IMG/VR virus record: IMGVR_UViG_3300050138_000571
Span: 1 to 64,000 of that record
From: a virus
DNA: 64,000 bases
Direction: 5' to 3' (one strand)
Position 1 is the first letter of the stretch, and the number at the start of each line of letters is the position of its first letter. Both the position numbers and the translations under genes were made by a program. Positions 1 to 64,000 of the stretch are shown here, piece after piece. Under the pieces are notes generated by a model, which searched no databases, had not been told where the DNA came from, and was given only the letters and a program-made list of their open reading frames with translations.

Positions 1-709
1 GCTTTTTGAGCGCCGCAGAGAGGTCGATCAGCTCGGCGATGACCGCGTTCTGCTCGGTGACCTTTTTCGTCAGGTCGCCGATCAGCTTCTCGGACTTCTT
101 CACCGCTTCGATCGATCCGTTGGGATCTGCCGGCATCTCCGCCTTGAAGGCCGGGTCCGCCATCGGAGGAACCGCCGGAGGAGCTGCAGGAGGGGCCACC
201 GGAGGCGCCATCGGAGGAGCTACCGGAGGAGCTACCGCTGCCGGCGGCGCCGCGATCGGAGCCTCCGGAGCAGGAGCGGCCGCCGGCATCGCCGCCATCA
301 TCGCTGCCCTGATCGCCAGGTAGTGCACCTGCAGCTCTTCGAGCGGCAGAGTGCTGTACGCGGCTTGCAGAGCCTCCGGGCTGTCGATGTCGCCATCGGC
401 TGCCGGATCGACGATGCTCTCGTCCACCGGAGGACCGTCCGCCGAAATTTCCGGAGCGGGCGATTCGTCGGTCGGGGGAGCGTCGGCGGGTGGCGCGTCG
501 TCCTTGGGGGGCGGCGCGGTGGCTTTGTCGTCGGAGGCCGCCTTGGTGGCCGAGTCGTCCTTGGGGACTTCGTCCGTCGTCGACTCTCCGGGGATCGCCT
601 TCGACAGCTTCTCGGCGGCCCTCTGGACCTCCGCTTTCACAACTGGTTCGAGCTGGGTGCTGACCTCTTGAAGGATCGCGTCAAGCTCTTTGAGTGGAAT
701 CTTTTTCAT
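1..709 (-). CDS. Pro/Ala-rich head-region protein, partial (3' end outside window)
   Basis: The reading frame starts at the ATG ending at 709, behind a good AAGGAGA Shine-Dalgarno, and stays open to the window edge, so the C-terminus is missing. The N-terminus (MKKIPLKELDAILQEV) is helical and charged. A long acidic Pro/Ala/Asp stretch follows, then tandem APP(V/M/A)APP repeats, then a Lys/Glu helical segment. It follows the protease, so a scaffold-like or internal head protein is possible by position only. I do not recognise a family. Confidence 0.75.
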   Translation of the reverse strand, partial: MKKIPLKELDAILQEVSTQLEPVVKAEVQRAAEKLSKAIPGESTTDEVPKDDSATKAASDDKATAPPPKDDAPPADAPPTDESPAPEISADGPPVDESIVDPAADGDIDSPEALQAAYSTLPLEELQVHYLAIRAAMMAAMPAAAPAPEAPIAAPPAAVAPPVAPPMAPPVAPPAAPPAVPPMADPAFKAEMPADPNGSIEAVKKSEKLIGDLTKKVTEQNAVIAELIDLSAALKK

Positions 710-755
710 TGGCTGGGTCTCCTTGTAAGGTTGGCCTTTGGGTTTCGGGGCCGAC

Positions 756-1211
756 TTACTGCGAGGAGCGGGCGCCGTTGTAGAGGTTCGGGTAGATGGA
801 GGCGACCGGGGTGCCGGTGATGCCGGCGACGGCGGGGGCGCTGCCGTTGGCAACCTGGTACCAGTCGAGACGGGTCCCGAAGGTGTTGATGACCATCAGG
901 AGCGAGGCCAGCTCGACGGGGGTGAGATACCCGACCGTGTGGCCGAGGGTCGCGTCGACCGACTCGGTGACCAGTTGGCAGACCGTGGGGGTGGGCACGT
1001 CGGCGGCCTGGCCGATGGCGTTCAGGGCGGGCCCGGGGCTCGGGGCAATGTAGCGGATGAACGCGCTCTTGCTGCCCGCGGTGCCGGCGCCACACGAAAT
1101 CGTGGTGTTGCCGTTGGCGTCGTTGCCGACGGTGACGGGAGTCATGGTGCTGAGGCGCTTCGCCAGTTCGTCACCGACGCGCTGACCGAGGGCATAGGCT
1201 TTGTAGCTCAT
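756..1211 (-). CDS. small virion protein, 151 aa (unidentified)
   Basis: Begins MSYKAYALGQRV and is rich in Thr, Val and Ala without charged runs, which suits a capsid or decoration protein. It lies between the prohead protease and the partial Pro-rich protein, where many phages encode the capsid or decoration protein. A CAATCAT motif lies about 90 nt upstream, a longer leader than at other sites of that class. No catalytic motif is visible; the role is inferred from position. Confidence 0.7.
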   Translation of the reverse strand: MSYKAYALGQRVGDELAKRLSTMTPVTVGNDANGNTTISCGAGTAGSKSAFIRYIAPSPGPALNAIGQAADVPTPTVCQLVTESVDATLGHTVGYLTPVELASLLMVINTFGTRLDWYQVANGSAPAVAGITGTPVASIYPNLYNGARSSQ

Positions 1212-1302
1212 TTGGAAATTCTTTCTCGCCCCTTGCCGGGGACATTCAGAGTTGTGGGCCCCTTGCCCGTTGGGGCGCTGAGGCTAATTCGCTTGTATGA
1301 AG

Positions 1303-1309
1303 ATGATTG
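1303..1309 (-). promoter_or_regulatory. CAATCAT motif, candidate late promoter element
   Basis: Minus-strand CAATCAT upstream of the 756-1211 virion gene. The distance to the ATG (about 90 nt) is longer than the 6-11 nt seen at the other copies. It stands back to back with the plus-strand copy at 1338. Confidence 0.5.
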
Positions 1310-1337
1310 GGACTTAATCGCGGCAAAAAACCGGTGA

Positions 1338-1344
1338 CAATCAT
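1338..1344 (+). promoter_or_regulatory. CAATCAT motif, candidate late promoter element
   Basis: The only plus-strand positioned copy. It lies 6 nt before the ATG of the zinc-finger gene at 1351, which gives an inserted gene its own late-type start site inside the minus-strand head operon. Confidence 0.6.
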
Positions 1345-1350
1345 CTGTGC

Positions 1351-1710
1351 ATGAAAGAGACCTATCGCTGTTCGCAATGCAGGTTCCCTAAAGACCGCTC
1401 AGAGTTCCACGAGGAGATGCGGCCCGATCGGAAGCGCCCGGTGTCGTCTAGATGCCGCGATTGCCGCTCGGACAACTATCACGCGACCAAATACGACCAG
1501 AAGTGCATGGCCTGCCTGAAACCTCGGGCCCTGGACTCAAACGGGATCTGCAGTCGCTGCAACGACGCCTCCGGCAAGCGCCAATGCAGGCTCTGCAACG
1601 AGATGCGACTTCGTTACTTCGACTACTACGGGCAACGCCGCGTATGCCGCCATTGCATGGCCGCGAGGCGGCCGAAAATTACGCGGCCTTCGGCTGCTTT
1701 GGCGCCGTAG
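1351..1710 (+). CDS. multi-zinc-finger protein related to phage HNH N-terminal modules
   Basis: 119 aa with five CxxC pairs (YRCSQC, SRCRDC, KCMAC, SRC, RQCRLC and RVCRHC blocks), spaced like tandem zinc knuckles. The first CxxC-x(~25)-CxxC unit matches the N-terminal module of the HNH proteins at 11017 and 29522, but no HNH core follows, so this may be a nuclease remnant or a free DNA-binding protein. It is oriented against the head operon, its 3' end overlaps the protease-GGDEF gene by 32 nt, and it has its own CAATCAT motif. Confidence 0.7.
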   Translation: MKETYRCSQCRFPKDRSEFHEEMRPDRKRPVSSRCRDCRSDNYHATKYDQKCMACLKPRALDSNGICSRCNDASGKRQCRLCNEMRLRYFDYYGQRRVCRHCMAARRPKITRPSAALAP

Positions 1711-4099
1711 GCGCCTTGGGCCCCGTCGGAGTCGCGGTCTTCGGCATCGCTGGCGGTTTCGGCACCTCGGGCTTCGGCATCTTGGGCTCAGGGGGAGCCG
1801 CGGCGGGGCCCGACTGAGGCTTTGGCAGCTCGGCGTGGGCAGCGAGGGCGCTGGTTTGGGGACTGTGAAGCGGAACCGCGCCTTCGCTTCCTGGAACCAA
1901 CGAGTGGGCCATGTTGGGCGTGGATCCCGCAGGAAAGACCCGCGTACGATCACGTTCGTCAGCGATATGCTCTTGGCCAGGATGGTATTTTCGAGACTTG
2001 GCCTGACTTAGGGCCTGGTCCGCCTGTTCTGGATTGATCCCGAATCCCATCCCCGTCGACAGCTTGTGGATCCCGCCCATCGGAGGCACTGCCTCCAGCT
2101 TTTCGTGGAGCTTGCGCGCGAACGCCATCGCGTGCTCATTCGAGGGGAAGTGAGCCGTCATCTCGTCGCCACCGACGCGGAACAACTTTCCTACGCCAGG
2201 CGCGGCTTCATCGATCGCGGACCGCAGCGTCTTGCCGTAGGTGCGGATCGCGTCGTCACCCATGGCGTGGCTGTGGGTGTTGAGCTTCTTGAGGTCGTTG
2301 AGGTCCATGCCCACGTACACACCCGGCTTGTTCTTGGAGCGGAACTCTTCCCACGCCTTCCTGTTGCCAAGGCCCGGGACCATGGGATCGCCGTAAACGT
2401 GCTGGGTCATGCCCTCGGACGTACCTTTGGGGATGTGGCCCGCGGCTTCGGCGGCGCGGATGTGGGCGAGAAGGTCCTGGGCATGGGGGGTGGACGAGGG
2501 ATTGAGAGGGGTTGTACCGTCGTCCGAGGAGGCAGGCTTGACGCCGGGCGGCTGGCGCATGCCCTTGGCGAGGTCCGCGAACTGCTCCTCCATCTTGGCG
2601 ATGGTCCCGGCCAAATCCGGCGCCTTGTACCGCAAGGTCGCGGCCCCACTGCTGACGTTGGCCAGGATGGCCGCAGCCTCCTCGGGCGTGATGAGCTTGG
2701 CGTCCAGAAGTACGTTCCCGCCGTGAAATTCGACGGTGTGGGGCTCGTCGAAGCCGACTCGATGGTAGTCAAACACCGGAGCCCGGACCGGAGCCGGCGC
2801 CGGGATCGGCGCGTCGGGCTGGGGCGAGATTTCGTTGCCCTGCGGCTCTGGCGGCACGTACGGGGTCTCTTTGACCTCAATATCCGGGCTCTGCTGCATC
2901 GCCTGGATCATGTTGACCGTCGAGCTGGTCAAGGGGCCCTCGGGGATCGCCTTGGCAATCAGCCCGAAGTAGTCCTCCAGGATATGCAGCTCGTTATTGA
3001 TCAGGATGAAGCGGCCGGCGAGACGTAGATCCCCGCTGACTTTCATGCTCACCGAATAAATGGTCGGCTTCCTGGGGTCCCCGAACAGAATGGATGAACG
3101 GAGATCGTTCAGGTGCTTGCGGAGCGAGATGCCCCAGGAGTCCAAGAGAACCATCGGGTCGGATTTGCTGACTTGCGAGCGTTTGACCTGGACATCGTCG
3201 ACGATCTTCTCGAAGTGGTCGAGGTACTCGTCGCTGGCCTCGGGAAGCTCGTGACGTAGGAGGGTCCGGAACTCGGCCTTATCGAAAGTCGAGCGTTGCT
3301 CCATGTACCGGCGGAAGGCGTCCAGGGCCTTCGACTTGAGTTTGTCTTTCTTTGAGGGGCCGTCCATGACCTCGCGCTGGAGGGCTGCGCCTCCAGTCAA
3401 GGAACTCGGGGCCGCGTCGTAGCTGCCCGCGGCAAAGGTCTTGGCGATCGGGTCCTCGACGATCGGGTTGCCGACAAATTCCACGACCCCGCCGAGGCGA
3501 CGTCCGAACGAGGTGCCGAAAGTCGGCTCGCTCTTGAATGCGTCCTCCAGTAGCTTCGACACCTTTTTGCCGTCATGCCTCTGTTCGTAGCCGGCTGGGG
3601 CATTGGGGTCTTCCAACAGAGCCGTGTCTGCGGTCTTATTGCACGGCCGAGTAGTGATCGCGATTGCCAGGCACATTGACTCCAGCAGATCGCCGCCATC
3701 GCGGCGGAGCGTGGACCCCTCGATAGACAAACGACAGACTAGGGGCTCGTTGTTCGCGGCATTATCCCGCATGATGGCAGCCAGGGCCTTGGCGCCCTCA
3801 TGGCCGGCGCCATCCCAGAGTCTCCCCTTCACATAGATCAGGGGCTGCTTAATCCGATCCCAGTACATCCGCTGCCGCTCGTCTTCACAGTCGGATCTCT
3901 CGTAGATCTTCTTCAGGTAGACGACTTTGCCAACGATGGCGGAGGGCCCCGAGGAGGCGTCGGCGTGCTCGTAGTTGAAAAGGATGCCCTCTGCCGAATC
4001 CCAGGCGCTACAGTCGCATCCCTCGATCGACAATCTTTCGCCGCTGGAGTCCAAGGCCTCGCTGCCCGCGACGCCGTCAAAAATGAGACCGGTAGACAT
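1679..4099 (-). CDS. prohead protease-like protein fused to a GGDEF domain, 806 aa
   Basis: Residues about 1-170 look like a prohead serine protease: His45 in FNYEHAD, Ser125 in CRLSIEG, and AIAITTRPCN, which resembles the VAIT..P.N block of that family. Residues about 250-400 are helical, then comes a Pro-rich linker. Residues 585-705 form a GGDEF domain: Asp599 and Asn607 in MDLNDLKKLN, Asp615 in HAMGDD, and GGDEM at 643-647. There is no RxxD inhibitory site. The C-terminus is a Pro/Lys-rich tail. The ATG overlaps the upstream GIY-YIG stop as TAATG. Protease function is inferred from motifs and its place next to the portal and MuF genes; diguanylate cyclase activity is unproven. Confidence 0.8.
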   Translation of the reverse strand: MSTGLIFDGVAGSEALDSSGERLSIEGCDCSAWDSAEGILFNYEHADASSGPSAIVGKVVYLKKIYERSDCEDERQRMYWDRIKQPLIYVKGRLWDGAGHEGAKALAAIMRDNAANNEPLVCRLSIEGSTLRRDGGDLLESMCLAIAITTRPCNKTADTALLEDPNAPAGYEQRHDGKKVSKLLEDAFKSEPTFGTSFGRRLGGVVEFVGNPIVEDPIAKTFAAGSYDAAPSSLTGGAALQREVMDGPSKKDKLKSKALDAFRRYMEQRSTFDKAEFRTLLRHELPEASDEYLDHFEKIVDDVQVKRSQVSKSDPMVLLDSWGISLRKHLNDLRSSILFGDPRKPTIYSVSMKVSGDLRLAGRFILINNELHILEDYFGLIAKAIPEGPLTSSTVNMIQAMQQSPDIEVKETPYVPPEPQGNEISPQPDAPIPAPAPVRAPVFDYHRVGFDEPHTVEFHGGNVLLDAKLITPEEAAAILANVSSGAATLRYKAPDLAGTIAKMEEQFADLAKGMRQPPGVKPASSDDGTTPLNPSSTPHAQDLLAHIRAAEAAGHIPKGTSEGMTQHVYGDPMVPGLGNRKAWEEFRSKNKPGVYVGMDLNDLKKLNTHSHAMGDDAIRTYGKTLRSAIDEAAPGVGKLFRVGGDEMTAHFPSNEHAMAFARKLHEKLEAVPPMGGIHKLSTGMGFGINPEQADQALSQAKSRKYHPGQEHIADERDRTRVFPAGSTPNMAHSLVPGSEGAVPLHSPQTSALAAHAELPKPQSGPAAAPPEPKMPKPEVPKPPAMPKTATPTGPKAPTAPKQPKAA

Positions 4100-4818
4100 T
4101 AATTAGCCCCCAAGTACGTGAACGACATCCCGCGCGTTTGCGGCCGTTGCCCCTTCAGGACCCTAGAGATGCATTCCGTGGAGATGTTGAGGGTGCGAGC
4201 GGCCCCTTTAACCGTTTCGTATCGGACTCCGCTCTGGTCGACGAACGGTCGCCTTCTGCTCCCCGGCGGACGCCCCAGGGTGACCGCGATCTTCCGGGCC
4301 TCCTCCTTGGACCGAATTGGGACGCCGGACGCACGGAGGACGCTCAGGACGACGTTGGACTTGACCCCAAACTCCCTCCCCGCAAGCCGCATGGAAGCTC
4401 CGCTCCGATACAGAGCGATCAGCCCTTGGCGGTCCTCTTCTGAGAGACCGCCGGCAGAAAGCGACATCTTGAGCCTCGTTTCTGGCGAGTGCTGGTGTCC
4501 CAAGAGACCCTCTCCGCCATCTGTCTGATTGGTCAGTGGCACCCCGGCGGCACGGGCGGCAGCAATCCAATCGCGCTCGGCATCGTCTAACTGAAATTTG
4601 GACAGAAAGGTCTCAAGGACTTCGATCCCGTACGAGAGGCCGTGTCCTTGTAGCTGCTTGATCCAGCGGTCTTTGTGCAGGTTCCCGCCGACAGCCAAGG
4701 ACGAGGGGGTGCCATGGACCTTGGGGCGCTCCAATCCACTGCAGCTCTTCCCGATGTAGCGCCACTGCCCGGAGCGCGGGTCGGCCAGCGCATAAATGAT
4801 GTAGGGCCCAGACGCCAT
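4099..4818 (-). CDS. GIY-YIG homing endonuclease with C-terminal NUMOD-like repeats
   Basis: 239 aa. The N-terminus has the GIY-YIG core (PYIIYAL, then WRYIGKS about 12 residues on), with a downstream GGEG. The middle has helix-turn-helix-like text, and the C-terminus has a NUMOD-like segment (ETVKGAARTLNIS...VLKG). These are free-standing mobile endonucleases in phages. It is inserted upstream of the protease-GGDEF gene and translationally overlaps it (TAATG). It has its own CAATCAT motif 6 nt before the ATG, as expected for a late-expressed homing gene. Confidence 0.85.
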   Translation of the reverse strand: MASGPYIIYALADPRSGQWRYIGKSCSGLERPKVHGTPSSLAVGGNLHKDRWIKQLQGHGLSYGIEVLETFLSKFQLDDAERDWIAAARAAGVPLTNQTDGGEGLLGHQHSPETRLKMSLSAGGLSEEDRQGLIALYRSGASMRLAGREFGVKSNVVLSVLRASGVPIRSKEEARKIAVTLGRPPGSRRRPFVDQSGVRYETVKGAARTLNISTECISRVLKGQRPQTRGMSFTYLGAN

Positions 4819-4824
4819 ACGTCA

Positions 4825-4831
4825 ATGATTG
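4825..4831 (-). promoter_or_regulatory. CAATCAT motif, candidate late promoter element
   Basis: Located 6 nt upstream of the GIY-YIG ATG, with no Shine-Dalgarno between motif and start. Confidence 0.6.
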
Positions 4832-4855
4832 CCGTCGGGACAGGGCGAATTTGCC

Positions 4856-4866
4856 GTTCGCTATAG
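4856..4866 (+). promoter_or_regulatory. GTTCGCTATAG motif, candidate early/middle promoter
   Basis: Exact copy followed by GCAGGGT and the ATG of the 48-aa gene at 4874. It starts the plus-strand island that interrupts the minus-strand head genes. Confidence 0.75.
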
Positions 4867-4873
4867 GCAGGGT

Positions 4874-5020
4874 ATGGACAAAAATTCCAGACCCGACCTC
4901 AAACCGTCACGAACCTGTCACTGCGGTCACGAGATGCCTCAGGGCATCCGGACCTTGGTTGACACCGACCAAGGCCCTGCCGAGGTCTGCCCGATTGGCC
5001 ACGTCGTCGAGCGCGAGTAA
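4874..5020 (+). CDS. small Cys-containing protein, 48 aa
   Basis: The start is set by the promoter motif ending 7 nt upstream. An ATG further 5' would lie upstream of the motif. The product (MDKNSRPDLKPSRT...) contains CHCGHE and VCPIGH, which could bind one metal ion. It is the first gene of a two-gene unit with the endonuclease at 5027. Function unknown. Confidence 0.65.
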   Translation: MDKNSRPDLKPSRTCHCGHEMPQGIRTLVDTDQGPAEVCPIGHVVERE

Positions 5021-5026
5021 AGCATC

Positions 5027-6043
5027 GTGCGCGCCATCCCGATGGTCGGCAAATCCTTTGCTAACGGGAAGATCATCTGCATCGGCGGTGTGAGGCCCGC
5101 ACGGAGAACTACCGGTAGAGATCCGCGTAAGAGGTTCCGCTTCCTATGTGGGTGGCAAGCGCCTGGCTGCAAGGGTCGGTTCACCTCCACAGGCGAGAAC
5201 GTGCGTAGTGGAAATACAACATCCTGCGGCTGCTACGTGCGACTCCATACGAGCCAGCTCTTCCTGCGGGACGAAAATGGTAATCGTTACGGAGATTTGG
5301 TTGTGATCCGCAGATGTGGCACCTTGGGAGACCGGCCGCAGTTCGAGGTGGTGTGCCATCACGAACTGATTCCAGGCCGCCCCTGTGGCCAGAGAGAAAA
5401 AATCACGGGGCACGATCTCAGGAGGAAGGACCGCCCTCGTAAAATGTGCTTCACCTGCTCCCGAGTAGAAGGGCAACGGACCGATCTCGTTGGGCAAATC
5501 TTCGGCGGTGTTCGCGTGCTTGCCACCTGGTACGTCCCCACACAAGGCACCTCTGGAAACGGCAATCTGTTTGCGACCGAGCACGAGGCCTTTTGCCTGA
5601 TCTGCGGGAGCGTCAAAATAATTTCAGACGGCGCCCTTAAGCATAAGCCCACGTCCTGTGGATGCAGCCACGGGAACAGATCAATAGGAGAACGGGAGCT
5701 GGAGCGTCGCATTAAAGAGAGGTTCTCTGACGCATACCACGCGAAGCGATTACTTGGTTCGGGGCGCCGGGCCCTGGACCTCGACATCTACATCCCTTCC
5801 ATCGGCGTGGCCATTGAATACGATGGCGCGCACCACGAGAGGCCGGTCGCATGGAACGGCAATAAAAGGGAGGCGTTACATAGTTACAGGAGAGTCCGCC
5901 GATGCGACGCTCGCAAGAACCGCCTATGCAAAACTGCCACGATTCACCTAGTTCGCGTCCGCGACGTCGAGTTTCGCGCCGATCCCGAAGGCGTCACAGG
6001 CCGCGTCCTGTCCGAAATCGCAGCTTGCTCAAAACGCGATTGA
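5027..6043 (+). CDS. EDxHD-type (Vsr-like) homing endonuclease with zinc-ribbon repeats
   Basis: 338 aa. Three N-terminal and central units end in CGC-type cysteines (TSCGCY, TSCGCSHG) with paired Cys upstream, as in phage nuclease DNA-binding modules. The C-terminal 100 residues read as a PD-(D/E)XK or EDxHD fold: IGERELERRI, LDLDIYIPSIGVAIEYDGAHH, then a Lys/Arg helix and IHLVRVRD. That block resembles I-Bth0305I-type enzymes. The start is GTG at 5027; ATG at 5042 is a possible alternative. It lies in an early-type unit. Confidence 0.75.
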   Translation: MRAIPMVGKSFANGKIICIGGVRPARRTTGRDPRKRFRFLCGWQAPGCKGRFTSTGENVRSGNTTSCGCYVRLHTSQLFLRDENGNRYGDLVVIRRCGTLGDRPQFEVVCHHELIPGRPCGQREKITGHDLRRKDRPRKMCFTCSRVEGQRTDLVGQIFGGVRVLATWYVPTQGTSGNGNLFATEHEAFCLICGSVKIISDGALKHKPTSCGCSHGNRSIGERELERRIKERFSDAYHAKRLLGSGRRALDLDIYIPSIGVAIEYDGAHHERPVAWNGNKREALHSYRRVRRCDARKNRLCKTATIHLVRVRDVEFRADPEGVTGRVLSEIAACSKRD

Positions 6044-6084
6044 TGCCACGCCAGAACCCGTTTGGCCTTGACATCAAACCCGGC

Positions 6085-6094
6085 GTTCGCTATA
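6085..6094 (+). promoter_or_regulatory. GTTCGCTATA motif variant, candidate early/middle promoter
   Basis: The only copy in which TATAG becomes TATAA. It is followed by AAGAAGGAC and the ATG at 6105, so it also has a good Shine-Dalgarno. Confidence 0.7.
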
Positions 6095-6104
6095 AAAGAA
6101 GGAC

Positions 6105-6905
6105 ATGGACAAGGACGTAAAAGTCGAGACCCACCCCTCCTACGGCCAGGCCGTGTTCCACCGAGCGACCGGCAGCGTCGGAAAGCTCTACGGCAGCCCA
6201 CTGGCCGACCACCATTCAGTCATTCGGCTGACGATCAGCAGGTCGGAGATGCGGCACGAGTACGGGCGCGACTGGCGGTCCCAGCGGGATCAACTGATTG
6301 AGGTTACGTTCTCTGCGGCTCAGTTCGCAGAACTCCTCACGAACATGAACGTGGGGGAGGGCGTCCCCTGCACCATCGATTTTATCCAGGGCGAGGGGAA
6401 TATCGCGCCGCCTCCCGCGGACCAGGAGGTCGAGCACGAAAAAGTGACCAAGGCCTTCGAGGGCCAGGTGGCGGGAACCGCCAAGCTGCTTCGGCAGAAT
6501 CTGATCAAGCTCGGGGAACTGCTGGAGAAGAAGACTCTCAACAAGGAGGACAAGGGCAAGATCTACTGGATGGTCGAGAAGGCCCTCCAAGACGTCGAGT
6601 CGAACGCACCTTTCATGCTGGAGCAATTCGGCGAGGCCAGCGAAAAGCTCGTGACGTCGGCGAAGGCCGAGGTGGCGGCAAGCACCATCGCCATCATCCA
6701 GAAGCTCGGATTCGAAAAGCTGGATGACATGCGCCTGGCGGTGGCCGGGGGCCGGCCCCTCGTCCCACAGATCGAACGAAGCCCCATCGCCAAGGCCCTC
6801 GATGAGGCCGGCCTGGTTCCGATCCACCAGCACGACATGGGCGGGGAGCTGGTCATGGGGGTTCGAGACCCGGACAACTGCTACGTCTGCAGGGACGGAG
6901 GCTGA
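6105..6905 (+). CDS. conserved-type phage protein of unknown function, 266 aa
   Basis: The N-terminal half is beta-rich with basic and aromatic residues (HPSYGQAVFHRATG). The second half (about 100-200) is helical and Lys/Glu-rich. The C-terminus ends in NCYVCRDGG, a CxxC pair. ATG 6105 follows GAAGGAC and a promoter variant. Its stop overlaps the next ATG (TGATG), so the two genes are coupled. No enzyme motif recognised. Confidence 0.75.
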   Translation: MDKDVKVETHPSYGQAVFHRATGSVGKLYGSPLADHHSVIRLTISRSEMRHEYGRDWRSQRDQLIEVTFSAAQFAELLTNMNVGEGVPCTIDFIQGEGNIAPPPADQEVEHEKVTKAFEGQVAGTAKLLRQNLIKLGELLEKKTLNKEDKGKIYWMVEKALQDVESNAPFMLEQFGEASEKLVTSAKAEVAASTIAIIQKLGFEKLDDMRLAVAGGRPLVPQIERSPIAKALDEAGLVPIHQHDMGGELVMGVRDPDNCYVCRDGG

Positions 6906-7231
6906 TGTCCCGGCGCCCATTCTGCGATGGTCCTCACGCTTGGAGTGAGCACCAACATCGCGGCAAACCCGAGCTGCAGTGCTCGAAGTGCCCCGCCACG
7001 TTCCCCTGCCGCGAGTCGTGCGCACACACCGACTGCGAGGAGCACACCGGCCGCACGGCAGAGTGCCCGGTCTGCAAGAAGACGGTGACCTACGCGGATG
7101 GCTTCCACTTCACCCGCTACTCCAAACTGATCCGTGTCTGCGCGGAGACCTGCCGGGAGGCCTTCGAGGGACAACAGCACGAAGAGACAGAAGACGCGCC
7201 CGAAATCGAACCGCAGCCGCAGGCTGCATGA
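6905..7231 (+). CDS. zinc-binding protein, 108 aa
   Basis: Contains four Cys/His clusters (PFCDGPHAW, QCSKCPATFPC, CAHTDCEEH, ECPVCKKT) consistent with two zinc sites, then an acidic tail. It is coupled by TGATG to the preceding gene and converges on the MuF gene, with 22 nt between the stops. Function unknown. Confidence 0.7.
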   Translation: MSRRPFCDGPHAWSEHQHRGKPELQCSKCPATFPCRESCAHTDCEEHTGRTAECPVCKKTVTYADGFHFTRYSKLIRVCAETCREAFEGQQHEETEDAPEIEPQPQAA

Positions 7232-7253
7232 CCCGTTCACGATCGGAAGACGA

Positions 7254-8027
7254 CTACCCGCGCTGGGCCTTATATTCGTCCCATCCGGGATTGACGTACG
7301 TGATCTTGCCGGCGCCATTGAAGCCGTAGCCAGGAAGCAGCGTCGCCGGCCGGCACCGGCAGCTCGGGTGCAGCCCGCACATGCTCGGGGACTCCTCGCC
7401 TCGTTTGTGGAACCCGGCACTGATCTCCGACAACTTCCAGGCCCGCGGCGTCACCTTGTTGGGCAACAGGTGGATGCGCGTGCATTCTTCGCAGACATGG
7501 CCGTCGCGGACGATGATAAAGAACATAGTCGGGTCCGAAATCCCAGAGGCTGCGTTGACCTTCACGATCCCTTCGAGGGTCCCGAGGTTGCTGGCGGTCG
7601 TTGCTTGGCTGTCAACGATCTTGTTGACCTCCGACGTCACCTGGCCCCAGACCCGGGCCAGCTCGCCTTCGAGCACGGTCTCCAGGTTCGTCTTGATCTT
7701 CTTCGAGTAGGTGTTCCGGAGCCACGAGTCCACGGCGCCAGTGACCCGGGCCTTCGCGCGCTCGCGCTCGGCGTCCAGGTAGGCCTCGGTGATCCTGGCA
7801 AAGCCGTCCAGGGCCGTGTCGTTCGCCGTGGTGCCTTCTTCTGCGGCGGCTCGCTGGTAGAGCCCGGGGAGGCTGAAGTACTCGCGGTGGCCGAAGCCAA
7901 TCGTCTTCGCCTCGCGAGACGAGAGGTAGTCCGGGCCCAGGACCCGAGACTTGATGCGGTTGAAGACGGTCTCGACGGCCAGGTGGATCGTGCTGACCGA
8001 CTGCCGGGACAGAGGAACGATCTTCAT
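7254..8027 (-). CDS. MuF-type minor head protein
   Basis: 257 aa. A long helical N-terminal half is followed by the MuF/SPP1-gp7 signature: DGHVCEECTRIHLL, then about 40 residues later LHPSCRCRPATLLPG. It sits directly downstream of the portal gene, with the ATG 3 nt after the portal stop. Proteins of this family sit inside or at the vertex of the procapsid. The motif and gene order agree. Confidence 0.85.
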   Translation of the reverse strand: MKIVPLSRQSVSTIHLAVETVFNRIKSRVLGPDYLSSREAKTIGFGHREYFSLPGLYQRAAAEEGTTANDTALDGFARITEAYLDAERERAKARVTGAVDSWLRNTYSKKIKTNLETVLEGELARVWGQVTSEVNKIVDSQATTASNLGTLEGIVKVNAASGISDPTMFFIIVRDGHVCEECTRIHLLPNKVTPRAWKLSEISAGFHKRGEESPSMCGLHPSCRCRPATLLPGYGFNGAGKITYVNPGWDEYKAQRG

Positions 8028-8030
8028 CGT

Positions 8031-10046
8031 TTAGTTCCTCGGCGCTTGCTTCTTGGCCGCCGCTACGATGTCTTTCGTCGCCTCTTTCAGATCTGCTTCG
8101 AGCCCCTGCGTGAATCGCTCCATGATCTTCAGGTGTTGGTGAAGCAGGCGCCGCTGGGACTGCGGGAGTTGCTCCTCTTTCTTGGTCAGCAGACCGATGG
8201 CCTGATCGATCGAGCGCGTCAGCTCTTCGCCGCCGTCGCCCGCAGCCTGCTCGGGAGGAGCATCGCCTTCGCCACCGGCGGCCGGTGAGGCTCCGTCCGG
8301 AGGCGGTGCTGCTGCGGCCTGTTGCGCGGCCTGCATCAACTGCATCTGCTGGAAGTAGAAGGGATCGCGGAGGTAGTCATACCGGGGGTCCTTCGATGCC
8401 CCCTCGATGCCCAAGAATTCCTCCATAATGACGCCAACGGGGACCAGCTTGTCGAGGGCCGCCTGCCACTGCGGGTTAAGGAGAAAGTCGCCGCAGAACT
8501 TCTTGGGGAGCGTCGGCTTCTCCACCTTCTGCATGATCTGGTTGACCGTGAGGTGGAGGGCGGCGTCTTGCTGAAGACGGACCGATTCTTTTTCCTCGGT
8601 GTCCGCGTCGAGGCCCGTGAGTTCCACTCGGCACATCTTGGCCAGCTCGGGATCGATCAGAGGAAAGAGGACGTTGTTGGTGAAGTCCTCGAATTTCGTG
8701 AGCAGAGGCCGAATCCCGACGTCCCGGGCCGCCGTCATCTGGAACTGGTTGTTCGACTCCGAGAGCGCCTGGCTGTTCGGGCCCTTCGACAGGTAGGCCC
8801 AGCCCGGCAGCTCGTCGGGACTCATCATGAACGCGCTCAGGATCGAGCGGGCGTTCATGTCCGTCAGGTACGTGAACTCGGCGTCTCGGGAGGCGCCGTC
8901 CATCGTGATGAATTCGACCTCGTCGTTCGGCGAAATCGAGAACGTCGGCAGTCGCCAAGAGTTGTTCACCCCGTTGATGGACGCCTGGAAGTTCTGCTGA
9001 ATCGTCTTCAGCATGTTCTCGTCGACATCGTCCGACTTGAACACCAGCATCCCGCGGGCGGCGCGGCCGGTCTGGAAATAGAGCTGGTTGTGCTGGGTGA
9101 TGTTCAGGTGCGTGAGCACCGCTTTGATGCAGGTGTCGAGCGGGGGGACCGGGTATCCGTCGTTCTCCCAGTCGTTGACCGGGTCGAAGTTGAAGACGGC
9201 CAGCTCTTTGTCGCTGAAAACCTGCCATTGGACGCCATCGATCACCTGCACCCAGTCAAAGTGCGAGGGGATCTCCCCTTCGGCCTTCAACTTCAGGTTT
9301 TTCAGTTGCTCTAGGGCGTTCAACGAACGGGCGCGGACACCGTCTTGCCCGGCTTCGTCGGGGTTGGCGATGAATATCGTGCCGACGTCGACCGGGCGGA
9401 AGGAATGGAACTCGTCTTTCCCGCCGAACTTGGGCTTAGTAATGATTTCCGTGGCAATGCGCCCCAGGACTACCGCATTGCGCGCGCTCAACTGCAGGTA
9501 GGTGGCGAAGGACATCTGGTCCTTTTGAGCCACCTCAGTGGTATCACCACAAGTGCTCAGTCTCGCGACCGCAGCCTTGATCTTTTTCTGCAGTTCCTTC
9601 TTCTGGTCATCGCTGAGGTTGTCGAGGACGCCAGCGTTGGCGTTGATCTTGAACCCGGTCTTGAAACGAGTCGGGCGAGGACGTCCGAAGGACCCGATCT
9701 GCATCTCGCGGGCGCGGACGATGGCGGCCACTAGGTCGTCCTGGATCGCGATCCGCTTCAGGAACGAGTCTGGAACGCCCCTGGTCTTGGGCTTGTAGAT
9801 CGAGATGTACTTGCCCTGCATGGGCGAGACTTCGAACGCCAGGCGCTCGATGGTCCGGCCGCCGCCACTGAGCACGCCAATGAGCGCCTTCTCCAGATTC
9901 TCGCCCTTGCTCAGCTCCGCACTCTTGGTGTCGATGCTGAACCTGACCGGCCTGCTATTCTTGACCGAAGGCGGGGCCGTCGACAGGAGCGGGAATCGCT
10001 TCGTAAGCGACGACTCGGACTTCTTGAAGAGATCGGTGGCGCTCAT
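8031..10046 (-). CDS. portal protein
   Basis: 671 aa, about the usual size for large-phage portals. It shows the expected pattern: a helical start, a central RPVDVGTIFIANPDE / FNFDPVNDW segment, ITQHNQLYFQTGRAARG, then a long stem region with ISPNDEVEFITMDG and a Gln/Ala/Pro-rich, helical C-terminus. It lies between a virion gene and the MuF gene, downstream of TerL. The start ATG abuts the upstream stop (TAAATG). Confidence 0.85.
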   Translation of the reverse strand: MSATDLFKKSESSLTKRFPLLSTAPPSVKNSRPVRFSIDTKSAELSKGENLEKALIGVLSGGGRTIERLAFEVSPMQGKYISIYKPKTRGVPDSFLKRIAIQDDLVAAIVRAREMQIGSFGRPRPTRFKTGFKINANAGVLDNLSDDQKKELQKKIKAAVARLSTCGDTTEVAQKDQMSFATYLQLSARNAVVLGRIATEIITKPKFGGKDEFHSFRPVDVGTIFIANPDEAGQDGVRARSLNALEQLKNLKLKAEGEIPSHFDWVQVIDGVQWQVFSDKELAVFNFDPVNDWENDGYPVPPLDTCIKAVLTHLNITQHNQLYFQTGRAARGMLVFKSDDVDENMLKTIQQNFQASINGVNNSWRLPTFSISPNDEVEFITMDGASRDAEFTYLTDMNARSILSAFMMSPDELPGWAYLSKGPNSQALSESNNQFQMTAARDVGIRPLLTKFEDFTNNVLFPLIDPELAKMCRVELTGLDADTEEKESVRLQQDAALHLTVNQIMQKVEKPTLPKKFCGDFLLNPQWQAALDKLVPVGVIMEEFLGIEGASKDPRYDYLRDPFYFQQMQLMQAAQQAAAAPPPDGASPAAGGEGDAPPEQAAGDGGEELTRSIDQAIGLLTKKEEQLPQSQRRLLHQHLKIMERFTQGLEADLKEATKDIVAAAKKQAPRN

Positions 10047-11030
10047 TTATTCTGCCGAGACGACCGACACGTTGGCCGTGGCGGACGAGCGGTTGATCAA
10101 CGTCAGCTGCCAGACGGGGCCGAACTTCATTATCACGCCCGGGAAGCGGCAGTTTCCGGGCAGGAGCGGCGTGACCACGTTGGATACGTCGGTGCTCCCA
10201 TTGAGCTGGACGATGATTTCCTGGTCGGTCTCGATCAGGAGGAACCGCTTTGCGGACGTATAGACGGCGACTCCGGCCGCGGTGGGCTCGATCCCGGTTT
10301 GGTTCGCCAGCGGCAACAGGGCCTGGAACTCGATCCAGCCAGCGGTCACGGCCAGGATCTCGTACGAGGACAGCGCACTCGCGGCGAAGCCCGCCGAAAG
10401 TCTCAGGGTGTCGCCGATCTGGGTCCCGGACGGCGAAAAAGCGAAAAAGGAGACGTCATCCGTGGGAGTTACGGTCTCGGAGGTGGCCGAGAACGCCCCG
10501 GTGCCGCGGGTGAGCACCAGGATCGTGGAGGAGGCCGTGAGAACGGTCCACCAGCCCTCGTTGAGCGAGCTGAAGGGGCCGGCCGGGTCTCCAGTCGACA
10601 GTCCGGGGATAAATACCTGGTCGCCACCAGCGATTGCCGAGAACGGGGAGCCCGACTGTGCGGTTAACGAGACGCTGAGGTTCGCGTTCACCGTCACCAC
10701 GACGCCGATGGTGTTCAAGGTGACGGCGCGGGCAGTGCGGAAGCCGGGGGCAGTGCCGCCAGTGGACGCTAGACGGTAGCGGTCGGCGGATAGCGAGCTG
10801 GAAGTGAGCGAAAAGACGGTCGTATTGTCGATCGTGAGGCTTCTCGTGCCGTTCAGGATCGTCTGGGTGGCGCCCGGGGGCAGCTCGACGGGCACGGTGC
10901 CGGCGTTCTCGAACGGCAGGTTCACCAGCGAGGACCCCCAATTGATTGGGGTTTTCTGAGGATTGCTGGTTCTCGCCGAGTCACAGTAGGCGACGACCTT
11001 CATCGCGAGGGAGAGGTTAGAGCGAGACAT
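10047..11030 (-). CDS. virion structural protein, 327 aa
   Basis: Thr/Ser/Gly/Val-rich beta-strand text without catalytic motifs, typical of a head-decoration, neck or fibre-like protein. The start at 11030 (MSRSNLSLAM) is chosen because the CAATCAT motif ends 9 nt upstream; a longer frame to 11141 would run through the motif. It lies between TerL and portal. The upstream HNH gene overlaps its first 14 nt. Exact role unknown. Confidence 0.75.
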   Translation of the reverse strand: MSRSNLSLAMKVVAYCDSARTSNPQKTPINWGSSLVNLPFENAGTVPVELPPGATQTILNGTRSLTIDNTTVFSLTSSSLSADRYRLASTGGTAPGFRTARAVTLNTIGVVVTVNANLSVSLTAQSGSPFSAIAGGDQVFIPGLSTGDPAGPFSSLNEGWWTVLTASSTILVLTRGTGAFSATSETVTPTDDVSFFAFSPSGTQIGDTLRLSAGFAASALSSYEILAVTAGWIEFQALLPLANQTGIEPTAAGVAVYTSAKRFLLIETDQEIIVQLNGSTDVSNVVTPLLPGNCRFPGVIMKFGPVWQLTLINRSSATANVSVVSAE

Positions 11031-11748
11031 CGTTACCGTATGATTGCGGGTCGGGGGCCACGAGTGGGTCCCACCTTCCGCCCTTCGAGATATTGTCCTC
11101 GCCCCACAAGGGTTGAAGGTTCTTGAAGTTGCACGCCTCAAGGAGCTGCTCTCGGTCGGTCAGGTCAAAGGAGACCAGAGGGCGCTTGTGGTCGACGTGC
11201 CAACCGTGGCGGCCGTAGTTGCTCCAGCTCATGACCTCTCCGGTCTCGGGACGCGGGTAGAACTTGGCTTCGAGCCAGACCCTCAGCTCGGGGATTGTGC
11301 AACCGAGATCTCGGACGGCGGAGCCCGATTTGAAGTTGCCGCGGACAGCCACGCTCAAACGCGAGCGAAGAGCTTGGCGAAGCCTGAAGTCTAGATCCTC
11401 CTTCCTGCGTCGCATGTTGTAACTCTTCTTCCAGGAGTTCGCGTGGGCGCGATTATTCTGTCTCCAAATCTTGGAGGAAGCCTTCTGCGGCTCCGGATTT
11501 GACGCGTATCGTTCACTTCGTGCCTTGACAAGGGCGTCGGAGTTGGTGGACTGATAACGCCTAACGGTTGCCTTTACACGCTCCGGATGCCTTCCCGCCG
11601 ACTCTTTGGAATGCGTCTTTGCGCACCGTTTGCACCGAGGGTCTATTCCGTCAAGCCTGCTTGAATCTCGGTAGAAATCCGAAGCCAACTTCGGATCGCC
11701 ACACTTGCAGCACGTTCGTGGAATGGACGCTACGCCTACAGGCTCCAC
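11017..11748 (-). CDS. HNH homing endonuclease with N-terminal zinc finger
   Basis: 243 aa. The N-terminal RTCCKCGDP...DPRCKRCAK module is followed by a basic helical region and a C-terminal HNH block (WHVDHKRPLVSFDL...NFKNLQPLWGEDNISKGG). Start GTG lies inside the end of terL, and the 3' end overlaps the next virion gene and its promoter motif, so insertion is compact on both sides. Typical free-standing phage homing gene next to terL. Confidence 0.8.
   Translation of the reverse strand: MEPVGVASIPRTCCKCGDPKLASDFYRDSSRLDGIDPRCKRCAKTHSKESAGRHPERVKATVRRYQSTNSDALVKARSERYASNPEPQKASSKIWRQNNRAHANSWKKSYNMRRRKEDLDFRLRQALRSRLSVAVRGNFKSGSAVRDLGCTIPELRVWLEAKFYPRPETGEVMSWSNYGRHGWHVDHKRPLVSFDLTDREQLLEACNFKNLQPLWGEDNISKGGRWDPLVAPDPQSYGNDVSL
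11040..11046 (-). promoter_or_regulatory. CAATCAT motif, candidate late promoter element
   Basis: Lies within the 3' end of the HNH gene, 9 nt before the ATG of the virion gene at 11030. It would let virion genes be transcribed separately from terL. Confidence 0.65.
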
Positions 11749-13661
11749 TTAAAATTGCCCTTCTTCCCAGACTGGCCGTCCGGGCCTCCGTCTACGATAT
11801 TATTTTGTTCTTTCCATTTCTTGAACCAGTCCGCCGTATGCTTTTGGAAGTTCTCCAACGGGGTCAGCGGCACCGTTTTGACGTCGTTGGCCGGGGCCGA
11901 GACGCTGCGCTTGCTGGGCGGGAACTCGTTCATGACAAGGTAGCGGATGGCGTCGCACTCATCGTCGTCTTCCTCGTCCGGGGCATTGGTCGGATCCCCC
12001 TTCGAATCGATGGCCCAGTGGTACTGGGACATATTCTTGAAGAGCAGCTCGACTTCGGGGTCTCCGGCCAGAAAGTAGAGCAACGGCTCTCCGATGGTCG
12101 GGCGAAGGCGCATGCAAACGATGTCGATGCCGCCGTTGACGGTGCCGGCCCCCTTGTCCCATTCCCTCATCCGGTACCCAGACTTCTTGAACATCGCGAT
12201 GAGGTCGGGGCGAGCAGTGTCCGGCCAGACCGACGGGTTGAACGATTTTATGTCCGCGTTGCAGCGGTGGATCATTGTGTCAGGGAGGAGATCGGGTGCG
12301 CTGATGCAACCGATGACGAAGGCTCGGGCGCCGTCGATTGCCGCCAATGGCACTGCAAAATTGTGCCTGAATCCGAAGTCCATGCCGGCACTGAAGCGGA
12401 GGCCGCGGGCCTTCATCAGCGCGATCATCTCTGCTTTGGTCAGGGTCGGCCGGTACTCCTCACCCGTGATCTTCTGCATGATCTGGGCGGGGGTAAGCAT
12501 GTGGATGCTGCGCTCCAGGTGCGGGTAGATGAGGCCTTCAGTCGAGGGCTTACGGCAGAGGAGCTGGGCGTTGGCGGTCGGGATCGAAACCGTCTTGAAC
12601 TGAGTCTGAGTGAACGGGATGGAGCGAAGCAGGTCTGACGTGGATTTTTGCTCGGTGGCGAGCAGGCCGCGGCAGGCAGCGAACATCTTGCAGTTGGTCA
12701 AGCAGCCCGTGTAGCCCTCTTTCGCGACGAACTTCTTCTGGGCCTCCGGCGTCAGCTTGTCGTACTTCTCCTGTGAGAGCGCCACCAGGTTCGGCTCGTC
12801 CAAGTAGATCGGCAGCTTCGGCAGGTCGGGGCGATGCCGTTCTTTCGGGCACGCCTCTGTCACATCGATCAGGTTCCAATGGCGGATGTAGAGGCGGCGC
12901 TCGCCTTCTTTGTCGAACTCGTTGTCGATCTCCTTTTGGACGAGCCCGAACGAGAACTTCCGACTGGACGTAAGCATCGAAAGTGGATTGACACCGGGTC
13001 GGTCGGCTGCCGGGATCATGAGAGATTCCTGGTACGCCGCGATATCGGTGATGACGTCCAACTCGTCAGTGCAAAGGTACGAAGCATGAAGGCCGTTGGC
13101 GCCCTTCATGTTGCAAATGACGACCTTGATGAAGTTGCGGACCTCGTTGTACGAGAGCTTCTCGGCCTCGGAGAGGGCGCTGTATTCGGCCAGAGAAAGA
13201 GTCGTGCCGTCATTTCGGTCGATGTAGCGAAGGATAACGACGAGCCCCTTCGCGTCCCCCTCCACGAAGTCCTTGAAGGGAGGTTTTCCAAAGAAGCCTC
13301 TGGTGTAGCCGAGACTGATGAGGCTTTGGTTCTCGACCGCAGCCATGTGAGCGACGTTGCGGTTGAGGTGGAACACCATCAACAGCTCCAGGATGGCGGC
13401 CGAGAGCGTCTTGAAGCATCCACGGGCCGCGTAGAACAGAGCCCGGCTAAACTCGGGGTCGTTGTCCCGTGCCTTACTGTAGATCTCCCAGATCATGTCC
13501 ATCGGACTGCTGTTCGAGTCCGGGTCCACGATGCAGTCGGGGATGTTCAGGCCCAGGAACAGGAGGATCCAGCGATGGAGTGCCTCCTTGGTGTCGCATG
13601 GGACCGCAAAGATCTTCCTCTTGATGGCCTCCCTTTGTTCGTCTACCGTCGGGTCGCTCAT
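11736..13661 (-). CDS. terL: terminase large subunit
   Basis: 641 aa. The ATPase half has a Walker A-like AARGCFKT (about 78-85) and Walker B-like LCTDELDV with Asp199-Glu200. The nuclease half starts at SAGMDFGFRHN, which carries the first metal-binding Asp, followed by an acidic patch (EEDDDECDAIR). It packages DNA into the procapsid. ATG overlaps the stop of the TerS-like gene (ATGA). The operon starts at the GTTCGCTATAG motif near 16250. Confidence 0.9.
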   Translation of the reverse strand: MSDPTVDEQREAIKRKIFAVPCDTKEALHRWILLFLGLNIPDCIVDPDSNSSPMDMIWEIYSKARDNDPEFSRALFYAARGCFKTLSAAILELLMVFHLNRNVAHMAAVENQSLISLGYTRGFFGKPPFKDFVEGDAKGLVVILRYIDRNDGTTLSLAEYSALSEAEKLSYNEVRNFIKVVICNMKGANGLHASYLCTDELDVITDIAAYQESLMIPAADRPGVNPLSMLTSSRKFSFGLVQKEIDNEFDKEGERRLYIRHWNLIDVTEACPKERHRPDLPKLPIYLDEPNLVALSQEKYDKLTPEAQKKFVAKEGYTGCLTNCKMFAACRGLLATEQKSTSDLLRSIPFTQTQFKTVSIPTANAQLLCRKPSTEGLIYPHLERSIHMLTPAQIMQKITGEEYRPTLTKAEMIALMKARGLRFSAGMDFGFRHNFAVPLAAIDGARAFVIGCISAPDLLPDTMIHRCNADIKSFNPSVWPDTARPDLIAMFKKSGYRMREWDKGAGTVNGGIDIVCMRLRPTIGEPLLYFLAGDPEVELLFKNMSQYHWAIDSKGDPTNAPDEEDDDECDAIRYLVMNEFPPSKRSVSAPANDVKTVPLTPLENFQKHTADWFKKWKEQNNIVDGGPDGQSGKKGNFKWSL

Positions 13662-14305
13662 TTAGGCCCGCTCGACGGGGTCGGGGCCTCAGTCACGTCG
13701 ATGATCTTCTCGCCCAGGAGCTGCCGAGCGATGGCGTCTGCGTCGGCCGAAGACATTGAGGTCACCGCCCCTGTCTGCGCCTGGACCACGTTCACTTTGC
13801 CACTGAACTCGATCCGCTTCTTGTCCTGCCCCGTCGTCTTCATGAGAAGCTCAACAAGCTCCTTCAACTCCTTGGCATTCTTCACCAAGATCACGCCCTT
13901 CAGGTCTTCCTCGTTGCGGGTGAGCATGTATTTGTCGATCGCCTCTGACATTCGCATCTGATTCACAGTCAGGAGCTTGGAAATGAAGTCGACCGTCTCC
14001 AGGGTCGTCTGGATGGCCCGATCCGGCACCGTCAGCTGCAGCATCTCTTGGTATTTCAAGACGCGAGCGTCCCAGCCATACTTGATCCGGCACGCAACGA
14101 TCTGACCGAGGCTGTAGCCCTTGTTGATCTTCCGGATGTCCTCGCAAGTCTTCCCGGCAAGGAACATCTCGTACATCCTCTCTGCAGTGTCTTCGGCGAT
14201 CTCCGCCGACTTCACTTTCAGGACGTACCGGTACGCCTCCATCTCTCGCTGGTCGAGCCCTTTCAGGGCGAGTGTCAGGGCAGTTTCGGCAGTGCTAGGC
14301 GACAT
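13658..14305 (-). CDS. TerS-like DNA-packaging protein (putative)
   Basis: 215 aa, mostly helical. Residues about 50-80 (KTCEDIRKINKGYSLGQIVACRIKYGWD) read like a helix-turn-helix. A long helical central region and a flexible C-terminus follow, in keeping with small terminases. It is directly upstream of terL with ATGA coupling, which is the main support. Small terminases are very divergent, so the family call is tentative. Confidence 0.55.
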   Translation of the reverse strand: MSPSTAETALTLALKGLDQREMEAYRYVLKVKSAEIAEDTAERMYEMFLAGKTCEDIRKINKGYSLGQIVACRIKYGWDARVLKYQEMLQLTVPDRAIQTTLETVDFISKLLTVNQMRMSEAIDKYMLTRNEEDLKGVILVKNAKELKELVELLMKTTGQDKKRIEFSGKVNVVQAQTGAVTSMSSADADAIARQLLGEKIIDVTEAPTPSSGPK

Positions 14306-14768
14306 TTTCCGCCTCCGCTTTCAGCCGGTCGATGATGGCCTGAACATTCGCACCCTTGCGTTTCTGGCCGGAGCGCGAGAACATCTTTTCGCCGTTGATG
14401 ATGATGGCGAAGTCGAAGTGCTTGCCCAAGATGTCCCCTATCGAGCGGTGCAGGGCGCGGTAGATCTTGTCGGAGTTCCTGGGGGCCTTGGCGTTGGTGA
14501 GGCCGCGGAACTCGATCCGGTTCTCGTCCTTGAACGTATCGGTGGTGCCGGCCCGACTACCGTCGTCGCTGCGGGTCGTCTCTATGGACGGCAAAGCGAC
14601 AGCGATCTCGACATCGTGGCAGTGGGGAAGGGCGAGCCGGCTCCAGTACTTCAGGTGCATGACCTGGAAGTCATTGATTCCGCCAAAGCTCTCCGTGAAC
14701 ATCCGCGCCTTCACCACCTGGTCGGCGACGGAGCTGACGGTCGGTTTCGGTTTTGCTTTAAATGCCAA
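14295..14768 (-). CDS. hypothetical protein, 157 aa
   Basis: Mixed alpha/beta protein with a basic N-terminus (MAFKAKPKPT) and basic C-terminal helix. It overlaps the SbcD-like gene at its 5' end and the TerS-like gene at its 3' end, so it is translated as part of the terL operon. No family recognised. Confidence 0.7.
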   Translation of the reverse strand: MAFKAKPKPTVSSVADQVVKARMFTESFGGINDFQVMHLKYWSRLALPHCHDVEIAVALPSIETTRSDDGSRAGTTDTFKDENRIEFRGLTNAKAPRNSDKIYRALHRSIGDILGKHFDFAIIINGEKMFSRSGQKRKGANVQAIIDRLKAEAENVA

Positions 14769-15726
14769 GACGCTCTCGGATCATGGTTGCGAGCGTTTCC
14801 TTGGAGGTACCGTGACGGGGGTTGTATTTTCCCAAGAAGCTGCGGAGGGCGGCGGGAATTCCCTCGGACTCGCGGACTACGACCTTTTTTGTATCCGTCT
14901 TGAAGGTCCGGATCTTTGCTCCCGGGATCTGGAGGGCCTCCTTCTGGGCCTGAACGAAGTCGGCAGGGCCACGGATGTCGATCCGCCAGTCGACGCTCGG
15001 GTCCGGGACGAGGTTGAAGGGGTTCTCGGGCGTGACCTCGGCGTAGCGGATCTGCCGGCAGACCTTGCCGGTGTCGAATGGGACCTTCTCAACGACGTTC
15101 CCGTCGTCGTCGAACGTGTACAACCAGATGGCACGCTGTTCGTTGGCGTCGCTCAGGCTGCGCCAGCGGGGGGCGCCGATGTACGTGACCTTGCCGAAGG
15201 CCGAGGGCTTGTGGATGTGCCCCGAAAGCACCTCCTCTTGGGGTAGGTCGGCTGGCTCGACGCCGTCGGGGGCATACATGCCGTTCTCGAACTGGGCCCC
15301 CATGAATGTTTCGTGGCAAACGACCATTCGGGTCGGGTCTGCCCTGCAGGCGGCTACGAAGGCGGCCTTGTCAGGGTAGTAGGGCAGGAAGAGGACGTTG
15401 CCGGTGACGGCCGGGCGGTCGATCACTGTGATCTGCTCCTCGTGCGCGGCCATGGCGTGGATGCTGTTCCCTTCCCCACTGATATCGTGGTTCCCGACCA
15501 GGGCGGAAACGGGCACGCCGGACGCTCTGAAGGCCTTAAACGAGGCCCGCCAGAAGTTCATGACCTCGGAGCGGATGATCTGGTGCGAGTGATACTGATC
15601 CCCGAGGAAAAACGCCTCGGCATTCTGCTCTTTGGCCGTCAGCAGGATGTAGTCGATCAGAGCCTGGCAGTCGGCAAGCTCTGCCGGCACGGCGTGAACG
15701 TCCCCAATGAATAGAAGTCGACGCAT
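14758..15726 (-). CDS. SbcD/gp47-like metallophosphoesterase
   Basis: 322 aa. Calcineurin-type motifs appear in order: FIGDVHA, GDQYHS, VGNHDISG, HETF and SGHIHKP. This is the nuclease partner of the SbcC/gp46 ATPase, probably the protein at 20065. The start at 15726 (MRRLLFIGDVHA) puts the first motif at the N-terminus, as in the family. A longer upstream frame is a shadow of the preceding gene. The pair resects DNA ends for recombination-dependent replication in T4-like systems. Confidence 0.85.
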   Translation of the reverse strand: MRRLLFIGDVHAVPAELADCQALIDYILLTAKEQNAEAFFLGDQYHSHQIIRSEVMNFWRASFKAFRASGVPVSALVGNHDISGEGNSIHAMAAHEEQITVIDRPAVTGNVLFLPYYPDKAAFVAACRADPTRMVVCHETFMGAQFENGMYAPDGVEPADLPQEEVLSGHIHKPSAFGKVTYIGAPRWRSLSDANEQRAIWLYTFDDDGNVVEKVPFDTGKVCRQIRYAEVTPENPFNLVPDPSVDWRIDIRGPADFVQAQKEALQIPGAKIRTFKTDTKKVVVRESEGIPAALRSFLGKYNPRHGTSKETLATMIRERLGI

Positions 15727-15731
15727 GGGGC

Positions 15732-16079
15732 CTAGTGGTCGAACTTGCGGTGGATGTCGTCCGAAGTGCCGCCGAGCACCGCTTCCGTCGCCACCAGGAG
15801 CCGCTTCACGGCGACGATCTGCTCGGGAGGACACACACACACCTGCTTGCCGTCAACCTCGACCGCGGACTGCCCCCAGGTCTTCTGGCCCTCGCCGTTG
15901 ACGAACACGGTGTCTCCGGGATAGATGTCTTTGCCGTTCCCGAAGATCACCGTCAATCCGACGAAGACGGTTTTGTGCTTGGCAGTGGCGAAACCCTTGC
16001 TTTCGATGGCCTCCACTCCTCTTCGCTCGAATGGCGTGCAAAGGACTTTGCCGTTGTAGCCGATCGTTGTGGACGTCAT
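15732..16079 (-). CDS. GroES/gp31-like co-chaperonin (putative)
   Basis: 115 aa. The order of segments resembles GroES: KVLCTPFE near the N-terminus, a variable mobile-loop-sized region (AIESKGFATAKHKTV), then GDTVFVNGEGQ, AVEVDGKQVCV and PPEQIVAVK, matching the GDIVIF.../VLIMSESDILAIVE pattern. A GroEL-like gene lies at 22662 in the same genome. Sequence similarity is weak; a fold prediction would settle it. An unrelated beta-barrel protein is the alternative. Confidence 0.45.
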   Translation of the reverse strand: MTSTTIGYNGKVLCTPFERRGVEAIESKGFATAKHKTVFVGLTVIFGNGKDIYPGDTVFVNGEGQKTWGQSAVEVDGKQVCVCPPEQIVAVKRLLVATEAVLGGTSDDIHRKFDH

Positions 16080-16085
16080 ATCCGG

Positions 16086-16241
16086 CTACTTTCCTGACCG
16101 AAGAGCGCGTCGCCGGGCAATCTGCGCTTGGACATCGCTCCAGTCGAGCAGCTCGGCAGTGCCGGCGTCGACCTCGTCGCTGCGGCGCCCGATTTCGGAC
16201 AACCATGCAGTCTCGATTTCCTGACTGTCGAATTTGTTCAT
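16086..16241 (-). CDS. antitoxin-like peptide (Unstab_antitox/TIGR02574-like), 51 aa
   Basis: Found by translating from the ATG 7 nt downstream of a promoter motif (MNKFDSQEIETAWL). The text AWLSEIGRRSDEVDAG, then LLDWSDVQAQIARRR, follows the C-terminal pattern of the putative addiction-module component family (WxxEIxRRxxEVxxG...PWxEVxxxLRRR). The usual N-terminal helix is missing and no toxin gene is adjacent. First gene of the SbcD-TerS-TerL operon. Confidence 0.55.
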   Translation of the reverse strand: MNKFDSQEIETAWLSEIGRRSDEVDAGTAELLDWSDVQAQIARRRALRSGK

Positions 16242-16248
16242 GATCTCT

Positions 16249-16259
16249 CTATAGCGAAC
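16249..16259 (-). promoter_or_regulatory. GTTCGCTATAG motif, candidate early/middle promoter
   Basis: Exact copy, followed by AGAGATC and the ATG at 16241. It heads the operon that runs through the SbcD-like, TerS-like and terL genes. Confidence 0.75.
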
Positions 16260-16290
16260 GGGGACAATCGCTTCCGATCACTTAATTGGG

Positions 16291-17931
16291 CTACGACCCG
16301 CAGGATCCTGCTTTGAACCGGTCGCAAACATCGACCGATTCAACGAAGATCTGGCCCACGTGCTTCTCTGCGGTGGTGTACTTCACGGGACTCAGGGGTT
16401 GGCCGCCGCGGGCGCCGTCGGGATAACAGGTGATCCCACGCAGTTTCGGAAGATGGCGATAAAGCATCTCCCCAAAGCCACGGACACCTTTGGAGTTGTT
16501 GTCGTCGGAGCCCCAAGCAGGCAGGTTGATGGTCGACGAGATTCCGTGGTCGACGTAACCTTGGACCCAGGCCTGGAACTGCACGCGTCGATCGACCTCG
16601 ATCGAGTACGCGTCCTCGATGGCGTCGGGATCCACTCCGGAATCGACCAGGCGCTTGGCGGTGGGGTCGAGGACATACTGATACGTCATGTCGCTCTTCA
16701 CCCAGTACCGGCGCTTATAGGCCACGCAGAAAATGGGTTCGATGCCGGTCGTCGTCTCGGCCACGATTCCGATGGTCCCAGTCGGCGCGATAGCGCGGAC
16801 CTTTACTGGCTTGCTGAGTTCCCAGAGCTTTGAGAAGTGCTCCGAGGCCTCGTCGCTGACATCCCGGTAGACCTCCAGCCACTTTCCCAACTCCTCGTCT
16901 GGTCCGTACTTTTTGCCTCGCTTCAGTAGCCACTCGTGCATGCCCATGAGCCCGAGGCCAAGGCGGCGGTTCTTGGTGCGGATCTGGTCGACCTTGCCGT
17001 ACGGGACGTCGGAGTAGACGGTCCCAGCGATGAGGAAGCCGATGGCGTCCCAGACGATGGAGCGGAACTCCTCGATGGTCGCCACGCGAGCCAGATTCAC
17101 TGACCCGAGGTTGCAGATGTCCGAGTCGTCGCGGGACGTGATCTCGGTGCAGGCGTTGCGGAGGTCTTCGCCGTCGTCAGCGCCCACGTTGACGCTGAAG
17201 CCGGGTTCGCCCGTCGACAGCATCTGCTTGATGACCTCCCAATAGACCTTGTGCGCCAGCTCGTGGTTCTTGTTCTTTGGGTTGTCGTACGCCCTGAAGA
17301 ATGCGGTGTCGAGGATGACGGAAATGTTCGTCATATCCATCGGCGCCGGAGCATTCATGTCCTTCAGCTTCGCGGCCTTGATCTCGTCCGACCAATCCTT
17401 GATGTGGATGAACTTGAATACGTCCAGGTGGTTCCAATGGAGGCCGGCCCAGACCGCGCCGCGGCGGTCGCCACCTTGTCGAATGAAACGGCCAACCTCG
17501 TTCACGGATTGCATGAGGGCGATGGGGCCCGAGGAGATACCTCCCGTCTTCCGGATCGGGGCCCCCTCGGCACGGAGGTCGCTGTACACGCCGCCGATGC
17601 CGGCGCCGGTCATCAGGGCCATCATCGAGTTGTGAACGTGCTGAGCCCAGCCTTCGCGCGAATCCTGTGCGCGCATTAGCAGGCAGTTCTGAGTCTGATG
17701 AAACGGGCGGCCGGTAGCGTAGAGATAGCGCCCTCCCGGCATGAACGTCTTGGCCGCGATATGGCCCTCGACGGACCTTACCAGGGCCCTTGGGGCGTCC
17801 ACCGACTTCAATACGTGGGTCGCGACTCGTCCCGATAGAGTCTCCCAGGTCTCCTTGTCTCCATCGCTCAACGTATGCGCATACTTAGCGTTGAGGGTGG
17901 TCAGGGCGAACTTGGACATGTCACTCTTCAT
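16291..17931 (-). CDS. nrdJ: adenosylcobalamin-dependent (class II) ribonucleotide reductase
   Basis: 546 aa. The active-site set is visible: Cys83 (QNCLL) and Cys273 (DICNLGSVNL) as redox pair, NACTE at 259-263 with the radical Cys261, and PTGTIG in the C-terminal half. There is no N-terminal ATP cone. A C-terminal CDRFKAGSC could be the reducing pair. It supplies dNTPs. The ATG overlaps the resolvase stop (ATGA), so both are expressed from the CAATCAT motif at 18555. Class II is inferred from overall pattern and the absence of an R2 gene in the window. Confidence 0.85.
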   Translation of the reverse strand: MKSDMSKFALTTLNAKYAHTLSDGDKETWETLSGRVATHVLKSVDAPRALVRSVEGHIAAKTFMPGGRYLYATGRPFHQTQNCLLMRAQDSREGWAQHVHNSMMALMTGAGIGGVYSDLRAEGAPIRKTGGISSGPIALMQSVNEVGRFIRQGGDRRGAVWAGLHWNHLDVFKFIHIKDWSDEIKAAKLKDMNAPAPMDMTNISVILDTAFFRAYDNPKNKNHELAHKVYWEVIKQMLSTGEPGFSVNVGADDGEDLRNACTEITSRDDSDICNLGSVNLARVATIEEFRSIVWDAIGFLIAGTVYSDVPYGKVDQIRTKNRRLGLGLMGMHEWLLKRGKKYGPDEELGKWLEVYRDVSDEASEHFSKLWELSKPVKVRAIAPTGTIGIVAETTTGIEPIFCVAYKRRYWVKSDMTYQYVLDPTAKRLVDSGVDPDAIEDAYSIEVDRRVQFQAWVQGYVDHGISSTINLPAWGSDDNNSKGVRGFGEMLYRHLPKLRGITCYPDGARGGQPLSPVKYTTAEKHVGQIFVESVDVCDRFKAGSCGS

Positions 17932-18545
17932 TGGGTCCTTTGGGTGAACGCACGACCCATCAGGATGGCGTCTGCGATGTCGTTGTCTTTTTGAATCAGG
18001 GTCAGGCCGTAGAGATCGTTCGCCAACCGAACAGCTAGGTGTTTCTTGTTCACCTTGCCTTTGATGCCCAGGGCCTTCTTGTCGACTTTTCCTCCGGCAG
18101 CCTTGGCCGCCTTTGTCGCCTTCGAGAGCGCCGTATTGGCTTTCTTGTCCTCCTTGCTCATCCACATTCCGACCGCTTTGCGCCACTCAGACGTGTCCAT
18201 GTACGTCATCGGGAGCCTGCCCTGGACACGCTTAAGGAAAGCGAAGTGGATGAACTCCAAGGCCCGCTGCGTGTTGCGGTTCTTACCCTTGTTGGTGTTC
18301 TCGGCAACGATCGCGTCCACTCCGCCCACCGAAGCGATCAGCTCGTCGATCTGGTCGACCACCTGCTCTGCGGCCGTGACGATGTTGTAGGGGTATGCTG
18401 GCGATTTTTGGGGGTCCTTGTTCACGTTGAAGTCCGTGATCAAGACCTTTGGGAGCAACCCAGAACGTTCCAGCTTTCCGTCGACAAACAACGCCCAACC
18501 AGTCGACGTGCTGATGTCCAAAGAGAGCACGCGCGAGAGACTCAT
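17928..18545 (-). CDS. ruvC: RuvC-like Holliday junction resolvase
   Basis: 205 aa. RNase H-fold acidic residues are visible: Asp in LSLDISTSTGWALF, Glu in AIVAENTNKG, and Asp residues in KDNDIADAILMG. A basic insertion (KKANTALSKATKAAKAAGGKVDKK region) could bind DNA. Probably clears branched DNA before packaging, consistent with its CAATCAT late-type motif. Couples to RNR by ATGA. Confidence 0.85.
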   Translation of the reverse strand: MSLSRVLSLDISTSTGWALFVDGKLERSGLLPKVLITDFNVNKDPQKSPAYPYNIVTAAEQVVDQIDELIASVGGVDAIVAENTNKGKNRNTQRALEFIHFAFLKRVQGRLPMTYMDTSEWRKAVGMWMSKEDKKANTALSKATKAAKAAGGKVDKKALGIKGKVNKKHLAVRLANDLYGLTLIQKDNDIADAILMGRAFTQRTQ

Positions 18546-18554
18546 CGTCCCCCG

Positions 18555-18561
18555 ATGATTG
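18555..18561 (-). promoter_or_regulatory. CAATCAT motif, candidate late promoter element
   Basis: Nine nt upstream of the resolvase ATG, in the short gap before the upstream gene. Confidence 0.6.
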
Positions 18562-18565
18562 GTAG

Positions 18566-18826
18566 CTAGCCCTCCAGCTCGTGAATCTCGAAGTCGTCGC
18601 CCAAGGCGAGCGCGAACATCACGATCTTCGTGTTGTCATCGGGAGCCATCACCGCATCCAAGTGCCTCTTGATCCGATCGAACTCCTTTACCGGGATGTC
18701 GTCCGACTTGAAAACCAAGAACAGCGTTCGCTTGTTCCCTGCCTCTACGGTGTACTGTTTTACGGAGTACCCCTCCACCGTGACTTCGGTGGACGGGACC
18801 ACGACGACGTTGACCTTCCTGCCCAT
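18566..18826 (-). CDS. hypothetical protein, 86 aa
   Basis: Small alpha/beta protein beginning MGRKVNVVVVPSTEVTVEGY, with an acidic C-terminus (GDDFEIHELEG). It is the second gene after the promoter at 19217, 4 nt downstream of its neighbour. No family recognised. Confidence 0.65.
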   Translation of the reverse strand: MGRKVNVVVVPSTEVTVEGYSVKQYTVEAGNKRTLFLVFKSDDIPVKEFDRIKRHLDAVMAPDDNTKIVMFALALGDDFEIHELEG

Positions 18827-18830
18827 GGCC

Positions 18831-19160
18831 TTAGAGCCCCTGCTCGCGCTCGGCCGCGTCCTGGTTCTCCTCGGCGACCGTGTCGGCGTCGAAAGATCCT
18901 GTGTCCTTGCCGGCGTCGGCCAGGGCCCGGTGGCAAAAGAGGACGCGAAGCTTGTTCATCTTCGTGCCTTCACGGTAGATGGCTCCGGCATCCTTGGCGG
19001 CCTCGCGTTTCTGAGCGAGGTCGAGGTCGGCGTCCTTGGCCTGGAGTAGCTCAACCTGATTGAGAGAGACCGTCGTGATGAGTGAGCGGATCTCGCCCTC
19101 GCCCATCTTGAAGACAGTGTCCTTGAAGTCGGAGTCGAGTGCTGCGAATGGGTCTTTCAT
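18831..19160 (-). CDS. hypothetical helical protein, 109 aa
   Basis: Charged, largely helical protein (MKDPFAALDSDFKDTVFKM). The pattern of Leu and Glu/Lys in the middle suggests a coiled coil. It is the first gene after the GTTCGCTATAG motif at 19217, with an AAGGACC Shine-Dalgarno upstream of the ATG. Function unknown. Confidence 0.65.
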   Translation of the reverse strand: MKDPFAALDSDFKDTVFKMGEGEIRSLITTVSLNQVELLQAKDADLDLAQKREAAKDAGAIYREGTKMNKLRVLFCHRALADAGKDTGSFDADTVAEENQDAAEREQGL

Positions 19161-19216
19161 TGGCTTTGGTCCTTTTGGGTCCCACTAAAGGGCGCCGTGT
19201 TTGGTAACTGATCCCT

Positions 19217-19227
19217 CTATAGCGAAC
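19217..19227 (-). promoter_or_regulatory. GTTCGCTATAG motif, candidate early/middle promoter
   Basis: Exact copy with a leader of about 56 nt to the ATG at 19160. It lies just beyond the stop of the 19231 gene. Confidence 0.7.
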
Positions 19228-19230
19228 GAC

Positions 19231-19542
19231 CTAGTTGAGGGACTTCTTGGGATCCAGGAACGTCTCCACCTCGATCAGCTCCCCGAGAGCGTCGTATTCG
19301 CAGAGCACGACGCGAACGTGCTCCTCGGACGTGCGGGCGGAACTCAGGACGTCCGAGAGCTTGTTCGTCGCGACGACGGACTTGATCCCGAAGAAGACGC
19401 TCAGTACGTCCTTGGCCTGGGCGGCCTCATGTTTCGTGCGGTACACGCGCAAGGTCAGTGACTTGTTCGCGAGATCAATCTCGGAGAAGGCCGATCCGAG
19501 ATCGTCGAGGTAGAAGACCGCCTCTGGGACCCGCAAAGTCAT
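19231..19542 (-). CDS. hypothetical protein, 103 aa
   Basis: Start ATG 19542 (MTLRVPEAVF) overlaps the upstream stop as ATGA. The product is alpha/beta, with VVLCEYDALGELIEVE near the end. Third gene of the 20058 promoter unit. No family recognised. Confidence 0.65.
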   Translation of the reverse strand: MTLRVPEAVFYLDDLGSAFSEIDLANKSLTLRVYRTKHEAAQAKDVLSVFFGIKSVVATNKLSDVLSSARTSEEHVRVVLCEYDALGELIEVETFLDPKKSLN

Positions 19543-19775
19543 GCCGCCGCCTTGTGGCATTCGAAGTCGTGCTCGCAGGCCTTGCAGTAGCGCTCCGAAG
19601 AACCACTGTCACCGCCCTTGAACTCCCCGCAGACCGCGGGAAGGTGTTGCGGGTCAGCGTACGACAGGGGATCGCAAATGCACCCCTCGGGCCGAACCGG
19701 AGGCCGGAAGGCGTGATGTGAGCCAGAGCGCTCACCGCAGCCCGGTTCTACGCAGACGTCGTGATCGAAGTCCAT
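19539..19775 (-). CDS. Cys/His-rich zinc-binding protein, 78 aa
   Basis: Contains CVEPGCGERSGSHHAF, CIC, and YCKACEHDFECH, enough ligands for two zinc ions. The text resembles small phage proteins with CxxC-HxxxC spacing. It lies between two coupled hypothetical genes. Function unknown. Confidence 0.65.
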   Translation of the reverse strand: MDFDHDVCVEPGCGERSGSHHAFRPPVRPEGCICDPLSYADPQHLPAVCGEFKGGDSGSSERYCKACEHDFECHKAAA

Positions 19776-19776
19776 T

Positions 19777-20040
19777 TCAGACCCCCTCCTCGATAACGTC
19801 GCAGACCTCTGTGTAGGGCTCCGGATAGAAGCCTTGCGTGAGTTCGGGAGGCGTGATGCCGACCCGATTCATGTGCAACATGACGGCGCCGGTCCAGGAA
19901 AGGACCTGCTTGTCCGACTCCGTCATATCCGTGGTCATGCCCTTGAGGCGGCACCGGGAGGGGAGCGCCTGGAACGCTACGATGGCCCCTTCTCGAATGG
20001 CCACGATGTCCCGCATCCCAAACTTGAAGTCCTTGTCCAT
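19777..20040 (-). CDS. hypothetical protein, 87 aa
   Basis: First gene after the motif at 20048, with only 7 nt (GCAGGGT) between TATAG and ATG. The protein starts MDKDFKFGMRDIVAIREG and has an acidic C-terminus. Unknown family. Confidence 0.65.
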   Translation of the reverse strand: MDKDFKFGMRDIVAIREGAIVAFQALPSRCRLKGMTTDMTESDKQVLSWTGAVMLHMNRVGITPPELTQGFYPEPYTEVCDVIEEGV

Positions 20041-20047
20041 ACCCTGC

Positions 20048-20058
20048 CTATAGCGAAC
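20048..20058 (-). promoter_or_regulatory. GTTCGCTATAG motif, candidate early/middle promoter
   Basis: Exact copy between the SbcC-like stop and the ATG at 20040. The downstream GCAGGGTATGG is identical to that at the plus-strand copy at 4856. Confidence 0.75.
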
Positions 20059-20064
20059 GCCCCC

Positions 20065-22185
20065 TTATTCGATCCGCGACTCCCCGTCCTCGTAGGTCAC
20101 GTTTATGACGTTCTCGAAGGCGCCTTGCATTTCCGAGGCGTGATCCACCACAATGACCAGGCGGTCCTTGCTGTACTTCTGCAGGATCTCGACGCATGAG
20201 TCCTTGCTCACAGCGTCAAGGCCATCAAAGCTCTCGTCGAGGATTAGCCAGCCCGGGCACACGCCCGAGCGTCGACTGATGACTGCCCCCACGGCCAGGT
20301 CGGTCGCGAGTTCCACTGTCGTCAACATTCCCCCACTCAGACCGCCCTTGATCGACGTCTCATTCCCGTGAACGGTCAACACGGGCTTGATCTCCTTCGA
20401 AACCTCGCCTTTCTGGGTCACGTTCTCGGAGCGAAACTCCAGGGTGACGTGGCGTGTGTTCGCGACGCTGCCGAGCACGTCGTTCGTCTCGTCGCCGATC
20501 TCTTGCAGGACCTCGTCGAAAATGAGCCCAAGGAATCCTTCGCGGCCGATCAGGTGTGCGAAGTCGCGCTCGGCCCGTAGGCCAGAGTCAAGGATTTGGC
20601 GATGCCCTTTAACGGCCGCAAGCTCGTCAGAGATGGCCTTCGCTTGCTTCTCCTGGGTCTGAAGCCTCGTCGCCTGGATACGCAGCTCCGTGAGCCCATC
20701 CATGTCCTTGGACAGCGCGCGGCGCTCGACCTCCATCTCGACTAGTTGCGCCTGAGTCGAGGTTGCCGTCAGTGCCATGCACCGGGAAGCTTCCTTCTGT
20801 AGCTCCATCTCGATCTGCGACAGCTCCGCGTCGGCGACGGCGATCTCTTTTCGCCTCTCTGACTGGAGGAGTGCGGTCGCGCCTCGAAGTTTCTGCTGCT
20901 CGGTGGCTAACTGGCCCGACGCTACGGAGGCGACCTCGTGGAGCTTCGCTATCGTAGGGTTCGGCTCGAAGCGGGGAAGTGCAGCGATTTGGGCGGTCAG
21001 ATCCTCTGCCATGGCGGCGAAACCCAGGGCGGTGGAGATCTTGTCGTCCAAGGCCGCGATCGAGGCCGTGAGCTTCTCTCGGTGATTGCACGCCTTATCC
21101 CAGTCGCGTTCGCAGGTCGGGCAAATGTCAACGACGAGCTTTGCTAGCTCCTGCTCGGCCGACGCCTTCTCTCGGACAAAACCGGCCTTGGCCGCAGCCT
21201 TGGCCGAGAGCGCGAGCCTCTCCGTGTTTAGGGAGTGATTCTTGGCATCCGCTTCCTTTCGTCGAAGATTGTCCTCGTTCGTCAGTCTCTTGAGTCGCAC
21301 GTCGCATTGGGCGACTAGCGCCTCCAATCGGGAGATTTCCGCCTCGACTGCGGGGTCGCTCTGCGGCTGGGCGGTCCGTAGCTCGGAACGCAGGAAAGCG
21401 CAACGGGCCTTAGCCACCTCTACCCTCGCCTGGAAGGCATCTCCGAACTGCATCAGATCGCGATTGCCGGCGGCCTGGATCGCTTCTACTTGGGCAGCCA
21501 GGGAGTCGAGGCGCGCTCTCCTCTCTTCCGTCCGGGCCTTGAGCTGCATGCCCGCGGCCATGACCTCTTCCAGGTTGTTCTCGGGCGCGAGAGTCGTCAG
21601 TTGGCGCTCCAGGCCGCAGATCTGCGCGTCTTGGGCGCCAATCTCTTTCTCTCCCGCCGAAATGGCGGCAGCGCTCAGCTTCGCCTGCTCCTCGAATTTG
21701 TCCAAACCCAGGACCGGCGTCAGGAACGCCTTCTTCTCTGAGTCGGTCTTGGAAAGGAAGATGCCAGGTTGGCGCTGGCCTCGGTAGGTAAGGGCGAGCA
21801 CCGTATCCATGTCGAGGCCGCCGAACAGCGAGCGGATGCGCTCTTCCTTTTGGGGGTTCGAACCCTTCTCTGGGGCGCCACCGATTACGACGTCGAGTTT
21901 CTTGGCACGCTGAATAGTGATCGGGACGTCATCGTTCTTGAGCCCGAGAAGCGACGAGGCTGGCTGCTTGGAACCCCAGGACTGCAAGAGCGTGCCCGGG
22001 ACCTCGCACGCCCCGAACGGGTAGTTGATGCCCATTGCGACGCTGGACTTACCACCACCCGACGATCCGCCGGTGTCTAGGTTCTTGCTTGCCAGCAAAT
22101 AGAGACCGGTCGGCGCGAACTGGATCCGCGCCTTCTTCACGAACGAGCGAAAGCCTGTCAGTTCGAGATAGTCAAGAGTCAACAT
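20065..22185 (-). CDS. SbcC/Rad50/gp46-like recombination ATPase
   Basis: 706 aa. Walker A GGSSGGGKSS (39-48), a long coiled coil interrupted by a zinc-hook-like DICPTCERDWDK, then LSGGMLTT signature and Walker B WLILDESFDGLD near the C-terminus. Partner of the SbcD-like nuclease at 14758. The 5' end overlaps the FmdB-like gene by 14 nt. Confidence 0.9.
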   Translation of the reverse strand: MLTLDYLELTGFRSFVKKARIQFAPTGLYLLASKNLDTGGSSGGGKSSVAMGINYPFGACEVPGTLLQSWGSKQPASSLLGLKNDDVPITIQRAKKLDVVIGGAPEKGSNPQKEERIRSLFGGLDMDTVLALTYRGQRQPGIFLSKTDSEKKAFLTPVLGLDKFEEQAKLSAAAISAGEKEIGAQDAQICGLERQLTTLAPENNLEEVMAAGMQLKARTEERRARLDSLAAQVEAIQAAGNRDLMQFGDAFQARVEVAKARCAFLRSELRTAQPQSDPAVEAEISRLEALVAQCDVRLKRLTNEDNLRRKEADAKNHSLNTERLALSAKAAAKAGFVREKASAEQELAKLVVDICPTCERDWDKACNHREKLTASIAALDDKISTALGFAAMAEDLTAQIAALPRFEPNPTIAKLHEVASVASGQLATEQQKLRGATALLQSERRKEIAVADAELSQIEMELQKEASRCMALTATSTQAQLVEMEVERRALSKDMDGLTELRIQATRLQTQEKQAKAISDELAAVKGHRQILDSGLRAERDFAHLIGREGFLGLIFDEVLQEIGDETNDVLGSVANTRHVTLEFRSENVTQKGEVSKEIKPVLTVHGNETSIKGGLSGGMLTTVELATDLAVGAVISRRSGVCPGWLILDESFDGLDAVSKDSCVEILQKYSKDRLVIVVDHASEMQGAFENVINVTYEDGESRIE

Positions 22186-22426
22186 CGTCGATGACCCTGC
22201 TTTCGGCTCGCTCTCGGAATAGCCGCTCGGCCTCCGGGTGCCGCTCCACTCGCCGAGTCATCAGGCCGTTGTCGATCGTCTCGACGACCTCGCTGGACGT
22301 GGCCGGCGTGCTGCGGGCCAATATCTCGCCGCAGGCGCAGTATTGTGGCTGGATCTGCTCGCCTGGCTCCAGCATCTTGCGGACCGTTTTGTCGCAGACG
22401 GCGCAGAAGAATCTGTAGAGAGGCAT
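22172..22426 (-). CDS. FmdB-like zinc-ribbon protein, 84 aa
   Basis: N-terminal MPLYRFFCAVCDKTV followed by YCACGE about 25 residues later gives one four-Cys ribbon of the FmdB/CxxC regulatory type. An acidic/Arg-rich helical tail follows. The gene is packed between the membrane-peptide gene (1 nt away) and the SbcC-like gene. Role unknown. Confidence 0.75.
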   Translation of the reverse strand: MPLYRFFCAVCDKTVRKMLEPGEQIQPQYCACGEILARSTPATSSEVVETIDNGLMTRRVERHPEAERLFRERAESRVIDDVDS

Positions 22427-22603
22427 CTATTGAGCCGCGTCCCAGTTCTCGGCTTTTGGCGCCAGAGCCGCGTCAACCAACTCCGGATCCATGTCGTCGT
22501 CGAGATCGGACTCGGCGATGTCGAGGGTACGGTCGTTCTTGACCTTGACGAAGACAGTCACCAGGGCGGCCATGAAAAGCAAAATCAGTACAGCAGAGAT
22601 CAT
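22427..22603 (-). CDS. small single-pass membrane protein, 58 aa
   Basis: The start at 22603 (MISAVLILLFMAALVTVF) is chosen because an AGGAGCC Shine-Dalgarno precedes it; a longer frame to 22693 would span the promoter motif. One N-terminal transmembrane helix is followed by an acidic cytoplasmic or periplasmic tail. Function unknown. Confidence 0.65.
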   Translation of the reverse strand: MISAVLILLFMAALVTVFVKVKNDRTLDIAESDLDDDMDPELVDAALAPKAENWDAAQ

Positions 22604-22644
22604 CTTGGCTCCTATTCCGAGTCCCATTCCTGGGCACCTGATAC

Positions 22645-22655
22645 CTATAGCGAAC
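22645..22655 (-). promoter_or_regulatory. GTTCGCTATAG motif, candidate early/middle promoter
   Basis: Exact copy, leader of about 40 nt to the ATG at 22603. It heads the membrane peptide, FmdB-like and SbcC-like genes. Confidence 0.75.
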
Positions 22656-22661
22656 GCCCCG

Positions 22662-24434
22662 TCACTCGGCGAACGCTTGTTGTGGTTCATCAACCGTCTC
22701 TCGCATGAACTGCGCCGTAGACTTGGCCTCGGCTCGTTCCAGCTCGGAGTCGCGGGGGATGACTACGAGTCCTCCCAACGTGCCATGTTGTGAGGCGATG
22801 GAGATCGAGTTGCGGATGGCCTCCACGACGGCCGGGGTGCTGTCGAGGACGCCCGCCTTGTACGGATCGACGTGCTCCCAGTTGAGGAAGTCGTAGACCA
22901 CGGGTGCGGTGTCGGCGGCGATGGGGCCCATGATGCCGGCCAGGATTTCCTGGGCCTCGTTCACGTCGTAGATCCCGCAGTTCGACATCAGTCGCTTGAA
23001 CGGCTCGATGAGCGACTTGCGCAGGACCTCCCTGTTGATGTCGTTGTCGGGAAGCTCGTGAAGGACCTTCAAGAGCGTCCAGGCGCCTCCCGGCAGGCAG
23101 CCCGACTTGATGGCGCCGCGGACGGCGCAGACGGCGTCGTCTGCCCGGTCGCGCTTTTCCTTCAGCTCGCCATTGGACACGCCGAACACCTTGAGGTTGG
23201 CGATCCCGTTGGCGAGGTTGGCTTTCCGCTTTCGGATAGACATCGCGTCCAGCTCCGACTCCGGTGCCAGGAGCTGCTGCTCCAGCTCCTCGACTCGTAT
23301 CCCGAGCAAGCCCGGGTCCGCGTGCCCGATGATCGTAGAGCGGAATCGCGAGGCCTCGAATCTCGTAACTCCTGGCCCCAGGTCGTCCAGCTCGGCTTGT
23401 TCCGGCGGACTGGAAATGGGGTCGAGGAGCTTGGCCCCCGTGATCGCCTGCAAGTCCTTGAGGAAGTCCGACTGCCCGTTCGAGAACGGGTTCGGAGGAA
23501 TCATGAGAGGAAACACGTTGATCGTGCGTTGGTCTGGAAAGTTGGTCGCGAGGTCGGCCAGCACGGAATCCGAGAAGCCGGTGGCGACCAGCACCACGTT
23601 GCAATGTGGATAGTCCTTGGCGGTCCCCCAGTGGAACCCGATCTTCTCCAGAAGCATCTGAACGGTCTGGATATTGGAGAGGTGCCCGTTGAAGAGGACA
23701 AAAACCGGCTTATCGAGGACGCAGCGCTGGGTGCCGGAGTCGTTGATGAACACTGAGCTGTAGCGCATGCAGCAGTCGTCGTAGCCGATGTGGACAGGGA
23801 AGCCCTCCACGCGCTCGACCTCGTACCTGGGGGGGCCACTGTTCTCCGAAATTGTGACATTGCCTTCGTCTCCGGTGATCCGGAAGCATTCGAGGACCGC
23901 GTCGGCCAGGTCGGTGTCTCCGTTGGCCGAAATCGTGGCCACGGCCTTGAGAAGGGCCTGACCTTCGGCAGTGTCGGGGTCCGCCTTCCGGGAGAGCTGG
24001 GCGATCAGGGGTGCGATGACGTCCCGAAAAGTCTTCTCCAGGTGGCGCACGATCTTCTGGGGAGAGATCTGACGGTTCGACTCGCAGTAGGCGTAGAGAT
24101 GACGGACGATCGACTCAGCCAGGATCGTGGCCGTGGTCGTTCCGTCCCCAGCCTCAGTGGCAGTGCGCTTGGCAGCATCTCGGGCCGTCTCCATGATGAC
24201 GTGCGCGGCTGCGTCCTCGAAGCCGAGGGACTGGAACACGGTCACGCCGTCCTTGGTGATGATGGGCGGGACACCGTTTTCGTAACGTTCGATGAGAACC
24301 ACCTGGCCGCCCGGGCCCAACGTGGATCCGACGATGTCGGAGATCGTCTTCATGGTCTCCAGGATCACCTTCTTGAGCCGGGGACCTCTGACTTCGATGC
24401 GCTTGCCGGTCGACTTGACCTTTTTGTAGTCCAT
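22662..24434 (-). CDS. groEL: phage GroEL-like chaperonin, 590 aa
   Basis: Equatorial-domain landmarks are clear: STLGPGGQVVLIE near 37-49, TKDGVTV at 60-66, EAGDGTTTATILAE at 94-107 (ATP site), CLPGGAWTLL, and the C-terminal FKAG-like YKAGVLDSTPAVVEAIRNSISIAS. The apical domain is divergent and the C-terminal GGM tail is absent. It is somewhat longer than bacterial GroEL. Chaperonins of this kind are known from a few large phages such as EL. Promoter motif 9 nt upstream. Confidence 0.9.
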   Translation of the reverse strand: MDYKKVKSTGKRIEVRGPRLKKVILETMKTISDIVGSTLGPGGQVVLIERYENGVPPIITKDGVTVFQSLGFEDAAAHVIMETARDAAKRTATEAGDGTTTATILAESIVRHLYAYCESNRQISPQKIVRHLEKTFRDVIAPLIAQLSRKADPDTAEGQALLKAVATISANGDTDLADAVLECFRITGDEGNVTISENSGPPRYEVERVEGFPVHIGYDDCCMRYSSVFINDSGTQRCVLDKPVFVLFNGHLSNIQTVQMLLEKIGFHWGTAKDYPHCNVVLVATGFSDSVLADLATNFPDQRTINVFPLMIPPNPFSNGQSDFLKDLQAITGAKLLDPISSPPEQAELDDLGPGVTRFEASRFRSTIIGHADPGLLGIRVEELEQQLLAPESELDAMSIRKRKANLANGIANLKVFGVSNGELKEKRDRADDAVCAVRGAIKSGCLPGGAWTLLKVLHELPDNDINREVLRKSLIEPFKRLMSNCGIYDVNEAQEILAGIMGPIAADTAPVVYDFLNWEHVDPYKAGVLDSTPAVVEAIRNSISIASQHGTLGGLVVIPRDSELERAEAKSTAQFMRETVDEPQQAFAE

Positions 24435-24443
24435 GTAGTCTCT

Positions 24444-24454
24444 CTATAGCGAAC
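24444..24454 (-). promoter_or_regulatory. GTTCGCTATAG motif, candidate early/middle promoter
   Basis: Exact copy followed by AGAGACTAC and the chaperonin ATG at 24434. Confidence 0.75.
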
Positions 24455-24460
24455 GGGGGG

Positions 24461-25456
24461 TCAAAATTTCGGTGTGCCGAACACGCTGGATGAAAGGGTC
24501 AGGCCTGGAATGCTGATCGCTCCCCGCTTGGCTTGCTTCAGCGGCCACAGTCTGCCTCCCGGCAACTCGATCTCCTCTCCGTCCTCGACGAAGCGCTCGA
24601 TGTCGTACTGACTGAAGGCGGGCTCGCATTTGGTGTCGTTGTACGTCTCGGCCAATGATTGGATCGCGTCTCGGGAGAGTCCGTACCCCCACAGCGTCCA
24701 GATGACTGACAGGGCCGTCCTGCGCCCGCCCGAGCCCTCGATTGCTGGCGGAGCCTGATGTTCGATGTAGTACGCGGCCTGCTTGAATCGATCCTCAAGC
24801 GACGTTCCAGCCAGCCTGCGTGCCGCCTCTTCTTCGTCCACCTCGGACGTGTGTCTAGGCGGCTCAGGGGGCGCCGGAAACGCCGCCGCAACCTCTGCCA
24901 GGGTAAACCGACGAGAATTCGCCTGCAGAAGCGTCACTAGAAATGGATCAGATTTTTGGTGCAGAAACCCGGGGATGCGCATCGCCTTCGTCGGGTCAGC
25001 GACCGAGACGTCGCCCCCCAGGGCTCTGGCCAGACCACGTTGAGCAGGTCGCCACGCGTTTATGTCACGGTCGGAATCGGCCAAAATGTAGTAATTGTGC
25101 TGCCCCTTTTTGGACTGGACCGTGAGCGAGGGGGCTAACGTCTTGGAGAGGGAGTCAAACGTAACTGGCACGTCGCCGCCGTCCCAGTCCAGCCAAAGCG
25201 CCCGAGCCCGAATGATGTTCGATTCGCGGCGACCACACAGATCCGTTTCGTTGGGACAGATCGACACGCATGCACCATGAAGGTTCGCCAGCTCGAATTC
25301 ATCCCAGAGATCGACCAGTCGTCCGTGCCTAACGGCCGGCCGCACCCCACACCCTTTGACCTCGGGAATGATCTGGTACGTACTCGGGACGTCGTTCCCG
25401 GTCAGTGCCTCTACGAAGCGGAGGGTGTCATCGAAATTGCTGGTTGCGAACTCCAT
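24461..25456 (-). CDS. primase-polymerase (RepB-like/AEP) DNA primase
   Basis: 331 aa. The catalytic DxD is in ALWLDWDGG; SKKGQHNYYIL and VADPTKAMRIPGFLHQK follow in the order seen in RepB-type archaeo-eukaryotic primases. A helical C-terminal region ends in SVFGTPKF. The start at 25456 overlaps the helicase stop (ATGA), so primase and helicase are coupled; a longer frame upstream is a shadow of the helicase gene. It makes primers for phage replication. Confidence 0.8.
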   Translation of the reverse strand: MEFATSNFDDTLRFVEALTGNDVPSTYQIIPEVKGCGVRPAVRHGRLVDLWDEFELANLHGACVSICPNETDLCGRRESNIIRARALWLDWDGGDVPVTFDSLSKTLAPSLTVQSKKGQHNYYILADSDRDINAWRPAQRGLARALGGDVSVADPTKAMRIPGFLHQKSDPFLVTLLQANSRRFTLAEVAAAFPAPPEPPRHTSEVDEEEAARRLAGTSLEDRFKQAAYYIEHQAPPAIEGSGGRRTALSVIWTLWGYGLSRDAIQSLAETYNDTKCEPAFSQYDIERFVEDGEEIELPGGRLWPLKQAKRGAISIPGLTLSSSVFGTPKF

Positions 25457-26922
25457 CAGTCGGCCGTAGCTTGGCGGGGGACCCGGATCGCTACCCCCGA
25501 CGCCCAGTTCGGCATCTCGTCGGCAAACATCGGGACCCACTTAGTTCCGTAGCTCCGCAGTCTGCCGGGCAGGTAATGCTGACGGTACTGACCGGCACCT
25601 CGATCAAAAAAACACACAGCCACAATGTCCGTTCGCTCTGCTCCGTACAGTCGCGACTTAGCCAGACGAACGAGGGTCGGGACAGTACCCCTGAGGTCGA
25701 TGTTAGGGGGCAGCGTAGGCAAAGTGAACGCGTCCTCTTCGAGCCCCGAGGTGTTGCCGATCAGAATTACCTGGGTCGCGATCTTGCTGATGTCCGAACT
25801 ACCCATGATCTTTTCCATGGGCGGCAAGATGGCTGCGTACTTCCCGACTTCGGGCTTAGAGAAGTGGGCGGCGGCGATGATGGGCTGTCCCTTCGTGAGG
25901 GTGATCTCTCGCAGTTTCTGGACGATCTTCTTCTGCATGCCGTATTCGTTGACGTTGCGGTCGTCGCTGTCGGTGTCGACGTAGTGGAGGTGGTCCAACA
26001 GGATGAGATCGTGACCATCTTTCGACGCGCGAACGATCGCTCGCTCCATCTCCTGGATGCCGAAAGTGGCGGAGTTGCGATAGAGGGTGTGCAGCGAGGT
26101 GTATTTGGTAGCAAATAGGCGCTGAGCCTCGGCTTCGAATGGTGCCAACTCCACTTCGTACCGGCCGTTGCTGAACTTACCCCAATCGAGGTGCATGGCC
26201 CCGGGATTCGCCGCCCTCCAAAGCCTGCAGATGATTGGCCATTTCAGGCGGCGCTGCATCTCTCCCGCGTATGCTTCCAGAGCCAACAGGAACGCACTTC
26301 TACCCGGGGCGCCTTCGCGTACCTTGGACACGTTCCTGGCGATCTCTGCCAGCATTTGAGACTTTCCCACACCGGTTTTGGCGGCGACGATCACCAGGTC
26401 GTTTCGAGCGACGCCGTCACTGATATCGTCGATGAATCGGATCCCAGTGTCGAGGGTCTTACCTGCGTTCCTCAGTCGGTCCTGGTACTCGATCTCTCCC
26501 CACTCCGCACTCGTCCTGGTCGTGTAGGCGGCGCCGGTTTCGTCGACTGACCGATACGCGACTACCGTTCGATCCATCGTGTCGATGATCTTGGCGGCGT
26601 CGATTTCCCCGTCTAGGTCCTTGTATCCGGTCTTGATGATCTCGATGGCGCGAGCTGTCTTCAGTTCCGGTGCAAGGGTTTCGAATCCGATCTCGGAGCT
26701 GGCGAGCCGGGCCTCGGTCAGGATATCCGAGGAGGCCCCCTGGGCAACCAGCTCCAGTTCCGAACCGAGTCGGTGAAAATCGGTAAAGAACTGTTGAGCT
26801 ACATCCCACTCTTTTGCCGCGGGGCCGAGATCCGGCCGAAGGTTCACTACGGCCTCGAATATTCGAACGTCGGTGATGGCGTGCCCGATCGTGGCGAGCT
26901 GCTGGAGGCGAGTCAGGGGCAT
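25456..26922 (-). CDS. dnaB: replicative DnaB-like helicase
   Basis: 488 aa. A helical N-terminal domain is followed by a RecA-type motor: AAKTGVGKS (180-188, Walker A), LILLDHLHYVD (Walker B), then AAHFSKP and KIATQVILIGN segments. Size and order match DnaB/gp41 helicases. Promoter motif 8 nt upstream, with primase coupled downstream. Confidence 0.85.
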   Translation of the reverse strand: MPLTRLQQLATIGHAITDVRIFEAVVNLRPDLGPAAKEWDVAQQFFTDFHRLGSELELVAQGASSDILTEARLASSEIGFETLAPELKTARAIEIIKTGYKDLDGEIDAAKIIDTMDRTVVAYRSVDETGAAYTTRTSAEWGEIEYQDRLRNAGKTLDTGIRFIDDISDGVARNDLVIVAAKTGVGKSQMLAEIARNVSKVREGAPGRSAFLLALEAYAGEMQRRLKWPIICRLWRAANPGAMHLDWGKFSNGRYEVELAPFEAEAQRLFATKYTSLHTLYRNSATFGIQEMERAIVRASKDGHDLILLDHLHYVDTDSDDRNVNEYGMQKKIVQKLREITLTKGQPIIAAAHFSKPEVGKYAAILPPMEKIMGSSDISKIATQVILIGNTSGLEEDAFTLPTLPPNIDLRGTVPTLVRLAKSRLYGAERTDIVAVCFFDRGAGQYRQHYLPGRLRSYGTKWVPMFADEMPNWASGVAIRVPRQATAD

Positions 26923-26930
26923 TGAGTGTC

Positions 26931-26941
26931 CTATAGCGAAC
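26931..26941 (-). promoter_or_regulatory. GTTCGCTATAG motif, candidate early/middle promoter
   Basis: Exact copy followed by GACACTCA and the helicase ATG at 26922. Confidence 0.75.
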
Positions 26942-26969
26942 GTCCCCGTGCGTCAGGTGCGGGCGGGGT

Positions 26970-27863
26970 TCAAACGTCCATGAGCGGGGCGTCGTCTACG
27001 GTGGAGACAAGCAAGGACGTCGGGTTCGGGGCTGGCGGCGGAGCCGGATCCTTGTATTTCGTCCAACGCTCTTCGCAGAAGGTGCGGAACGTCCCGAGGT
27101 CCTTGCGTCGGGTGGAGCTGGGGTCGTTGGTAAACCCTACCAACTGGGCATTGAGGGCGTGAACGAACGAGGCGTAATTATCGGGCGTGATGTGCTTGAA
27201 AAAGGCGGCCTCAGCGTCCGCCGGGCGCTCGTTGAATTTGGGGTTGGTCTGGCCAGGCCACTGTCCGAACAGCACACGGAAAGCCGCGGGGCCGAACACC
27301 GGCATGCCGTCGAGCAAGGCATCTGTCGCGGCGGGAGATGAAGCTGGATGGCCCGATGACCCGGCGGGCGGCGCGGGGGTTTTGGTCCCCTCAGAGCCTT
27401 TGCGAGAACTGGTTTCGCCAGACCACTCTCTCTCTCTCTCCTGACTCTGATTATGAGATGCGTAGGGCTTTGCGTTGCCATCTGCGTTCGCATTTGCGTT
27501 CGCATTTGCGATACCTCGCTCTAATGCTTTCGCATGTTTAACCTCATTTCCAAGGATGCCATTTGCAGCCAGAGTCATACTCTTGATCTGGCACTTCAGG
27601 AGTTCACTTTTGGTTCGCTTTTGGAACACTCGATCGCCCTCGATCGTGAAGAACGGGCGCAGCGTTTTCCAGACCTTGGGCCAGCGTCTCGTGCTGACCG
27701 TAGACACGCGTCGCAGGACGTTCTCGTCATAGGGTAGATCTCCACCGGCGTCGAACATCGTGAACATGAGCATCAGGTACGCGCCGTGCTCTTCTGCCGA
27801 GAGGTGAGGAGTCGCCCGGCGATAGTCCCCTGTGTAGAAGGGCAGATAGTGAGGCTTGCCCAC
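26970..27863 (-). CDS. DUF1376-type replication-associated protein
   Basis: 297 aa. The N-terminus (PHYLPFYTGDYRRATPHLSAEEHGAY, shown here in part) matches the DUF1376/YdaU pattern found next to phage replication genes. A low-complexity (AN)n and Ser/Pro linker follows, then a helical C-terminal domain. The start is GTG at 27863, overlapping the stop of a short upstream ORF by 1 nt (TAGTG). Likely a loader or initiator for the adjacent helicase-primase pair, by analogy. Confidence 0.75.
   Translation of the reverse strand: MGKPHYLPFYTGDYRRATPHLSAEEHGAYLMLMFTMFDAGGDLPYDENVLRRVSTVSTRRWPKVWKTLRPFFTIEGDRVFQKRTKSELLKCQIKSMTLAANGILGNEVKHAKALERGIANANANANADGNAKPYASHNQSQEREREWSGETSSRKGSEGTKTPAPPAGSSGHPASSPAATDALLDGMPVFGPAAFRVLFGQWPGQTNPKFNERPADAEAAFFKHITPDNYASFVHALNAQLVGFTNDPSSTRRKDLGTFRTFCEERWTKYKDPAPPPAPNPTSLLVSTVDDAPLMDV
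27480..27520 (-). repeat. short tandem repeat encoding (Ala-Asn)n
   Basis: Repeats of about 12 bp (GCGAACGCAAAT type) within the DUF1376 gene encode Ala-Asn repeats in the inter-domain linker. Confidence 0.6.
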
Positions 27864-27910
27864 TACGCTACCTGCGTTGTGGCGAAATGGAAGTAATGCG
27901 GTTTGCCCAC
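27863..27910 (-). CDS. upstream ORF, 15 aa, mimicking the start of the DUF1376 protein
   Basis: GTG at 27910 lies behind AGAGGTCAA, the best Shine-Dalgarno in the leader. It encodes MGKPHYFHFATTQVA, and its TAG overlaps the GTG of the main gene, which begins MGKPHYLPF. The four KPHY codons all differ synonymously between the copies. It could be a coupling peptide or the remnant of another DUF1376 gene. Translation is not proven. Confidence 0.5.
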   Translation of the reverse strand: MGKPHYFHFATTQVA

Positions 27911-27919
27911 TTGACCTCT

Positions 27920-27930
27920 CTATAGCGAAC
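27920..27930 (-). promoter_or_regulatory. GTTCGCTATAG motif, candidate early/middle promoter
   Basis: Exact copy upstream of the short ORF and DUF1376 gene. About 40 bp away is the divergent plus-strand copy at 27969. Confidence 0.75.
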
Positions 27931-27968
27931 GACGCCTGAGTCGTGATGGTTGAGGGCGCCAGCGGTGC

Positions 27969-27979
27969 GTTCGCTATAG
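27969..27979 (+). promoter_or_regulatory. GTTCGCTATAG motif, candidate early/middle promoter
   Basis: Exact copy, 10 nt before the ATG of the SF2 helicase. It forms a divergent pair with the copy at 27920 at the main strand switch. Confidence 0.75.
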
Positions 27980-27989
27980 GTAGATCACA

Positions 27990-29525
27990 ATGACGCAGCC
28001 TGGCAGATCCCCGACGACGCGAACCCCTCCTTCGCTCGTTGCGGTGACGCCAACCAAGCTCCGGATCAACGACATCAACGAAACCGAGAGGGCAGCGCTA
28101 CTTGAAGCGCTTTCATACGTCGATAACAAGGTCGATTACGCGCTCCGCAAACTCAAGTCCGGGAGCGTTTGGTTCATTCGCAATCAAGGCCGGGCTGCAT
28201 ACACAGCCCGGCTCGCTGACCTGCAGCGCGAGCGGGATAAGTGTCTGCTCCTTAAGGACGAGAATGGGTATTGGACGTACACGGGCAACGCGAAGCTCGT
28301 AGCCGACACGATCGACACGCCCCCGCCCCGCATTGGATATGCAATGCCGGAACCCAAGCTCATCCCCTGGGCGAAGGTGCCCGAGAAGAAGCTACGGAAG
28401 TACCAGGAGGACATGGTCGCCGCGCTGCTGGCGGCGGCGCCGAACGGGCCAGCCGCGGTTGAGGTCGGGACAGGATTAGGCAAGAGCCTGGCCATCATGT
28501 ACTTGGTCAAGCAACTAGGCCTCCAGACCGTCGTTATGGCCCCGAGTGCGTCGATTGCCGGACAGCTTTACAACGACTTCGTCGAGCACTTTGGCAAGGC
28601 GAAGGTCGGAATGTACGGCGACGGTAAAAAGGAGTTCAAGAAGCAGTTCACGATCGCGATCGGGGCAAGTCTGACCCGCGTCGCCGAGGGATCCCCGATC
28701 TGGAATACCCTATCGACAGCCAAGGTCTTCATCGCTGACGAGAGTCACCAGACGCCGGCTGCCACGCTCGCCAAGGTGTGCTTTGGACTCTTGGCATCTG
28801 CTCCCTATCGGTTCTTCTTCAGCGGCACTCAGCTCAGGGGAGACGGCCTCGACCTCGTTCTTGGCGGGATCACGGGCCCGATCGTCTACACGATGTCGGT
28901 ACAGGACGGGGTCGACCAGGGATTCCTAGCCAAGCCGGTATTCCGAATGGTCTGGATGAAATCCACAGTCGAGTGTGAAAGCGACGACGTCAACGATCTG
29001 ACACGCGCCCACGTTTACTACAACGAGGCCGTCAACAAGGCCGCGGCGATGTTCGCGAACAAGGCGGTCGCTGTCATGGGGCGGCCAACTCTCATCCTCA
29101 TCGACGAACTGGAGCAGTTCTCCAAGCTCCTACCGTACCTCGGGTACGACGTCCGATTCGCACACGGTGGCGTGACTGCCGACAACAAGCAGTTCGTCCC
29201 TGAGAAGTACCACGACAGTAATCCTGACCAGTTCGTCGAGGAGTTCAACGACGGCAAGTTCCCGATCCTCGTAGGCACGTCCTGTATTGCGACCGGGACC
29301 GACATCAAGGTCGCGGCTGCAATCATTTACCTCCGCGGTGGCAAGTCCGAGGTCGAAGTTCGCCAGGGCGCCGTTGGCCGAGGGACCCGTCTCGTTCCTG
29401 GGAAGGAAGACGTTATCGTAATCGATTTTGGCATTTTGAACGTAGAGCCGCTAAAGCGCCACGCAGAGGCCCGGCGAGCTATCTACAAGTCCGTGTACCC
29501 ATCCTATTCAGAGATCACGCTGTGA
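27990..29525 (+). CDS. SF2 (UvsW/DEAH-type) helicase
   Basis: 511 aa. Motifs: GTGLGKS at 160-166, TVVMAPSASIAGQL (Ia), ADESHQ with DESH at 250-253 (II), FFFSGTQLR (III-like), LVGTSCIATGTDI (V) and RQGAVGRGTR (VI). It probably remodels branched DNA in replication or recombination, as T4 UvsW does. An N-terminal helical domain of about 130 residues precedes the motor. First gene of the plus-strand replication block, overlapping the next gene by 4 nt. Confidence 0.85.
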   Translation: MTQPGRSPTTRTPPSLVAVTPTKLRINDINETERAALLEALSYVDNKVDYALRKLKSGSVWFIRNQGRAAYTARLADLQRERDKCLLLKDENGYWTYTGNAKLVADTIDTPPPRIGYAMPEPKLIPWAKVPEKKLRKYQEDMVAALLAAAPNGPAAVEVGTGLGKSLAIMYLVKQLGLQTVVMAPSASIAGQLYNDFVEHFGKAKVGMYGDGKKEFKKQFTIAIGASLTRVAEGSPIWNTLSTAKVFIADESHQTPAATLAKVCFGLLASAPYRFFFSGTQLRGDGLDLVLGGITGPIVYTMSVQDGVDQGFLAKPVFRMVWMKSTVECESDDVNDLTRAHVYYNEAVNKAAAMFANKAVAVMGRPTLILIDELEQFSKLLPYLGYDVRFAHGGVTADNKQFVPEKYHDSNPDQFVEEFNDGKFPILVGTSCIATGTDIKVAAAIIYLRGGKSEVEVRQGAVGRGTRLVPGKEDVIVIDFGILNVEPLKRHAEARRAIYKSVYPSYSEITL

Positions 29526-30061
29526 AACGGTGTACTCAATGCAAAGAGACCGATCGGTCTCAGTTTTCACGACGCGCAGATAGCTCCGATGGATTGTCCC
29601 CCGTCTGCAAGGCGTGCAGAAAACGGTACGCCCACAAATATTATGTAGACAACCTCCAAAAGGTGCGAGCGACGAACAATGCCCGTTACCAACTAGACAA
29701 AGTATCCAGAACTGCCAAGTCGCGTGAGTTCAACGAGAAGCACCCCTACCGGGTTATGCTTCAAAGCTCCCGTCGTCGTGCGCAACAACGCGGCGTACCC
29801 TTCGGTATCACCGAAGAAGACATCAAACGTGCGTGGCCCCAGGACAACAAGTGCCCGGTATTGGGCTACGAACTCAAACGGGCGACAGGGCAGCCCGCAT
29901 GGAGTTCGCCATCCCTGGATGCAGTGGTTCCGGCAAAGGGATATGTGCCAGGAAATATCTGCATCATTTCCCACAGGGCTAACTGCCTGAAGCGTGATTG
30001 TTGCGATCCGCACGAGCTGGAACTCCTGGGCTTATGGATGCATCGGATGGGAGTTTCGTAA
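29522..30061 (+). CDS. HNH-like endonuclease with N-terminal zinc finger
   Basis: 179 aa. N-terminal KRCTQCKE...SPVCKACRK module, a basic helical linker, then NKCPVLGYEL and PSLDAVVPAKGYVPGNICIISHRANCLK. The latter follows the SLDRIDP-KGYVxGNVxxIS-RAN pattern common in phage HNH-type proteins. It overlaps the helicase stop (GTGA), which fits insertion downstream of a replication gene. Confidence 0.75.
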   Translation: MKRCTQCKETDRSQFSRRADSSDGLSPVCKACRKRYAHKYYVDNLQKVRATNNARYQLDKVSRTAKSREFNEKHPYRVMLQSSRRRAQQRGVPFGITEEDIKRAWPQDNKCPVLGYELKRATGQPAWSSPSLDAVVPAKGYVPGNICIISHRANCLKRDCCDPHELELLGLWMHRMGVS

Positions 30062-30063
30062 CC

Positions 30064-30423
30064 ATGGCCCGCCCAAGCAGCACTCAGCGTACCAAAAAAC
30101 CCAGAACGACATCGTATTCGGAAGCAATGGACGTGTCTTGGCCACGGGGCCGGTACCTCGTCGAGTTGATGGAAGGAAGCACCAAGGCCCGGACCGAAAA
30201 AGACACGATCAAGGCCCTCCGTTCCGCCAAAGAAAGGCTGGACCAGGAAATCGCGACCCTAACCAAGAAACGGGACTCGCTGCGGGCTTCCCTAAAACGC
30301 ATCTGCAACCACCCCCTTCAACAACTCCGGGTCGCGGAATCTCAGGGAGAGGACGGGTTCACCTACACCGTGACCTGTAGCTGCGGCGGCGCCACCTTAC
30401 GCGTTCACAAAAAGGAAATCTGA
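30064..30423 (+). CDS. coiled-coil protein, 119 aa
   Basis: Start ATG 30064 is 2 nt after the HNH stop. A basic N-terminus (MARPSSTQRTKKPRTTSY) and a Lys/Glu heptad region (about 40-75) precede a C-terminal CNHP...CSCGGA cluster that could bind zinc. The stop overlaps the sigma-factor ATG (TGATG), suggesting coupling. Function unknown. Confidence 0.65.
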   Translation: MARPSSTQRTKKPRTTSYSEAMDVSWPRGRYLVELMEGSTKARTEKDTIKALRSAKERLDQEIATLTKKRDSLRASLKRICNHPLQQLRVAESQGEDGFTYTVTCSCGGATLRVHKKEI

Positions 30424-31463
30424 TGAAAATGACCACCGTAGACGAGCATTTCCGCCAATTCGCCCATTCCGTCGAGTTGGGGATCCGACACGTGGGGGCC
30501 ACGGACCGTAACGGCCACCAGCTCGCCTCGGTGAACGCGCTACTCGACCTGGAAGACCGGTTCAAGATCGCGATCCTGAAGTCGAAACACAAAATTGACG
30601 TGTACTCAGCCTTCATCGACCACATTCGCCTCAACCGCCACAACATCCTCGACGCCCGCCCGTTCTTCCGAGAGCGCAAAGAGACGTTTTCGGACCAGAT
30701 CAGCGACGCGTTCAAACAGGAGCGCCCGGAAATTCTCTTCCGGTACCGAATCAACTACCGATTCGTCACGTTCGTCATGGGGCTGGGGTTGTTTGGGCCT
30801 ACGAGCCGGGTAGCAATCCTCGCGAAGAAGATAGAGGCGCTGCGGCAGGAGCTAGCCGTCGTCCTGCTCCCGCTGTGCATCAACCGGGCGCGGGTGTTCT
30901 ACCGCAAGACCCCGAAGGCCCACCTGGCGCACATGGATATGGTCCAGAACGCATTCGAGGGCCTGCTCTGTGGGATGGACAAATATTGTCCAGAGGAAGG
31001 GCAGCCGATCGACATGATCGTTTTCCGATCGACGGTCATCGGCCGCATCTCGGGAAACTTGATCTCGGATTACAACCAGACCGCGATCCACTTTTACCCG
31101 TTGGAGCGCCGCAAGCTCTATCGTGCTCGCAAGGCGGCCGTGAGAGCGGTCGCCGGGGGCATGGATTCCGCCCAAATAGCTGCGATCGTCAACGAAGACC
31201 TCGGCGCCGATAACACCGAGCTTCACACCACGGCCTCGGAGATCGCTGAGCTGATGGCGGCGTCTTCGCCGGTATCGGCGGACAGCGCTCCAATCCAGGA
31301 TCCCGAAGCCATTGGGTTGCTCGAACGTTACGCGGCGCCGGAGGAAGGGCGGCCGGACGTGTTGGTGGAAGAAAAAGGTGTAATGGCGTCGTTAGCAATC
31401 GCGTTTGCCCAATTGACCCCGTACGAACAGAAATTCATGAGGCTCCGGGGCATCCGCCTGTAG
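30423..31463 (+). CDS. phage sigma-70-family factor lacking region 4.2
   Basis: 346 aa. Residues about 130-230 match sigma regions 1.2-2.4: VLLPLCINRARVFY, then MDMVQNAFEGLLCGMDKY (the DLIQEGNIGLMRAVDKF block), then a region 2.3-2.4 segment. A region 3 segment (SAQIAAIVNEDLG ... SSPVSAD) follows. The end, ALTPRE-like FAQLTPYEQKFMRLRGIRL, corresponds to region 4.1 and stops exactly where region 4.2 should begin; a promoter motif follows at once, with no room for more. T4 gp55 also lacks region 4. Likely directs host RNA polymerase to phage promoters. Confidence 0.75.
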   Translation: MKMTTVDEHFRQFAHSVELGIRHVGATDRNGHQLASVNALLDLEDRFKIAILKSKHKIDVYSAFIDHIRLNRHNILDARPFFRERKETFSDQISDAFKQERPEILFRYRINYRFVTFVMGLGLFGPTSRVAILAKKIEALRQELAVVLLPLCINRARVFYRKTPKAHLAHMDMVQNAFEGLLCGMDKYCPEEGQPIDMIVFRSTVIGRISGNLISDYNQTAIHFYPLERRKLYRARKAAVRAVAGGMDSAQIAAIVNEDLGADNTELHTTASEIAELMAASSPVSADSAPIQDPEAIGLLERYAAPEEGRPDVLVEEKGVMASLAIAFAQLTPYEQKFMRLRGIRL

Positions 31464-31467
31464 GGGC

Positions 31468-31478
31468 GTTCGCTATAG
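31468..31478 (+). promoter_or_regulatory. GTTCGCTATAG motif, candidate early/middle promoter
   Basis: Exact copy 4 nt after the sigma-factor stop, with a 44-nt leader to the ATG at 31523. Confidence 0.75.
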
Positions 31479-31488
31479 GGAAGGGTAA

Positions 31489-31505
31489 GGGAAGATTCGT
31501 CTCCC
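31489..31505 (+). promoter_or_regulatory. 5'-leader hairpin with UUCG loop
   Basis: GGGAAGA-TTCG-TCTCCC can form six pairs with one bulged A around a UUCG tetraloop, within the leader of the 31523 gene and upstream of its AAAGGAA site. It could stabilise the mRNA. Predicted by eye only. Confidence 0.4.
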
Positions 31506-31522
31506 CCATCGAAAGGAATAAG

Positions 31523-32371
31523 ATGCCGAACAACTTCACCGACGAGGACCAAGAGGTCCAAGAAGAGGTCCCGAGTCAGGAGTTCGAAGACGACGGGGGC
31601 ATCGACGTGGGCGGAGCCGGCATCGAGGTAGAGGCCGTTGCCGAGGACTTCGTCGAGAACATGACGAGGGAGTCGACCGACATCGCCAACATGAGCGAGG
31701 CGGAGCGCCGGCTGGACATCGCCGGCTACTATCGCCAGCTGTTGCGCGGCTCGATCTTCGAAAGTAACGATCCTGGGGCGTGCCAGGTCAACGCTGAGCT
31801 GGCGGAGTTCGTTGAGGGGAGACTCCAGACTCTCTTAGGTATCCGTGCCGACCACCGGCCAATCGCGGTCCTGAAGCCGCAATTCAGCGACGATGAGGTC
31901 GCGTCGTTGCGCAGGTTTGCCGCGATGTCGGAGGTTGAGTTGACGGTGTTCTGGGCGCTGCTCGCTACCGCGGCCCGTTCCAAGAGCGTCGTGGGTGCGC
32001 CTCCCGTCAAGGCTCAACCGGCCCCCGCAAAGGTAGTCCCCGTTCAGAAGGAAATGAAGCCCGCTCCAACGATGAGGAGAATCACGGCCCCGAACGCCGT
32101 GCCCGCCCCGGCGCCGCCCACTCGTGTTGGGCGTTCCGCCGCCACTCTCGCTCCGCGAGCCCGACCCCCTTCACAACAGCCGGGCCCCGCGCCGGTCCGC
32201 CAGGGTCCCGAGGCGGCCTCTTCGGGCCCGCCCAAGCCCCTCCGCATGCCCCGGGGGAAGGCAATGGAGGGCGTCATGATGCACACGGCGATCTCTCAGA
32301 CGAGTTCGGGTGAGCGCATCGACGAGGCCTATCGCAGTGGCCGTCTCGGCGATACCAAAGTTCAACGGTAA
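31523..32371 (+). CDS. hypothetical protein with Pro/Ala-rich linker, 282 aa
   Basis: Acidic N-terminus (MPNNFTDEDQEVQEEV), a helical central domain of about 90 residues, then a long Pro/Ala/Arg linker and a short basic C-terminal segment. The ATG has an AAAGGAA site 7 nt upstream. No family recognised. Its place between the sigma factor and the GreA-C-like protein suggests an early regulatory or replication role, by position only. Confidence 0.7.
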   Translation: MPNNFTDEDQEVQEEVPSQEFEDDGGIDVGGAGIEVEAVAEDFVENMTRESTDIANMSEAERRLDIAGYYRQLLRGSIFESNDPGACQVNAELAEFVEGRLQTLLGIRADHRPIAVLKPQFSDDEVASLRRFAAMSEVELTVFWALLATAARSKSVVGAPPVKAQPAPAKVVPVQKEMKPAPTMRRITAPNAVPAPAPPTRVGRSAATLAPRARPPSQQPGPAPVRQGPEAASSGPPKPLRMPRGKAMEGVMMHTAISQTSSGERIDEAYRSGRLGDTKVQR

Positions 32372-32424
32372 CAGAGCGTCGTCGCGCGTCGCGGGCGACA
32401 AAAACCAAACAAGGAGATTCAAGC

Positions 32425-33120
32425 ATGGGTTCAGGAACTGGAAAGAAAGTGATGTCGGCTCTTCAACGGCTCGATCGGGCGGAGGCCCAGATCGCCCTCC
32501 TGAACGAGGACCGGATGAAGTTCATCGAGGCCGTCAACGGAGCCGTTGCCCAACAGGGTGAGAAGTCGTCGACCATCGAGGGCGTCGTCAACGCGATCGT
32601 AGACGTTCTGGACAAGACGACGTCCAACTTGGTCGCGAGCAAGACCCTTACGATCAGTCCAGGGACGGTCCTGGAGGTCTTGAAGTCGCACCTCGCGATC
32701 CGCCGCGCGGCCCAGATCGAGCGAGACAAGGCGGCCATCGTGGCCCTGACCGAAAACGGCTCCCTGGTGGTGTCTGATGCGATCTCCGAAAACTCGCTGA
32801 TCGTCGGCGAGGAAGGGGACGAGAGCGCTGGCGGCCCCGGATGGGTGCAGATGGAGTTCGGCAACATCCTGGAGGAGTTCCAAGCTCTCTTGATCGGGAA
32901 GCACGTCGGCGACGAAGTCCAACTCGGGAAGCACAAGCTCGTCGTGAAGGAGATCTACACGATCGTTCCGAAGGATCCCAACCCTACGACTGCTCGCCAC
33001 GATGCCGTGATGGAAAAGATGCTGGTCGGCCAACTGGAGGTCCCGGAAACCTCGGGTTACGTCGCCCAGACGTTCGCCGAGGCCACCGCCAACGACAGCT
33101 CCACCAACGAGGTCGCCTAG
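32425..33120 (+). CDS. coiled-coil protein with GreA C-terminal-like domain (putative)
   Basis: 231 aa. The first 60 residues are helical (SALQRLDRAEAQIALLNEDR). The segment GSLVVSDAISENSLIVGEE through FQALLIGKHVGDEVQLG and LVVKEIYTIV follows the FKBP-like GreA/GreB C-terminal pattern (LLGKKVGDEV...YEIVEI). A coiled coil plus this domain is how Gre factors bind RNA polymerase, but order and lengths differ, so this is a suggestion. AAGGAGA site upstream. Follows the sigma gene region. Confidence 0.45.
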   Translation: MGSGTGKKVMSALQRLDRAEAQIALLNEDRMKFIEAVNGAVAQQGEKSSTIEGVVNAIVDVLDKTTSNLVASKTLTISPGTVLEVLKSHLAIRRAAQIERDKAAIVALTENGSLVVSDAISENSLIVGEEGDESAGGPGWVQMEFGNILEEFQALLIGKHVGDEVQLGKHKLVVKEIYTIVPKDPNPTTARHDAVMEKMLVGQLEVPETSGYVAQTFAEATANDSSTNEVA

Positions 33121-33124
33121 TTCC

Positions 33125-34732
33125 ATGGAGAACGCCCCCAAATGTCCCAACTGCGAAGGGGACATGAAGCCCCGCTCGAAGTCGCCCGGCGGTAAGACCC
33201 GCTGGGAGTGCAGGACGAAGAAGGGTGGGGTCGAGACGTATTGCTACTCGACGACCAACCCCAACGCTCCGGCCAAGGCTTCGAACGGGCGCTCCAAGGG
33301 GGCGAAGAAGCATCCGGTGTTCAAGCGCAAGCTGAAGGACACCCAGGTCTACATCATCACGTCGGCCCAGAACGCGACGCCCGTTCACGACGTGTTCTGG
33401 GGCTGCCTGCGGACGATGGCGAAACACCGTGGCGCCGAGCTGCTGGTGGTTCCGATCCGCTACAAGAACCCGACCAGCCGCTGGACAGATTCACAGGCGA
33501 ATGCCGAGGTCTGGCCAGAGCAGGTGCGACCGTACCTCTGGAATCAGCGCAAGGTCCTCAACCAAAACCTGGTGCTGTTGGGCGACATCAAGACGCAACC
33601 CACCGCGGTCAGCCCGCTCTCCGGCTTCGACGGCATCTCGGGAGCGTCGAGCGCCATCTTAGGCCACACCAAGTTGGAGCTGAATTCAGTCGCCACGCCG
33701 TCCAATCAGATGGCGAAGATCATGACGACGACTGGCGCCTGCACGGTGCCAAACTACACGGACAGCAAGGCGGGGCGGCTTGGTAAATTCCACCACGCGC
33801 TGGCTGCCGTGGTTGTCGAGGTCGTGGGGAAGACGTTCTTCCTGCGGCACCTGAACTTCGATACGAAGTCGGAGAGCTTCACCGACCTCGAAACCCGCTA
33901 CCACGAGGACCGTCACGAGCCGGCTCCGCGTGCCCTCGCCCTCATCATGGGAGATACCCACACCGACTTCATTTCGAAGGGGGTAGAGACCGCCACCTTT
34001 GGACCCGGCGGCATCGTCGAGACCATCAAGCCCGAGCACCTGGTGTGGCACGACTTGCTCGACGGCTACGCAGTGAATCCGCACCACAAGGGCAATCCCT
34101 TCAACAGTATTGCCAAGATCCAGGGCGGTCGAGCCGGCATCAAAGCCGAGGTCGAGCGGGCATGCCACTTCGTCAAGGACCATACGCCGCCAGACACGCT
34201 CTCGGTGATTGTGCCCAGCAACCACGACGACTTTCTCCGGCGCTGGATCGTCACCGCGGACTGGAAGACGGAGCCCGGCAACGCGCTCTTCTACCTGGAG
34301 ACCGCAGCCGAGATGGTCAGGCGGACTCGGTTCGTTGAGGGCTTTGGGACCTGGTACCCGAGCCCGTTCCCGATGATCTTCAAAAGGACGGTCGACTGCA
34401 GCAACGTCGAGCTGCTGGAATCGGATCCGGAGCGCCCAGAGAAGCCATTCACATTGGCAGGAATCGAGCTGAGCATGCACGGGGATCGAGGTCCGAACGG
34501 ATCTCGCGGCAGCATCCAGAACCACAAGCGGCTGGGCGTCCGCTGCGTCATCGGCCACAGCCACAGCCCCGGCATCAAAGAGGGCGCGTACCAGTGTGGC
34601 ACCAGCACGAACCTGCGACTGGAGTACACGACCGGTCCCAGCAGCTGGCTCAATTGCCATTGCATCATCAACGCGGACGGCAAGCGCCAGCTCCTCATCA
34701 TCGTCGGGGACAATTGGCGGGGCAACATCTAA
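33125..34732 (+). CDS. T5 A1-like metallophosphoesterase with N-terminal zinc ribbon
   Basis: 535 aa. N-terminal CPNCEGDM...WECR...YCYS forms a zinc ribbon. The rest carries phosphoesterase motifs IMGDTHTDF (about 274-282), VPSNHDDFLRRW (about 364-374) and IGHSHSPG near 477, plus LSMHGDRGPNGSRGS. This arrangement is that of the phage T5 A1 DNA-transfer protein family, which acts early against host DNA. It sits in the early/middle plus-strand block, 4 nt after the upstream stop. Confidence 0.75.
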   Translation: MENAPKCPNCEGDMKPRSKSPGGKTRWECRTKKGGVETYCYSTTNPNAPAKASNGRSKGAKKHPVFKRKLKDTQVYIITSAQNATPVHDVFWGCLRTMAKHRGAELLVVPIRYKNPTSRWTDSQANAEVWPEQVRPYLWNQRKVLNQNLVLLGDIKTQPTAVSPLSGFDGISGASSAILGHTKLELNSVATPSNQMAKIMTTTGACTVPNYTDSKAGRLGKFHHALAAVVVEVVGKTFFLRHLNFDTKSESFTDLETRYHEDRHEPAPRALALIMGDTHTDFISKGVETATFGPGGIVETIKPEHLVWHDLLDGYAVNPHHKGNPFNSIAKIQGGRAGIKAEVERACHFVKDHTPPDTLSVIVPSNHDDFLRRWIVTADWKTEPGNALFYLETAAEMVRRTRFVEGFGTWYPSPFPMIFKRTVDCSNVELLESDPERPEKPFTLAGIELSMHGDRGPNGSRGSIQNHKRLGVRCVIGHSHSPGIKEGAYQCGTSTNLRLEYTTGPSSWLNCHCIINADGKRQLLIIVGDNWRGNI

Positions 34733-35164
34733 GTGACCGCTCTCGACGAAATCTGTTTTCTTGAGCAGCAGATTCACGACCTGGTCCGCTCATCGCAGGA
34801 GTACGAAGGCCGCGCGGTCCGGGCGCGGATGGACATCAAGAAACTTCAGACCGTCCTGGAGACCGCGGCAAGAGATCTGAAGTTTCACGAAAACAACATC
34901 CTTCACGTCAAAGGAGCCGACAGCGAGCTGCCAATCAACCTCAACGAGTTCGCCAAGTCCAAGAAGAACCGCCAAAAGGCACAGATCAGTTACGAGAACG
35001 CGAAGGTTGGGATCCTGCAAGCGGAAGGGGCCATCGCGAGGTGCCAAGAGGAAGTGGACAGGAACACTAGGCGCCTCGACGAGATCAAGGGCCGGTTGTC
35101 CGAGTACGGACAGATCATCGAATTCCCGGCGAATCGCAAGGAGTCATCAACCGATGGAAATTAA
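34733..35164 (+). CDS. coiled-coil protein, 143 aa
   Basis: GTG start directly after the A1-like stop. Almost entirely helical, with long Lys/Glu/Leu heptads (IHDLVRSSQEYEGRAV... and AEGAIARCQEEVDRNTRR), likely a dimeric coiled coil. No domain recognised. Overlaps the next gene by 11 nt. Confidence 0.65.
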   Translation: MTALDEICFLEQQIHDLVRSSQEYEGRAVRARMDIKKLQTVLETAARDLKFHENNILHVKGADSELPINLNEFAKSKKNRQKAQISYENAKVGILQAEGAIARCQEEVDRNTRRLDEIKGRLSEYGQIIEFPANRKESSTDGN

Positions 35165-35411
35165 TGAAACGAACGCCGCCGAGCAGCCAGCTTTTCGAGT
35201 AAAGGCAGAGGATCCGCGCGAGCGCGTGTTGCGGAAATACGATTTTGTGAACGCCAAGCGGATGAACAATTCGCTGACGGTCGCCGAGGAGAGGTACCCA
35301 GACGGGGCCCCCGATCACGTCATTGCCACGTTGTTGGCGATCACCGTCGAAGAGGTCGAGCGGGAGAACAAAGAGATCACTAACAAGCTCCGGCGTCTGA
35401 TGAAGGTTTAA
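35154..35411 (+). CDS. hypothetical protein, 85 aa
   Basis: Start ATG 35154 (MEINETNAAEQPAF) overlaps the upstream gene; a longer frame to 35007 is a shadow. Residues 40-75 (HVIATLLAITVEEVERENKEI) look like a helix-turn-helix with a following helix. No family recognised. Confidence 0.65.
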   Translation: MEINETNAAEQPAFRVKAEDPRERVLRKYDFVNAKRMNNSLTVAEERYPDGAPDHVIATLLAITVEEVERENKEITNKLRRLMKV

Positions 35412-35420
35412 CAAGGAGAC

Positions 35421-35723
35421 ATGAACATGGGAAAGAGAAAAGTAGCAGTCACGAGTCTGACCGAGAGAGAGATCCGTGGCCTGCTTGATGATGCGATGGC
35501 TGAATGTGCACGGCTTAGGGAGGCGCTTGACGAGGCCCGGGTGCGACGCCAGGAGATCCCTCGGCCGCAGTTTTCTCAGATGACGGACTCGGAGATGGAG
35601 ATCGCCATGCTCAATCTTGCCCAACGGCAATCGGCCGGTGGAATTGCGCACCTGGGACTCGTGGATGCTCCGTCCGCCTTGGAAATGGCGGGGATCAGCA
35701 TCGATGAGGAAGAGGAAACGTAA
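35421..35723 (+). CDS. hypothetical protein, 100 aa
   Basis: ATG 35421 follows AAGGAG at ideal spacing. The first half is a charged helix (REIRGLLDDAMAECARLREALDEAR), and the C-terminus is acidic. Last gene before the polymerase promoter. Function unknown. Confidence 0.65.
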   Translation: MNMGKRKVAVTSLTEREIRGLLDDAMAECARLREALDEARVRRQEIPRPQFSQMTDSEMEIAMLNLAQRQSAGGIAHLGLVDAPSALEMAGISIDEEEET

Positions 35724-35734
35724 AGCCCGAGGGC

Positions 35735-35745
35735 GTTCGCTATAG
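35735..35745 (+). promoter_or_regulatory. GTTCGCTATAG motif, candidate early/middle promoter
   Basis: Exact copy, 9 nt before the ATG of the DNA polymerase N-terminal gene. Confidence 0.75.
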
Positions 35746-35754
35746 ACCTGGTAG

Positions 35755-37545
35755 ATGTCCCGTCGCTTCGCCAATTTCGTAAGTTGTCATGTCCATCCGA
35801 ACAGCCTCGACAGCGGATCTACTCCGGAGTCGTTCGCTGAACGTGAGGCTGAGCTAGAGACCGGCGCCATCACGTGCACGGATCACGGGACGCTCCAGGC
35901 CGCTCCCAAGATTTACGATCTCGGAAAAGAGAAGGGGCTGACGCCGATCGTCGGCATCGAGGCGTATTTCCGGGATGACGAGTGCAGCATCCTGACCGCC
36001 AACGGCTACCAGAAGAACGAGCGCGGAGGATTCATCAGCGCGCCGAAATACATGCACATCACTTTGCACGCGATGGACTACCTCGCGTACCGGTGCATGG
36101 TCCGGCTGATCTCTCGCGCCGACACCCGCCTCGAAGCTGACAAAGAGCGGATGGAGCCCGTCCACCGGAAAATGGGCAGTGAACGGAAGGCTTTGTTCCG
36201 CTGGGCCGACCTAGAGGAACTGGGCACGCACAATGTGACGGCGACATCAGGCTGCATGACCGGCGTCTGCAAGCGCCACATCCTCGACAATGATGACCCG
36301 AAAACTGCAATTCAGTACTTCGAGCGCCTCAAGTCCACGTTCAAGCCCGGTAACTTCTACGTCGAGCTGAACCCCCACGACACCAGTCACGACTGGATCC
36401 AGGGCGTCTTCATCACAACGATCGACGGGACCGAACACAAGCTCTATGACGGGAAGATCGTCATGACGGACGCCGGGGAAATCCGGGCCGGCCAGCTGGC
36501 GAAGGAGTGGACGTTCGGGAAGCATCACATCCTCAAGTCAATCAAGGACCGCAGCAAGTGGCGGGAGATGGCTGAGGCCCAGATAGTCAAGGTGGAGCAG
36601 CGAGAGGGGTTCGACCGCAACGAGTGTCGGCCCTGGGCGCAGGACGGCAACTACGAGGCCGCCTTGAACCGATTCATGTTCATCCTCGCGAAGAAGCATG
36701 GGGTTCCCATCACCATCGGGGACGACTCGCATTACTCGACCGCGGGCTTGGCCATCGTTCAGGACGTGCGGCTCTCTCAGAAAGGGCCGTGGCGCTTTTA
36801 CACCGGCGGCAAGCACAACACCTACCACCGGATGACGAGCGACGAGGCCTGGACTCATTTCCAGTCCATGCCGGGAGTCGGTGAGAAGGAATTCGAGAGC
36901 TGGATCGCCAACTCTCACGACCATGCCAGCCGCTTCAAAGACTTCAAGTTCGAGTCGGTGCCGTCGTTACCGACCAGATTCTACGAGGCCGAGTACCAAA
37001 AGCGGCCCTGGTACGTGACCGGGAAGGCCGACAACAGCATCCGCTACACCATGGAGCTGATCCGCAAGCAAGGCCGGATGCGCTGGGACGACGCGAAGTA
37101 CGTGAGGCGTCTCCGGCAAGAGATCGACTTGCTGCACGGCAACGGAACCATCGATCTGCTGCCGTATTTCATGATCGACGAGGACGTCTGTTCCACGTAC
37201 GAGCTGGCAGAGGAGTTGACGGGTCCGGGCCGAGGTTCGGCGGCCGGCGCGCTCATCAGCTATCTCCTCGGGATCACCCACGTCGACCCGCTCAAGTACG
37301 ACCTGTCGCTCGACCGCTTCCTGACGAAGGACCGTATCAGCTCGGGGCGCTTGCCCGACATTGACCAGGATCTAAGTAGCCGCGACCTGCTGACCGGTGG
37401 CGACGGGTCCAACTACGTCGAAATCGAACTGGACGATGGATCGAAAAAGATCGCGCGAGCGACAGCCAAGGTCACCACCGACGAAGGCGAAGTCACCGTG
37501 CAGGAAGCGTTCGATCGCGGCCTCGACATTCGGAGTTGGACATGA
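35755..37545 (+). CDS. dnaE: DNA polymerase III alpha, N-terminal piece (PHP plus start of palm)
   Basis: 596 aa. PHP domain: CHVHPNSLDSGST with His12/His14, TCTDHGTL and IGDDSHY. Then GPGRGSAAGALISYLLGIT and RLPDIDQDLSSRDLL, which carries two palm aspartates. After RDLLTGGDG an unusual tail starts (NYVEIELDDGSKK... FDRGLDI) that resembles the end of DnaE-type split-intein N-halves but lacks an N-terminal Cys block. A similar DG(S/T)..TDxGE segment occurs at about residues 222-255. The polymerase continues in the next gene, overlapping by ATGA. Confidence 0.85.
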   Translation: MSRRFANFVSCHVHPNSLDSGSTPESFAEREAELETGAITCTDHGTLQAAPKIYDLGKEKGLTPIVGIEAYFRDDECSILTANGYQKNERGGFISAPKYMHITLHAMDYLAYRCMVRLISRADTRLEADKERMEPVHRKMGSERKALFRWADLEELGTHNVTATSGCMTGVCKRHILDNDDPKTAIQYFERLKSTFKPGNFYVELNPHDTSHDWIQGVFITTIDGTEHKLYDGKIVMTDAGEIRAGQLAKEWTFGKHHILKSIKDRSKWREMAEAQIVKVEQREGFDRNECRPWAQDGNYEAALNRFMFILAKKHGVPITIGDDSHYSTAGLAIVQDVRLSQKGPWRFYTGGKHNTYHRMTSDEAWTHFQSMPGVGEKEFESWIANSHDHASRFKDFKFESVPSLPTRFYEAEYQKRPWYVTGKADNSIRYTMELIRKQGRMRWDDAKYVRRLRQEIDLLHGNGTIDLLPYFMIDEDVCSTYELAEELTGPGRGSAAGALISYLLGITHVDPLKYDLSLDRFLTKDRISSGRLPDIDQDLSSRDLLTGGDGSNYVEIELDDGSKKIARATAKVTTDEGEVTVQEAFDRGLDIRSWT

Positions 37546-39980
37546 AAATCACGTCCTTGAAGGTCGTGTCGGACGCCGAGAGCGGCTGGCTCCATCGCAG
37601 GTTCGGGGACCATGTCGCCCAGATCTCGGTCGAGACGAAGATGAAGATGCGGCTCGCAGTCCGCGACGTCTCCCGCCAACAGAGAGGCTACGTTAACCCT
37701 GAAATCGAGCTTTTGGCCAAGAAGTTCCCGGAGCCGCCTCAAGGCGTGGAGGACCTCGACTTCGTCCTCGGATACGACAATGACGAGGGGCACCAGCAAG
37801 GCGCCATCGAGGTCGATGCGGCCATCCAGGAGTACGTACGCCTCTACCCCGGGGACTGGGAGATCGTGCAGCAGTGCCTCGGGTTGGCGCGGCAGCGCTC
37901 CCGGCACGCGTGCGCCTACGTCATCGGCAATGAACCCATAGAGCAGATGATCCCGCTCACCACCGTCGGTGGAGTGCGAGTCACGGCCTACAACGCTCCT
38001 GCCGTCGAGGCCGTTGGGGGCCTCAAGATGGACTTCTTGGTCGTCAACTCGCTGAAGGACATCGGCGACTGCATCAAGCTGATCCAGAAGCGGCACCCGG
38101 AGTTCGAGTACAAAGAGAGTTCGATCAACGGGCTCCGGGTGCCCCGGTTTCGCCAGATCCCGGCCCCCGGCGGCCTGGCCGACATCTGGGATCTTCCGGA
38201 CGATCAAAACGTGTTCATGGACGTGTCGCAAGGCCGCACGGAGACCGTCTTCCAGTTCAACACCGAGGGCGCAATCAAGTGGTTGAAGCACTTCAACTAC
38301 AAGAAGCCCAACGGGAACTTCGCGATCGATTCGATCGCAACGATGGCCTATTTCACCGCGCTCGACCGTCCCGGCCCCCTCAACGCCTACGTGTCCAACC
38401 CCGAAGAAGAGGACGCCAAGCACAACATGCTCGTCGAGTATGCGCGTCGCGCCCGCGGAGCCCCGAAGAGCCCAGACATTCTGCCGATCTTCGACGAGCT
38501 GCTCCCCCACATGAACGGCATCATGATCACGCAGGAAGCGATGCAGTACATGTACCAGACCCTAACAGGGTGTTCTGGTCCCGAGGCCGAGGAGTTTCGC
38601 TCGAACGTCGCCAAGAAGAAGATGACGAAGGTCGAGAAAGCCTACCTACCATTCATCGAGTCCGCGGCCCGGAAGATCGGCAAAGAGAACGCCGAGGCCG
38701 TGTGGAAGAACTTCATCACGTTCGGCCAGTACGGCTTCAATTTCAGCCACGCCGTCTGCTACTCCGTCATAGGCTATGCCTGTGCCTACCTGAAGCACCA
38801 CTATCCGCTGGAGTGGTGGGCGTCCGTGCTCTCGAACGCCTCGAAAAACGAGGTGTCCGACAAGTTCTGGGTGCATTGCGGGCAGCTCATCAAGCTTCCC
38901 GACGTCACGAAGTCCGGGGACAGGTTCACGATCGCAGGGGACTACATTCAGGCCCCGCTGAACGTGATCAAAGGGGTCGGCGACGGCGCCCACGCTCAGC
39001 TCTCGAAGTACGGGCCCTACATGGACATCCTCGATTTCTGCCGAAAGATAGAGAAGCACCGCGTGGCCGGCGGCGGATACGTCATGAAGACGGTGAAGTA
39101 CAAGGACAAAGACAACAAGGTCCTTAATCCGGAAACCGGTCGACTGGTTTCGACCGACGCCACCAAGGAGAAGCGGACGTTCAAAAGGGGACCCAACGCG
39201 CTCAATGCTGGCGTCGTCAACGTGTTGATGGCGTCTGGCGCAATGGACGGCCTGTTTGCGGAAGGTCTCACCCTCGCAGAACAGATGGTCGAATACGAGG
39301 CCGCGATGGCCGCGGCAGAGACCGAGACCAACATGGCCAAGGCAGAAAAAGGGGAGGTCGTCCGCCCCGTTAAACCAAAGAAGGTGGATCCGAGCGACTT
39401 CAACCTCAATGGTTTACAGCAGTACCAGTCCCGCAAGGCCGTGTTGCCGATCTATGGCGCCGACCTCATCCCTATGGTGATTCGCTCGGGCAAACTCGAT
39501 ACCCTCAAGCAGTACCCGGGCCGTGCACTTATGGAGTGGACCTCACCGTTCAACGGAAAGGCCAGCGTCATCAAAGTGATTAACGCCGACGAGTTGTCTC
39601 ACGACGAGGACTTTGTCGTAAAGGACAAGAAATCGATCAATGTGGCAGTCGCCGCGTACATCGAAGACGTCGAGATCCGTAAGTATGGACCGCTGCTAAA
39701 AGAAATGGTTAAGGTCAAGCTCGACGTTGAAGGAGCGCGCTTCGAGTTGGTCAAATTCTCCGGCAAAGCAGGCCTAGTCCCAGATTGCTTCCGGCAACCG
39801 CTGAAGGGGGCAATCGCGATCGTGGTCCTGAATAAGTGGACAAACGATCGTCCTTTTGGGCCCGAAGCCGTGTTCGTGATCGAGCCACCAATGTCCCACT
39901 CAAGGGCAGGAGCGGAGGATTGCGGGCCCGCGACCCCCTCAGCCAACAATGACGGGAGCGAGGCCTCGGAGGTTCCGTAG
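37542..39980 (+). CDS. dnaE: DNA polymerase III alpha, C-terminal piece
   Basis: 812 aa from ATG 37542, coupled by ATGA to the first piece. After a short MKITSLKVVSDAES lead it continues DnaE with GWLHRRFGDHVAQIS (normally a few residues after PDID...RDLL), then fingers and thumb text (TVFQFNTEGAIKW, ALDRPGPLNAY, GIMITQEAMQY) and YGFNFSHAVCYSVIGYACAYLKHHYP. The two pieces should associate to form one palm. No intein C-terminal HN is visible at the junction. A beta/OB-like C-terminus follows. Confidence 0.85.
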   Translation: MKITSLKVVSDAESGWLHRRFGDHVAQISVETKMKMRLAVRDVSRQQRGYVNPEIELLAKKFPEPPQGVEDLDFVLGYDNDEGHQQGAIEVDAAIQEYVRLYPGDWEIVQQCLGLARQRSRHACAYVIGNEPIEQMIPLTTVGGVRVTAYNAPAVEAVGGLKMDFLVVNSLKDIGDCIKLIQKRHPEFEYKESSINGLRVPRFRQIPAPGGLADIWDLPDDQNVFMDVSQGRTETVFQFNTEGAIKWLKHFNYKKPNGNFAIDSIATMAYFTALDRPGPLNAYVSNPEEEDAKHNMLVEYARRARGAPKSPDILPIFDELLPHMNGIMITQEAMQYMYQTLTGCSGPEAEEFRSNVAKKKMTKVEKAYLPFIESAARKIGKENAEAVWKNFITFGQYGFNFSHAVCYSVIGYACAYLKHHYPLEWWASVLSNASKNEVSDKFWVHCGQLIKLPDVTKSGDRFTIAGDYIQAPLNVIKGVGDGAHAQLSKYGPYMDILDFCRKIEKHRVAGGGYVMKTVKYKDKDNKVLNPETGRLVSTDATKEKRTFKRGPNALNAGVVNVLMASGAMDGLFAEGLTLAEQMVEYEAAMAAAETETNMAKAEKGEVVRPVKPKKVDPSDFNLNGLQQYQSRKAVLPIYGADLIPMVIRSGKLDTLKQYPGRALMEWTSPFNGKASVIKVINADELSHDEDFVVKDKKSINVAVAAYIEDVEIRKYGPLLKEMVKVKLDVEGARFELVKFSGKAGLVPDCFRQPLKGAIAIVVLNKWTNDRPFGPEAVFVIEPPMSHSRAGAEDCGPATPSANNDGSEASEVP

Positions 39981-39984
39981 GGGC

Positions 39985-39995
39985 GTTCGCTATAG
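39985..39995 (+). promoter_or_regulatory. GTTCGCTATAG motif, candidate early/middle promoter
   Basis: Exact copy just after the polymerase stop, with a 25-nt leader including AAAGGA to the ATG at 40021. Confidence 0.75.
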
Positions 39996-40020
39996 AGAGA
40001 GACAACATTCAAAGGACCCA

Positions 40021-40806
40021 ATGAACAAACGACCTCTCAAGACAATCCTCGCCGACATCGCCGACAACGACGAGACCATGGCGCGCGACCTGGAGGCCCT
40101 TCCCCCGAGCGTCCGCCCTGGTCACCAGGGCGCGATCCGCCGTGCTCAGGAGGCGGCCCCCGTGCTTCTGCAGGAGTACCGGGATGCGGTGCTCGCCAAC
40201 TCCCTGGCCTTCTTCGTATCGGGAGGCGCGGAGGGTGCCATCGAACAGTTCGCGGAGATCGCCTACAACGAGGGAGCGCTGCCGGCTGACTTCGGTGAGA
40301 TGTACGCCACCCTGGCCGAACGGCTGGGGCCCCTTATGGGCAAATCCACGGACTTTGGGATGGATCAGGTCGTGCGCCTGGACTTTCTTCTCCGGGGTAT
40401 CGCCACCGTGTCCAGGTTCGGCCGCGCCGTCGACCTGCCGCGCGGCGGAGCCTCAGCGAACCACGCGATCAAAAGCAAGCAGGACCTGGTCGACCACATC
40501 CGGAAGCTCGCCGAGACGACAGCAGATGGGCCCAAGCTGAACATCCTCGTAACGACCAAAAAACTGATCGAGGCGGCGGTGGCGCATCAGTTCGCGCGGA
40601 AGACTTTCAAGGTCGTGGTCATCAACGCAAGCGCGGCCGACCGCGCGCTCTTGGAGCCCCTGTTTACCAGAAACGTTACGGTCGATCTGACCAACGTTGC
40701 AACGATCGACGCCGGCTTCGTTGTCGGGACGTTCAAACAGGGGCGCAACGAGACGCCACCGGGTGTGCCGACTGTTGTGCCCCCGGCCCCCGACGCGACG
40801 CCCTAG
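40021..40806 (+). CDS. hypothetical replication-region protein, 261 aa
   Basis: Start ATG 40021 follows AAAGGACCCA; the frame upstream reads through the promoter. The product is alpha/beta (MNKRPLKTILADIADNDETM...), with a Pro-rich tail. It lies between polymerase and SSB-like genes. No family recognised. Confidence 0.7.
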   Translation: MNKRPLKTILADIADNDETMARDLEALPPSVRPGHQGAIRRAQEAAPVLLQEYRDAVLANSLAFFVSGGAEGAIEQFAEIAYNEGALPADFGEMYATLAERLGPLMGKSTDFGMDQVVRLDFLLRGIATVSRFGRAVDLPRGGASANHAIKSKQDLVDHIRKLAETTADGPKLNILVTTKKLIEAAVAHQFARKTFKVVVINASAADRALLEPLFTRNVTVDLTNVATIDAGFVVGTFKQGRNETPPGVPTVVPPAPDATP

Positions 40807-40811
40807 GGGGC

Positions 40812-40822
40812 GTTCGCTATAG
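40812..40822 (+). promoter_or_regulatory. GTTCGCTATAG motif, candidate early/middle promoter
   Basis: Exact copy with a leader of about 45 nt to the SSB-like ATG. Confidence 0.75.
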
Positions 40823-40867
40823 GTAGATCGAAACGATAACGCAACGAGACACGCAACGGAGAAATGA

Positions 40868-42112
40868 ATGAGCAACGTTTTCGGTACCCCCAAGTTCGGC
40901 AATTCAGGCGGTGACTTCAAGAAGACCCGGACGGTCGGAGCAGGAGACACCTATTTCCGCGCGCTGCCGCCGATGTTCTCGCTTCGCGAGAGCGGCGATT
41001 GGAGGAAGTACTTCGCCACGCACTGGGGCTACGAGGCAGTCAGCGAGCGTGACCCGTCGAAGACGTTCCAGAAGCCGTTCCGCTGCATCCTCGACAAGGA
41101 CCGGCGCACGGGCCTCGTTCGTCAGGAATGCCCTGGCTGCATGAAGCGCGCTGAGGTCGAGAAGGAGCTGGCAGACAAAGAGAAGGCGATCCGCGCCGAG
41201 ATGGTCGGAAAAGACGAGGCCGTGATCGTTGCCCGCCTGACCAAGGAGCTGGCCTCGATCAACGAGTGGCTGGAGGACCATCGGGTCGATGGCAAGTGGT
41301 ACATCAACGCCAAATTCAAGGACGGGACGTTCGGCAGCATCAAGCTGAATCACAAGTTCCACATGGCGCGAATGATCGAGATCATCAATGGAAAGCCGGC
41401 AACCGCGACGACTGCGGCGGTGCCGGGCCTGATGGAAGCCGAAGGGATCAATCCGCTAGACCCGAGCCAGGGCGTGTGGTTCGTGGTGTCACGTACCGGA
41501 TCCAAGCGGTCGGTCGTCGACACGATGAACTACGAGGTGGAGAACGTGCTCGCCGAGGTCGAGGTGAATGGTGTGAAGCAGAAGCGGACGCTCAAGCAGA
41601 TCGTCCTGGCGCCCCTCACCGACGAAGAGTGCGAGAAAGCCGGCGTCGACTGCGAGGACTTGGCGTCCCTCGGCGGGGCAGCTCTCACGTACGAGCAGAT
41701 CGATGCGCTCGTGAACGGCGCCCCCTCGGTCGAGGTTGATCCGGAGCCGTCGCTGGCCGAGCAGGTGGCCGAACGCCGGGCCAGAGAGACCGCGATGGCC
41801 GAGGCCACGATCGAAGCCGACAAGGTAGCTAAGGCTGCCGCCAAGGAGGCTGAGGCGAAGAAGGTCGCGGCAGCGACTGTTCCGGCCCCCGAGGCAAAGA
41901 AGCAGGAACCCGCGGTCATCGCCGCGCAGAGCGAGGCCATAAAGAAGCGCCTGGCCGAGATCGCCGCCCGTGAAGCTGCGAAGAAGGCCGAGGAAGAGGC
42001 CACGCGACAGGCCGCTGCAGCCGCAGCGGAGCCAGCCGCCGTCGCCGACATCGCCGCCATGAGCGACGCCGACTTCCTGCGGGACTTCGGTCCGGGCGCG
42101 GGGATGGCGTAA
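40868..42112 (+). CDS. single-stranded DNA-binding protein-like (gp32-type)
   Basis: 414 aa. The core FRALPPMFSLRESGDWRKYF, KPFRCILDKDRRTGLVRQECPGCMKR and KFKDGTFGSIKL follows the pattern of phage ssDNA-binding proteins with a zinc-binding insert. A long Ala/Glu/Lys helical region precedes an acidic C-terminal end (DADFLRDFG), typical of SSB tails. The N-terminus carries NVFGTPKF. Neighbours are polymerase and RecA. Family call is by pattern. Confidence 0.65.
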   Translation: MSNVFGTPKFGNSGGDFKKTRTVGAGDTYFRALPPMFSLRESGDWRKYFATHWGYEAVSERDPSKTFQKPFRCILDKDRRTGLVRQECPGCMKRAEVEKELADKEKAIRAEMVGKDEAVIVARLTKELASINEWLEDHRVDGKWYINAKFKDGTFGSIKLNHKFHMARMIEIINGKPATATTAAVPGLMEAEGINPLDPSQGVWFVVSRTGSKRSVVDTMNYEVENVLAEVEVNGVKQKRTLKQIVLAPLTDEECEKAGVDCEDLASLGGAALTYEQIDALVNGAPSVEVDPEPSLAEQVAERRARETAMAEATIEADKVAKAAAKEAEAKKVAAATVPAPEAKKQEPAVIAAQSEAIKKRLAEIAAREAAKKAEEEATRQAAAAAAEPAAVADIAAMSDADFLRDFGPGAGMA

Positions 42113-42700
42113 ATGATCGAGTCCACGGACCTGATCGTTCCCTTGGGGGACGGATCCGCCGAGCTGCGGATCTCTCTCGGGGACATCCTGACCTCCGAGA
42201 TCAGGCAGGACGAAGTCGCCTTCGTGACCCCGGGCAAAGCGCCGGAGCTGCTCTCCACCTACAACCGGGCGTGGCGCGAGACGCATCAATGGATCTCACG
42301 TCTGGAGGCGGAGAAGAACCGAGCAGAGAAGGCCCTTCGGAAAAGAAAGGGCGTCCTCATTCTGGAGGTCATCCCGGAGAAGCTGAAGGCGATGGACATG
42401 AAGTCGAGTGCCGACATCCGAGAGGCCGTCATCGATACGGACGCCGAGTACGACCTGCTTACGGACCGCGTCGACCAAATCAAGGCCGCCATCATGTTCT
42501 TGAAAGGCAAGCTGGAGTCGTTCGAGAACGCTTTCACGTCCGTCAAGAAGATCATGGGAGAGAGTACGTACTCATTCAGCGGCCCCACTCTGCCGGCCGG
42601 CACCGGTACCGGGCGAGTCGGCGGCAACGGACCGACACCGGCCGAACGTCCGGCCAGCCCCTCCCGCGGTGGCAGCGTGTTCGGCCAACCGAAGTTCTAA
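42113..42700 (+). CDS. coiled-coil protein ending in VFGQPKF, 195 aa
   Basis: Starts directly after the SSB-like stop (TAAATG). A central coiled coil (ISRLEAEKNRAEKALRKRKG) is followed by a Gly/Pro-rich tail that ends with SVFGQPKF at the very C-terminus, as in the primase. Likely a replication accessory protein, by position and shared peptide. No enzyme motif. Confidence 0.65.
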   Translation: MIESTDLIVPLGDGSAELRISLGDILTSEIRQDEVAFVTPGKAPELLSTYNRAWRETHQWISRLEAEKNRAEKALRKRKGVLILEVIPEKLKAMDMKSSADIREAVIDTDAEYDLLTDRVDQIKAAIMFLKGKLESFENAFTSVKKIMGESTYSFSGPTLPAGTGTGRVGGNGPTPAERPASPSRGGSVFGQPKF

Positions 42701-42730
42701 ATCACTCAGCGACTTGAAGGAGATTCACGT

Positions 42731-43828
42731 ATGGCGAAGAAATGGCTGACGGCGTTGCAGAAGATGGACGGGGCTGTATTGGGGAACTACAACCCCAACG
42801 ATCACGTGCTGCGGAGCCCGTCTCCGTCGTTCAATTTCATGTTCGGCAACGGACACGGATTGGCGCAGGGGTTCACTATGGTCCTGGGTGGCGTCCCCAA
42901 GGGCGGCAAGAGCGTCATCTGCAACTCGATGATCGGGCAGCTCCACAAGGATGACCCGGAAGCAATCGCCATCAAGTTCGACACCGAGTTCCGAGAGTCG
43001 GGACAGCTCACCGACGAGCAGTCGAGCCTGTGGGGCATCGATCGCGATCGATACATCTGCTACCAGCTCAACGCCGCCACAGAGGTGTTCGATCGAATCG
43101 AGAAGGAGATCGCGGCGATGTGCCAGGAGGGGATGCCCCTCAAGATGATCATCATCGACTCGATCAATGCTCTCATGGGCGTCCGCAGCCAGAACTCGGA
43201 TGGACTCGAAGCGCAGGTAAACCAGTTCGGCGACCTCGCCCGCGCGCTCCCCGAGGCCTTCAAGCGGATCGTCGGGATGCAGCGGAAATACCGCATCGGC
43301 CTGATCTTGACGTGTCACGTTCGCGCGGAGATGGACGCGAAGGAAGTGATGCGGACAGGGTCCAAGACGAGGCTGGCGCTCCCGTTCGGCGCCGCCCACT
43401 TCGCAGAGACCTTCGTCTCCGTCGAGCCGAATCGCAACAAGGATGCCAAAACGGACCTCTCCGGCAACGAGTTCAGGGACGAGTCCCTGGGCGACATCGC
43501 AGACAACGCCGAGCAGACCGGCCACAAGATCCGGGCGAAGGTCGTGAACGCCTCGATGGGACCCAAGGGCCGCGTGGCCGAGTTCACCCTCGACTACCAC
43601 AAAGGGATCATCAACACCCACGAAGAGGTCTTCCTCCTTGGCAAGAACCGCGGCGTCCTGAAGCAGCCGAACCAGCTATCGTATGAGTTCGAGGGTCAGA
43701 AGTGGGTCGGCAAGCAGGCGATGCTGGACGCGCTGGCGAAGGACAAAACCCTCTACGACAAGGTCCTCGCTGAGGTCTACCGCCAGGACACGAACCACAA
43801 CGAGCCCGAAGACGCTGCGGCGGCCTAG
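42731..43828 (+). CDS. RecA/UvsX-like recombinase
   Basis: 365 aa. Walker A GGVPKGGKS (53-61), MIIIDSINALMG (Walker B), IGLILTCHVRAEMDAKEV (loop region) and a RecA-like C-terminal half. AAGGAGA site upstream. Strand exchange with the SSB-like protein and SbcCD-like pair would support recombination-dependent replication. Its stop shares a CTAG with the stop of the converging minus-strand gene. Confidence 0.85.
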   Translation: MAKKWLTALQKMDGAVLGNYNPNDHVLRSPSPSFNFMFGNGHGLAQGFTMVLGGVPKGGKSVICNSMIGQLHKDDPEAIAIKFDTEFRESGQLTDEQSSLWGIDRDRYICYQLNAATEVFDRIEKEIAAMCQEGMPLKMIIIDSINALMGVRSQNSDGLEAQVNQFGDLARALPEAFKRIVGMQRKYRIGLILTCHVRAEMDAKEVMRTGSKTRLALPFGAAHFAETFVSVEPNRNKDAKTDLSGNEFRDESLGDIADNAEQTGHKIRAKVVNASMGPKGRVAEFTLDYHKGIINTHEEVFLLGKNRGVLKQPNQLSYEFEGQKWVGKQAMLDALAKDKTLYDKVLAEVYRQDTNHNEPEDAAAA

Positions 43829-44889
43829 ACGACCTCCTCGGCCACGGACTCGCCCAAGGAGACCGGACCCGGGCAGTGGATGCAGCCCCCTTCCTTGTGG
43901 CGCTCCAGCCGCTTCTCGGCCTCTCGGCGGGCGTCGGGATGGATGCGATCGTTTCCCACCACGTTCGTCAGGGTCTCGACCATCTTGTCGTGCCCCATGT
44001 CCGAGAGCCGGTCCGAAAGCTCCTGGCCGATGACGGCCGCCCGTTGGGCAACCGCCTCCGCGATGGAGCGCTTGGCGTCATCGTCCAGGTCCTCTCCATA
44101 GCTCTCTTCCTTCTCGACCTCAGGGGCTGCAATCCAATTGATCGGAGACAAGCGCTCTTTAGACCCGTCCTTGTGACCCGGCCCATAGTCCTTGCGCTCG
44201 CGGGAGTAGCCGTACAGGGCGATGCTGGCGTCGTCTGGCTTGACCAGCTCGTTGCGACCCCTGTTGATGAGGATGGTGCGGAACTCGTTGAAGCGCTGAA
44301 TGAGGTAGGAGTGGAGAAGCTTGTCGTTCTCGGTCTGCGTCAGGTCTTGGCGCTCGTAGAGCCCGATGAAGTTACAGGTCCAGACGGCTGCATGGCTCTT
44401 GAGGTCGTCGATGTCCAGCATGTGGTTCTGGCAGCGCCACTGGTCGCGGGAGAGGAACTCTTTGCTGGCCTGGTTGATGAGCCACTGGTAGCTGGCGAGC
44501 TTCTCGTCCGAGGGGTTGGGGACGCGACGGAACTCGGTGTGGCGCAAGGCGGCCAGATCGGAGTCCTCGCCGTTGCTCAGCTTGCGGTCCAGGACGGGGC
44601 CGCGGTTGACCGGGCTCGACGCCTCGAACCCGAGGGCGACCTGCAGCTCTGCGAATGCCGCCAGGGCCGTGGAGAGCTTCCGGTGCGTCAAACGTTTGAC
44701 GTCGACGACGCAAGGACCGGTTTCTCCGTCGACGGCAAGGGCCACGCGCCGTTCCATTCCTGTCGCATCTGTGACGACCAGGGTCGTAACGTGCCGTTCC
44801 AGAACCTTGATGCCAGAACTCTGGCACCAGGTCGCCAGGAGGTTCATCGCTCGCGAAATGATCTGGGGGCTGGTGCGGGTGATGGACAT
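43825..44889 (-). CDS. hypothetical protein with possible sigma region-2-like helices, 354 aa
   Basis: Starts MSITRTSPQIISR. The centre (YQWLINQASKEFLS ... MLDIDDLKSHAAVWTCNFI ... NDKLLHSYLIQRFNEFR) has the helix pattern of sigma region 2 (LDxxDLxxEAxxxL...FxxYxxxxIR), but no regions 3 or 4 are recognisable. The C-terminus holds GGCIHCPG, a CxxC. The leader is about 195 nt with two hairpins and a short ORF. Function unproven; the sigma link is weak. Confidence 0.6.
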   Translation of the reverse strand: MSITRTSPQIISRAMNLLATWCQSSGIKVLERHVTTLVVTDATGMERRVALAVDGETGPCVVDVKRLTHRKLSTALAAFAELQVALGFEASSPVNRGPVLDRKLSNGEDSDLAALRHTEFRRVPNPSDEKLASYQWLINQASKEFLSRDQWRCQNHMLDIDDLKSHAAVWTCNFIGLYERQDLTQTENDKLLHSYLIQRFNEFRTILINRGRNELVKPDDASIALYGYSRERKDYGPGHKDGSKERLSPINWIAAPEVEKEESYGEDLDDDAKRSIAEAVAQRAAVIGQELSDRLSDMGHDKMVETLTNVVGNDRIHPDARREAEKRLERHKEGGCIHCPGPVSLGESVAEEVV

Positions 44890-45005
44890 GTAATTCTGCT
44901 CCGTTAGAGTGGGTGAGGTAAGACCGCGTGCGTTACTCTGGTTTTAGAGAGGCAATGCGGCTTACATTTCCAAGATACTGGAACGTGGAAAAGTTGGCAA
45001 GGCTC

Positions 45006-45026
45006 TTTCGTCACGCAGTTACGAAA
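45006..45026 (-). promoter_or_regulatory. leader hairpin
   Basis: TTTCGT and ACGAAA are separated by 9 nt in the leader of the 43825-44889 gene. With the second hairpin at 45031 it gives a structured leader. No U-tract follows. Confidence 0.4.
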
Positions 45027-45075
45027 TAGTGTCACAGCGTGGCATTTCTGTGACGGAATACTTGATCGCTGCCAT
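45019..45075 (-). CDS. leader ORF, 18 aa
   Basis: From the minus-strand motif at 45083 the first start is the ATG at 45075 (TATAGGCGGATCATGG), the same arrangement as real early genes. It encodes MAAIKYSVTEMPRCDTIS and then stops. It overlaps both hairpins, so translation could affect their folding. Not proven to be translated. Confidence 0.45.
   Translation of the reverse strand: MAAIKYSVTEMPRCDTIS
45031..45054 (-). promoter_or_regulatory. leader inverted repeat GTCACAG/CTGTGAC
   Basis: Perfect 7-bp inverted repeat with a 10-nt spacer, 30-50 nt downstream of the promoter motif. It could be an RNA hairpin or an operator for a dimeric repressor. Confidence 0.45.
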
Positions 45076-45082
45076 GATCCGC

Positions 45083-45093
45083 CTATAGCGAAC
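45083..45093 (-). promoter_or_regulatory. GTTCGCTATAG motif, candidate early/middle promoter
   Basis: Exact copy divergent from the copy at 45107; the two are separated by 13 bp. Confidence 0.75.
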
Positions 45094-45106
45094 GCCCCCG
45101 GCACCC

Positions 45107-45117
45107 GTTCGCTATAG
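45107..45117 (+). promoter_or_regulatory. GTTCGCTATAG motif, candidate early/middle promoter
   Basis: Exact copy followed by GTGAGAT and the ClpP-like ATG at 45125. Confidence 0.75.
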
Positions 45118-45124
45118 GTGAGAT

Positions 45125-45682
45125 ATGGATGAAGCTTCAGCCCCGGCCGACGACTCCAAGCCTCGCGTCATTTTTCTGTTCGGGGCCCTCGACGGAGAAG
45201 AAGCGTGCGGAGTGGCGGTCGGGCTACGCCAGCTTCAGGAGCAGGGACCGGAACCAATCCAGATCGTTCTCTGCTCAGGAGGCGGCAGCGAAGGCGCCGG
45301 CTGGGCAATTTACGACGCTATCCGGAGCTGCCCGAACCACATCACCGTGGATGCGCTGGGCTTTGTCGGCAGCATGGCCGTGGCAGTCCTACAGGCCGCA
45401 GACACGCGACGGATGGCGCCCGAGTGCAGGTTGATGGTGCATGCGGGGAGCGCGTCGCTTGGCGAGTCGATCGACCAGAAAACCTTCATCGCCCTCGGCC
45501 GCGAGGCCGAACTGACAAATCGTCAGTACCAGAAGATGTTGGTACGGCACACCGGGCTGTCCCTCAAGCGGATCGTCAAGTACTGCAACACCGAGGCCTT
45601 CTTCTCGGCCAAAGAAGCCCTAAGGCTCGGCTTCGTGGACGAAATCCTCCCGTACGCAAAGAAAAAGAAGGGGTCGCGATAG
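45125..45682 (+). CDS. clpP: ClpP-like serine protease
   Basis: 185 aa, the size of ClpP. Ser83 in GFVGSMAVAV and His106 in LMVHAGSAS align with the catalytic Ser and His; CNTEAFFSAKEALRLGFVDEI aligns with the Asp-containing segment, but Glu157 stands at the Asp position. The SGGGSEGAGWAIYDAI block is also typical. Being early-type and away from head genes, it may target host or phage regulators rather than the prohead. Activity with Glu is uncertain. Confidence 0.8.
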   Translation: MDEASAPADDSKPRVIFLFGALDGEEACGVAVGLRQLQEQGPEPIQIVLCSGGGSEGAGWAIYDAIRSCPNHITVDALGFVGSMAVAVLQAADTRRMAPECRLMVHAGSASLGESIDQKTFIALGREAELTNRQYQKMLVRHTGLSLKRIVKYCNTEAFFSAKEALRLGFVDEILPYAKKKKGSR

Positions 45683-45688
45683 GTCCGC

Positions 45689-46198
45689 ATGGAGATCCGA
45701 CTCACCAAAGGCCAAGTAACGCAGATCGACGACGTCGACGCCGATTTGGGGGCGTACAAGTGGCACGCATCGAAGAAGGGAAAGACCTTCTACGCGCGGC
45801 GCAACGTCCAAAGATCAGATGGCAGTCGGACCACTGTATATCTCCACCAAGAAATCGCCCGAGGTATGGGCATAGTTGGTGATCCCGACCATATAGACCG
45901 GGACGGCCTGAACAATCGCCGGGACAACCTGCGGCCTGATCCAAACGGCCGGAATATGGCCAACCGGGATAGATTCGCCAACAACACCAGCGGTTACAAG
46001 GGCGTGTATCCCAACAAGCGCCTTGGCAAGTGGGTATCCCAAATTACAGTGGACGGCAAGCAGCTCTACCTCGGCATTTTTGTCGACAAGATCAAGGCCG
46101 CCATAGCCTACGACCGTGCCGCCATCGAGCGCTTCGGGGAGTTCGCTGTTCTCAATTTCCCGGAACAACAAACAGACACATCAGGAGCCACTCAATGA
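45689..46198 (+). CDS. HNH-AP2 homing endonuclease, copy 1
   Basis: 169 aa. HNH core DPDHIDRDGLNNRRDNLR, then an AP2-type DNA-binding domain (SGYKGVYPNKRLGKWVSQI ... LYLGIFVDKIKAAIAYDRAA). Closely similar along its length to the copy at 53822. 6 nt after the ClpP-like stop; its own stop overlaps the next ATG. Confidence 0.85.
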   Translation: MEIRLTKGQVTQIDDVDADLGAYKWHASKKGKTFYARRNVQRSDGSRTTVYLHQEIARGMGIVGDPDHIDRDGLNNRRDNLRPDPNGRNMANRDRFANNTSGYKGVYPNKRLGKWVSQITVDGKQLYLGIFVDKIKAAIAYDRAAIERFGEFAVLNFPEQQTDTSGATQ

Positions 46199-46806
46199 CC
46201 GCCACGTCCAGTAAATTCGCCAAAGTCGCTATCGTCATCGCCCTCGTCATCGGAGGCTACGGCTTCGGTCGGTACGCACAGCCGGCGAAGGTCGTGGTGA
46301 CCGAGAAAATCGTCACCGTCGAGCACCAAGTCGTCGTCACTCAGACCGTCACGAAGACCGAGGTCCAGATCGTCAAGGTCCACGACGTGCAGAAGGACGT
46401 ACACAAGGTCGCGGTCACTGAGGTGAAGTCGGACGGCACGAAGGTCGTCACGGTCACCACTGACGATAAATCGAAGACGGAGACGGACATCAACGCGAAC
46501 GCCAACACCTCCACCCAACACAACACTGTGGCCACCCTGGACGTCACGAAAGATCAGGAAAAGACCAAAACCACCACCTTCGGCAACAAGCCGCAGTGGT
46601 CGCTGGTCTTGCAACCCGGCTTCGAATTCGGAGAGGCCCTTGGTGTGACCAGCGGATCCTACAACCTGCTCTCCAAAGCGCTTCCGATGGCCCCACGCCT
46701 GATGGCCAACGTCGGCATCGAGCACCGGTTCATCGGCCCCATCTTCCTCGGTGCCTGGGCAAACACGCGGCTCGATGCCGGGTTGTCCATTCGTTTGGAA
46801 TGGTGA
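46195..46806 (+). CDS. membrane-anchored protein with beta-rich C-terminus, 203 aa
   Basis: Start ATG 46195 has an AGGAGCC site and overlaps the upstream stop. One N-terminal transmembrane helix (VAIVIALVIGGYGFGRYA) is followed by a Val/Thr/Lys region that looks like a coiled or beta stalk, then PQWSLVLQPGFEFG and a Gly-rich end. Could be spanin-related or another envelope protein. No clear family. Confidence 0.65.
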   Translation: MTATSSKFAKVAIVIALVIGGYGFGRYAQPAKVVVTEKIVTVEHQVVVTQTVTKTEVQIVKVHDVQKDVHKVAVTEVKSDGTKVVTVTTDDKSKTETDINANANTSTQHNTVATLDVTKDQEKTKTTTFGNKPQWSLVLQPGFEFGEALGVTSGSYNLLSKALPMAPRLMANVGIEHRFIGPIFLGAWANTRLDAGLSIRLEW

Positions 46807-47483
46807 TGGACCGTCACTCTGAGCTGGAGTTCAAGTTCCTGGCCGACCACGTCGATCCTGGCGCGTTCAAGTCCTGGTGCATGAGCCTGGGGCCAACTCG
46901 CTTCAATTCAGCCGCGTTCCCGGACGTCTACTGGCGCCGCGGCGACAATGTGGTCCGGCATAGGCTGTTGTGGGGGGCGGGCGAGCTGACGGTCAAGAGA
47001 CGTAAGAGTGCGGACAGCATCACTGACCGCCAGGAGATCGATCTTCGGTTCTCTCCCGAGACTACCCCCCAGGACGTCAGCGCGTTTCTGCTGGCCGCGG
47101 GCTGGGCGCTAGAGTTCACGCTCCAGAAGCACTTCTCGTACCCGTTCTGGTTCAAACACGGCGACGCCAGCATCGTCGTCTCGCTCTACGAGGTCGCGCG
47201 ACAGCCGTTCAAGAGCCGTCGATTCCTTGAGGTAGAGGTCGAGAAAGAGTCCAACGTTAGCGACCAGGTCGCCCGCAATCTCCTGACGCTCTGGAGTTCC
47301 TACGCAGCCCGCGAATTCGACCTCGGCGACCCCTGTGCGCTGTCTATCTATGAAATGTACAGCGGGCGCCCGTACCCAAATGTTGTAGAAGCGCCTCCGA
47401 CCTGCACTCGACCCCCAGATGGCTGGCGATGCACTAGGGGCTCTCACGAAGATGGGCCCTGCGCCGCGGTACCGGTGCGTTAG
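46806..47483 (+). CDS. CYTH-domain (triphosphate tunnel) protein
   Basis: 225 aa. The N-terminal ELEFKF is the ExExK signature of CYTH enzymes, followed by DVYWRRGDNVVRHR, ELTVKRRKS, EIDLRF, FEVEVEK-like RFLEVEVEK, the alternating charged strands of a triphosphate tunnel. Substrate unknown (triphosphates or cyclic-nucleotide chemistry in relatives). Coupled to the upstream gene by TGATG. Confidence 0.75.
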   Translation: MDRHSELEFKFLADHVDPGAFKSWCMSLGPTRFNSAAFPDVYWRRGDNVVRHRLLWGAGELTVKRRKSADSITDRQEIDLRFSPETTPQDVSAFLLAAGWALEFTLQKHFSYPFWFKHGDASIVVSLYEVARQPFKSRRFLEVEVEKESNVSDQVARNLLTLWSSYAAREFDLGDPCALSIYEMYSGRPYPNVVEAPPTCTRPPDGWRCTRGSHEDGPCAAVPVR

Positions 47484-47489
47484 CCCCCA

Positions 47490-48125
47490 ATGAAATCTCA
47501 GGACATGAAGGCTGCGGCCCTGCAGTGGCTGCGATTCGTTCGTCGTTACGAGATCGTTTGCACCGAGGCAGGGACCATTGGCCTCGCCGACGTCATCGGG
47601 GTCTGCCCGACCTCGGCTGTCGAAATGGAGATCAAAGTCTCGAAAGCAGATCTGCGCCGGGAGTTCACGGAGAAGGCTCACAAGCACCGCTATTACAAGA
47701 GCGTGAGCGGCGGAGCGTCGCCCAACTACTTCTACTTCATGGTTCCGGAACAGCTCGTCGAAGCCGCGGTAGCGCTTGCCCTCGAACATAACCCGAAGTA
47801 CGGCGTCGTCTCGATGCCAGAAGGCGGGAACTACCAGACGCTGACGGTGACCCGCAAGGCCCAGCGCCTGCACAGCGAGAAGCCAGGCCCCGGGATGATC
47901 CGGGTGGCGACGATGAGGATGTCGTCGGAGCTTGCGACTCTGTACGCCGCCAACCGAGAGCTGGCGGCGAAGGTCGTTCATGCGTTCGAGGTGGGCGTCA
48001 ACCAGGTCGTTCAACAGGCGATCTTGCCATTCGCGGCCGAGCCCGATCTGCCGCTCGAAACGAATGATGGTCCCGATCCTCTCTTCCTGGAGACGGACCC
48101 TGGCGCACAGCAGCGTTCGCTATAG
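47490..48125 (+). CDS. PD-(D/E)XK-like nuclease (putative)
   Basis: 211 aa. LADVIGVCPTSAVEMEIKVSKADLRREF has Asp, then ExK, as in PD-(D/E)XK nucleases, followed by HKHRYYKS and PNYFYFMVPEQLV, a pattern seen in phage and MmcB-like proteins. The C-terminus is helical and ends at a promoter motif. Catalysis is inferred from the motif only. Confidence 0.6.
   Translation: MKSQDMKAAALQWLRFVRRYEIVCTEAGTIGLADVIGVCPTSAVEMEIKVSKADLRREFTEKAHKHRYYKSVSGGASPNYFYFMVPEQLVEAAVALALEHNPKYGVVSMPEGGNYQTLTVTRKAQRLHSEKPGPGMIRVATMRMSSELATLYAANRELAAKVVHAFEVGVNQVVQQAILPFAAEPDLPLETNDGPDPLFLETDPGAQQRSL
48115..48125 (+). promoter_or_regulatory. GTTCGCTATAG motif, candidate early/middle promoter
   Basis: Exact copy overlapping the last codons of the nuclease-like gene. 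GCAGGAT and the ATG at 48133 follow. Confidence 0.75.
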
Positions 48126-48132
48126 GCAGGAT

Positions 48133-48435
48133 ATGGAAAAGGAAACCCTCAAAGAGATCGTCACCTTCGAGCTGGAAGCCTACTGCCCGGAGTCCGCGGA
48201 CATCGAACGATGTTCCGAGGGCATCGCCGAGAAGCTGGGAGACGACTTCGCGCCTAGCTACTTCCGGGTCCGCAACGTCGTCCTCGACGGCCTCCAGGCC
48301 CTCGAAGCCTGCCTCGTCGAGGCGGAGATGGAGCAACTGGCAGGAGAGATCGCGGAAAAGCTCTGCGCCGGCTCTGACGAAGACGAGGTCGAAGAAGACT
48401 TCCTGATCGAGGACTGCGCCGAGGACTGCGAGTGA
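48133..48435 (+). CDS. acidic hypothetical protein, 100 aa
   Basis: The ATG lies 7 nt after the motif. Strongly acidic (MEKETLKEIVTFELEAY ... EDEVEEDFLIEDC), with charge distribution like DNA-mimic proteins, though it also contains several Cys. Function unknown. Overlaps the next start (GTGA). Confidence 0.65.
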   Translation: MEKETLKEIVTFELEAYCPESADIERCSEGIAEKLGDDFAPSYFRVRNVVLDGLQALEACLVEAEMEQLAGEIAEKLCAGSDEDEVEEDFLIEDCAEDCE

Positions 48436-48683
48436 CCCGAACCGTGAGAGTCGTGGACATCGGGGACCACGTAACGCCCCTACGGCGACATTTCCTTGTG
48501 ATCGCCGACGACCGCTCGGGCCCCTCGGTCAGCGACATCAATGCTCGGCTCGTGACGTTCCTGCAGGAGGTGCTGGTCATGCCCAGTCTCCTGGCGGTCG
48601 GACCTGTGTCCACCCCGCATTATTCGATTTCACACGACGGCGAGAAGTGGGTGCTGAGAGGGGAAGGCGAGTCCGCCACCTAG
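48432..48683 (+). CDS. hypothetical protein, 83 aa
   Basis: GTG start overlapping the upstream stop. Alpha/beta text (VRVVDIGDHVTPLRRHFLVIAD ... GEKWVLRGEGE). No family recognised; ends next to the promoter at 48686. Confidence 0.6.
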   Translation: MTRTVRVVDIGDHVTPLRRHFLVIADDRSGPSVSDINARLVTFLQEVLVMPSLLAVGPVSTPHYSISHDGEKWVLRGEGESAT

Positions 48684-48685
48684 GC

Positions 48686-48696
48686 GTTCGCTATAG
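48686..48696 (+). promoter_or_regulatory. GTTCGCTATAG motif, candidate early/middle promoter
   Basis: Exact copy with downstream GCAGATCATGG, identical to the copy at 50971. Confidence 0.75.
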
Positions 48697-48703
48697 GCAG
48701 ATC

Positions 48704-49057
48704 ATGGACAAGTTCTTCACCGGCACCGGCAACATTCGTAAGGACCACTTCGGCAGGATCGTCATCGACAACTGTCCGTCCGATTCCGAACACCTGTGCG
48801 ATTCCGAACACCTGTGCGATTCGAAGACGGACCCGGTTCAGAACCGACCGCTCTGCAGGAAGCTCGTCGAGGAAGCCTTCGAGGGGTTTCTTGGGAAAAC
48901 GGGAACGCTGGTCCTGACGATTTCTCTCAAAGAAGAGAGTGTGGGGGCCGTCCCCACCGAGACCCATACCGCCAAAACTGTCAAGTACAGCGTAGCGGCC
49001 CCTGGAGCGCTGGCGGAGGCCGTGGTCGCGGCCCTGGAGCAGCTCGATGGCAATTAA
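48704..49057 (+). CDS. hypothetical protein with tandem repeat, 117 aa
   Basis: Start ATG 48704 is 7 nt after the motif. It contains a duplicated DSEHLC, encoded by an exact 18-bp tandem repeat, and a C-terminal alpha/beta half. Function unknown. Overlaps the next gene by 11 nt. Confidence 0.65.
   Translation: MDKFFTGTGNIRKDHFGRIVIDNCPSDSEHLCDSEHLCDSKTDPVQNRPLCRKLVEEAFEGFLGKTGTLVLTISLKEESVGAVPTETHTAKTVKYSVAAPGALAEAVVAALEQLDGN
48782..48817 (+). repeat. exact 18-bp tandem duplication
   Basis: Two perfect copies (unit begins GATTCCGAACACC) plus a partial third give DSEHLC twice. Perfect identity suggests a recent slip. Confidence 0.85.
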
Positions 49058-49628
49058 GTCCCATTCAAGGGCACGAGGGAATGATTGTGGGCCAGCGCCT
49101 AAAAAGGCCCACAAGAAGCCCGTCTCCTACGCGCAGCACAAGTGGGACACGCTTTGGAAGTCCCTCCTCACCACGAACGGCCGCATCGACAAGGCAAAAT
49201 TGATGATCGAGCTGGCGGACTACTCGATCCTGATGGAAGAGGCAGGCAAAGTCTACGAGTACGTCACCGGCGGTCGAGTCAATACCGTCAGGACGATGTC
49301 CGCCGACGTCATCAACGCGGCCGTCGAGGCCGACAACGAAACTCTCGGGGAAATCCTCACCGACGAGAAGGAACAGTGGGAGCAGGATCGCGGGGCCCGG
49401 GATCCGGTCGTCGAACGACTCGAAAATGTTTGCTACGTGCGCCTCGGCAGCCCGACGGCGAGCTTCGAGGGACGCCACATCCACATCACGATCCCCGGGG
49501 GTACGTACTCCGCGGCCTGGTGCTCGACGACCGAGCAGCTCTTCCTCGACACGGCCTCACCTCTGCCCGCGGATTGGGTAGACACGGCGAAAGAAGCCGC
49601 CAAAGCGTTACTGAGCAAGGAGCAATAG
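49047..49628 (+). CDS. conserved-type phage protein, 193 aa
   Basis: N-terminal basic segment, then KLMIELADYSILMEEAGKVYEYVTGGRV, a pattern shared by many phage hypothetical proteins (DYxxxxxxVxKVYExVTGG). The C-terminal half is beta-rich. Role unknown. Abuts the 2OG oxygenase gene. Confidence 0.7.
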   Translation: MAIKSHSRARGNDCGPAPKKAHKKPVSYAQHKWDTLWKSLLTTNGRIDKAKLMIELADYSILMEEAGKVYEYVTGGRVNTVRTMSADVINAAVEADNETLGEILTDEKEQWEQDRGARDPVVERLENVCYVRLGSPTASFEGRHIHITIPGGTYSAAWCSTTEQLFLDTASPLPADWVDTAKEAAKALLSKEQ

Positions 49629-50261
49629 ATGTTCACCAAGGACGAGTACAACAAGCTGAATGAGCTGGTTTTCCGCGATGACTATTCCGGCTACAAGCCG
49701 ACGGTCCTGGAGATCCCCAACGGTGACAGCAAGGTCGACGCCGAGAAGCGTTACGCGCATGTTGCAACAAAGTACTTCACGACGGCCCAGCAACGGATCG
49801 ACCTGATGCCATTCCTGCAGAAGGCCCACAAGCTGGCAATGGACATCGCGGTCGCCATTCGGATGCCGCCCGAGTTCCATCCGCAGATGGAGGTAAGCGC
49901 CCTTCGCGTTCTGGAGTACCCACCTGGAGCATTCAGCAACGAACACTGCGATTTTGACCTGTTTACCCTGTCGCTCTACCGAGACCAACCCGATCGGTTC
50001 GTCTCAAAGAGCATGGGCAACGACACTCTCCGCTACGTTCGGTACTACAATTTGCAGGCGCACATGGGCGAGCTGGGTACGGAGATCGGGCTCGGAGAGG
50101 CGACTCCCCACTCGGTACTGCCGAGCGAGACGGTACAGCGCTCGATCGTCTACTTCGCGATCCCGGCCTGGGACGCGACCCTCCCGTCGGGCGTCAAGGT
50201 TCGAGACTGGCTGAACTCCAGAATGGCCAGGAGCCGTACAGAATTCAAGACGTACGAATGA
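49629..50261 (+). CDS. 2OG-Fe(II) oxygenase-like protein (putative)
   Basis: 210 aa. NEHCDFDLFTL carries the HxD iron motif; TPHSVLPSETVQRSIVYFAIP supplies the distal His and the Arg that would bind 2-oxoglutarate. VSALRVLEYPPG precedes the motif as in many such folds. The target could be protein, DNA base or a small molecule; no glycosyltransferase or base-synthesis gene is visible nearby. Fold call by motif spacing. Confidence 0.6.
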   Translation: MFTKDEYNKLNELVFRDDYSGYKPTVLEIPNGDSKVDAEKRYAHVATKYFTTAQQRIDLMPFLQKAHKLAMDIAVAIRMPPEFHPQMEVSALRVLEYPPGAFSNEHCDFDLFTLSLYRDQPDRFVSKSMGNDTLRYVRYYNLQAHMGELGTEIGLGEATPHSVLPSETVQRSIVYFAIPAWDATLPSGVKVRDWLNSRMARSRTEFKTYE

Positions 50262-50801
50262 CAAAAAAGTGCAGGGGATGTCCACAAACAGATGACGACC
50301 GGACAAAATTTCACGGGCACCCCAAAAACAAGAACCGCCTCCAGTCCTGGTGCATAGCGTGCGCGAAGGCGCAGGCCGCCCTTCCAGAAAACAAGGCACA
50401 GCGCAATGCCCGCCTGGCTCTTCCAGAAAACAGGGCAAAGAAGGCCGTCTACTGCTCCGATTACAACGCTCGCCCCGAAGTCAAAAGTGAAGAACGCCGA
50501 CAACTACCTTCGTCGTTTCTACAAAATAAGCCTAGCGCAGCGCGACGCCCTGCTGGAGTCACAGGGTGGCCGATGCGCCAATCCGGGTTGCCGCACTGAC
50601 ACTCCTGGAGGCAACAAGACGTTCCATCTAGACCACGACCACTCCTGCTGCCCAGGCGATGAATCATGCGGTAAGTGCATACGAGGACTGCTCTGCCACG
50701 ACTGCAACGTAGGGAGCGGACTTTTCGATGACGATCCCGTCAAACTCCAGGGGCACGCTGACTACCTGAAAGCGTGGGCGGATCGGAAGGCCGGCAAATG
50801 A
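50258..50801 (+). pseudogene. endonuclease VII/HNH-type gene interrupted by a frameshift
   Basis: Frame 1 from ATG 50258 encodes a zinc finger (KKCRGCPQ ... SWCIACAK) and a basic region. Frame 2 supplies the rest: SQGGRCANPGC, LDHDHSCCPGDESC and IRGLLCHDCNVGSGLFDDDP, the endonuclease VII core, ending at 50801. Dropping one A in the A4 run at 50483-50486 joins them smoothly (PEVK-VKNADNYLRRFYK). A real indel, programmed slip or sequencing error are all possible. Confidence 0.75.
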
Positions 50802-50968
50802 TCGTCGATCTGCTCAGGTCCCCGCGGTTCTTTCCGGGGGTCATCATCGTGCTGCAGGCCTGCGCGGCGATCCGCTGGGGAGTTGCCGGCAGCGCCTGGA
50901 ATGCGTTCTATTGGGCCTTTGCCGTCGGCCTCAACACGATCTGCACCTTCGGGAAGCTCGGCCAGTAG
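50798..50968 (+). CDS. small membrane protein, 56 aa
   Basis: ATG overlaps the endonuclease stop (ATGA). Two hydrophobic stretches (FFPGVIIVLQACAAI and WNAFYWAFAVGLNTI) give one or two transmembrane helices, a size seen in small holins, but nothing else supports lysis. Confidence 0.6.
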   Translation: MIVDLLRSPRFFPGVIIVLQACAAIRWGVAGSAWNAFYWAFAVGLNTICTFGKLGQ

Positions 50969-50970
50969 GC

Positions 50971-50981
50971 GTTCGCTATAG
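50971..50981 (+). promoter_or_regulatory. GTTCGCTATAG motif, candidate early/middle promoter
   Basis: Exact copy 7 nt before the dUTPase ATG. Confidence 0.75.
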
Positions 50982-50988
50982 GCAGATC

Positions 50989-51480
50989 ATGGGCAAACCA
51001 GTCACAGTCAAAATCAAGAAGTTGCACAAAGACGCCAAGTTGCCGGTTTTCTCGACGGAAGGCGCGGCCGGAGCAGATCTCCACGCGTACATCCCCAGAG
51101 ACGGACACTCGGCCCAGTTCGCCGATTCGAAGGGCCCATTCACCCGCATCTACGCGGACGACCACGCAGTCATCGGCTGTGGCATCGCCATCGAGGTGCC
51201 CGAAGGCTACGAGGCGCAGGTCCGGCCGCGATCGGGGCTCGCCGCAAAGCTAGGGATCTCCATCGTGAACTCCCCCGGCACCATCGACAGCGACTTCCGC
51301 GGTGAGATCGGAGCCATCCTCATCAACCATGGTGCGCTCCCCTTCGACGTCTACACCGGCGACCGCATCGCCCAGATTGTGGTGGTGCCGATCCCCAAAG
51401 TCTGCTTCGTGGAGGCCAACGAGCTGACGGAAACGAAGCGCGGCGCCGGTGGCATGGGAAGCACGGGGGTGTCGTCATGA
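50989..51480 (+). CDS. dut: dUTPase
   Basis: 163 aa. The trimeric dUTPase motifs appear in order: AGADLHAY, RPRSGLAAKLGI, NSPGTIDSDFRGE, GDRIAQIVVVP and KRGAGGMGSTG. It lowers dUTP and supplies dUMP. Start 50989 is set by the promoter motif. An insertion between motifs 1 and 2 (FADSKGPFTRIYADD) is slightly longer than usual. Coupled to the next gene. Confidence 0.95.
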   Translation: MGKPVTVKIKKLHKDAKLPVFSTEGAAGADLHAYIPRDGHSAQFADSKGPFTRIYADDHAVIGCGIAIEVPEGYEAQVRPRSGLAAKLGISIVNSPGTIDSDFRGEIGAILINHGALPFDVYTGDRIAQIVVVPIPKVCFVEANELTETKRGAGGMGSTGVSS

Positions 51481-51761
51481 AGACCATCGAGATGAAATGG
51501 TGGATGCCAGAAGCCATCAACACCGCCTCCGACAACGAGATCCTCATCAAAGACATTGTTCAGGCCCTGAGCGGCCAGGAACCGGGGACGAACACGGTAT
51601 CGATCGGAGGCGACACACTCGTCTTCGGCGCCGTCGATGCTGACGGAGACATCTGCATCTACGAGTCCACCATCCGCCGCGCCTCCGCGAACGTGGCCTC
51701 GGACATCGTCCCGGAAGGCTGTGTAGGGACAAACGTCACAAAGCAGACGAACTTCTCGTAG
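51477..51761 (+). CDS. hypothetical protein, 94 aa
   Basis: ATG overlaps the dUTPase stop (ATGA). Alpha/beta text starting MKTIEMKWWMPEAIN. A weak inverted repeat (CTCGT/ACGAG) spans its stop. Function unknown. Confidence 0.65.
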   Translation: MKTIEMKWWMPEAINTASDNEILIKDIVQALSGQEPGTNTVSIGGDTLVFGAVDADGDICIYESTIRRASANVASDIVPEGCVGTNVTKQTNFS

Positions 51762-51774
51762 ACTCACGAGAGTT
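51753..51774 (+). terminator. possible weak hairpin after the dUTPase unit
   Basis: ACTTCTCGT and ACGAGAGT pair with one bulge around a 6-nt loop, spanning the stop codon of the 51477 gene. No U-run follows, so an intrinsic terminator is doubtful. Confidence 0.3.
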
Positions 51775-51857
51775 AGTGGGCCGGCTACGGGGCCTTGTGG
51801 TTGAGCTGGGTACGATTTGTGCATCACCGAGATGTGTCTGGCGTGCTACAATAGAGA

Positions 51858-52220
51858 ATGTTCGAAACTCGACTAGAAGACAGCCGCAGCCCCTTAGAGG
51901 CTGTGAGACTTAAAATTGAGGGGCTTATAGCGGCCAGGCTGGGTATCCTACACTGCGAGGCGTCAGATCTGGCGGCTGACATGGAGGCGCTGATCGGGCG
52001 CCTACGTGGCAAGGGCCACTTGGCCAAGGTCGACGATCTCAAGGCAGGTAGATGGTACCGCACGGCCTCAGACCTCCGGCTCCTACAAGAGCTGTACACG
52101 TTCGTCTGTCAGGTCAGCGGGGTAAAGGAGTCGGCGATCGAGATGGAGATCGTAGACGACGAGAGCGGCCCCAGCGAGATCGAAGACGAGGTCACGGAAA
52201 GCCACCGGATCCGGAGGTAG
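51858..52220 (+). CDS. hypothetical protein, 120 aa
   Basis: Helical protein (MFETRLEDSRSPLEAVRLKIEG) with an acidic C-terminus. Unlike its neighbours it has no GTTCGCTATAG motif; a TACAAT box lies 8 nt before the ATG and could be a host-type -10. Base use here is more AT-rich than nearby. Function unknown. Confidence 0.65.
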   Translation: MFETRLEDSRSPLEAVRLKIEGLIAARLGILHCEASDLAADMEALIGRLRGKGHLAKVDDLKAGRWYRTASDLRLLQELYTFVCQVSGVKESAIEMEIVDDESGPSEIEDEVTESHRIRR

Positions 52221-52223
52221 GGC

Positions 52224-52234
52224 GTTCGCTATAG
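52224..52234 (+). promoter_or_regulatory. GTTCGCTATAG motif, candidate early/middle promoter
   Basis: Exact copy followed by AAAGGC and the cREC gene ATG at 52241. Confidence 0.75.
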
Positions 52235-52240
52235 AAAGGC

Positions 52241-52795
52241 ATGGGACAACTCCTGCGCCTTTGGGTGGATGATGAGCGACCTGCGCCTGATGGTTGGGCC
52301 CGGGTAACGACGGCCGCGGAAGCGATCCGCATCCTCGGGGCCTATGAAGTCCATGATATGTCGCTCGACCACGACCTCGGGCACTGCGAAAAGTGCGTCG
52401 GCTGCAAGGGCTACAAGTCCAAGTGCGGGTGCCAGTGTCACTGGTCCGGATACTCGGTCGCCCTCTTCATGGCGACCACCGGCCGCTGGCCCGAGAAAAA
52501 GCCGACCTGCCACAGTGCAAACCCGGCCGGCAAAGCGAACATCGAGGCGACGATCGAACGCTATTTTGGCAAGCAGCTCGCGTCTTCACCTGGCGAGTTC
52601 CGGCTGACGTGGAGAGAGCTGGAGATGGCCCAGCGCTTCACCAAGCGCCATGTCGAGCGCCACCGCAAACAGAAGCAGGCGGCGATCGGTGGCCGGTTCA
52701 CCTACAGCTTCACGCCGACGGGTCTCGGTGAGATCGCTGCCATCCACTGCGCGTGCGGCAAGAAGAAGACCCTGACCGACTTCTCGGAGTGGTAG
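52241..52795 (+). CDS. cyclic-phosphate-processing receiver (cREC)-like protein
   Basis: 184 aa. LWVDDERPAPDGWARVTTA, MSLDHDLG and SGYSVALFMATTGRWPE ... CHSANPAGKANIE follow the cREC family pattern, predicted from comparative genomics to act on cyclic-phosphate ends in RNA repair or conflict systems. A Cys cluster (CEKCVGCKGYKSKCGCQC) is inserted before the GYSVA block, and a C-terminal extension ends with AIHCACGKKK. Early-type promoter. A role against host cyclic-nucleotide or RNA-damage defence is a guess. Confidence 0.65.
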   Translation: MGQLLRLWVDDERPAPDGWARVTTAAEAIRILGAYEVHDMSLDHDLGHCEKCVGCKGYKSKCGCQCHWSGYSVALFMATTGRWPEKKPTCHSANPAGKANIEATIERYFGKQLASSPGEFRLTWRELEMAQRFTKRHVERHRKQKQAAIGGRFTYSFTPTGLGEIAAIHCACGKKKTLTDFSEW

Positions 52796-52798
52796 GGG

Positions 52799-52879
52799 CT
52801 AGAACGCGATCGGCGACTTGATCGGCGCGCGCCGAATGGGTCCGGTGCCGGGGATCCAGTTGCGGGTCTCGCCCTTCAT
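52799..52879 (-). CDS. small ORF, 26 aa
   Basis: ATG 52879 starts 3 nt after the stop of the virion gene at 52883. Encodes a basic peptide (MKGETRNWIPGTGPIRRAPI...) ending 3 nt before the converging cREC stop. It would fill the gap exactly, but coding is only plausible. Confidence 0.4.
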   Translation of the reverse strand: MKGETRNWIPGTGPIRRAPIKSPIAF

Positions 52880-52882
52880 CGC

Positions 52883-53221
52883 TTAGACGCCGGTGCGGCG
52901 GGTGTAGGCGGGGTCGACCGGAGCGACCTGCGTCTCGATGCACAGCGTGGCGCTACCGTTGTAGGCGCTGACGTCGATCGGGTTGTTGGACTGGGACGAG
53001 AAGCCGTTCTTCCCGACCACCGGATCCGCGTTCCCCACCGTGAGGGTGGTCGCCGTGGGACAGGACAGGATCTTGACGTGGACCTGCGCCAACGCGTCGT
53101 TCAGGGTCAGCCAAGCGGTCGTGCCTGGGAACAGCGAAGCGGTCTCGTCAACCGTCAGCACGCCGCCGGAAGTGGCTGCCGTGACGGCCTTCGAGGACTT
53201 GAAGATGGGTATGCCGGCCAT
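52883..53221 (-). CDS. small virion protein, 112 aa
   Basis: Beta-rich, Thr/Ala/Val-rich text (MAGIPIFKSSKAVTAAT) without catalytic residues. CAATCAT motif 6 nt before the ATG. Resembles decoration or head-tail adaptor proteins in composition only. Confidence 0.65.
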   Translation of the reverse strand: MAGIPIFKSSKAVTAATSGGVLTVDETASLFPGTTAWLTLNDALAQVHVKILSCPTATTLTVGNADPVVGKNGFSSQSNNPIDVSAYNGSATLCIETQVAPVDPAYTRRTGV

Positions 53222-53227
53222 GACTTG

Positions 53228-53234
53228 ATGATTG
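53228..53234 (-). promoter_or_regulatory. CAATCAT motif, candidate late promoter element
   Basis: Six nt before the ATG at 53221. Confidence 0.65.
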
Positions 53235-53242
53235 GTGCCGGA

Positions 53243-53818
53243 TTAGATCCAGGCCCAGATGCGGTGCCAGGTGCGCGCAATCCATCCAGAAGCGACGTTT
53301 GCGTCTTCCTTGGCCCGGGCCTCCAGCTCCTTGGCGGCGGCCACAGCGGCTTCCTGGGTGGCCTTGGCGGCCATGGCAGCCGTGGAGTCGACAACGGCGA
53401 CGACCACGGGGTTCTTGAGGTGGCCTACCACCGTCTCCAGCTCCTTGATCACCCTGGACTTGTCGGCCTCAGCCTTGACAGAGTTGACGAAGGCGGTCAA
53501 CGCGGTCTCGACGCCCTTGATGGCAGCGTGCGCGTCGGCGTTCAGCTTCTCTTCGACGGCTTTCGCGTCGGCCACAACCTTCGCGGCTTCCGCTTTCGCG
53601 TCAGCATCCATCTTCTCGCAGGCGGTGCAGACGAACTTGCAGCCCTTAGCGACGATCTTCTCGGCCTCGGCGACACCCAGGCGCATATCCTTGAGGGCGT
53701 CCGCCACGATGGCCTTGGCGTCCTTGACGACGACGGTCTCGACCTTTTGGACCTCGCCAACGACGGCAGTTTCGGCCGATTTGATGGCCCCTTCAACTTC
53801 TTGAACCAAATTACTCAT
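53243..53818 (-). CDS. Ala/Lys/Glu-rich helical virion-region protein, 191 aa
   Basis: Almost wholly helical, Ala-Val-Lys-Glu repeats (AEAAKVVADAKAVEEKL) like an extended coiled coil, with a CKFVCTACE cluster and a Trp-rich end (WIARTWHRIWAWI) that could touch membrane. CAATCAT motif 7 nt upstream. Could be a tail, internal or pilot-type protein; no family recognised. Confidence 0.65.
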   Translation of the reverse strand: MSNLVQEVEGAIKSAETAVVGEVQKVETVVVKDAKAIVADALKDMRLGVAEAEKIVAKGCKFVCTACEKMDADAKAEAAKVVADAKAVEEKLNADAHAAIKGVETALTAFVNSVKAEADKSRVIKELETVVGHLKNPVVVAVVDSTAAMAAKATQEAAVAAAKELEARAKEDANVASGWIARTWHRIWAWI

Positions 53819-53821
53819 AGT

Positions 53822-54364
53822 TCATATGATTGAGAGTGTGTTTGTATAGAGACGTAACTGTCGCGCAATGGCCTCAGTCCTGGGGTCCAGTTTGAAATTG
53901 ATGCGCGAGAACTCCCCGAATGCCGCCAGCGCGGCCCGGTCGTAGGCGAGCGCGGCCTGGACCGGGGAGAGGAAGTAGCCAAGGTGACGGAGCTTGCCGT
54001 TGCTCCTGACGTAGGCCCTCCACTTATTTTGTCGGCTCCCCCAAGAGACCCCCTTGAACCCGCTGGTATTATTCGCCTGACGGTCGCGGTTCGCGCTGTT
54101 CAGGTCGCGGGGGTCGGGTCTCAGGTTGCTCTCTCGATTGTTCAGACCGTTGCGGTCGACGTGATCAGGCGGTCCGACAATGCCCATTCTGCGGGCGATG
54201 ACCTGATGGAGCGCAACGGTCGTCCGGGTGCCGTCCGGATTACGGACGGAGCGCTGAGCATAGACGGTCTTGTTGCCCTTTTTTGCACACCAATTAAATG
54301 CGATCAGATCGGCGTGTTTGTCGTCGATCGTTGTGACCTTGCCCTGAGTGAGTTGGATCTCCAC
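53822..54364 (-). CDS. HNH-AP2 homing endonuclease, copy 2
   Basis: 180 aa paralogue of the 45689 gene: PPDHVDRNGLNNRESNLR core, then SGFKGVSWGSRQNKWRAYV AP2 domain. Unlike the surrounding virion genes it has a GTTCGCTATAG motif. Its stop overlaps the late motif of the next gene. Confidence 0.85.
   Translation of the reverse strand: MEIQLTQGKVTTIDDKHADLIAFNWCAKKGNKTVYAQRSVRNPDGTRTTVALHQVIARRMGIVGPPDHVDRNGLNNRESNLRPDPRDLNSANRDRQANNTSGFKGVSWGSRQNKWRAYVRSNGKLRHLGYFLSPVQAALAYDRAALAAFGEFSRINFKLDPRTEAIARQLRLYTNTLSII
53826..53832 (-). promoter_or_regulatory. CAATCAT motif, candidate late promoter element
   Basis: Seven nt before the ATG at 53818, embedded in the last codons of the HNH-AP2 gene. 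Confidence 0.65.
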
Positions 54365-54370
54365 ACCAAC

Positions 54371-54381
54371 CTATAGCGAAC
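54371..54381 (-). promoter_or_regulatory. GTTCGCTATAG motif, candidate early/middle promoter
   Basis: Exact copy 6 nt before the HNH-AP2 ATG. It is the only early-type motif within the 52.8-64 kb virion block. Confidence 0.75.
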
Positions 54382-54384
54382 GCC

Positions 54385-54852
54385 CTATCGATCTGGGGGC
54401 ACGACGGTGAACGCGCTGCCGAGCGAGACCGTCGGCCTCTCGTACGCGAACTTGTAATTCGTCCCGTTCTCGACCAGATCGCCAGAGATGGTCTGCGTGG
54501 AGACGACGGTAGTCGATGGGGCCTGCCCCATCGACCTTCCGCACTTCGAGCAGGCCGGGGGCGTGATGCTCATCCAGACCTGCGGGAATTCGTGGCTGCC
54601 GCCCATCGGGCACATGTCGTTGTAAATGATCTGCGGCCACGGGAGGGGGTACTGCGGCTGGTATGGCGCATCTTTCGAGCCCTTCATCAGCTCGTCGATG
54701 AGTTTCCCGATGCTTCCCATGTCCCCGAGGCCGGGGCAGGCAGGGGCCGTCTTGATGGTGATCGGCGCCGAATCGATGAAGGGTCCCAGCTCAGCGGCCG
54801 TGCCCTCTAATTCGATTATTGTGCCGTCTTTCTTCGTGATCTTTGCTTTCAT
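54385..54852 (-). CDS. hypothetical virion-region protein, 155 aa
   Basis: Start ATG 54852 (MKAKITKKDGTIIELEG) has an AAGGGCG site; the frame upstream is not supported. Two CxxC-type Cys in ITPPACSKCGRSM. No family recognised. Upstream (54853-54985) I see no gene. Confidence 0.6.
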   Translation of the reverse strand: MKAKITKKDGTIIELEGTAAELGPFIDSAPITIKTAPACPGLGDMGSIGKLIDELMKGSKDAPYQPQYPLPWPQIIYNDMCPMGGSHEFPQVWMSITPPACSKCGRSMGQAPSTTVVSTQTISGDLVENGTNYKFAYERPTVSLGSAFTVVPPDR

Positions 54853-54985
54853 TGGTCGCCCTTCGTGATGGATCGTAGCTCTGCTCGGACCCTGGTTCGT
54901 TCCCGCCCTCGGCCTCGATACGCTTTGTCGGGGCAACAGCCGCAAAGCAGCCGTCCCCGCTCCCGACGGTTACTACCGTAGGCCG

Positions 54986-55315
54986 TCACGGCGTAGACAC
55001 CGTCTCGATTCGGAGGTTTTCTGTACGCATTAGGTCATCCACCTTCCGATCGATGGACGCGTACCCCTCGGCAATCACCGCGGCCTGGGTATGGGCCCAT
55101 CTGACAAACTTGGGGTTGATGGACAACCGCCGGAGCGCCTCCCTGCGATTCTGATGCTGGGACCGCTGCGACTCCGATTCCCCGATGGCGCCGGACGGCT
55201 CGTGGGTAAACCGGATCGCGGAGGAGGTCTTGTTGCGCTTCTGGCCGCCGGCCCCCGATCCCCGGTACTGCTCTTCTCGCAGGTCAGATGGCTTGATGGA
55301 GAAAAGAACGGGCAT
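54986..55315 (-). CDS. GGQ-domain release-factor-like protein, 109 aa
   Basis: [25 protein letters not shown] carries the GGQ (23-25) and following KTxS.v.. basic patch of the peptidyl-tRNA hydrolase domain shared by RF1/RF2 and Arf[13 protein letters not shown] completes it. It lacks stop-codon recognition domains, so ArfB-type ribosome rescue is more likely than termination. CAATCAT motif 9 nt before the ATG, so expressed late. Confidence 0.85.
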
Positions 55316-55324
55316 CGCGCCTGA

Positions 55325-55331
55325 ATGATTG
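55325..55331 (-). promoter_or_regulatory. CAATCAT motif, candidate late promoter element
   Basis: Nine nt before the GGQ gene ATG. Confidence 0.65.
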
Positions 55332-55337
55332 GGACGA

Positions 55338-55832
55338 TTACGCGATGCGGACGTATCCTACTCGGTTCGAGTCGCTGGTCGTCCTGCGGTCGAGCGCCCA
55401 GACCCCAGTGCCCTCGCGTGAGCCCTGGGGGTCGGAGTTCGGATCGACCGTCTGCAGCTTCCCCGTGTCGTCCATGCCTACGACGAGAAAAGCGTGTCCA
55501 TGGATCTTGTCGTCATCGATATTGATGCCGACAACCGGGAGCATGTCCGGGGTCAGGTCGGCGGGCGCGATCTGCAGGTCGGGGTTGTTCGACCACAGGT
55601 GCAAGGCGGACCCGGCCTTCTTGAACGTAGGGGCGACACCCAGCTCGGCAGCGGCTTCGTGCACCCAGAGGGAGCAGGCAGACGCGCAGTAGGCGGATCC
55701 GTGGGGGATCCCCGTGTAATCTTGGTACTGCTCGATGCGGGGGCCCAGGTTTGACTTGGGCGGGGTCTCCAAGATGCCGACGTCGTGCGAAGCGATTTCG
55801 GAGGTCTTTGTGGCGAGGGCAGTTGCTTCCAT
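55338..55832 (-). CDS. CHAP/NlpC-P60-like cell-wall hydrolase (putative)
   Basis: 164 aa. [16 protein letters not shown] gives candidate nucleophile Cys49 (or Cys53); [11 protein letters not shown] gives the His; DPNSDP could supply the third residue. This is the order in cysteine peptidoglycan amidases. No signal peptide, no wall-binding domain. Likely endolysin or tail-associated lysin. CAATCAT motif 6 nt upstream. Confidence 0.65.
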
Positions 55833-55838
55833 GCCCCA

Positions 55839-55845
55839 ATGATTG
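55839..55845 (-). promoter_or_regulatory. CAATCAT motif, candidate late promoter element
   Basis: Six nt before the hydrolase ATG; the motif lies in a short palindrome CCCCAATCATTGGGG. Confidence 0.65.
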
Positions 55846-55874
55846 GGGGCCCGCCGGCCTAAGACCGCGAATCC

Positions 55875-57755
55875 TTACGACAGGCCGCCCTGAACCCAGT
55901 TGGTGCCGTCGTAGTGGAGGACCAGCAAGCTGTTGGCGCTGACCGTGGTCACGTTGGCGCCGGCCTGGAGCAGGATCGAGGCCGTGCCGGCCGGGGGCGA
56001 TGCGGCTTTGTGGTGGACGACGACACCGGCCGCGACGCGCAAATACAGCGTGCTGCCGAGCTGCCACGGCGCGATCGTGATGAACGAGAACGCTCCAGTA
56101 CCGCCGCCAACCGAGTTCCAGTTTTGGGTGAATGTCAGCGTCGTGGCGCCGGATTGCGCGGACACGAAAGTGGCGTTGACGATGATCGTGCTCGAATTGA
56201 GCGAGAGCCCGTTGATGCCTGGAGCCGTAATGGACACAGGTCCGCTGACGGATTGGATCGTGAGGGCGCCGCCGGAACTGCCACCTGCCTGAAGCAACAG
56301 GTCGCCGTTGTTGGCGAGAAGGGTGAGAAGCGCGTTGTCTGAACGGAGCGTGGCCGGGCCAGCGCCGTTGGTGCGGATCATGATGCTGGAATCGTTAATG
56401 CCCCCGCCGATCAGGAGCTGACCGATTCCCAGGGCTCCGAAGAGAACGCCACTCCCGCTGCCGCCGCCGCCGCGGGAGATGCCGGTGGCATAGGCGAGGC
56501 CCTCCAGGTCAACGGCTACGACCCTAGGATCGCTGCCGCTGTCGAGGCTGGTGGTGAGCGCCGACAGCTTGATAGTGCCGGAGCTGCTATCCGTGGCCAG
56601 TTTGAAGCTGGATCCGACCGCGTAGGATTGGTCGCGGACAAAAATGCTGGCGCCGTAGCGCCACGCCAGAACCCAGCGGCTGCCGGGAACCGCTGGCGTC
56701 CCGAGCAACGACAGCGACGTTTTTTGGGCATTCAGTGACGTGACACCAGCCCGGGTTCTGGTCACTGTCCGGTCCAGGTCGACGTAGATGCACTCGCCGT
56801 CCGCGAGATCCGTCAAACCGGCGGAGTCAGTGGTCTGGTCGGTGATCTCGTTGTAGACCCCAGTACTGTTGGCGAACGTGATGGTCAAGCCTTGCCAGTG
56901 CAAGTTGCTTGATACCCACTCGAAATGCTCTCCGCTTGACGAGAACGAACTCCCGGTCCGGGCCATGACCACGTTGCGGTCCGAGGTCGGGCTGTACCAG
57001 TATTCGCCGCCGCCAAGCTCCCAGACGCGAGTCATTGTCGCGTCCATCCACGACTTCATGCTGCCGATGGCCTTGTCGCCGCCGAGAAACGGATCCGCGG
57101 AACTGGTCTCGTTTCGGCCGGCCGGCCACGAGTACGTGTTCTTGACGTTGGGAGTTGAGCCGCCAGTGCCCAGGCGCCACAGGATGTTCCGGGCGTCCTG
57201 CACGGACGTGATGCTGCTGTTGGCGTCGAGGGTGACCTTTGCCAGCGGGCAGACGCCGCTGTTGGAGTCGAAGTCCGACGCGGAAATGATAATCGTGTAG
57301 TCGATCGTGCGGGCGAGGGGGATCGACTTGGTGACCTCTGCGCCTTGGTCCGGATCGAAAAACTGTACGGCATCGGTCGTCGTGGGATCATTCGCGCGCG
57401 AGAAGTCCAGGCCGATGTAATTCGTTTGGCTTGGGAGGAAGGAGCCCCGGATCTTGGGGTTGGTGCTCGCCAGCACTTCGTTGGGGCGGTTGGCGTCTAC
57501 CTGGAAGACGGTGCCGGCGTCGGTGGCGTAATAGTGCATCAGCACGCCGCCCGCCACCTGGATCTGGAGGGCGCCGGGCTGCGTGACGCCGGACGTGATC
57601 AGGTTGAACCCAGCTACGATGGCCGGGATGCGGTTGGCCATGATGGTTCCGGCCAACAGGTCGAAGTCGGCCGCGACCGCGCTTTCGATGGCCCGCAAAA
57701 ATGGGACATCGACTCTTTGCTGGGCGTTCCAGGAGACCTGCCGTTTGACTGCCAC
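55875..57755 (-). CDS. tail fibre or baseplate protein, 626 aa
   Basis: GTG start 10 nt after a CAATCAT motif. N-terminal helical segment (VDVPFLRAIESAVAADFDLLAGTI), then long beta-rich Gly/Ser/Thr text with RGGGGSGSGV hinge and a C-terminal segment (ILLQAGANVTTVSANSLL ... YDGTNWVQGG) typical of phage fibre tips. Located among baseplate-like genes. Confidence 0.75.
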   Translation of the reverse strand: MAVKRQVSWNAQQRVDVPFLRAIESAVAADFDLLAGTIMANRIPAIVAGFNLITSGVTQPGALQIQVAGGVLMHYYATDAGTVFQVDANRPNEVLASTNPKIRGSFLPSQTNYIGLDFSRANDPTTTDAVQFFDPDQGAEVTKSIPLARTIDYTIIISASDFDSNSGVCPLAKVTLDANSSITSVQDARNILWRLGTGGSTPNVKNTYSWPAGRNETSSADPFLGGDKAIGSMKSWMDATMTRVWELGGGEYWYSPTSDRNVVMARTGSSFSSSGEHFEWVSSNLHWQGLTITFANSTGVYNEITDQTTDSAGLTDLADGECIYVDLDRTVTRTRAGVTSLNAQKTSLSLLGTPAVPGSRWVLAWRYGASIFVRDQSYAVGSSFKLATDSSSGTIKLSALTTSLDSGSDPRVVAVDLEGLAYATGISRGGGGSGSGVLFGALGIGQLLIGGGINDSSIMIRTNGAGPATLRSDNALLTLLANNGDLLLQAGGSSGGALTIQSVSGPVSITAPGINGLSLNSSTIIVNATFVSAQSGATTLTFTQNWNSVGGGTGAFSFITIAPWQLGSTLYLRVAAGVVVHHKAASPPAGTASILLQAGANVTTVSANSLLVLHYDGTNWVQGGLS

Positions 57756-57765
57756 TGTAGCCTTT

Positions 57766-57772
57766 ATGATTG
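57766..57772 (-). promoter_or_regulatory. CAATCAT motif, candidate late promoter element
   Basis: Ten nt before the GTG at 57755. Confidence 0.65.
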
Positions 57773-57779
57773 CAACGGC

Positions 57780-58202
57780 TTAAGCCGTGGTCTCGTTCTT
57801 GGCGTCAATCGACAAAAACGTAATCGTGCCCTTTACGATCCCCCGCTCGGGCACGCTCCAGGACTGTCCCGAAATTGCCACACGGGTCGACTCAAACAGG
57901 ACCCGGCTGGACCGGCGCTCCAATAAAACGAGCGACACGTATCGAGTCTTCCCGACGTCGATCAGCGGTGCCGTAAGTCCAGCCCCCTCGGCCCCGCCGT
58001 CATTGAGCGTCCGCAGCACGTACAGGGTCCCCCCGACCGAAGTCGTTGAGTTAGCGAGTTCGTACGGTTGCGGAGAGTCAACCCCTCGAAGCTCTTCGAT
58101 CGGCGTCGAGATGTCCCAGTCGATCCCGGCCACGCGTCCGTAAGGGACTGCGTTCACGAGCAGAATGACCTGCGCGTTGGAAATTGTGATGGACTGGCTC
58201 AT
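57780..58202 (-). CDS. tail protein, 140 aa (tube- or terminator-like)
   Basis: MSQSITISNAQVILLVNAVPYGRV and VAISGQSWSVPERGIVKGTITFLSI give an all-beta protein resembling tail-tube or tail-completion proteins. It starts 1 nt after the stop of the big kelch protein gene, so is cotranscribed. Exact role unknown. Confidence 0.6.
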   Translation of the reverse strand: MSQSITISNAQVILLVNAVPYGRVAGIDWDISTPIEELRGVDSPQPYELANSTTSVGGTLYVLRTLNDGGAEGAGLTAPLIDVGKTRYVSLVLLERRSSRVLFESTRVAISGQSWSVPERGIVKGTITFLSIDAKNETTA

Positions 58203-61200
58203 TTAGTCGCCCTCTCGGAGCGTCGCCAGCTCATCCTCAAGGGAGTCACCACCCCAAACCACGACAGCGTCAGAGAGCTTCTGCGCTCCCGAGGTGGGGT
58301 CTCCGGCATTGCCCAGGCCCACGTCCGACGGATAGACGACGGACCTCTCGATGGCGAGCCCCGAAGCCTGGATGTCGTCCAGGGCTGCCCCGGCGGCGAT
58401 GCGGCCGGCAGCGGAGGAAGTGAGGTAGAAGTTGCCAGTCAAAGGATCCGCGTTGGGATCCGGCACGAAGGGTAGGTTGGACTGCAGGAGCGTAACAGTG
58501 ACGCCGGCCGGAATGGAGGCCGGGAAGCGGAAGGAAGCGTCGAGCTTGAGCGAGACGTTGTCTAGGCGGCCGATGTACTTCACGGGCCCGACCTGGCCCT
58601 TGAAGCCGAAATTGAATACCAGGTACCCGACCTGATCGGGGAATAGGAGCGCGGGATTCGAGTCGCTGCCGGTGTCGAGGGCGAAGGTGGCGTGGCTTTG
58701 GTTGCCGTTGATGGCTTGCCCCAACACCGCCACGATCCCGGTGACCGAGAGCCCGGCCCTGGGATCGTACGAGAACGGCCCGGGCAGGCCCGCAGGCGCG
58801 GGGAGCGCTCTTTCGGGGGTGATGGTCGCCCCGGCAGTCTCGATGTACGGGGTTCCGCGGGAGATGGTGTCCGAAACCGAGTAAGTGAACGCGGTCGGGC
58901 TCGGGACCGACGTGATGGAGGCTTGACGGTTCATGCCACCCGCCCGAACGACGTCCGAGCCCGGCACGACTACGTAGTTGAGCTTGGCGGTGTTATTGGC
59001 GGCTTGGAGGCCACCGACCACCACGAAGGCGTCCGTTGCAGCCAGGCCTCCGCTGGACAGCGTGAGCGCAGTGCCAAGAACCGCCCGCGACGTCCGCCAG
59101 CGCATGATGGCGATGTCGAGCGTCTCAACGACGGGGCTTCCCCCGCCCGCCACGAAGACGGCATTGCGCGTCGGCAAGTAGCTGACGACTGGATTCACGC
59201 GGCCGACAGACATCGGGGGCAACGCGGCCCAGAGCCCGGTGCTCGGGTCGTAGATCTCGCAGCTCGCAAGCGTGTTGTTGTAGGAGTGCTGGGTGGCGTT
59301 GCCGCCGGTGCCGCCGACAACGAGTACGCGGCCATCGGGCAGGACCAGCGAGCCGAAGTCGCGGCGCGCGTCCGTCATGGAAGCGGCCGTAGCCCAGGTG
59401 TGCCCGGCGACGGAGTAGGATTCGACCGAGTTCAAGATGTTCGAGGCCCCGTCGACGCCCCCGATTGCGAGTCCGTTTCCGTTGGCGAGACCGACGAGCT
59501 GGTGCCACATGCGCGCCCTGATCATGCTCCCTCGCGCGGTCCAGGTGCCGGTGCCAGGATCGAAAGTGTAGGAGGTCGCGACCACGGCGCCTCCACTCCA
59601 GCCGCCGCCGATTAGGGCATTGCCGCCGGTCAGGGTACATTGGCCGTGACCAGCCTTCACCGCCGGCAAGGTCCCACTCGTCAGCAGGTTCTGCGCGGGC
59701 ACGTTCGTGTACGTGTAGAGGTCCCAGGCGTTCAGGGCGGTGCCCGAGACGTCGGTGTCGCTGTTGGTGCCGCCAGTGACCAGGACGCGGCCGTCAATGA
59801 GCGCGGAGGCCCCGATGCCGCGTTTGCCGACCGTCTGCGTGTGTGTGACGAGATTGGTCCATTTGTACCCGAGAGCCCGGCCTCCGTTGCCGAGTACGGT
59901 GTCGCTCGTAATCTCGAAGATCTTGGGATTGACGATGGCGGCGTCAGTGCCAGGCGAGGTCTGGGTCATGCCTCCGACCAACATCAGCAGGCCTTCGGCC
60001 GTGCGAACCATCCTGTGATTCACGGCTTGGACGGTGTCCGCCTCGCTGGCCATCGACTGCAGGGACGCGCTCGTGGTGCCGGTCGCAATGTTCGAGCTGA
60101 AGTCGCCGCTGATCGTGCCGGCGGTGATGGGCGGCGCCGCCCCAGTCGGGATCGCCCCGTCGATGAATACCTGATCCCCAACCGCCATCCCGTGGGTGGT
60201 CGACGTCACGCCCGTCACGACTCCGCTGGGAGCCCGGATCAGAGAAGTGAGGGTAATGGGGGCCTGCACGTTTACGTATGCTCCGGTGCCGGGACCGCGC
60301 CGAACGATGTTCGTAGTGGCCGGTAGCTCGACCTTCCCGAGCTGCGTCACGATCACGTGTCGTTGCTGGTCGTATAGCGTCGCCTTCGTGGGGCGGAAAA
60401 ACATTGTGGTCGTGAAGTCCGTTTGCGCGTACGTGCCAACCGGAACAGCCACGTAGGCGATTTCGAAGTACTGATGTACGGGTGGCGACATCGACGCCAC
60501 CACGTAGTACTTGTCGACCGCGGTCACTGGGAATGTCCCCTGGATCCCGGCAACGGCAAAGGGATCGGTCGGGTCCCCGTAGATGTGCACGAGGTCGCCG
60601 ATGCGCAGCTTCCCAAAATCGAATCCCCCCGAGGCCGTTGAGAATCGGGCAACCCCTGGAGCCGGGGCTGTGACCGTCCACGTGGTCGCGGAGAAGTCGC
60701 TGATGTCGAAGACTGGCGTCGGGAATTTGAGCCACCGCTGCGCTGACCCCCCGACCACTCGGACACTGGAGGAAAGGCCTCGGCTGCCGCTGTAGACGCG
60801 GACAAAGGTCGAGCGGGCGGTCGGGTCAGTGTACGCGATGGCGTAAGCGTTGCTTCCGGCCTCGTTGAAGGCCCGGTTGATCTCACCACTCACTTCCAGG
60901 GCCGTCGCCGCCGCGACCTCGGTGTAGTGGGTGCGATCGAAGGTAACAGTGACCGTGACCTTCTCGTCGAGAAGCAGCACCAACGTGTCCTGGTCAACCA
61001 GAGAGAACGGCTCGGCGCCGGTGGACGTGGAGACGCCGCGGACGGCATCAGGCCCGTAGAAGACCTCCAGGACCTCCAGGAAGGCCTCTTGGGTCAGCTT
61101 CTTGTTCTTCTTGATGATCGACAGTGCCCGGAAAACGTCATCGGACATTCCGACCGAAGCCGGCTTTACCTCTCCGAAGTTCGCCGCCGCTCGCTCCAGG

Positions 61201-61433
61201 TATTTGCCCGAAGCCGTGGAGATGAATAGCTGGTCAAAGGCTGCGAGGGCGTTGTCCCAATTCGTCTGATCTCCGGTCGCGATGGCGGAGATCAGTGCGT
61301 CCCATCCAGGCCCAACCAAGGAAGGGTTTGTGAACTTCCGAAGCACCTCCTCGGCAGAATCGTTGGACGTGCCGGCCGCCAGGCCACTCTGGGTCTGGAC
61401 CTGGTCGACCTGGAAAGTAAAACTAGATGCCAT
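58203..61433 (-). CDS. baseplate-like protein with kelch beta-propeller, 1076 aa
   Basis: ATG 61433 chosen over a TTG at 61439 because a CAATCAT motif sits 11 nt upstream. The N-terminal ~350 residues (LTQEAFLEVLEVFYG ..., YFEIAYVAVPVGTYAQTDF) look baseplate-J-like. Around residues 470-840 come about seven kelch-type blades, each ending in IGG/VGG/TGG followed by a YDP/W pattern (GRVLVVGGTGG, EIYDPSTGLWAALPPM). The C-terminus is beta-rich with a Gly/Pro region. Probably an adhesin or host-binding part of the tail. Confidence 0.75.
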   Translation of the reverse strand: MASSFTFQVDQVQTQSGLAAGTSNDSAEEVLRKFTNPSLVGPGWDALISAIATGDQTNWDNALAAFDQLFISTASGKYLERAAANFGEVKPASVGMSDDVFRALSIIKKNKKLTQEAFLEVLEVFYGPDAVRGVSTSTGAEPFSLVDQDTLVLLLDEKVTVTVTFDRTHYTEVAAATALEVSGEINRAFNEAGSNAYAIAYTDPTARSTFVRVYSGSRGLSSSVRVVGGSAQRWLKFPTPVFDISDFSATTWTVTAPAPGVARFSTASGGFDFGKLRIGDLVHIYGDPTDPFAVAGIQGTFPVTAVDKYYVVASMSPPVHQYFEIAYVAVPVGTYAQTDFTTTMFFRPTKATLYDQQRHVIVTQLGKVELPATTNIVRRGPGTGAYVNVQAPITLTSLIRAPSGVVTGVTSTTHGMAVGDQVFIDGAIPTGAAPPITAGTISGDFSSNIATGTTSASLQSMASEADTVQAVNHRMVRTAEGLLMLVGGMTQTSPGTDAAIVNPKIFEITSDTVLGNGGRALGYKWTNLVTHTQTVGKRGIGASALIDGRVLVTGGTNSDTDVSGTALNAWDLYTYTNVPAQNLLTSGTLPAVKAGHGQCTLTGGNALIGGGWSGGAVVATSYTFDPGTGTWTARGSMIRARMWHQLVGLANGNGLAIGGVDGASNILNSVESYSVAGHTWATAASMTDARRDFGSLVLPDGRVLVVGGTGGNATQHSYNNTLASCEIYDPSTGLWAALPPMSVGRVNPVVSYLPTRNAVFVAGGGSPVVETLDIAIMRWRTSRAVLGTALTLSSGGLAATDAFVVVGGLQAANNTAKLNYVVVPGSDVVRAGGMNRQASITSVPSPTAFTYSVSDTISRGTPYIETAGATITPERALPAPAGLPGPFSYDPRAGLSVTGIVAVLGQAINGNQSHATFALDTGSDSNPALLFPDQVGYLVFNFGFKGQVGPVKYIGRLDNVSLKLDASFRFPASIPAGVTVTLLQSNLPFVPDPNADPLTGNFYLTSSAAGRIAAGAALDDIQASGLAIERSVVYPSDVGLGNAGDPTSGAQKLSDAVVVWGGDSLEDELATLREGD

Positions 61434-61444
61434 AGGCAAGTCTT

Positions 61445-61451
61445 ATGATTG
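61445..61451 (-). promoter_or_regulatory. CAATCAT motif, candidate late promoter element
   Basis: Eleven nt before the ATG at 61433. Confidence 0.65.
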
Positions 61452-61497
61452 CCATCGCCTGCGGGGGGCCCGCAGCTTCGAGGGGGGCGGGACCTCG

Positions 61498-64000
61498 TTA
61501 GAGGGTCGTGGACCCGTCTGCGGACATGATATTGCTCCCAGATAGCGTCCACTTGCCTTGACTTAGGGGTGCGGCTAGAAGGCAGTCGATCGACTTTGCG
61601 TCACCGCGAACGGGAAGCGCCGCGATCACGTAAGTGACGTCGTTCCCCGACAGCGTATAGTTCGCCGGGTGGAGGGCGTCGGCTGCCGCGGTAGGGTCCA
61701 CGGCCTGTGGGGGGTAGCTGAACTGAACTCGGACGGTCGACAGCCCGATCAGCTTGATACCTTGGATGAAGAAGCCCGTCGCTGGCGGCGGGAACACTTG
61801 GATCGTGGCCTGCGCCGTGTTCCCGAGGTCGTCTGCGACCTGGACGATATCAGTGGTGGAGGAGACAGTGCCGGCGGTGTACACGCCGGTGCTGCTGTTG
61901 ATCGAACCACCGCTGTGGTTCTGGACCAGGGAGAAGGTAATTCCAGTCCCGCTACCTCCGGCATCCGTGAACGTGTGAGACCTTGACACATTGATGTCGA
62001 GTGTCGTTGGGCTGATCGTGAGGTTCGGGCCAACCGTGATGGTCGCGTTCGCGGTATTTCCGAGGTCGTCAGTGACTCTGACGGTGTCAGTAACGGAGCC
62101 CGTGGCCCCGGCCGTGTAGGCGCCGGTCGACGTATTGAGCGAACCACCGCTGTTGTTGGTGACGAACGAGAACACGATGCCCGTCCCAGAGCCTCCGGCA
62201 TGCGAGAACGTCTGGCTGGCGCGAGGCGCCTTCGTAACAGATGCCGGGCTGATGGAGAGGTTCGGACCGACCGTGATGATGCAGGCGCCTGTGTTCCCGA
62301 GGGAGTCGATGGCCTGGATCGCGTCGGTGACGCCACCGGTCGCGCCGGCAATGTAGTGGCCGGAGGAATCGATCGAACCACCGCTGTTGTTGGTGACGAA
62401 CGAGAACGTGATGCCGGTGCCGCTGCCGCCTGCCGCCGTGAAGTTGTGGTGGGCCCGCGGCGCCAGCGTGATCGACGGCGGACTGATGGCGACGGGGGGA
62501 ATGTGGACGGTGGCGTCGCCGGACTCGGCGACGGAGCTGTTCCCGAGGGAGTCGGTTACCGTGACGACGTCGTCCAGGGCCACGGAACCAGCGATATAGG
62601 CGCCGGTGCTTGAATTGATGGAGCCGCCCGACTGATTGTCGTTGAAAGCGAAGACGTAGCCGGTGCCGCTGCCGCCGGACGCGGTGAAGGTCTGGGTGCC
62701 GAGGGGCGCCTTCGTAACGGAGGTCGGCGAGATCGAGACGCCGGGGCCGACGGTCACAACCGCGTCGGCGGTCCCGCTGAACGTGTCCGAGACCCGGACC
62801 GTATCACTGCAGTCCGGAGTCGAACCGGCGGTGTACACTCCGGTCGAGCTGTTGACTGAGCCACCGCTGTTGTTGGTGTGGATCGTAAATACGTAGGGGC
62901 CGGTGCCGTCGGCCGCGGTAAACAGCTGGGTAGCAAGCGGGCTCAGGCTGACCGGGGTCGGCGCAATGCTGAGGGCGGGCGGAGTGAGAACGGTGATGGT
63001 GCAGTCTGCGGTTGCAGAGCTGAGGTCGGTGACGCGTACGATGTCAGTGCCGTCGGTGGGACCCGCATCCCACTCTGCGGTGCCGTCGCCGTTGTCAGTG
63101 AGAGAGCCCCCGCTCTGGTTCTGAAAGGTTGAAAATACGTAGTTGGCGGGGTTGCCACCGTCGTTACCACCTCCGGCGGTGATGCTGAACACCGAGGTCA
63201 GGGGTGGGATCGTGGTGGCAGTCGGAGTGATCGCGAGCGGGCTGGCGAGGTACCTTGTCGTGAGATACGCCTCAACCGCCGCCCGGTCGGCACCGCTCAA
63301 AACATGATCGTAGATGAGGATTTCGCAGATGTCGCCGTGGAACGGAAAGACAAGCGAGCCTCCGGAGTCGACCCGCGCGCCGATAGAGGGTTGATCTGTG
63401 CCGACGCGCACGAGCAAATTGGAGGCAACGACTGTGCCGGCTCCATTGATCAGGCCAGTGTAATTAGCTGGTGTACTGTTCGTGCCGCCGTTGTACGAGC
63501 TTTCCCAAATCGTCGGCGACGTGGTCACGGCCGTCGCGAGCCCGACGGCGCTGGTCGTACTCGTGAGGTCGTTTACGAACGTATACGGCTGATATCCAGG
63601 GGAGACAAAATCGACCACCAGTTCGGCCCATGCGGGTCCCGATAGCCCCTTCATGCTAATGAGAGAAAAGCCACTGTGCGGAGTCGAGGCGGCCTGATGG
63701 ACGATGAACAGGTGGCTGGCGCCCTGTAAATCGGGTCCGCCGATCATCCTCGACGTGGAACCGTTGAACGTGATGCCCGGCAGTCCGTTGATCGAACTCG
63801 TGTTCAGCACACACGACAGACCGGGCGCCGTTACGTTGTTGCCGTTGCCAGACTGGTCAGCCCAGGCCGTGACATTCGAGCCCGAGAGCGTGATGCCGGC
63901 GCCGGCAGTGAGCCAGAGCTTCAGGCCGGTGGTAGGCAGACCGACTGCGACCACGGCGTCTGCGGTATTTCCTACCGAGTCGGTGACTCTGACGGTGTCA
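61498..64000 (-). CDS. large adhesin with Ig-like repeats and LamG-like domain, partial (5' end outside window)
   Basis: The frame stays open to the window edge, and its first visible residues (DTVRVTDSVGNTADAVV) are the end of one more repeat, so the true start lies beyond. A LamG/concanavalin-like domain (LKLWLTAGAGITLSG ... ADRAAVEAYLTTRY) is followed by at least six repeats of about 80 residues with the signature NxSGGSxNSSTGxYxAG and DTVRVTDxLGN. The C-terminus (FFIQGIKLIGLSTVRVQF...) differs. Likely a tail fibre or surface adhesin. Confidence 0.8.
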   Translation of the reverse strand, partial: DTVRVTDSVGNTADAVVAVGLPTTGLKLWLTAGAGITLSGSNVTAWADQSGNGNNVTAPGLSCVLNTSSINGLPGITFNGSTSRMIGGPDLQGASHLFIVHQAASTPHSGFSLISMKGLSGPAWAELVVDFVSPGYQPYTFVNDLTSTTSAVGLATAVTTSPTIWESSYNGGTNSTPANYTGLINGAGTVVASNLLVRVGTDQPSIGARVDSGGSLVFPFHGDICEILIYDHVLSGADRAAVEAYLTTRYLASPLAITPTATTIPPLTSVFSITAGGGNDGGNPANYVFSTFQNQSGGSLTDNGDGTAEWDAGPTDGTDIVRVTDLSSATADCTITVLTPPALSIAPTPVSLSPLATQLFTAADGTGPYVFTIHTNNSGGSVNSSTGVYTAGSTPDCSDTVRVSDTFSGTADAVVTVGPGVSISPTSVTKAPLGTQTFTASGGSGTGYVFAFNDNQSGGSINSSTGAYIAGSVALDDVVTVTDSLGNSSVAESGDATVHIPPVAISPPSITLAPRAHHNFTAAGGSGTGITFSFVTNNSGGSIDSSGHYIAGATGGVTDAIQAIDSLGNTGACIITVGPNLSISPASVTKAPRASQTFSHAGGSGTGIVFSFVTNNSGGSLNTSTGAYTAGATGSVTDTVRVTDDLGNTANATITVGPNLTISPTTLDINVSRSHTFTDAGGSGTGITFSLVQNHSGGSINSSTGVYTAGTVSSTTDIVQVADDLGNTAQATIQVFPPPATGFFIQGIKLIGLSTVRVQFSYPPQAVDPTAAADALHPANYTLSGNDVTYVIAALPVRGDAKSIDCLLAAPLSQGKWTLSGSNIMSADGSTTL

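Follow-up and report, generated by a model that had tools for sequence, protein, structure and literature searches.

A head-maturation protease fused to a GGDEF domain in large, mostly uncultured phages and its possible role as a packaged nucleotide cyclase

What a nucleotide-cyclase domain might do on a phage head-maturation protease is the question raised by one gene in the window, i.e., the whole 64,000-nucleotide stretch of DNA analyzed here, whose first base is also base 1 of its source record, a 96 kb IMG/VR contig. The gene had been predicted to join a prohead protease to a GGDEF domain, and it does so in a single ORF of 806 aa with an ATG start and no internal stops; the stop of the upstream ORF overlaps its ATG (TAATG). 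Because the same fused ORF is present in eight further contigs (L002, L012, L016, L019, L022, L078, L080, and L082), the fusion is not an assembly artifact. The L002 ORF is 75% identical to that of the window over 758 aa. The reading that we prefer, to which we give a little less than an even chance, is that the product is a capsid protease carrying an active cyclase, which is incorporated into the procapsid and then probably enters the host by ejection.

The fusion gene and its protease half

The gene lies in a head operon whose order, starting from the right, is terminase large subunit, a 364-aa protein, portal, MuF-like protein, fusion gene, a small gene, and, where the contig ends, a scaffold-like ORF (Table 1). 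A major capsid protein (MCP) gene was not found in the 96 kb contig and presumably lies beyond its end. Two genes resembling homing endonucleases break up the operon: a NUMOD/HTH gene (4099-4818, minus strand), which overlaps the protease start codon at the TAATG, and an endonuclease VII-type HNH gene (11017-11748, minus strand).

Table 1. Features of the fusion gene and its head operon in the window, and enzyme domains on related proteins in other phages.
Feature	Position	Strand	Basis or remark
Fusion gene: head-maturation protease, MCP-like motif, P4 domain, GGDEF, Pro-rich tail	1679..4099	-	806 aa
Protease domain, aa 1-170	3590..4099	-	25-relative conservation, hhalign to SPO1 gp3.2, pLDDT
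Proposed catalytic residues His45 and Ser125	3965-3967 (His45), 3725-3727 (Ser125)	-	invariant in 25/25 relatives
MCP-like block, aa 217-246, contains KTFAAGSYDAAPSSLTGGAALQREVMD	3362..3451	-	common to MCP residues ~10-35
P4 domain, aa 345-495	2615..3067	-	matches separate 150-aa gene of Mx1
GGDEF domain, aa 565-705	1985..2407	-	Pfam, AlphaFold2, Foldseek, PDB profile search
Asp599, metal-binding Asp (PleD D327 equivalent)	2303..2305	-	D in 22/23
GGDEM signature, aa 643-647	2159..2173	-	D of GGDE in 23/23, E in 22/23
Pro/Ala/Lys-rich tail, aa 745-806, including stop codon	1679..1867	-	translation
Small conserved head-operon gene, protease/scaffold interval	756..1211	-	tblastn with L016 155-aa protein, E=5e-11
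MuF-like minor head protein	7254..8027	-	tblastn with L016 homologue; Mx1 homologue is a weak Phage_Mu_F match
Portal protein	8031..10046	-	phrog_12, E=4e-19
Terminase large subunit	11736..13661	-	phrog_5653, E=1.5e-11
Head-maturation proteases with C-terminal PI3/PI4-kinase-like domain	L003:8968-12687, L010:3360-7448, L015:7881-11474
SAM-lyase-family domain at protease C-terminus	L047:8001-9860		above cut-off
DUF3293/SAM-lyase-like domain fused to separate GGDEF protein	L010:7935-9161
GNAT domain fused to separate GGDEF protein	L059:10338-11465

The N-terminal half is, as judged from sequence comparison, an SPO1-type head-maturation protease, in agreement with the original prediction of a prohead protease. 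Over residues 1-308 the protein shares 34% identity with the "putative prohead protease" of Myxococcus phage Mx1 (tblastn, E=5e-51), and SPO1 gp3.2 is a weak tblastn match to the window N-terminus. In a profile-profile comparison (hhalign), a profile of 25 protease relatives matched SPO1 gp3.2 with a probability of 99% (E=9e-18) over the catalytic domain. The family phrog_1028 (head maturation protease) was matched by 15/25 family members, although the isolated N-terminus from the window did not match it. None of the 25 relatives deviates at His45 or Ser125, and the position of the gene in the interval between portal and scaffold/MCP is that of an SPO1-type head-maturation protease. The protease domain was modeled with pLDDT mostly 80-97. 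Comparison of the aa 1-330 model, in which aa 174-246 have low confidence, with PDB folds gave nothing significant, and the assignment is therefore based on sequence and context. A PDB profile search for the protease returned only weak matches, to maltose-binding-protein fusions. No protease relatives were found in the bacterial genomes searched for a prophage or host signal.

The GGDEF domain and its active site

The C-terminal domain, by profile and predicted fold, is a real GGDEF domain. Pfam PF00990 matches residues 581-702 with E=1.3e-7 and 32 bits against a cut-off of 23.8 (hmmscan), and the AlphaFold2 model of aa 335-745 shows the domain with confidence (pLDDT mostly 85-97). The original prediction could be probed by a fold search, and Foldseek assigned the GGDEF fold, with WspR, SadC, and PleD at E 1.4e-5 or better. 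A profile of 15 GGDEF relatives, searched against the PDB, matched 42 solved sequences, nearly all of them named as GGDEF or cyclase proteins.

The active-site residues listed in the original prediction (D599, N607, D615, and G643-G-D-E-M647) are present and correctly numbered. The RxxD inhibitory site is indeed missing, the window having PGVG there and RxxD occurring in 0/15 aligned relatives. Many active cyclases are devoid of this site, so its absence is no bar to membership of the diguanylate cyclases. The window keeps both guanine-contact residues (N607 and D615) and both phosphate-contacting lysines (K604 and K701). Across the 23 distinct members of the family, Arg641, D645, and K701 are found in 23/23, and D599, N607, and E646 in 22/23.

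Position 615 is more variable, with D in 14, N in 8, and E in 1 of the 23. The Asp is present in 9/9 members that are fused to the protease and in 5/14 that are encoded by a separate gene. A similar division is seen for K604, kept in 8/9 fused and 0/14 separate members, the latter having Gly (13/14) or Arg (1/14). All D615N members are separate (L013, L015, L023, L055, L067, L068, L070, and L074) and also have Gly for the phosphate lysine, a combination hinting at a different nucleotide product. In one further separate protein (L059), most catalytic residues are lost. Nucleotide specificity or activity may thus differ in the separate-gene members, as far as these residues tell, whereas the fused set has the canonical GTP/c-di-GMP residues. 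Hypr GGDEF proteins, which make cGAMP, have Ser at the base-specificity position; the window has Asp615, and neither this residue nor a comparison with PADLOC families places it with the Hypr proteins or the mCpol/CRISPR cyclases.

Conservation at the catalytic positions greatly exceeds that in the remainder of the GGDEF domain (15-sequence test, p<1e-5). A comparison of the window with L002 gives a dN/dS of 0.13 for the GGDEF domain and 0.43 for the protease N-terminus, and the GGDEF domain is under purifying selection. From these residues we consider it likely that the domain is enzymatically active, and c-di-GMP is the somewhat favored product in the fused group. The same two genes (1679-4099 in the window and L002:5995-8418) are mosaic: identity is around 90% in the GGDEF half and around 52-67% in the protease half, dS is 0.58 and 1.27, respectively, and tree placement differs between the halves. 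These differences suggest recombination inside the fusion gene.

A domain that makes no signal molecule is an unlikely alternative. The P4-GGDEF part would then be a nucleotide-binding structural or regulatory module for head assembly, with GTP or a host cyclic dinucleotide as its ligand, that dimerizes the protease or times its activation. It would fit that P4-GGDEF always accompanies the protease, that AlphaFold predicts helices ahead of the GGDEF domain that could dimerize, and that the catalytic residues are degenerate in L059 and altered by D615N in eight separate members. However, the joint conservation of the metal Asp, the acidic pair of GGDE, and Lys701 is hard to explain by binding alone. 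Furthermore, sister phages with homologous proteases do not have a GGDEF domain near the head genes, which argues that assembly is independent of it.

Linkage to the head protease and exchange of enzyme modules

The family belongs to a single group of large phages, most of them uncultured. Scans that started from the protease and, separately, from GGDEF or P4-GGDEF yielded the 23 members: nine fused (the window and the eight contigs listed above) and 14 with a separate gene (Mx1, which is L003, and L010, L013, L015, L017, L023, L043, L055, L059, L066, L067, L068, L070, and L074). Three human-fecal "Bacteriophage sp." GGDEF matches that were inspected turned out to be ordinary bacterial cyclases or conjugative-element DNA and were left out, and phrog_5594 was uninformative as a specific phage family since it also matches ordinary genomes, e.g., E. 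coli. In Mx1, three consecutive genes (protease, P4, and GGDEF) correspond to parts of the window's single protein, and the P4 domain also forms the N-terminal half of separate P4-GGDEF proteins. All but one of the separate GGDEF genes (13/14) lie just downstream of the protease, separated from it by no more than one or two small genes; the remaining one, L074, starts at the edge of its contig. A fused or adjoining head protease is therefore found in 22/23 members, and the linkage is near-obligatory. Queries with P4-GGDEF only gave the same picture: 7/7 new loci with enough flanking sequence carry the protease, either fused or upstream.

In the protease tree, GGDEF-bearing phages are on one side and nine phages without GGDEF on the other (91/98). 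For the sister phages, no GGDEF was found near the head genes, a negative that is supportive only, since a PF00990 genome search first missed the window's own domain. The available stretches of L014 and L027, which contig ends cut off, contain no GGDEF. In the GGDEF tree, the separate domains group together (99/99). The fused members do not resolve into a single clade.

The frequency of the separate arrangement bears on a further alternative, that the cyclase is active but works late in the producing cell and is not delivered by the virion. It would raise c-di-GMP in the infected cell, with effects on, e.g., the cell surface, pili or a superinfection block, and cyclic-nucleotide defenses, the fusion being a convenience of the late operon. 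We regard this as the less probable explanation, with a chance of slightly more than one in four. The separate form occurs just as often as the fusion, with its gene simply co-located, stand-alone phage cyclases outside head modules exist in Vojvodinavirus and Yuavirus, and lysogens of one phage with a stand-alone cyclase made more biofilm (PMC8471281). On the other hand, nine distinct contigs keep the GGDEF fused to a protein that acts inside the procapsid, and late expression alone does not require near-obligatory linkage to the protease.

Other enzyme domains occupy the protease C-terminus in related phages. In phages with a separate GGDEF, the examined proteases generally end in a region that matches PI3/PI4 kinases or is homologous to such a region, and the PI3/PI4-kinase-like domain is above the Pfam cut-off in the L010 and L015 proteases. 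Homologous proteases thus exchange GGDEF, PI3/4K-like, and SAM-lyase-like domains, and this suggests that the C-terminus of the head protease serves generally as a slot for carrying effector domains. Such exchange is the pattern outlined for phage polyvalent proteins, the enzyme modules of which are thought to be injected and exchanged on a structural carrier (PMC5512222).

SAM-lyase-like modules are of a type known from anti-restriction, and the one on the L047 protease agrees with a role of the cyclase as an anti-defense enzyme. Its product would be a decoy or competing nucleotide against CBASS-type or CRISPR cyclic-oligonucleotide immunity, and its place beside the head protease would reflect that the protease can trigger CBASS; a prohead protease is a determinant of CBASS activation according to a report listed as reference 128 of PMC12072042. 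The D615N variants may have a different product, which would also suit this role. We nevertheless consider it improbable. The evidence is circumstantial, the fused group has canonical GTP/c-di-GMP residues, and a comparison of the window protein with PADLOC families gave no match better than E=0.076.

Packaging, possible ejection, and known systems

Directly after the protease catalytic domain there is a block of around 28 aa with the consensus KA(L/M)xAG(S/N)Y(N/D)AAPSTLTxGAALQxE(D/S)L, which is also present at MCP residues ~10-35. The MCP copy was seen in L012, L016, L019, and others, and among the ORFs read, a loose block pattern otherwise matched one short chance ORF. SPO1 (L062) likewise has the block in both its MCP (NKALEAG...) and its protease (DKSLEAG...). 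Occurrence in both proteins, also in SPO1, suggests a processing or docking site, and we consider the block a likely candidate for a common signal. Cleavage there would part the protease from P4-GGDEF, which makes the release of the GGDEF domain supposed in the original prediction plausible. For the SPO1/A511-type MCP, a cleavage site has reportedly been published. A search for T4-type (L/I)xE cleavage sites gave a few matches, mostly not conserved between relatives.

Head-maturation proteases of this class act enclosed in the procapsid. In the reading that we prefer, the gene product would be a capsid-maturation protease with a catalytically competent cyclase module, probably making c-di-GMP, and the fusion would place the cyclase inside the head because the protease must be enclosed in the procapsid to work. 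The protease would cleave its own chain at, or close to, the MCP-like block (aa ~217-246), P4-GGDEF would become an internal head protein, and part of it would be ejected with the DNA, as for T4 Alt. The ejected cyclase could then alter host cyclic-dinucleotide signaling at the start of infection, with consequences for motility, pili, surface, and cyclic-nucleotide defenses. Presence of the cyclase inside the procapsid appears likely; ejection into the host is a tentative proposal.

The packaged-cyclase reading draws on the fold, the conserved catalytic residues, the low dN/dS of the GGDEF domain, the linkage to the protease, the enzyme modules on sister proteases, and the MCP-like block. It also has precedents. 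T4 Alt and MuF fusions are given as precedents in PMC5512222, head protease self-cleavage and a set of ejection proteins are described for the giant phage SPN3US (PMC5694885), and purified SPO1-like virions retain residual prohead protease (PMC12282133). Against it stand D615N in eight separate members, the replacement of K604, the degenerate L059, and the result that a search of seven phage genomes gave no EAL or PilZ partners, which an enzyme directed at the host could do without. In addition, 14/23 GGDEF domains are separate and devoid of the MCP-like block, so nothing forces their entry into the head. We find it rather doubtful that the whole clade packages a second-messenger synthase that is released by the protease and injected before phage gene expression, with the D615N sub-branch making a different nucleotide. 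If the packaged-cyclase reading is right, it would be the first case known to us of a c-di-GMP-type synthase within the head-assembly machinery, and phage injection of enzymes acting on second messengers would become testable. Mx1 has the separate-gene form, can be cultured, and infects a model host, so that packaging and function can be tested in it.

The original prediction knew of no described system of this kind, which needs narrowing. No description of a GGDEF domain joined to a head protease was found in the literature available for searching. GGDEF domains in phage polyvalent proteins, however, were proposed in 2017 (Iyer et al., 2017, PMC5512222), and stand-alone cyclases have been described from phages of Bordetella and Pseudomonas. 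The polyvalent proteins resemble the present family in their proposed packaging and injection and in a proposed cyclic-nucleotide role. They differ in being multi-enzyme proteins, an example from a prophage having nine domains or more, and the available portions of that paper describe no fusion to a head-maturation protease. The diguanylate cyclases of Vojvodinavirus and Yuavirus share the phage-encoded GGDEF domain, but are stand-alone 156-aa genes located outside the head region, ahead of the terminase genes, and fall outside the protease-linked family in the tree, where branches are long.

Among the head genes of known phages, SPO1 gp3.2-type proteases (phrog_1028) have a homologous domain, the same place after the portal, and the MCP-like block after the catalytic domain, but gp3.2 has 256 aa and lacks P4, GGDEF, or any other enzyme module. 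The Mx1 head operon (OR576727) has the same order and a homologous protease, P4, and GGDEF, with genes already annotated as "putative prohead protease" and "nucleotide cyclase". It differs in having three separate genes, a kinase-like protease C-terminus, and a GGDEF domain without an equivalent of Lys604; its genome announcement does not discuss the nucleotide cyclase gene (PMC10720576). The best viral structural match, A0A6J5L0Y4 of an uncultured member of the Caudovirales ("GGDEF domain"), spans P4 and GGDEF (E=5e-21) and, judged from this structural match, probably represents the separate-gene form in the database, where it is known by its domain name alone. T4 Alt follows the logic proposed here, as an enzyme that travels in the head and acts on the host after injection (PMC5512222), but it is an unrelated ADP-ribosyltransferase that is not fused to a protease. 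Stand-alone phage cyclases and polyvalent GGDEF proteins were thus already known, whereas the link of a GGDEF domain to the head protease did not appear in the literature searched.
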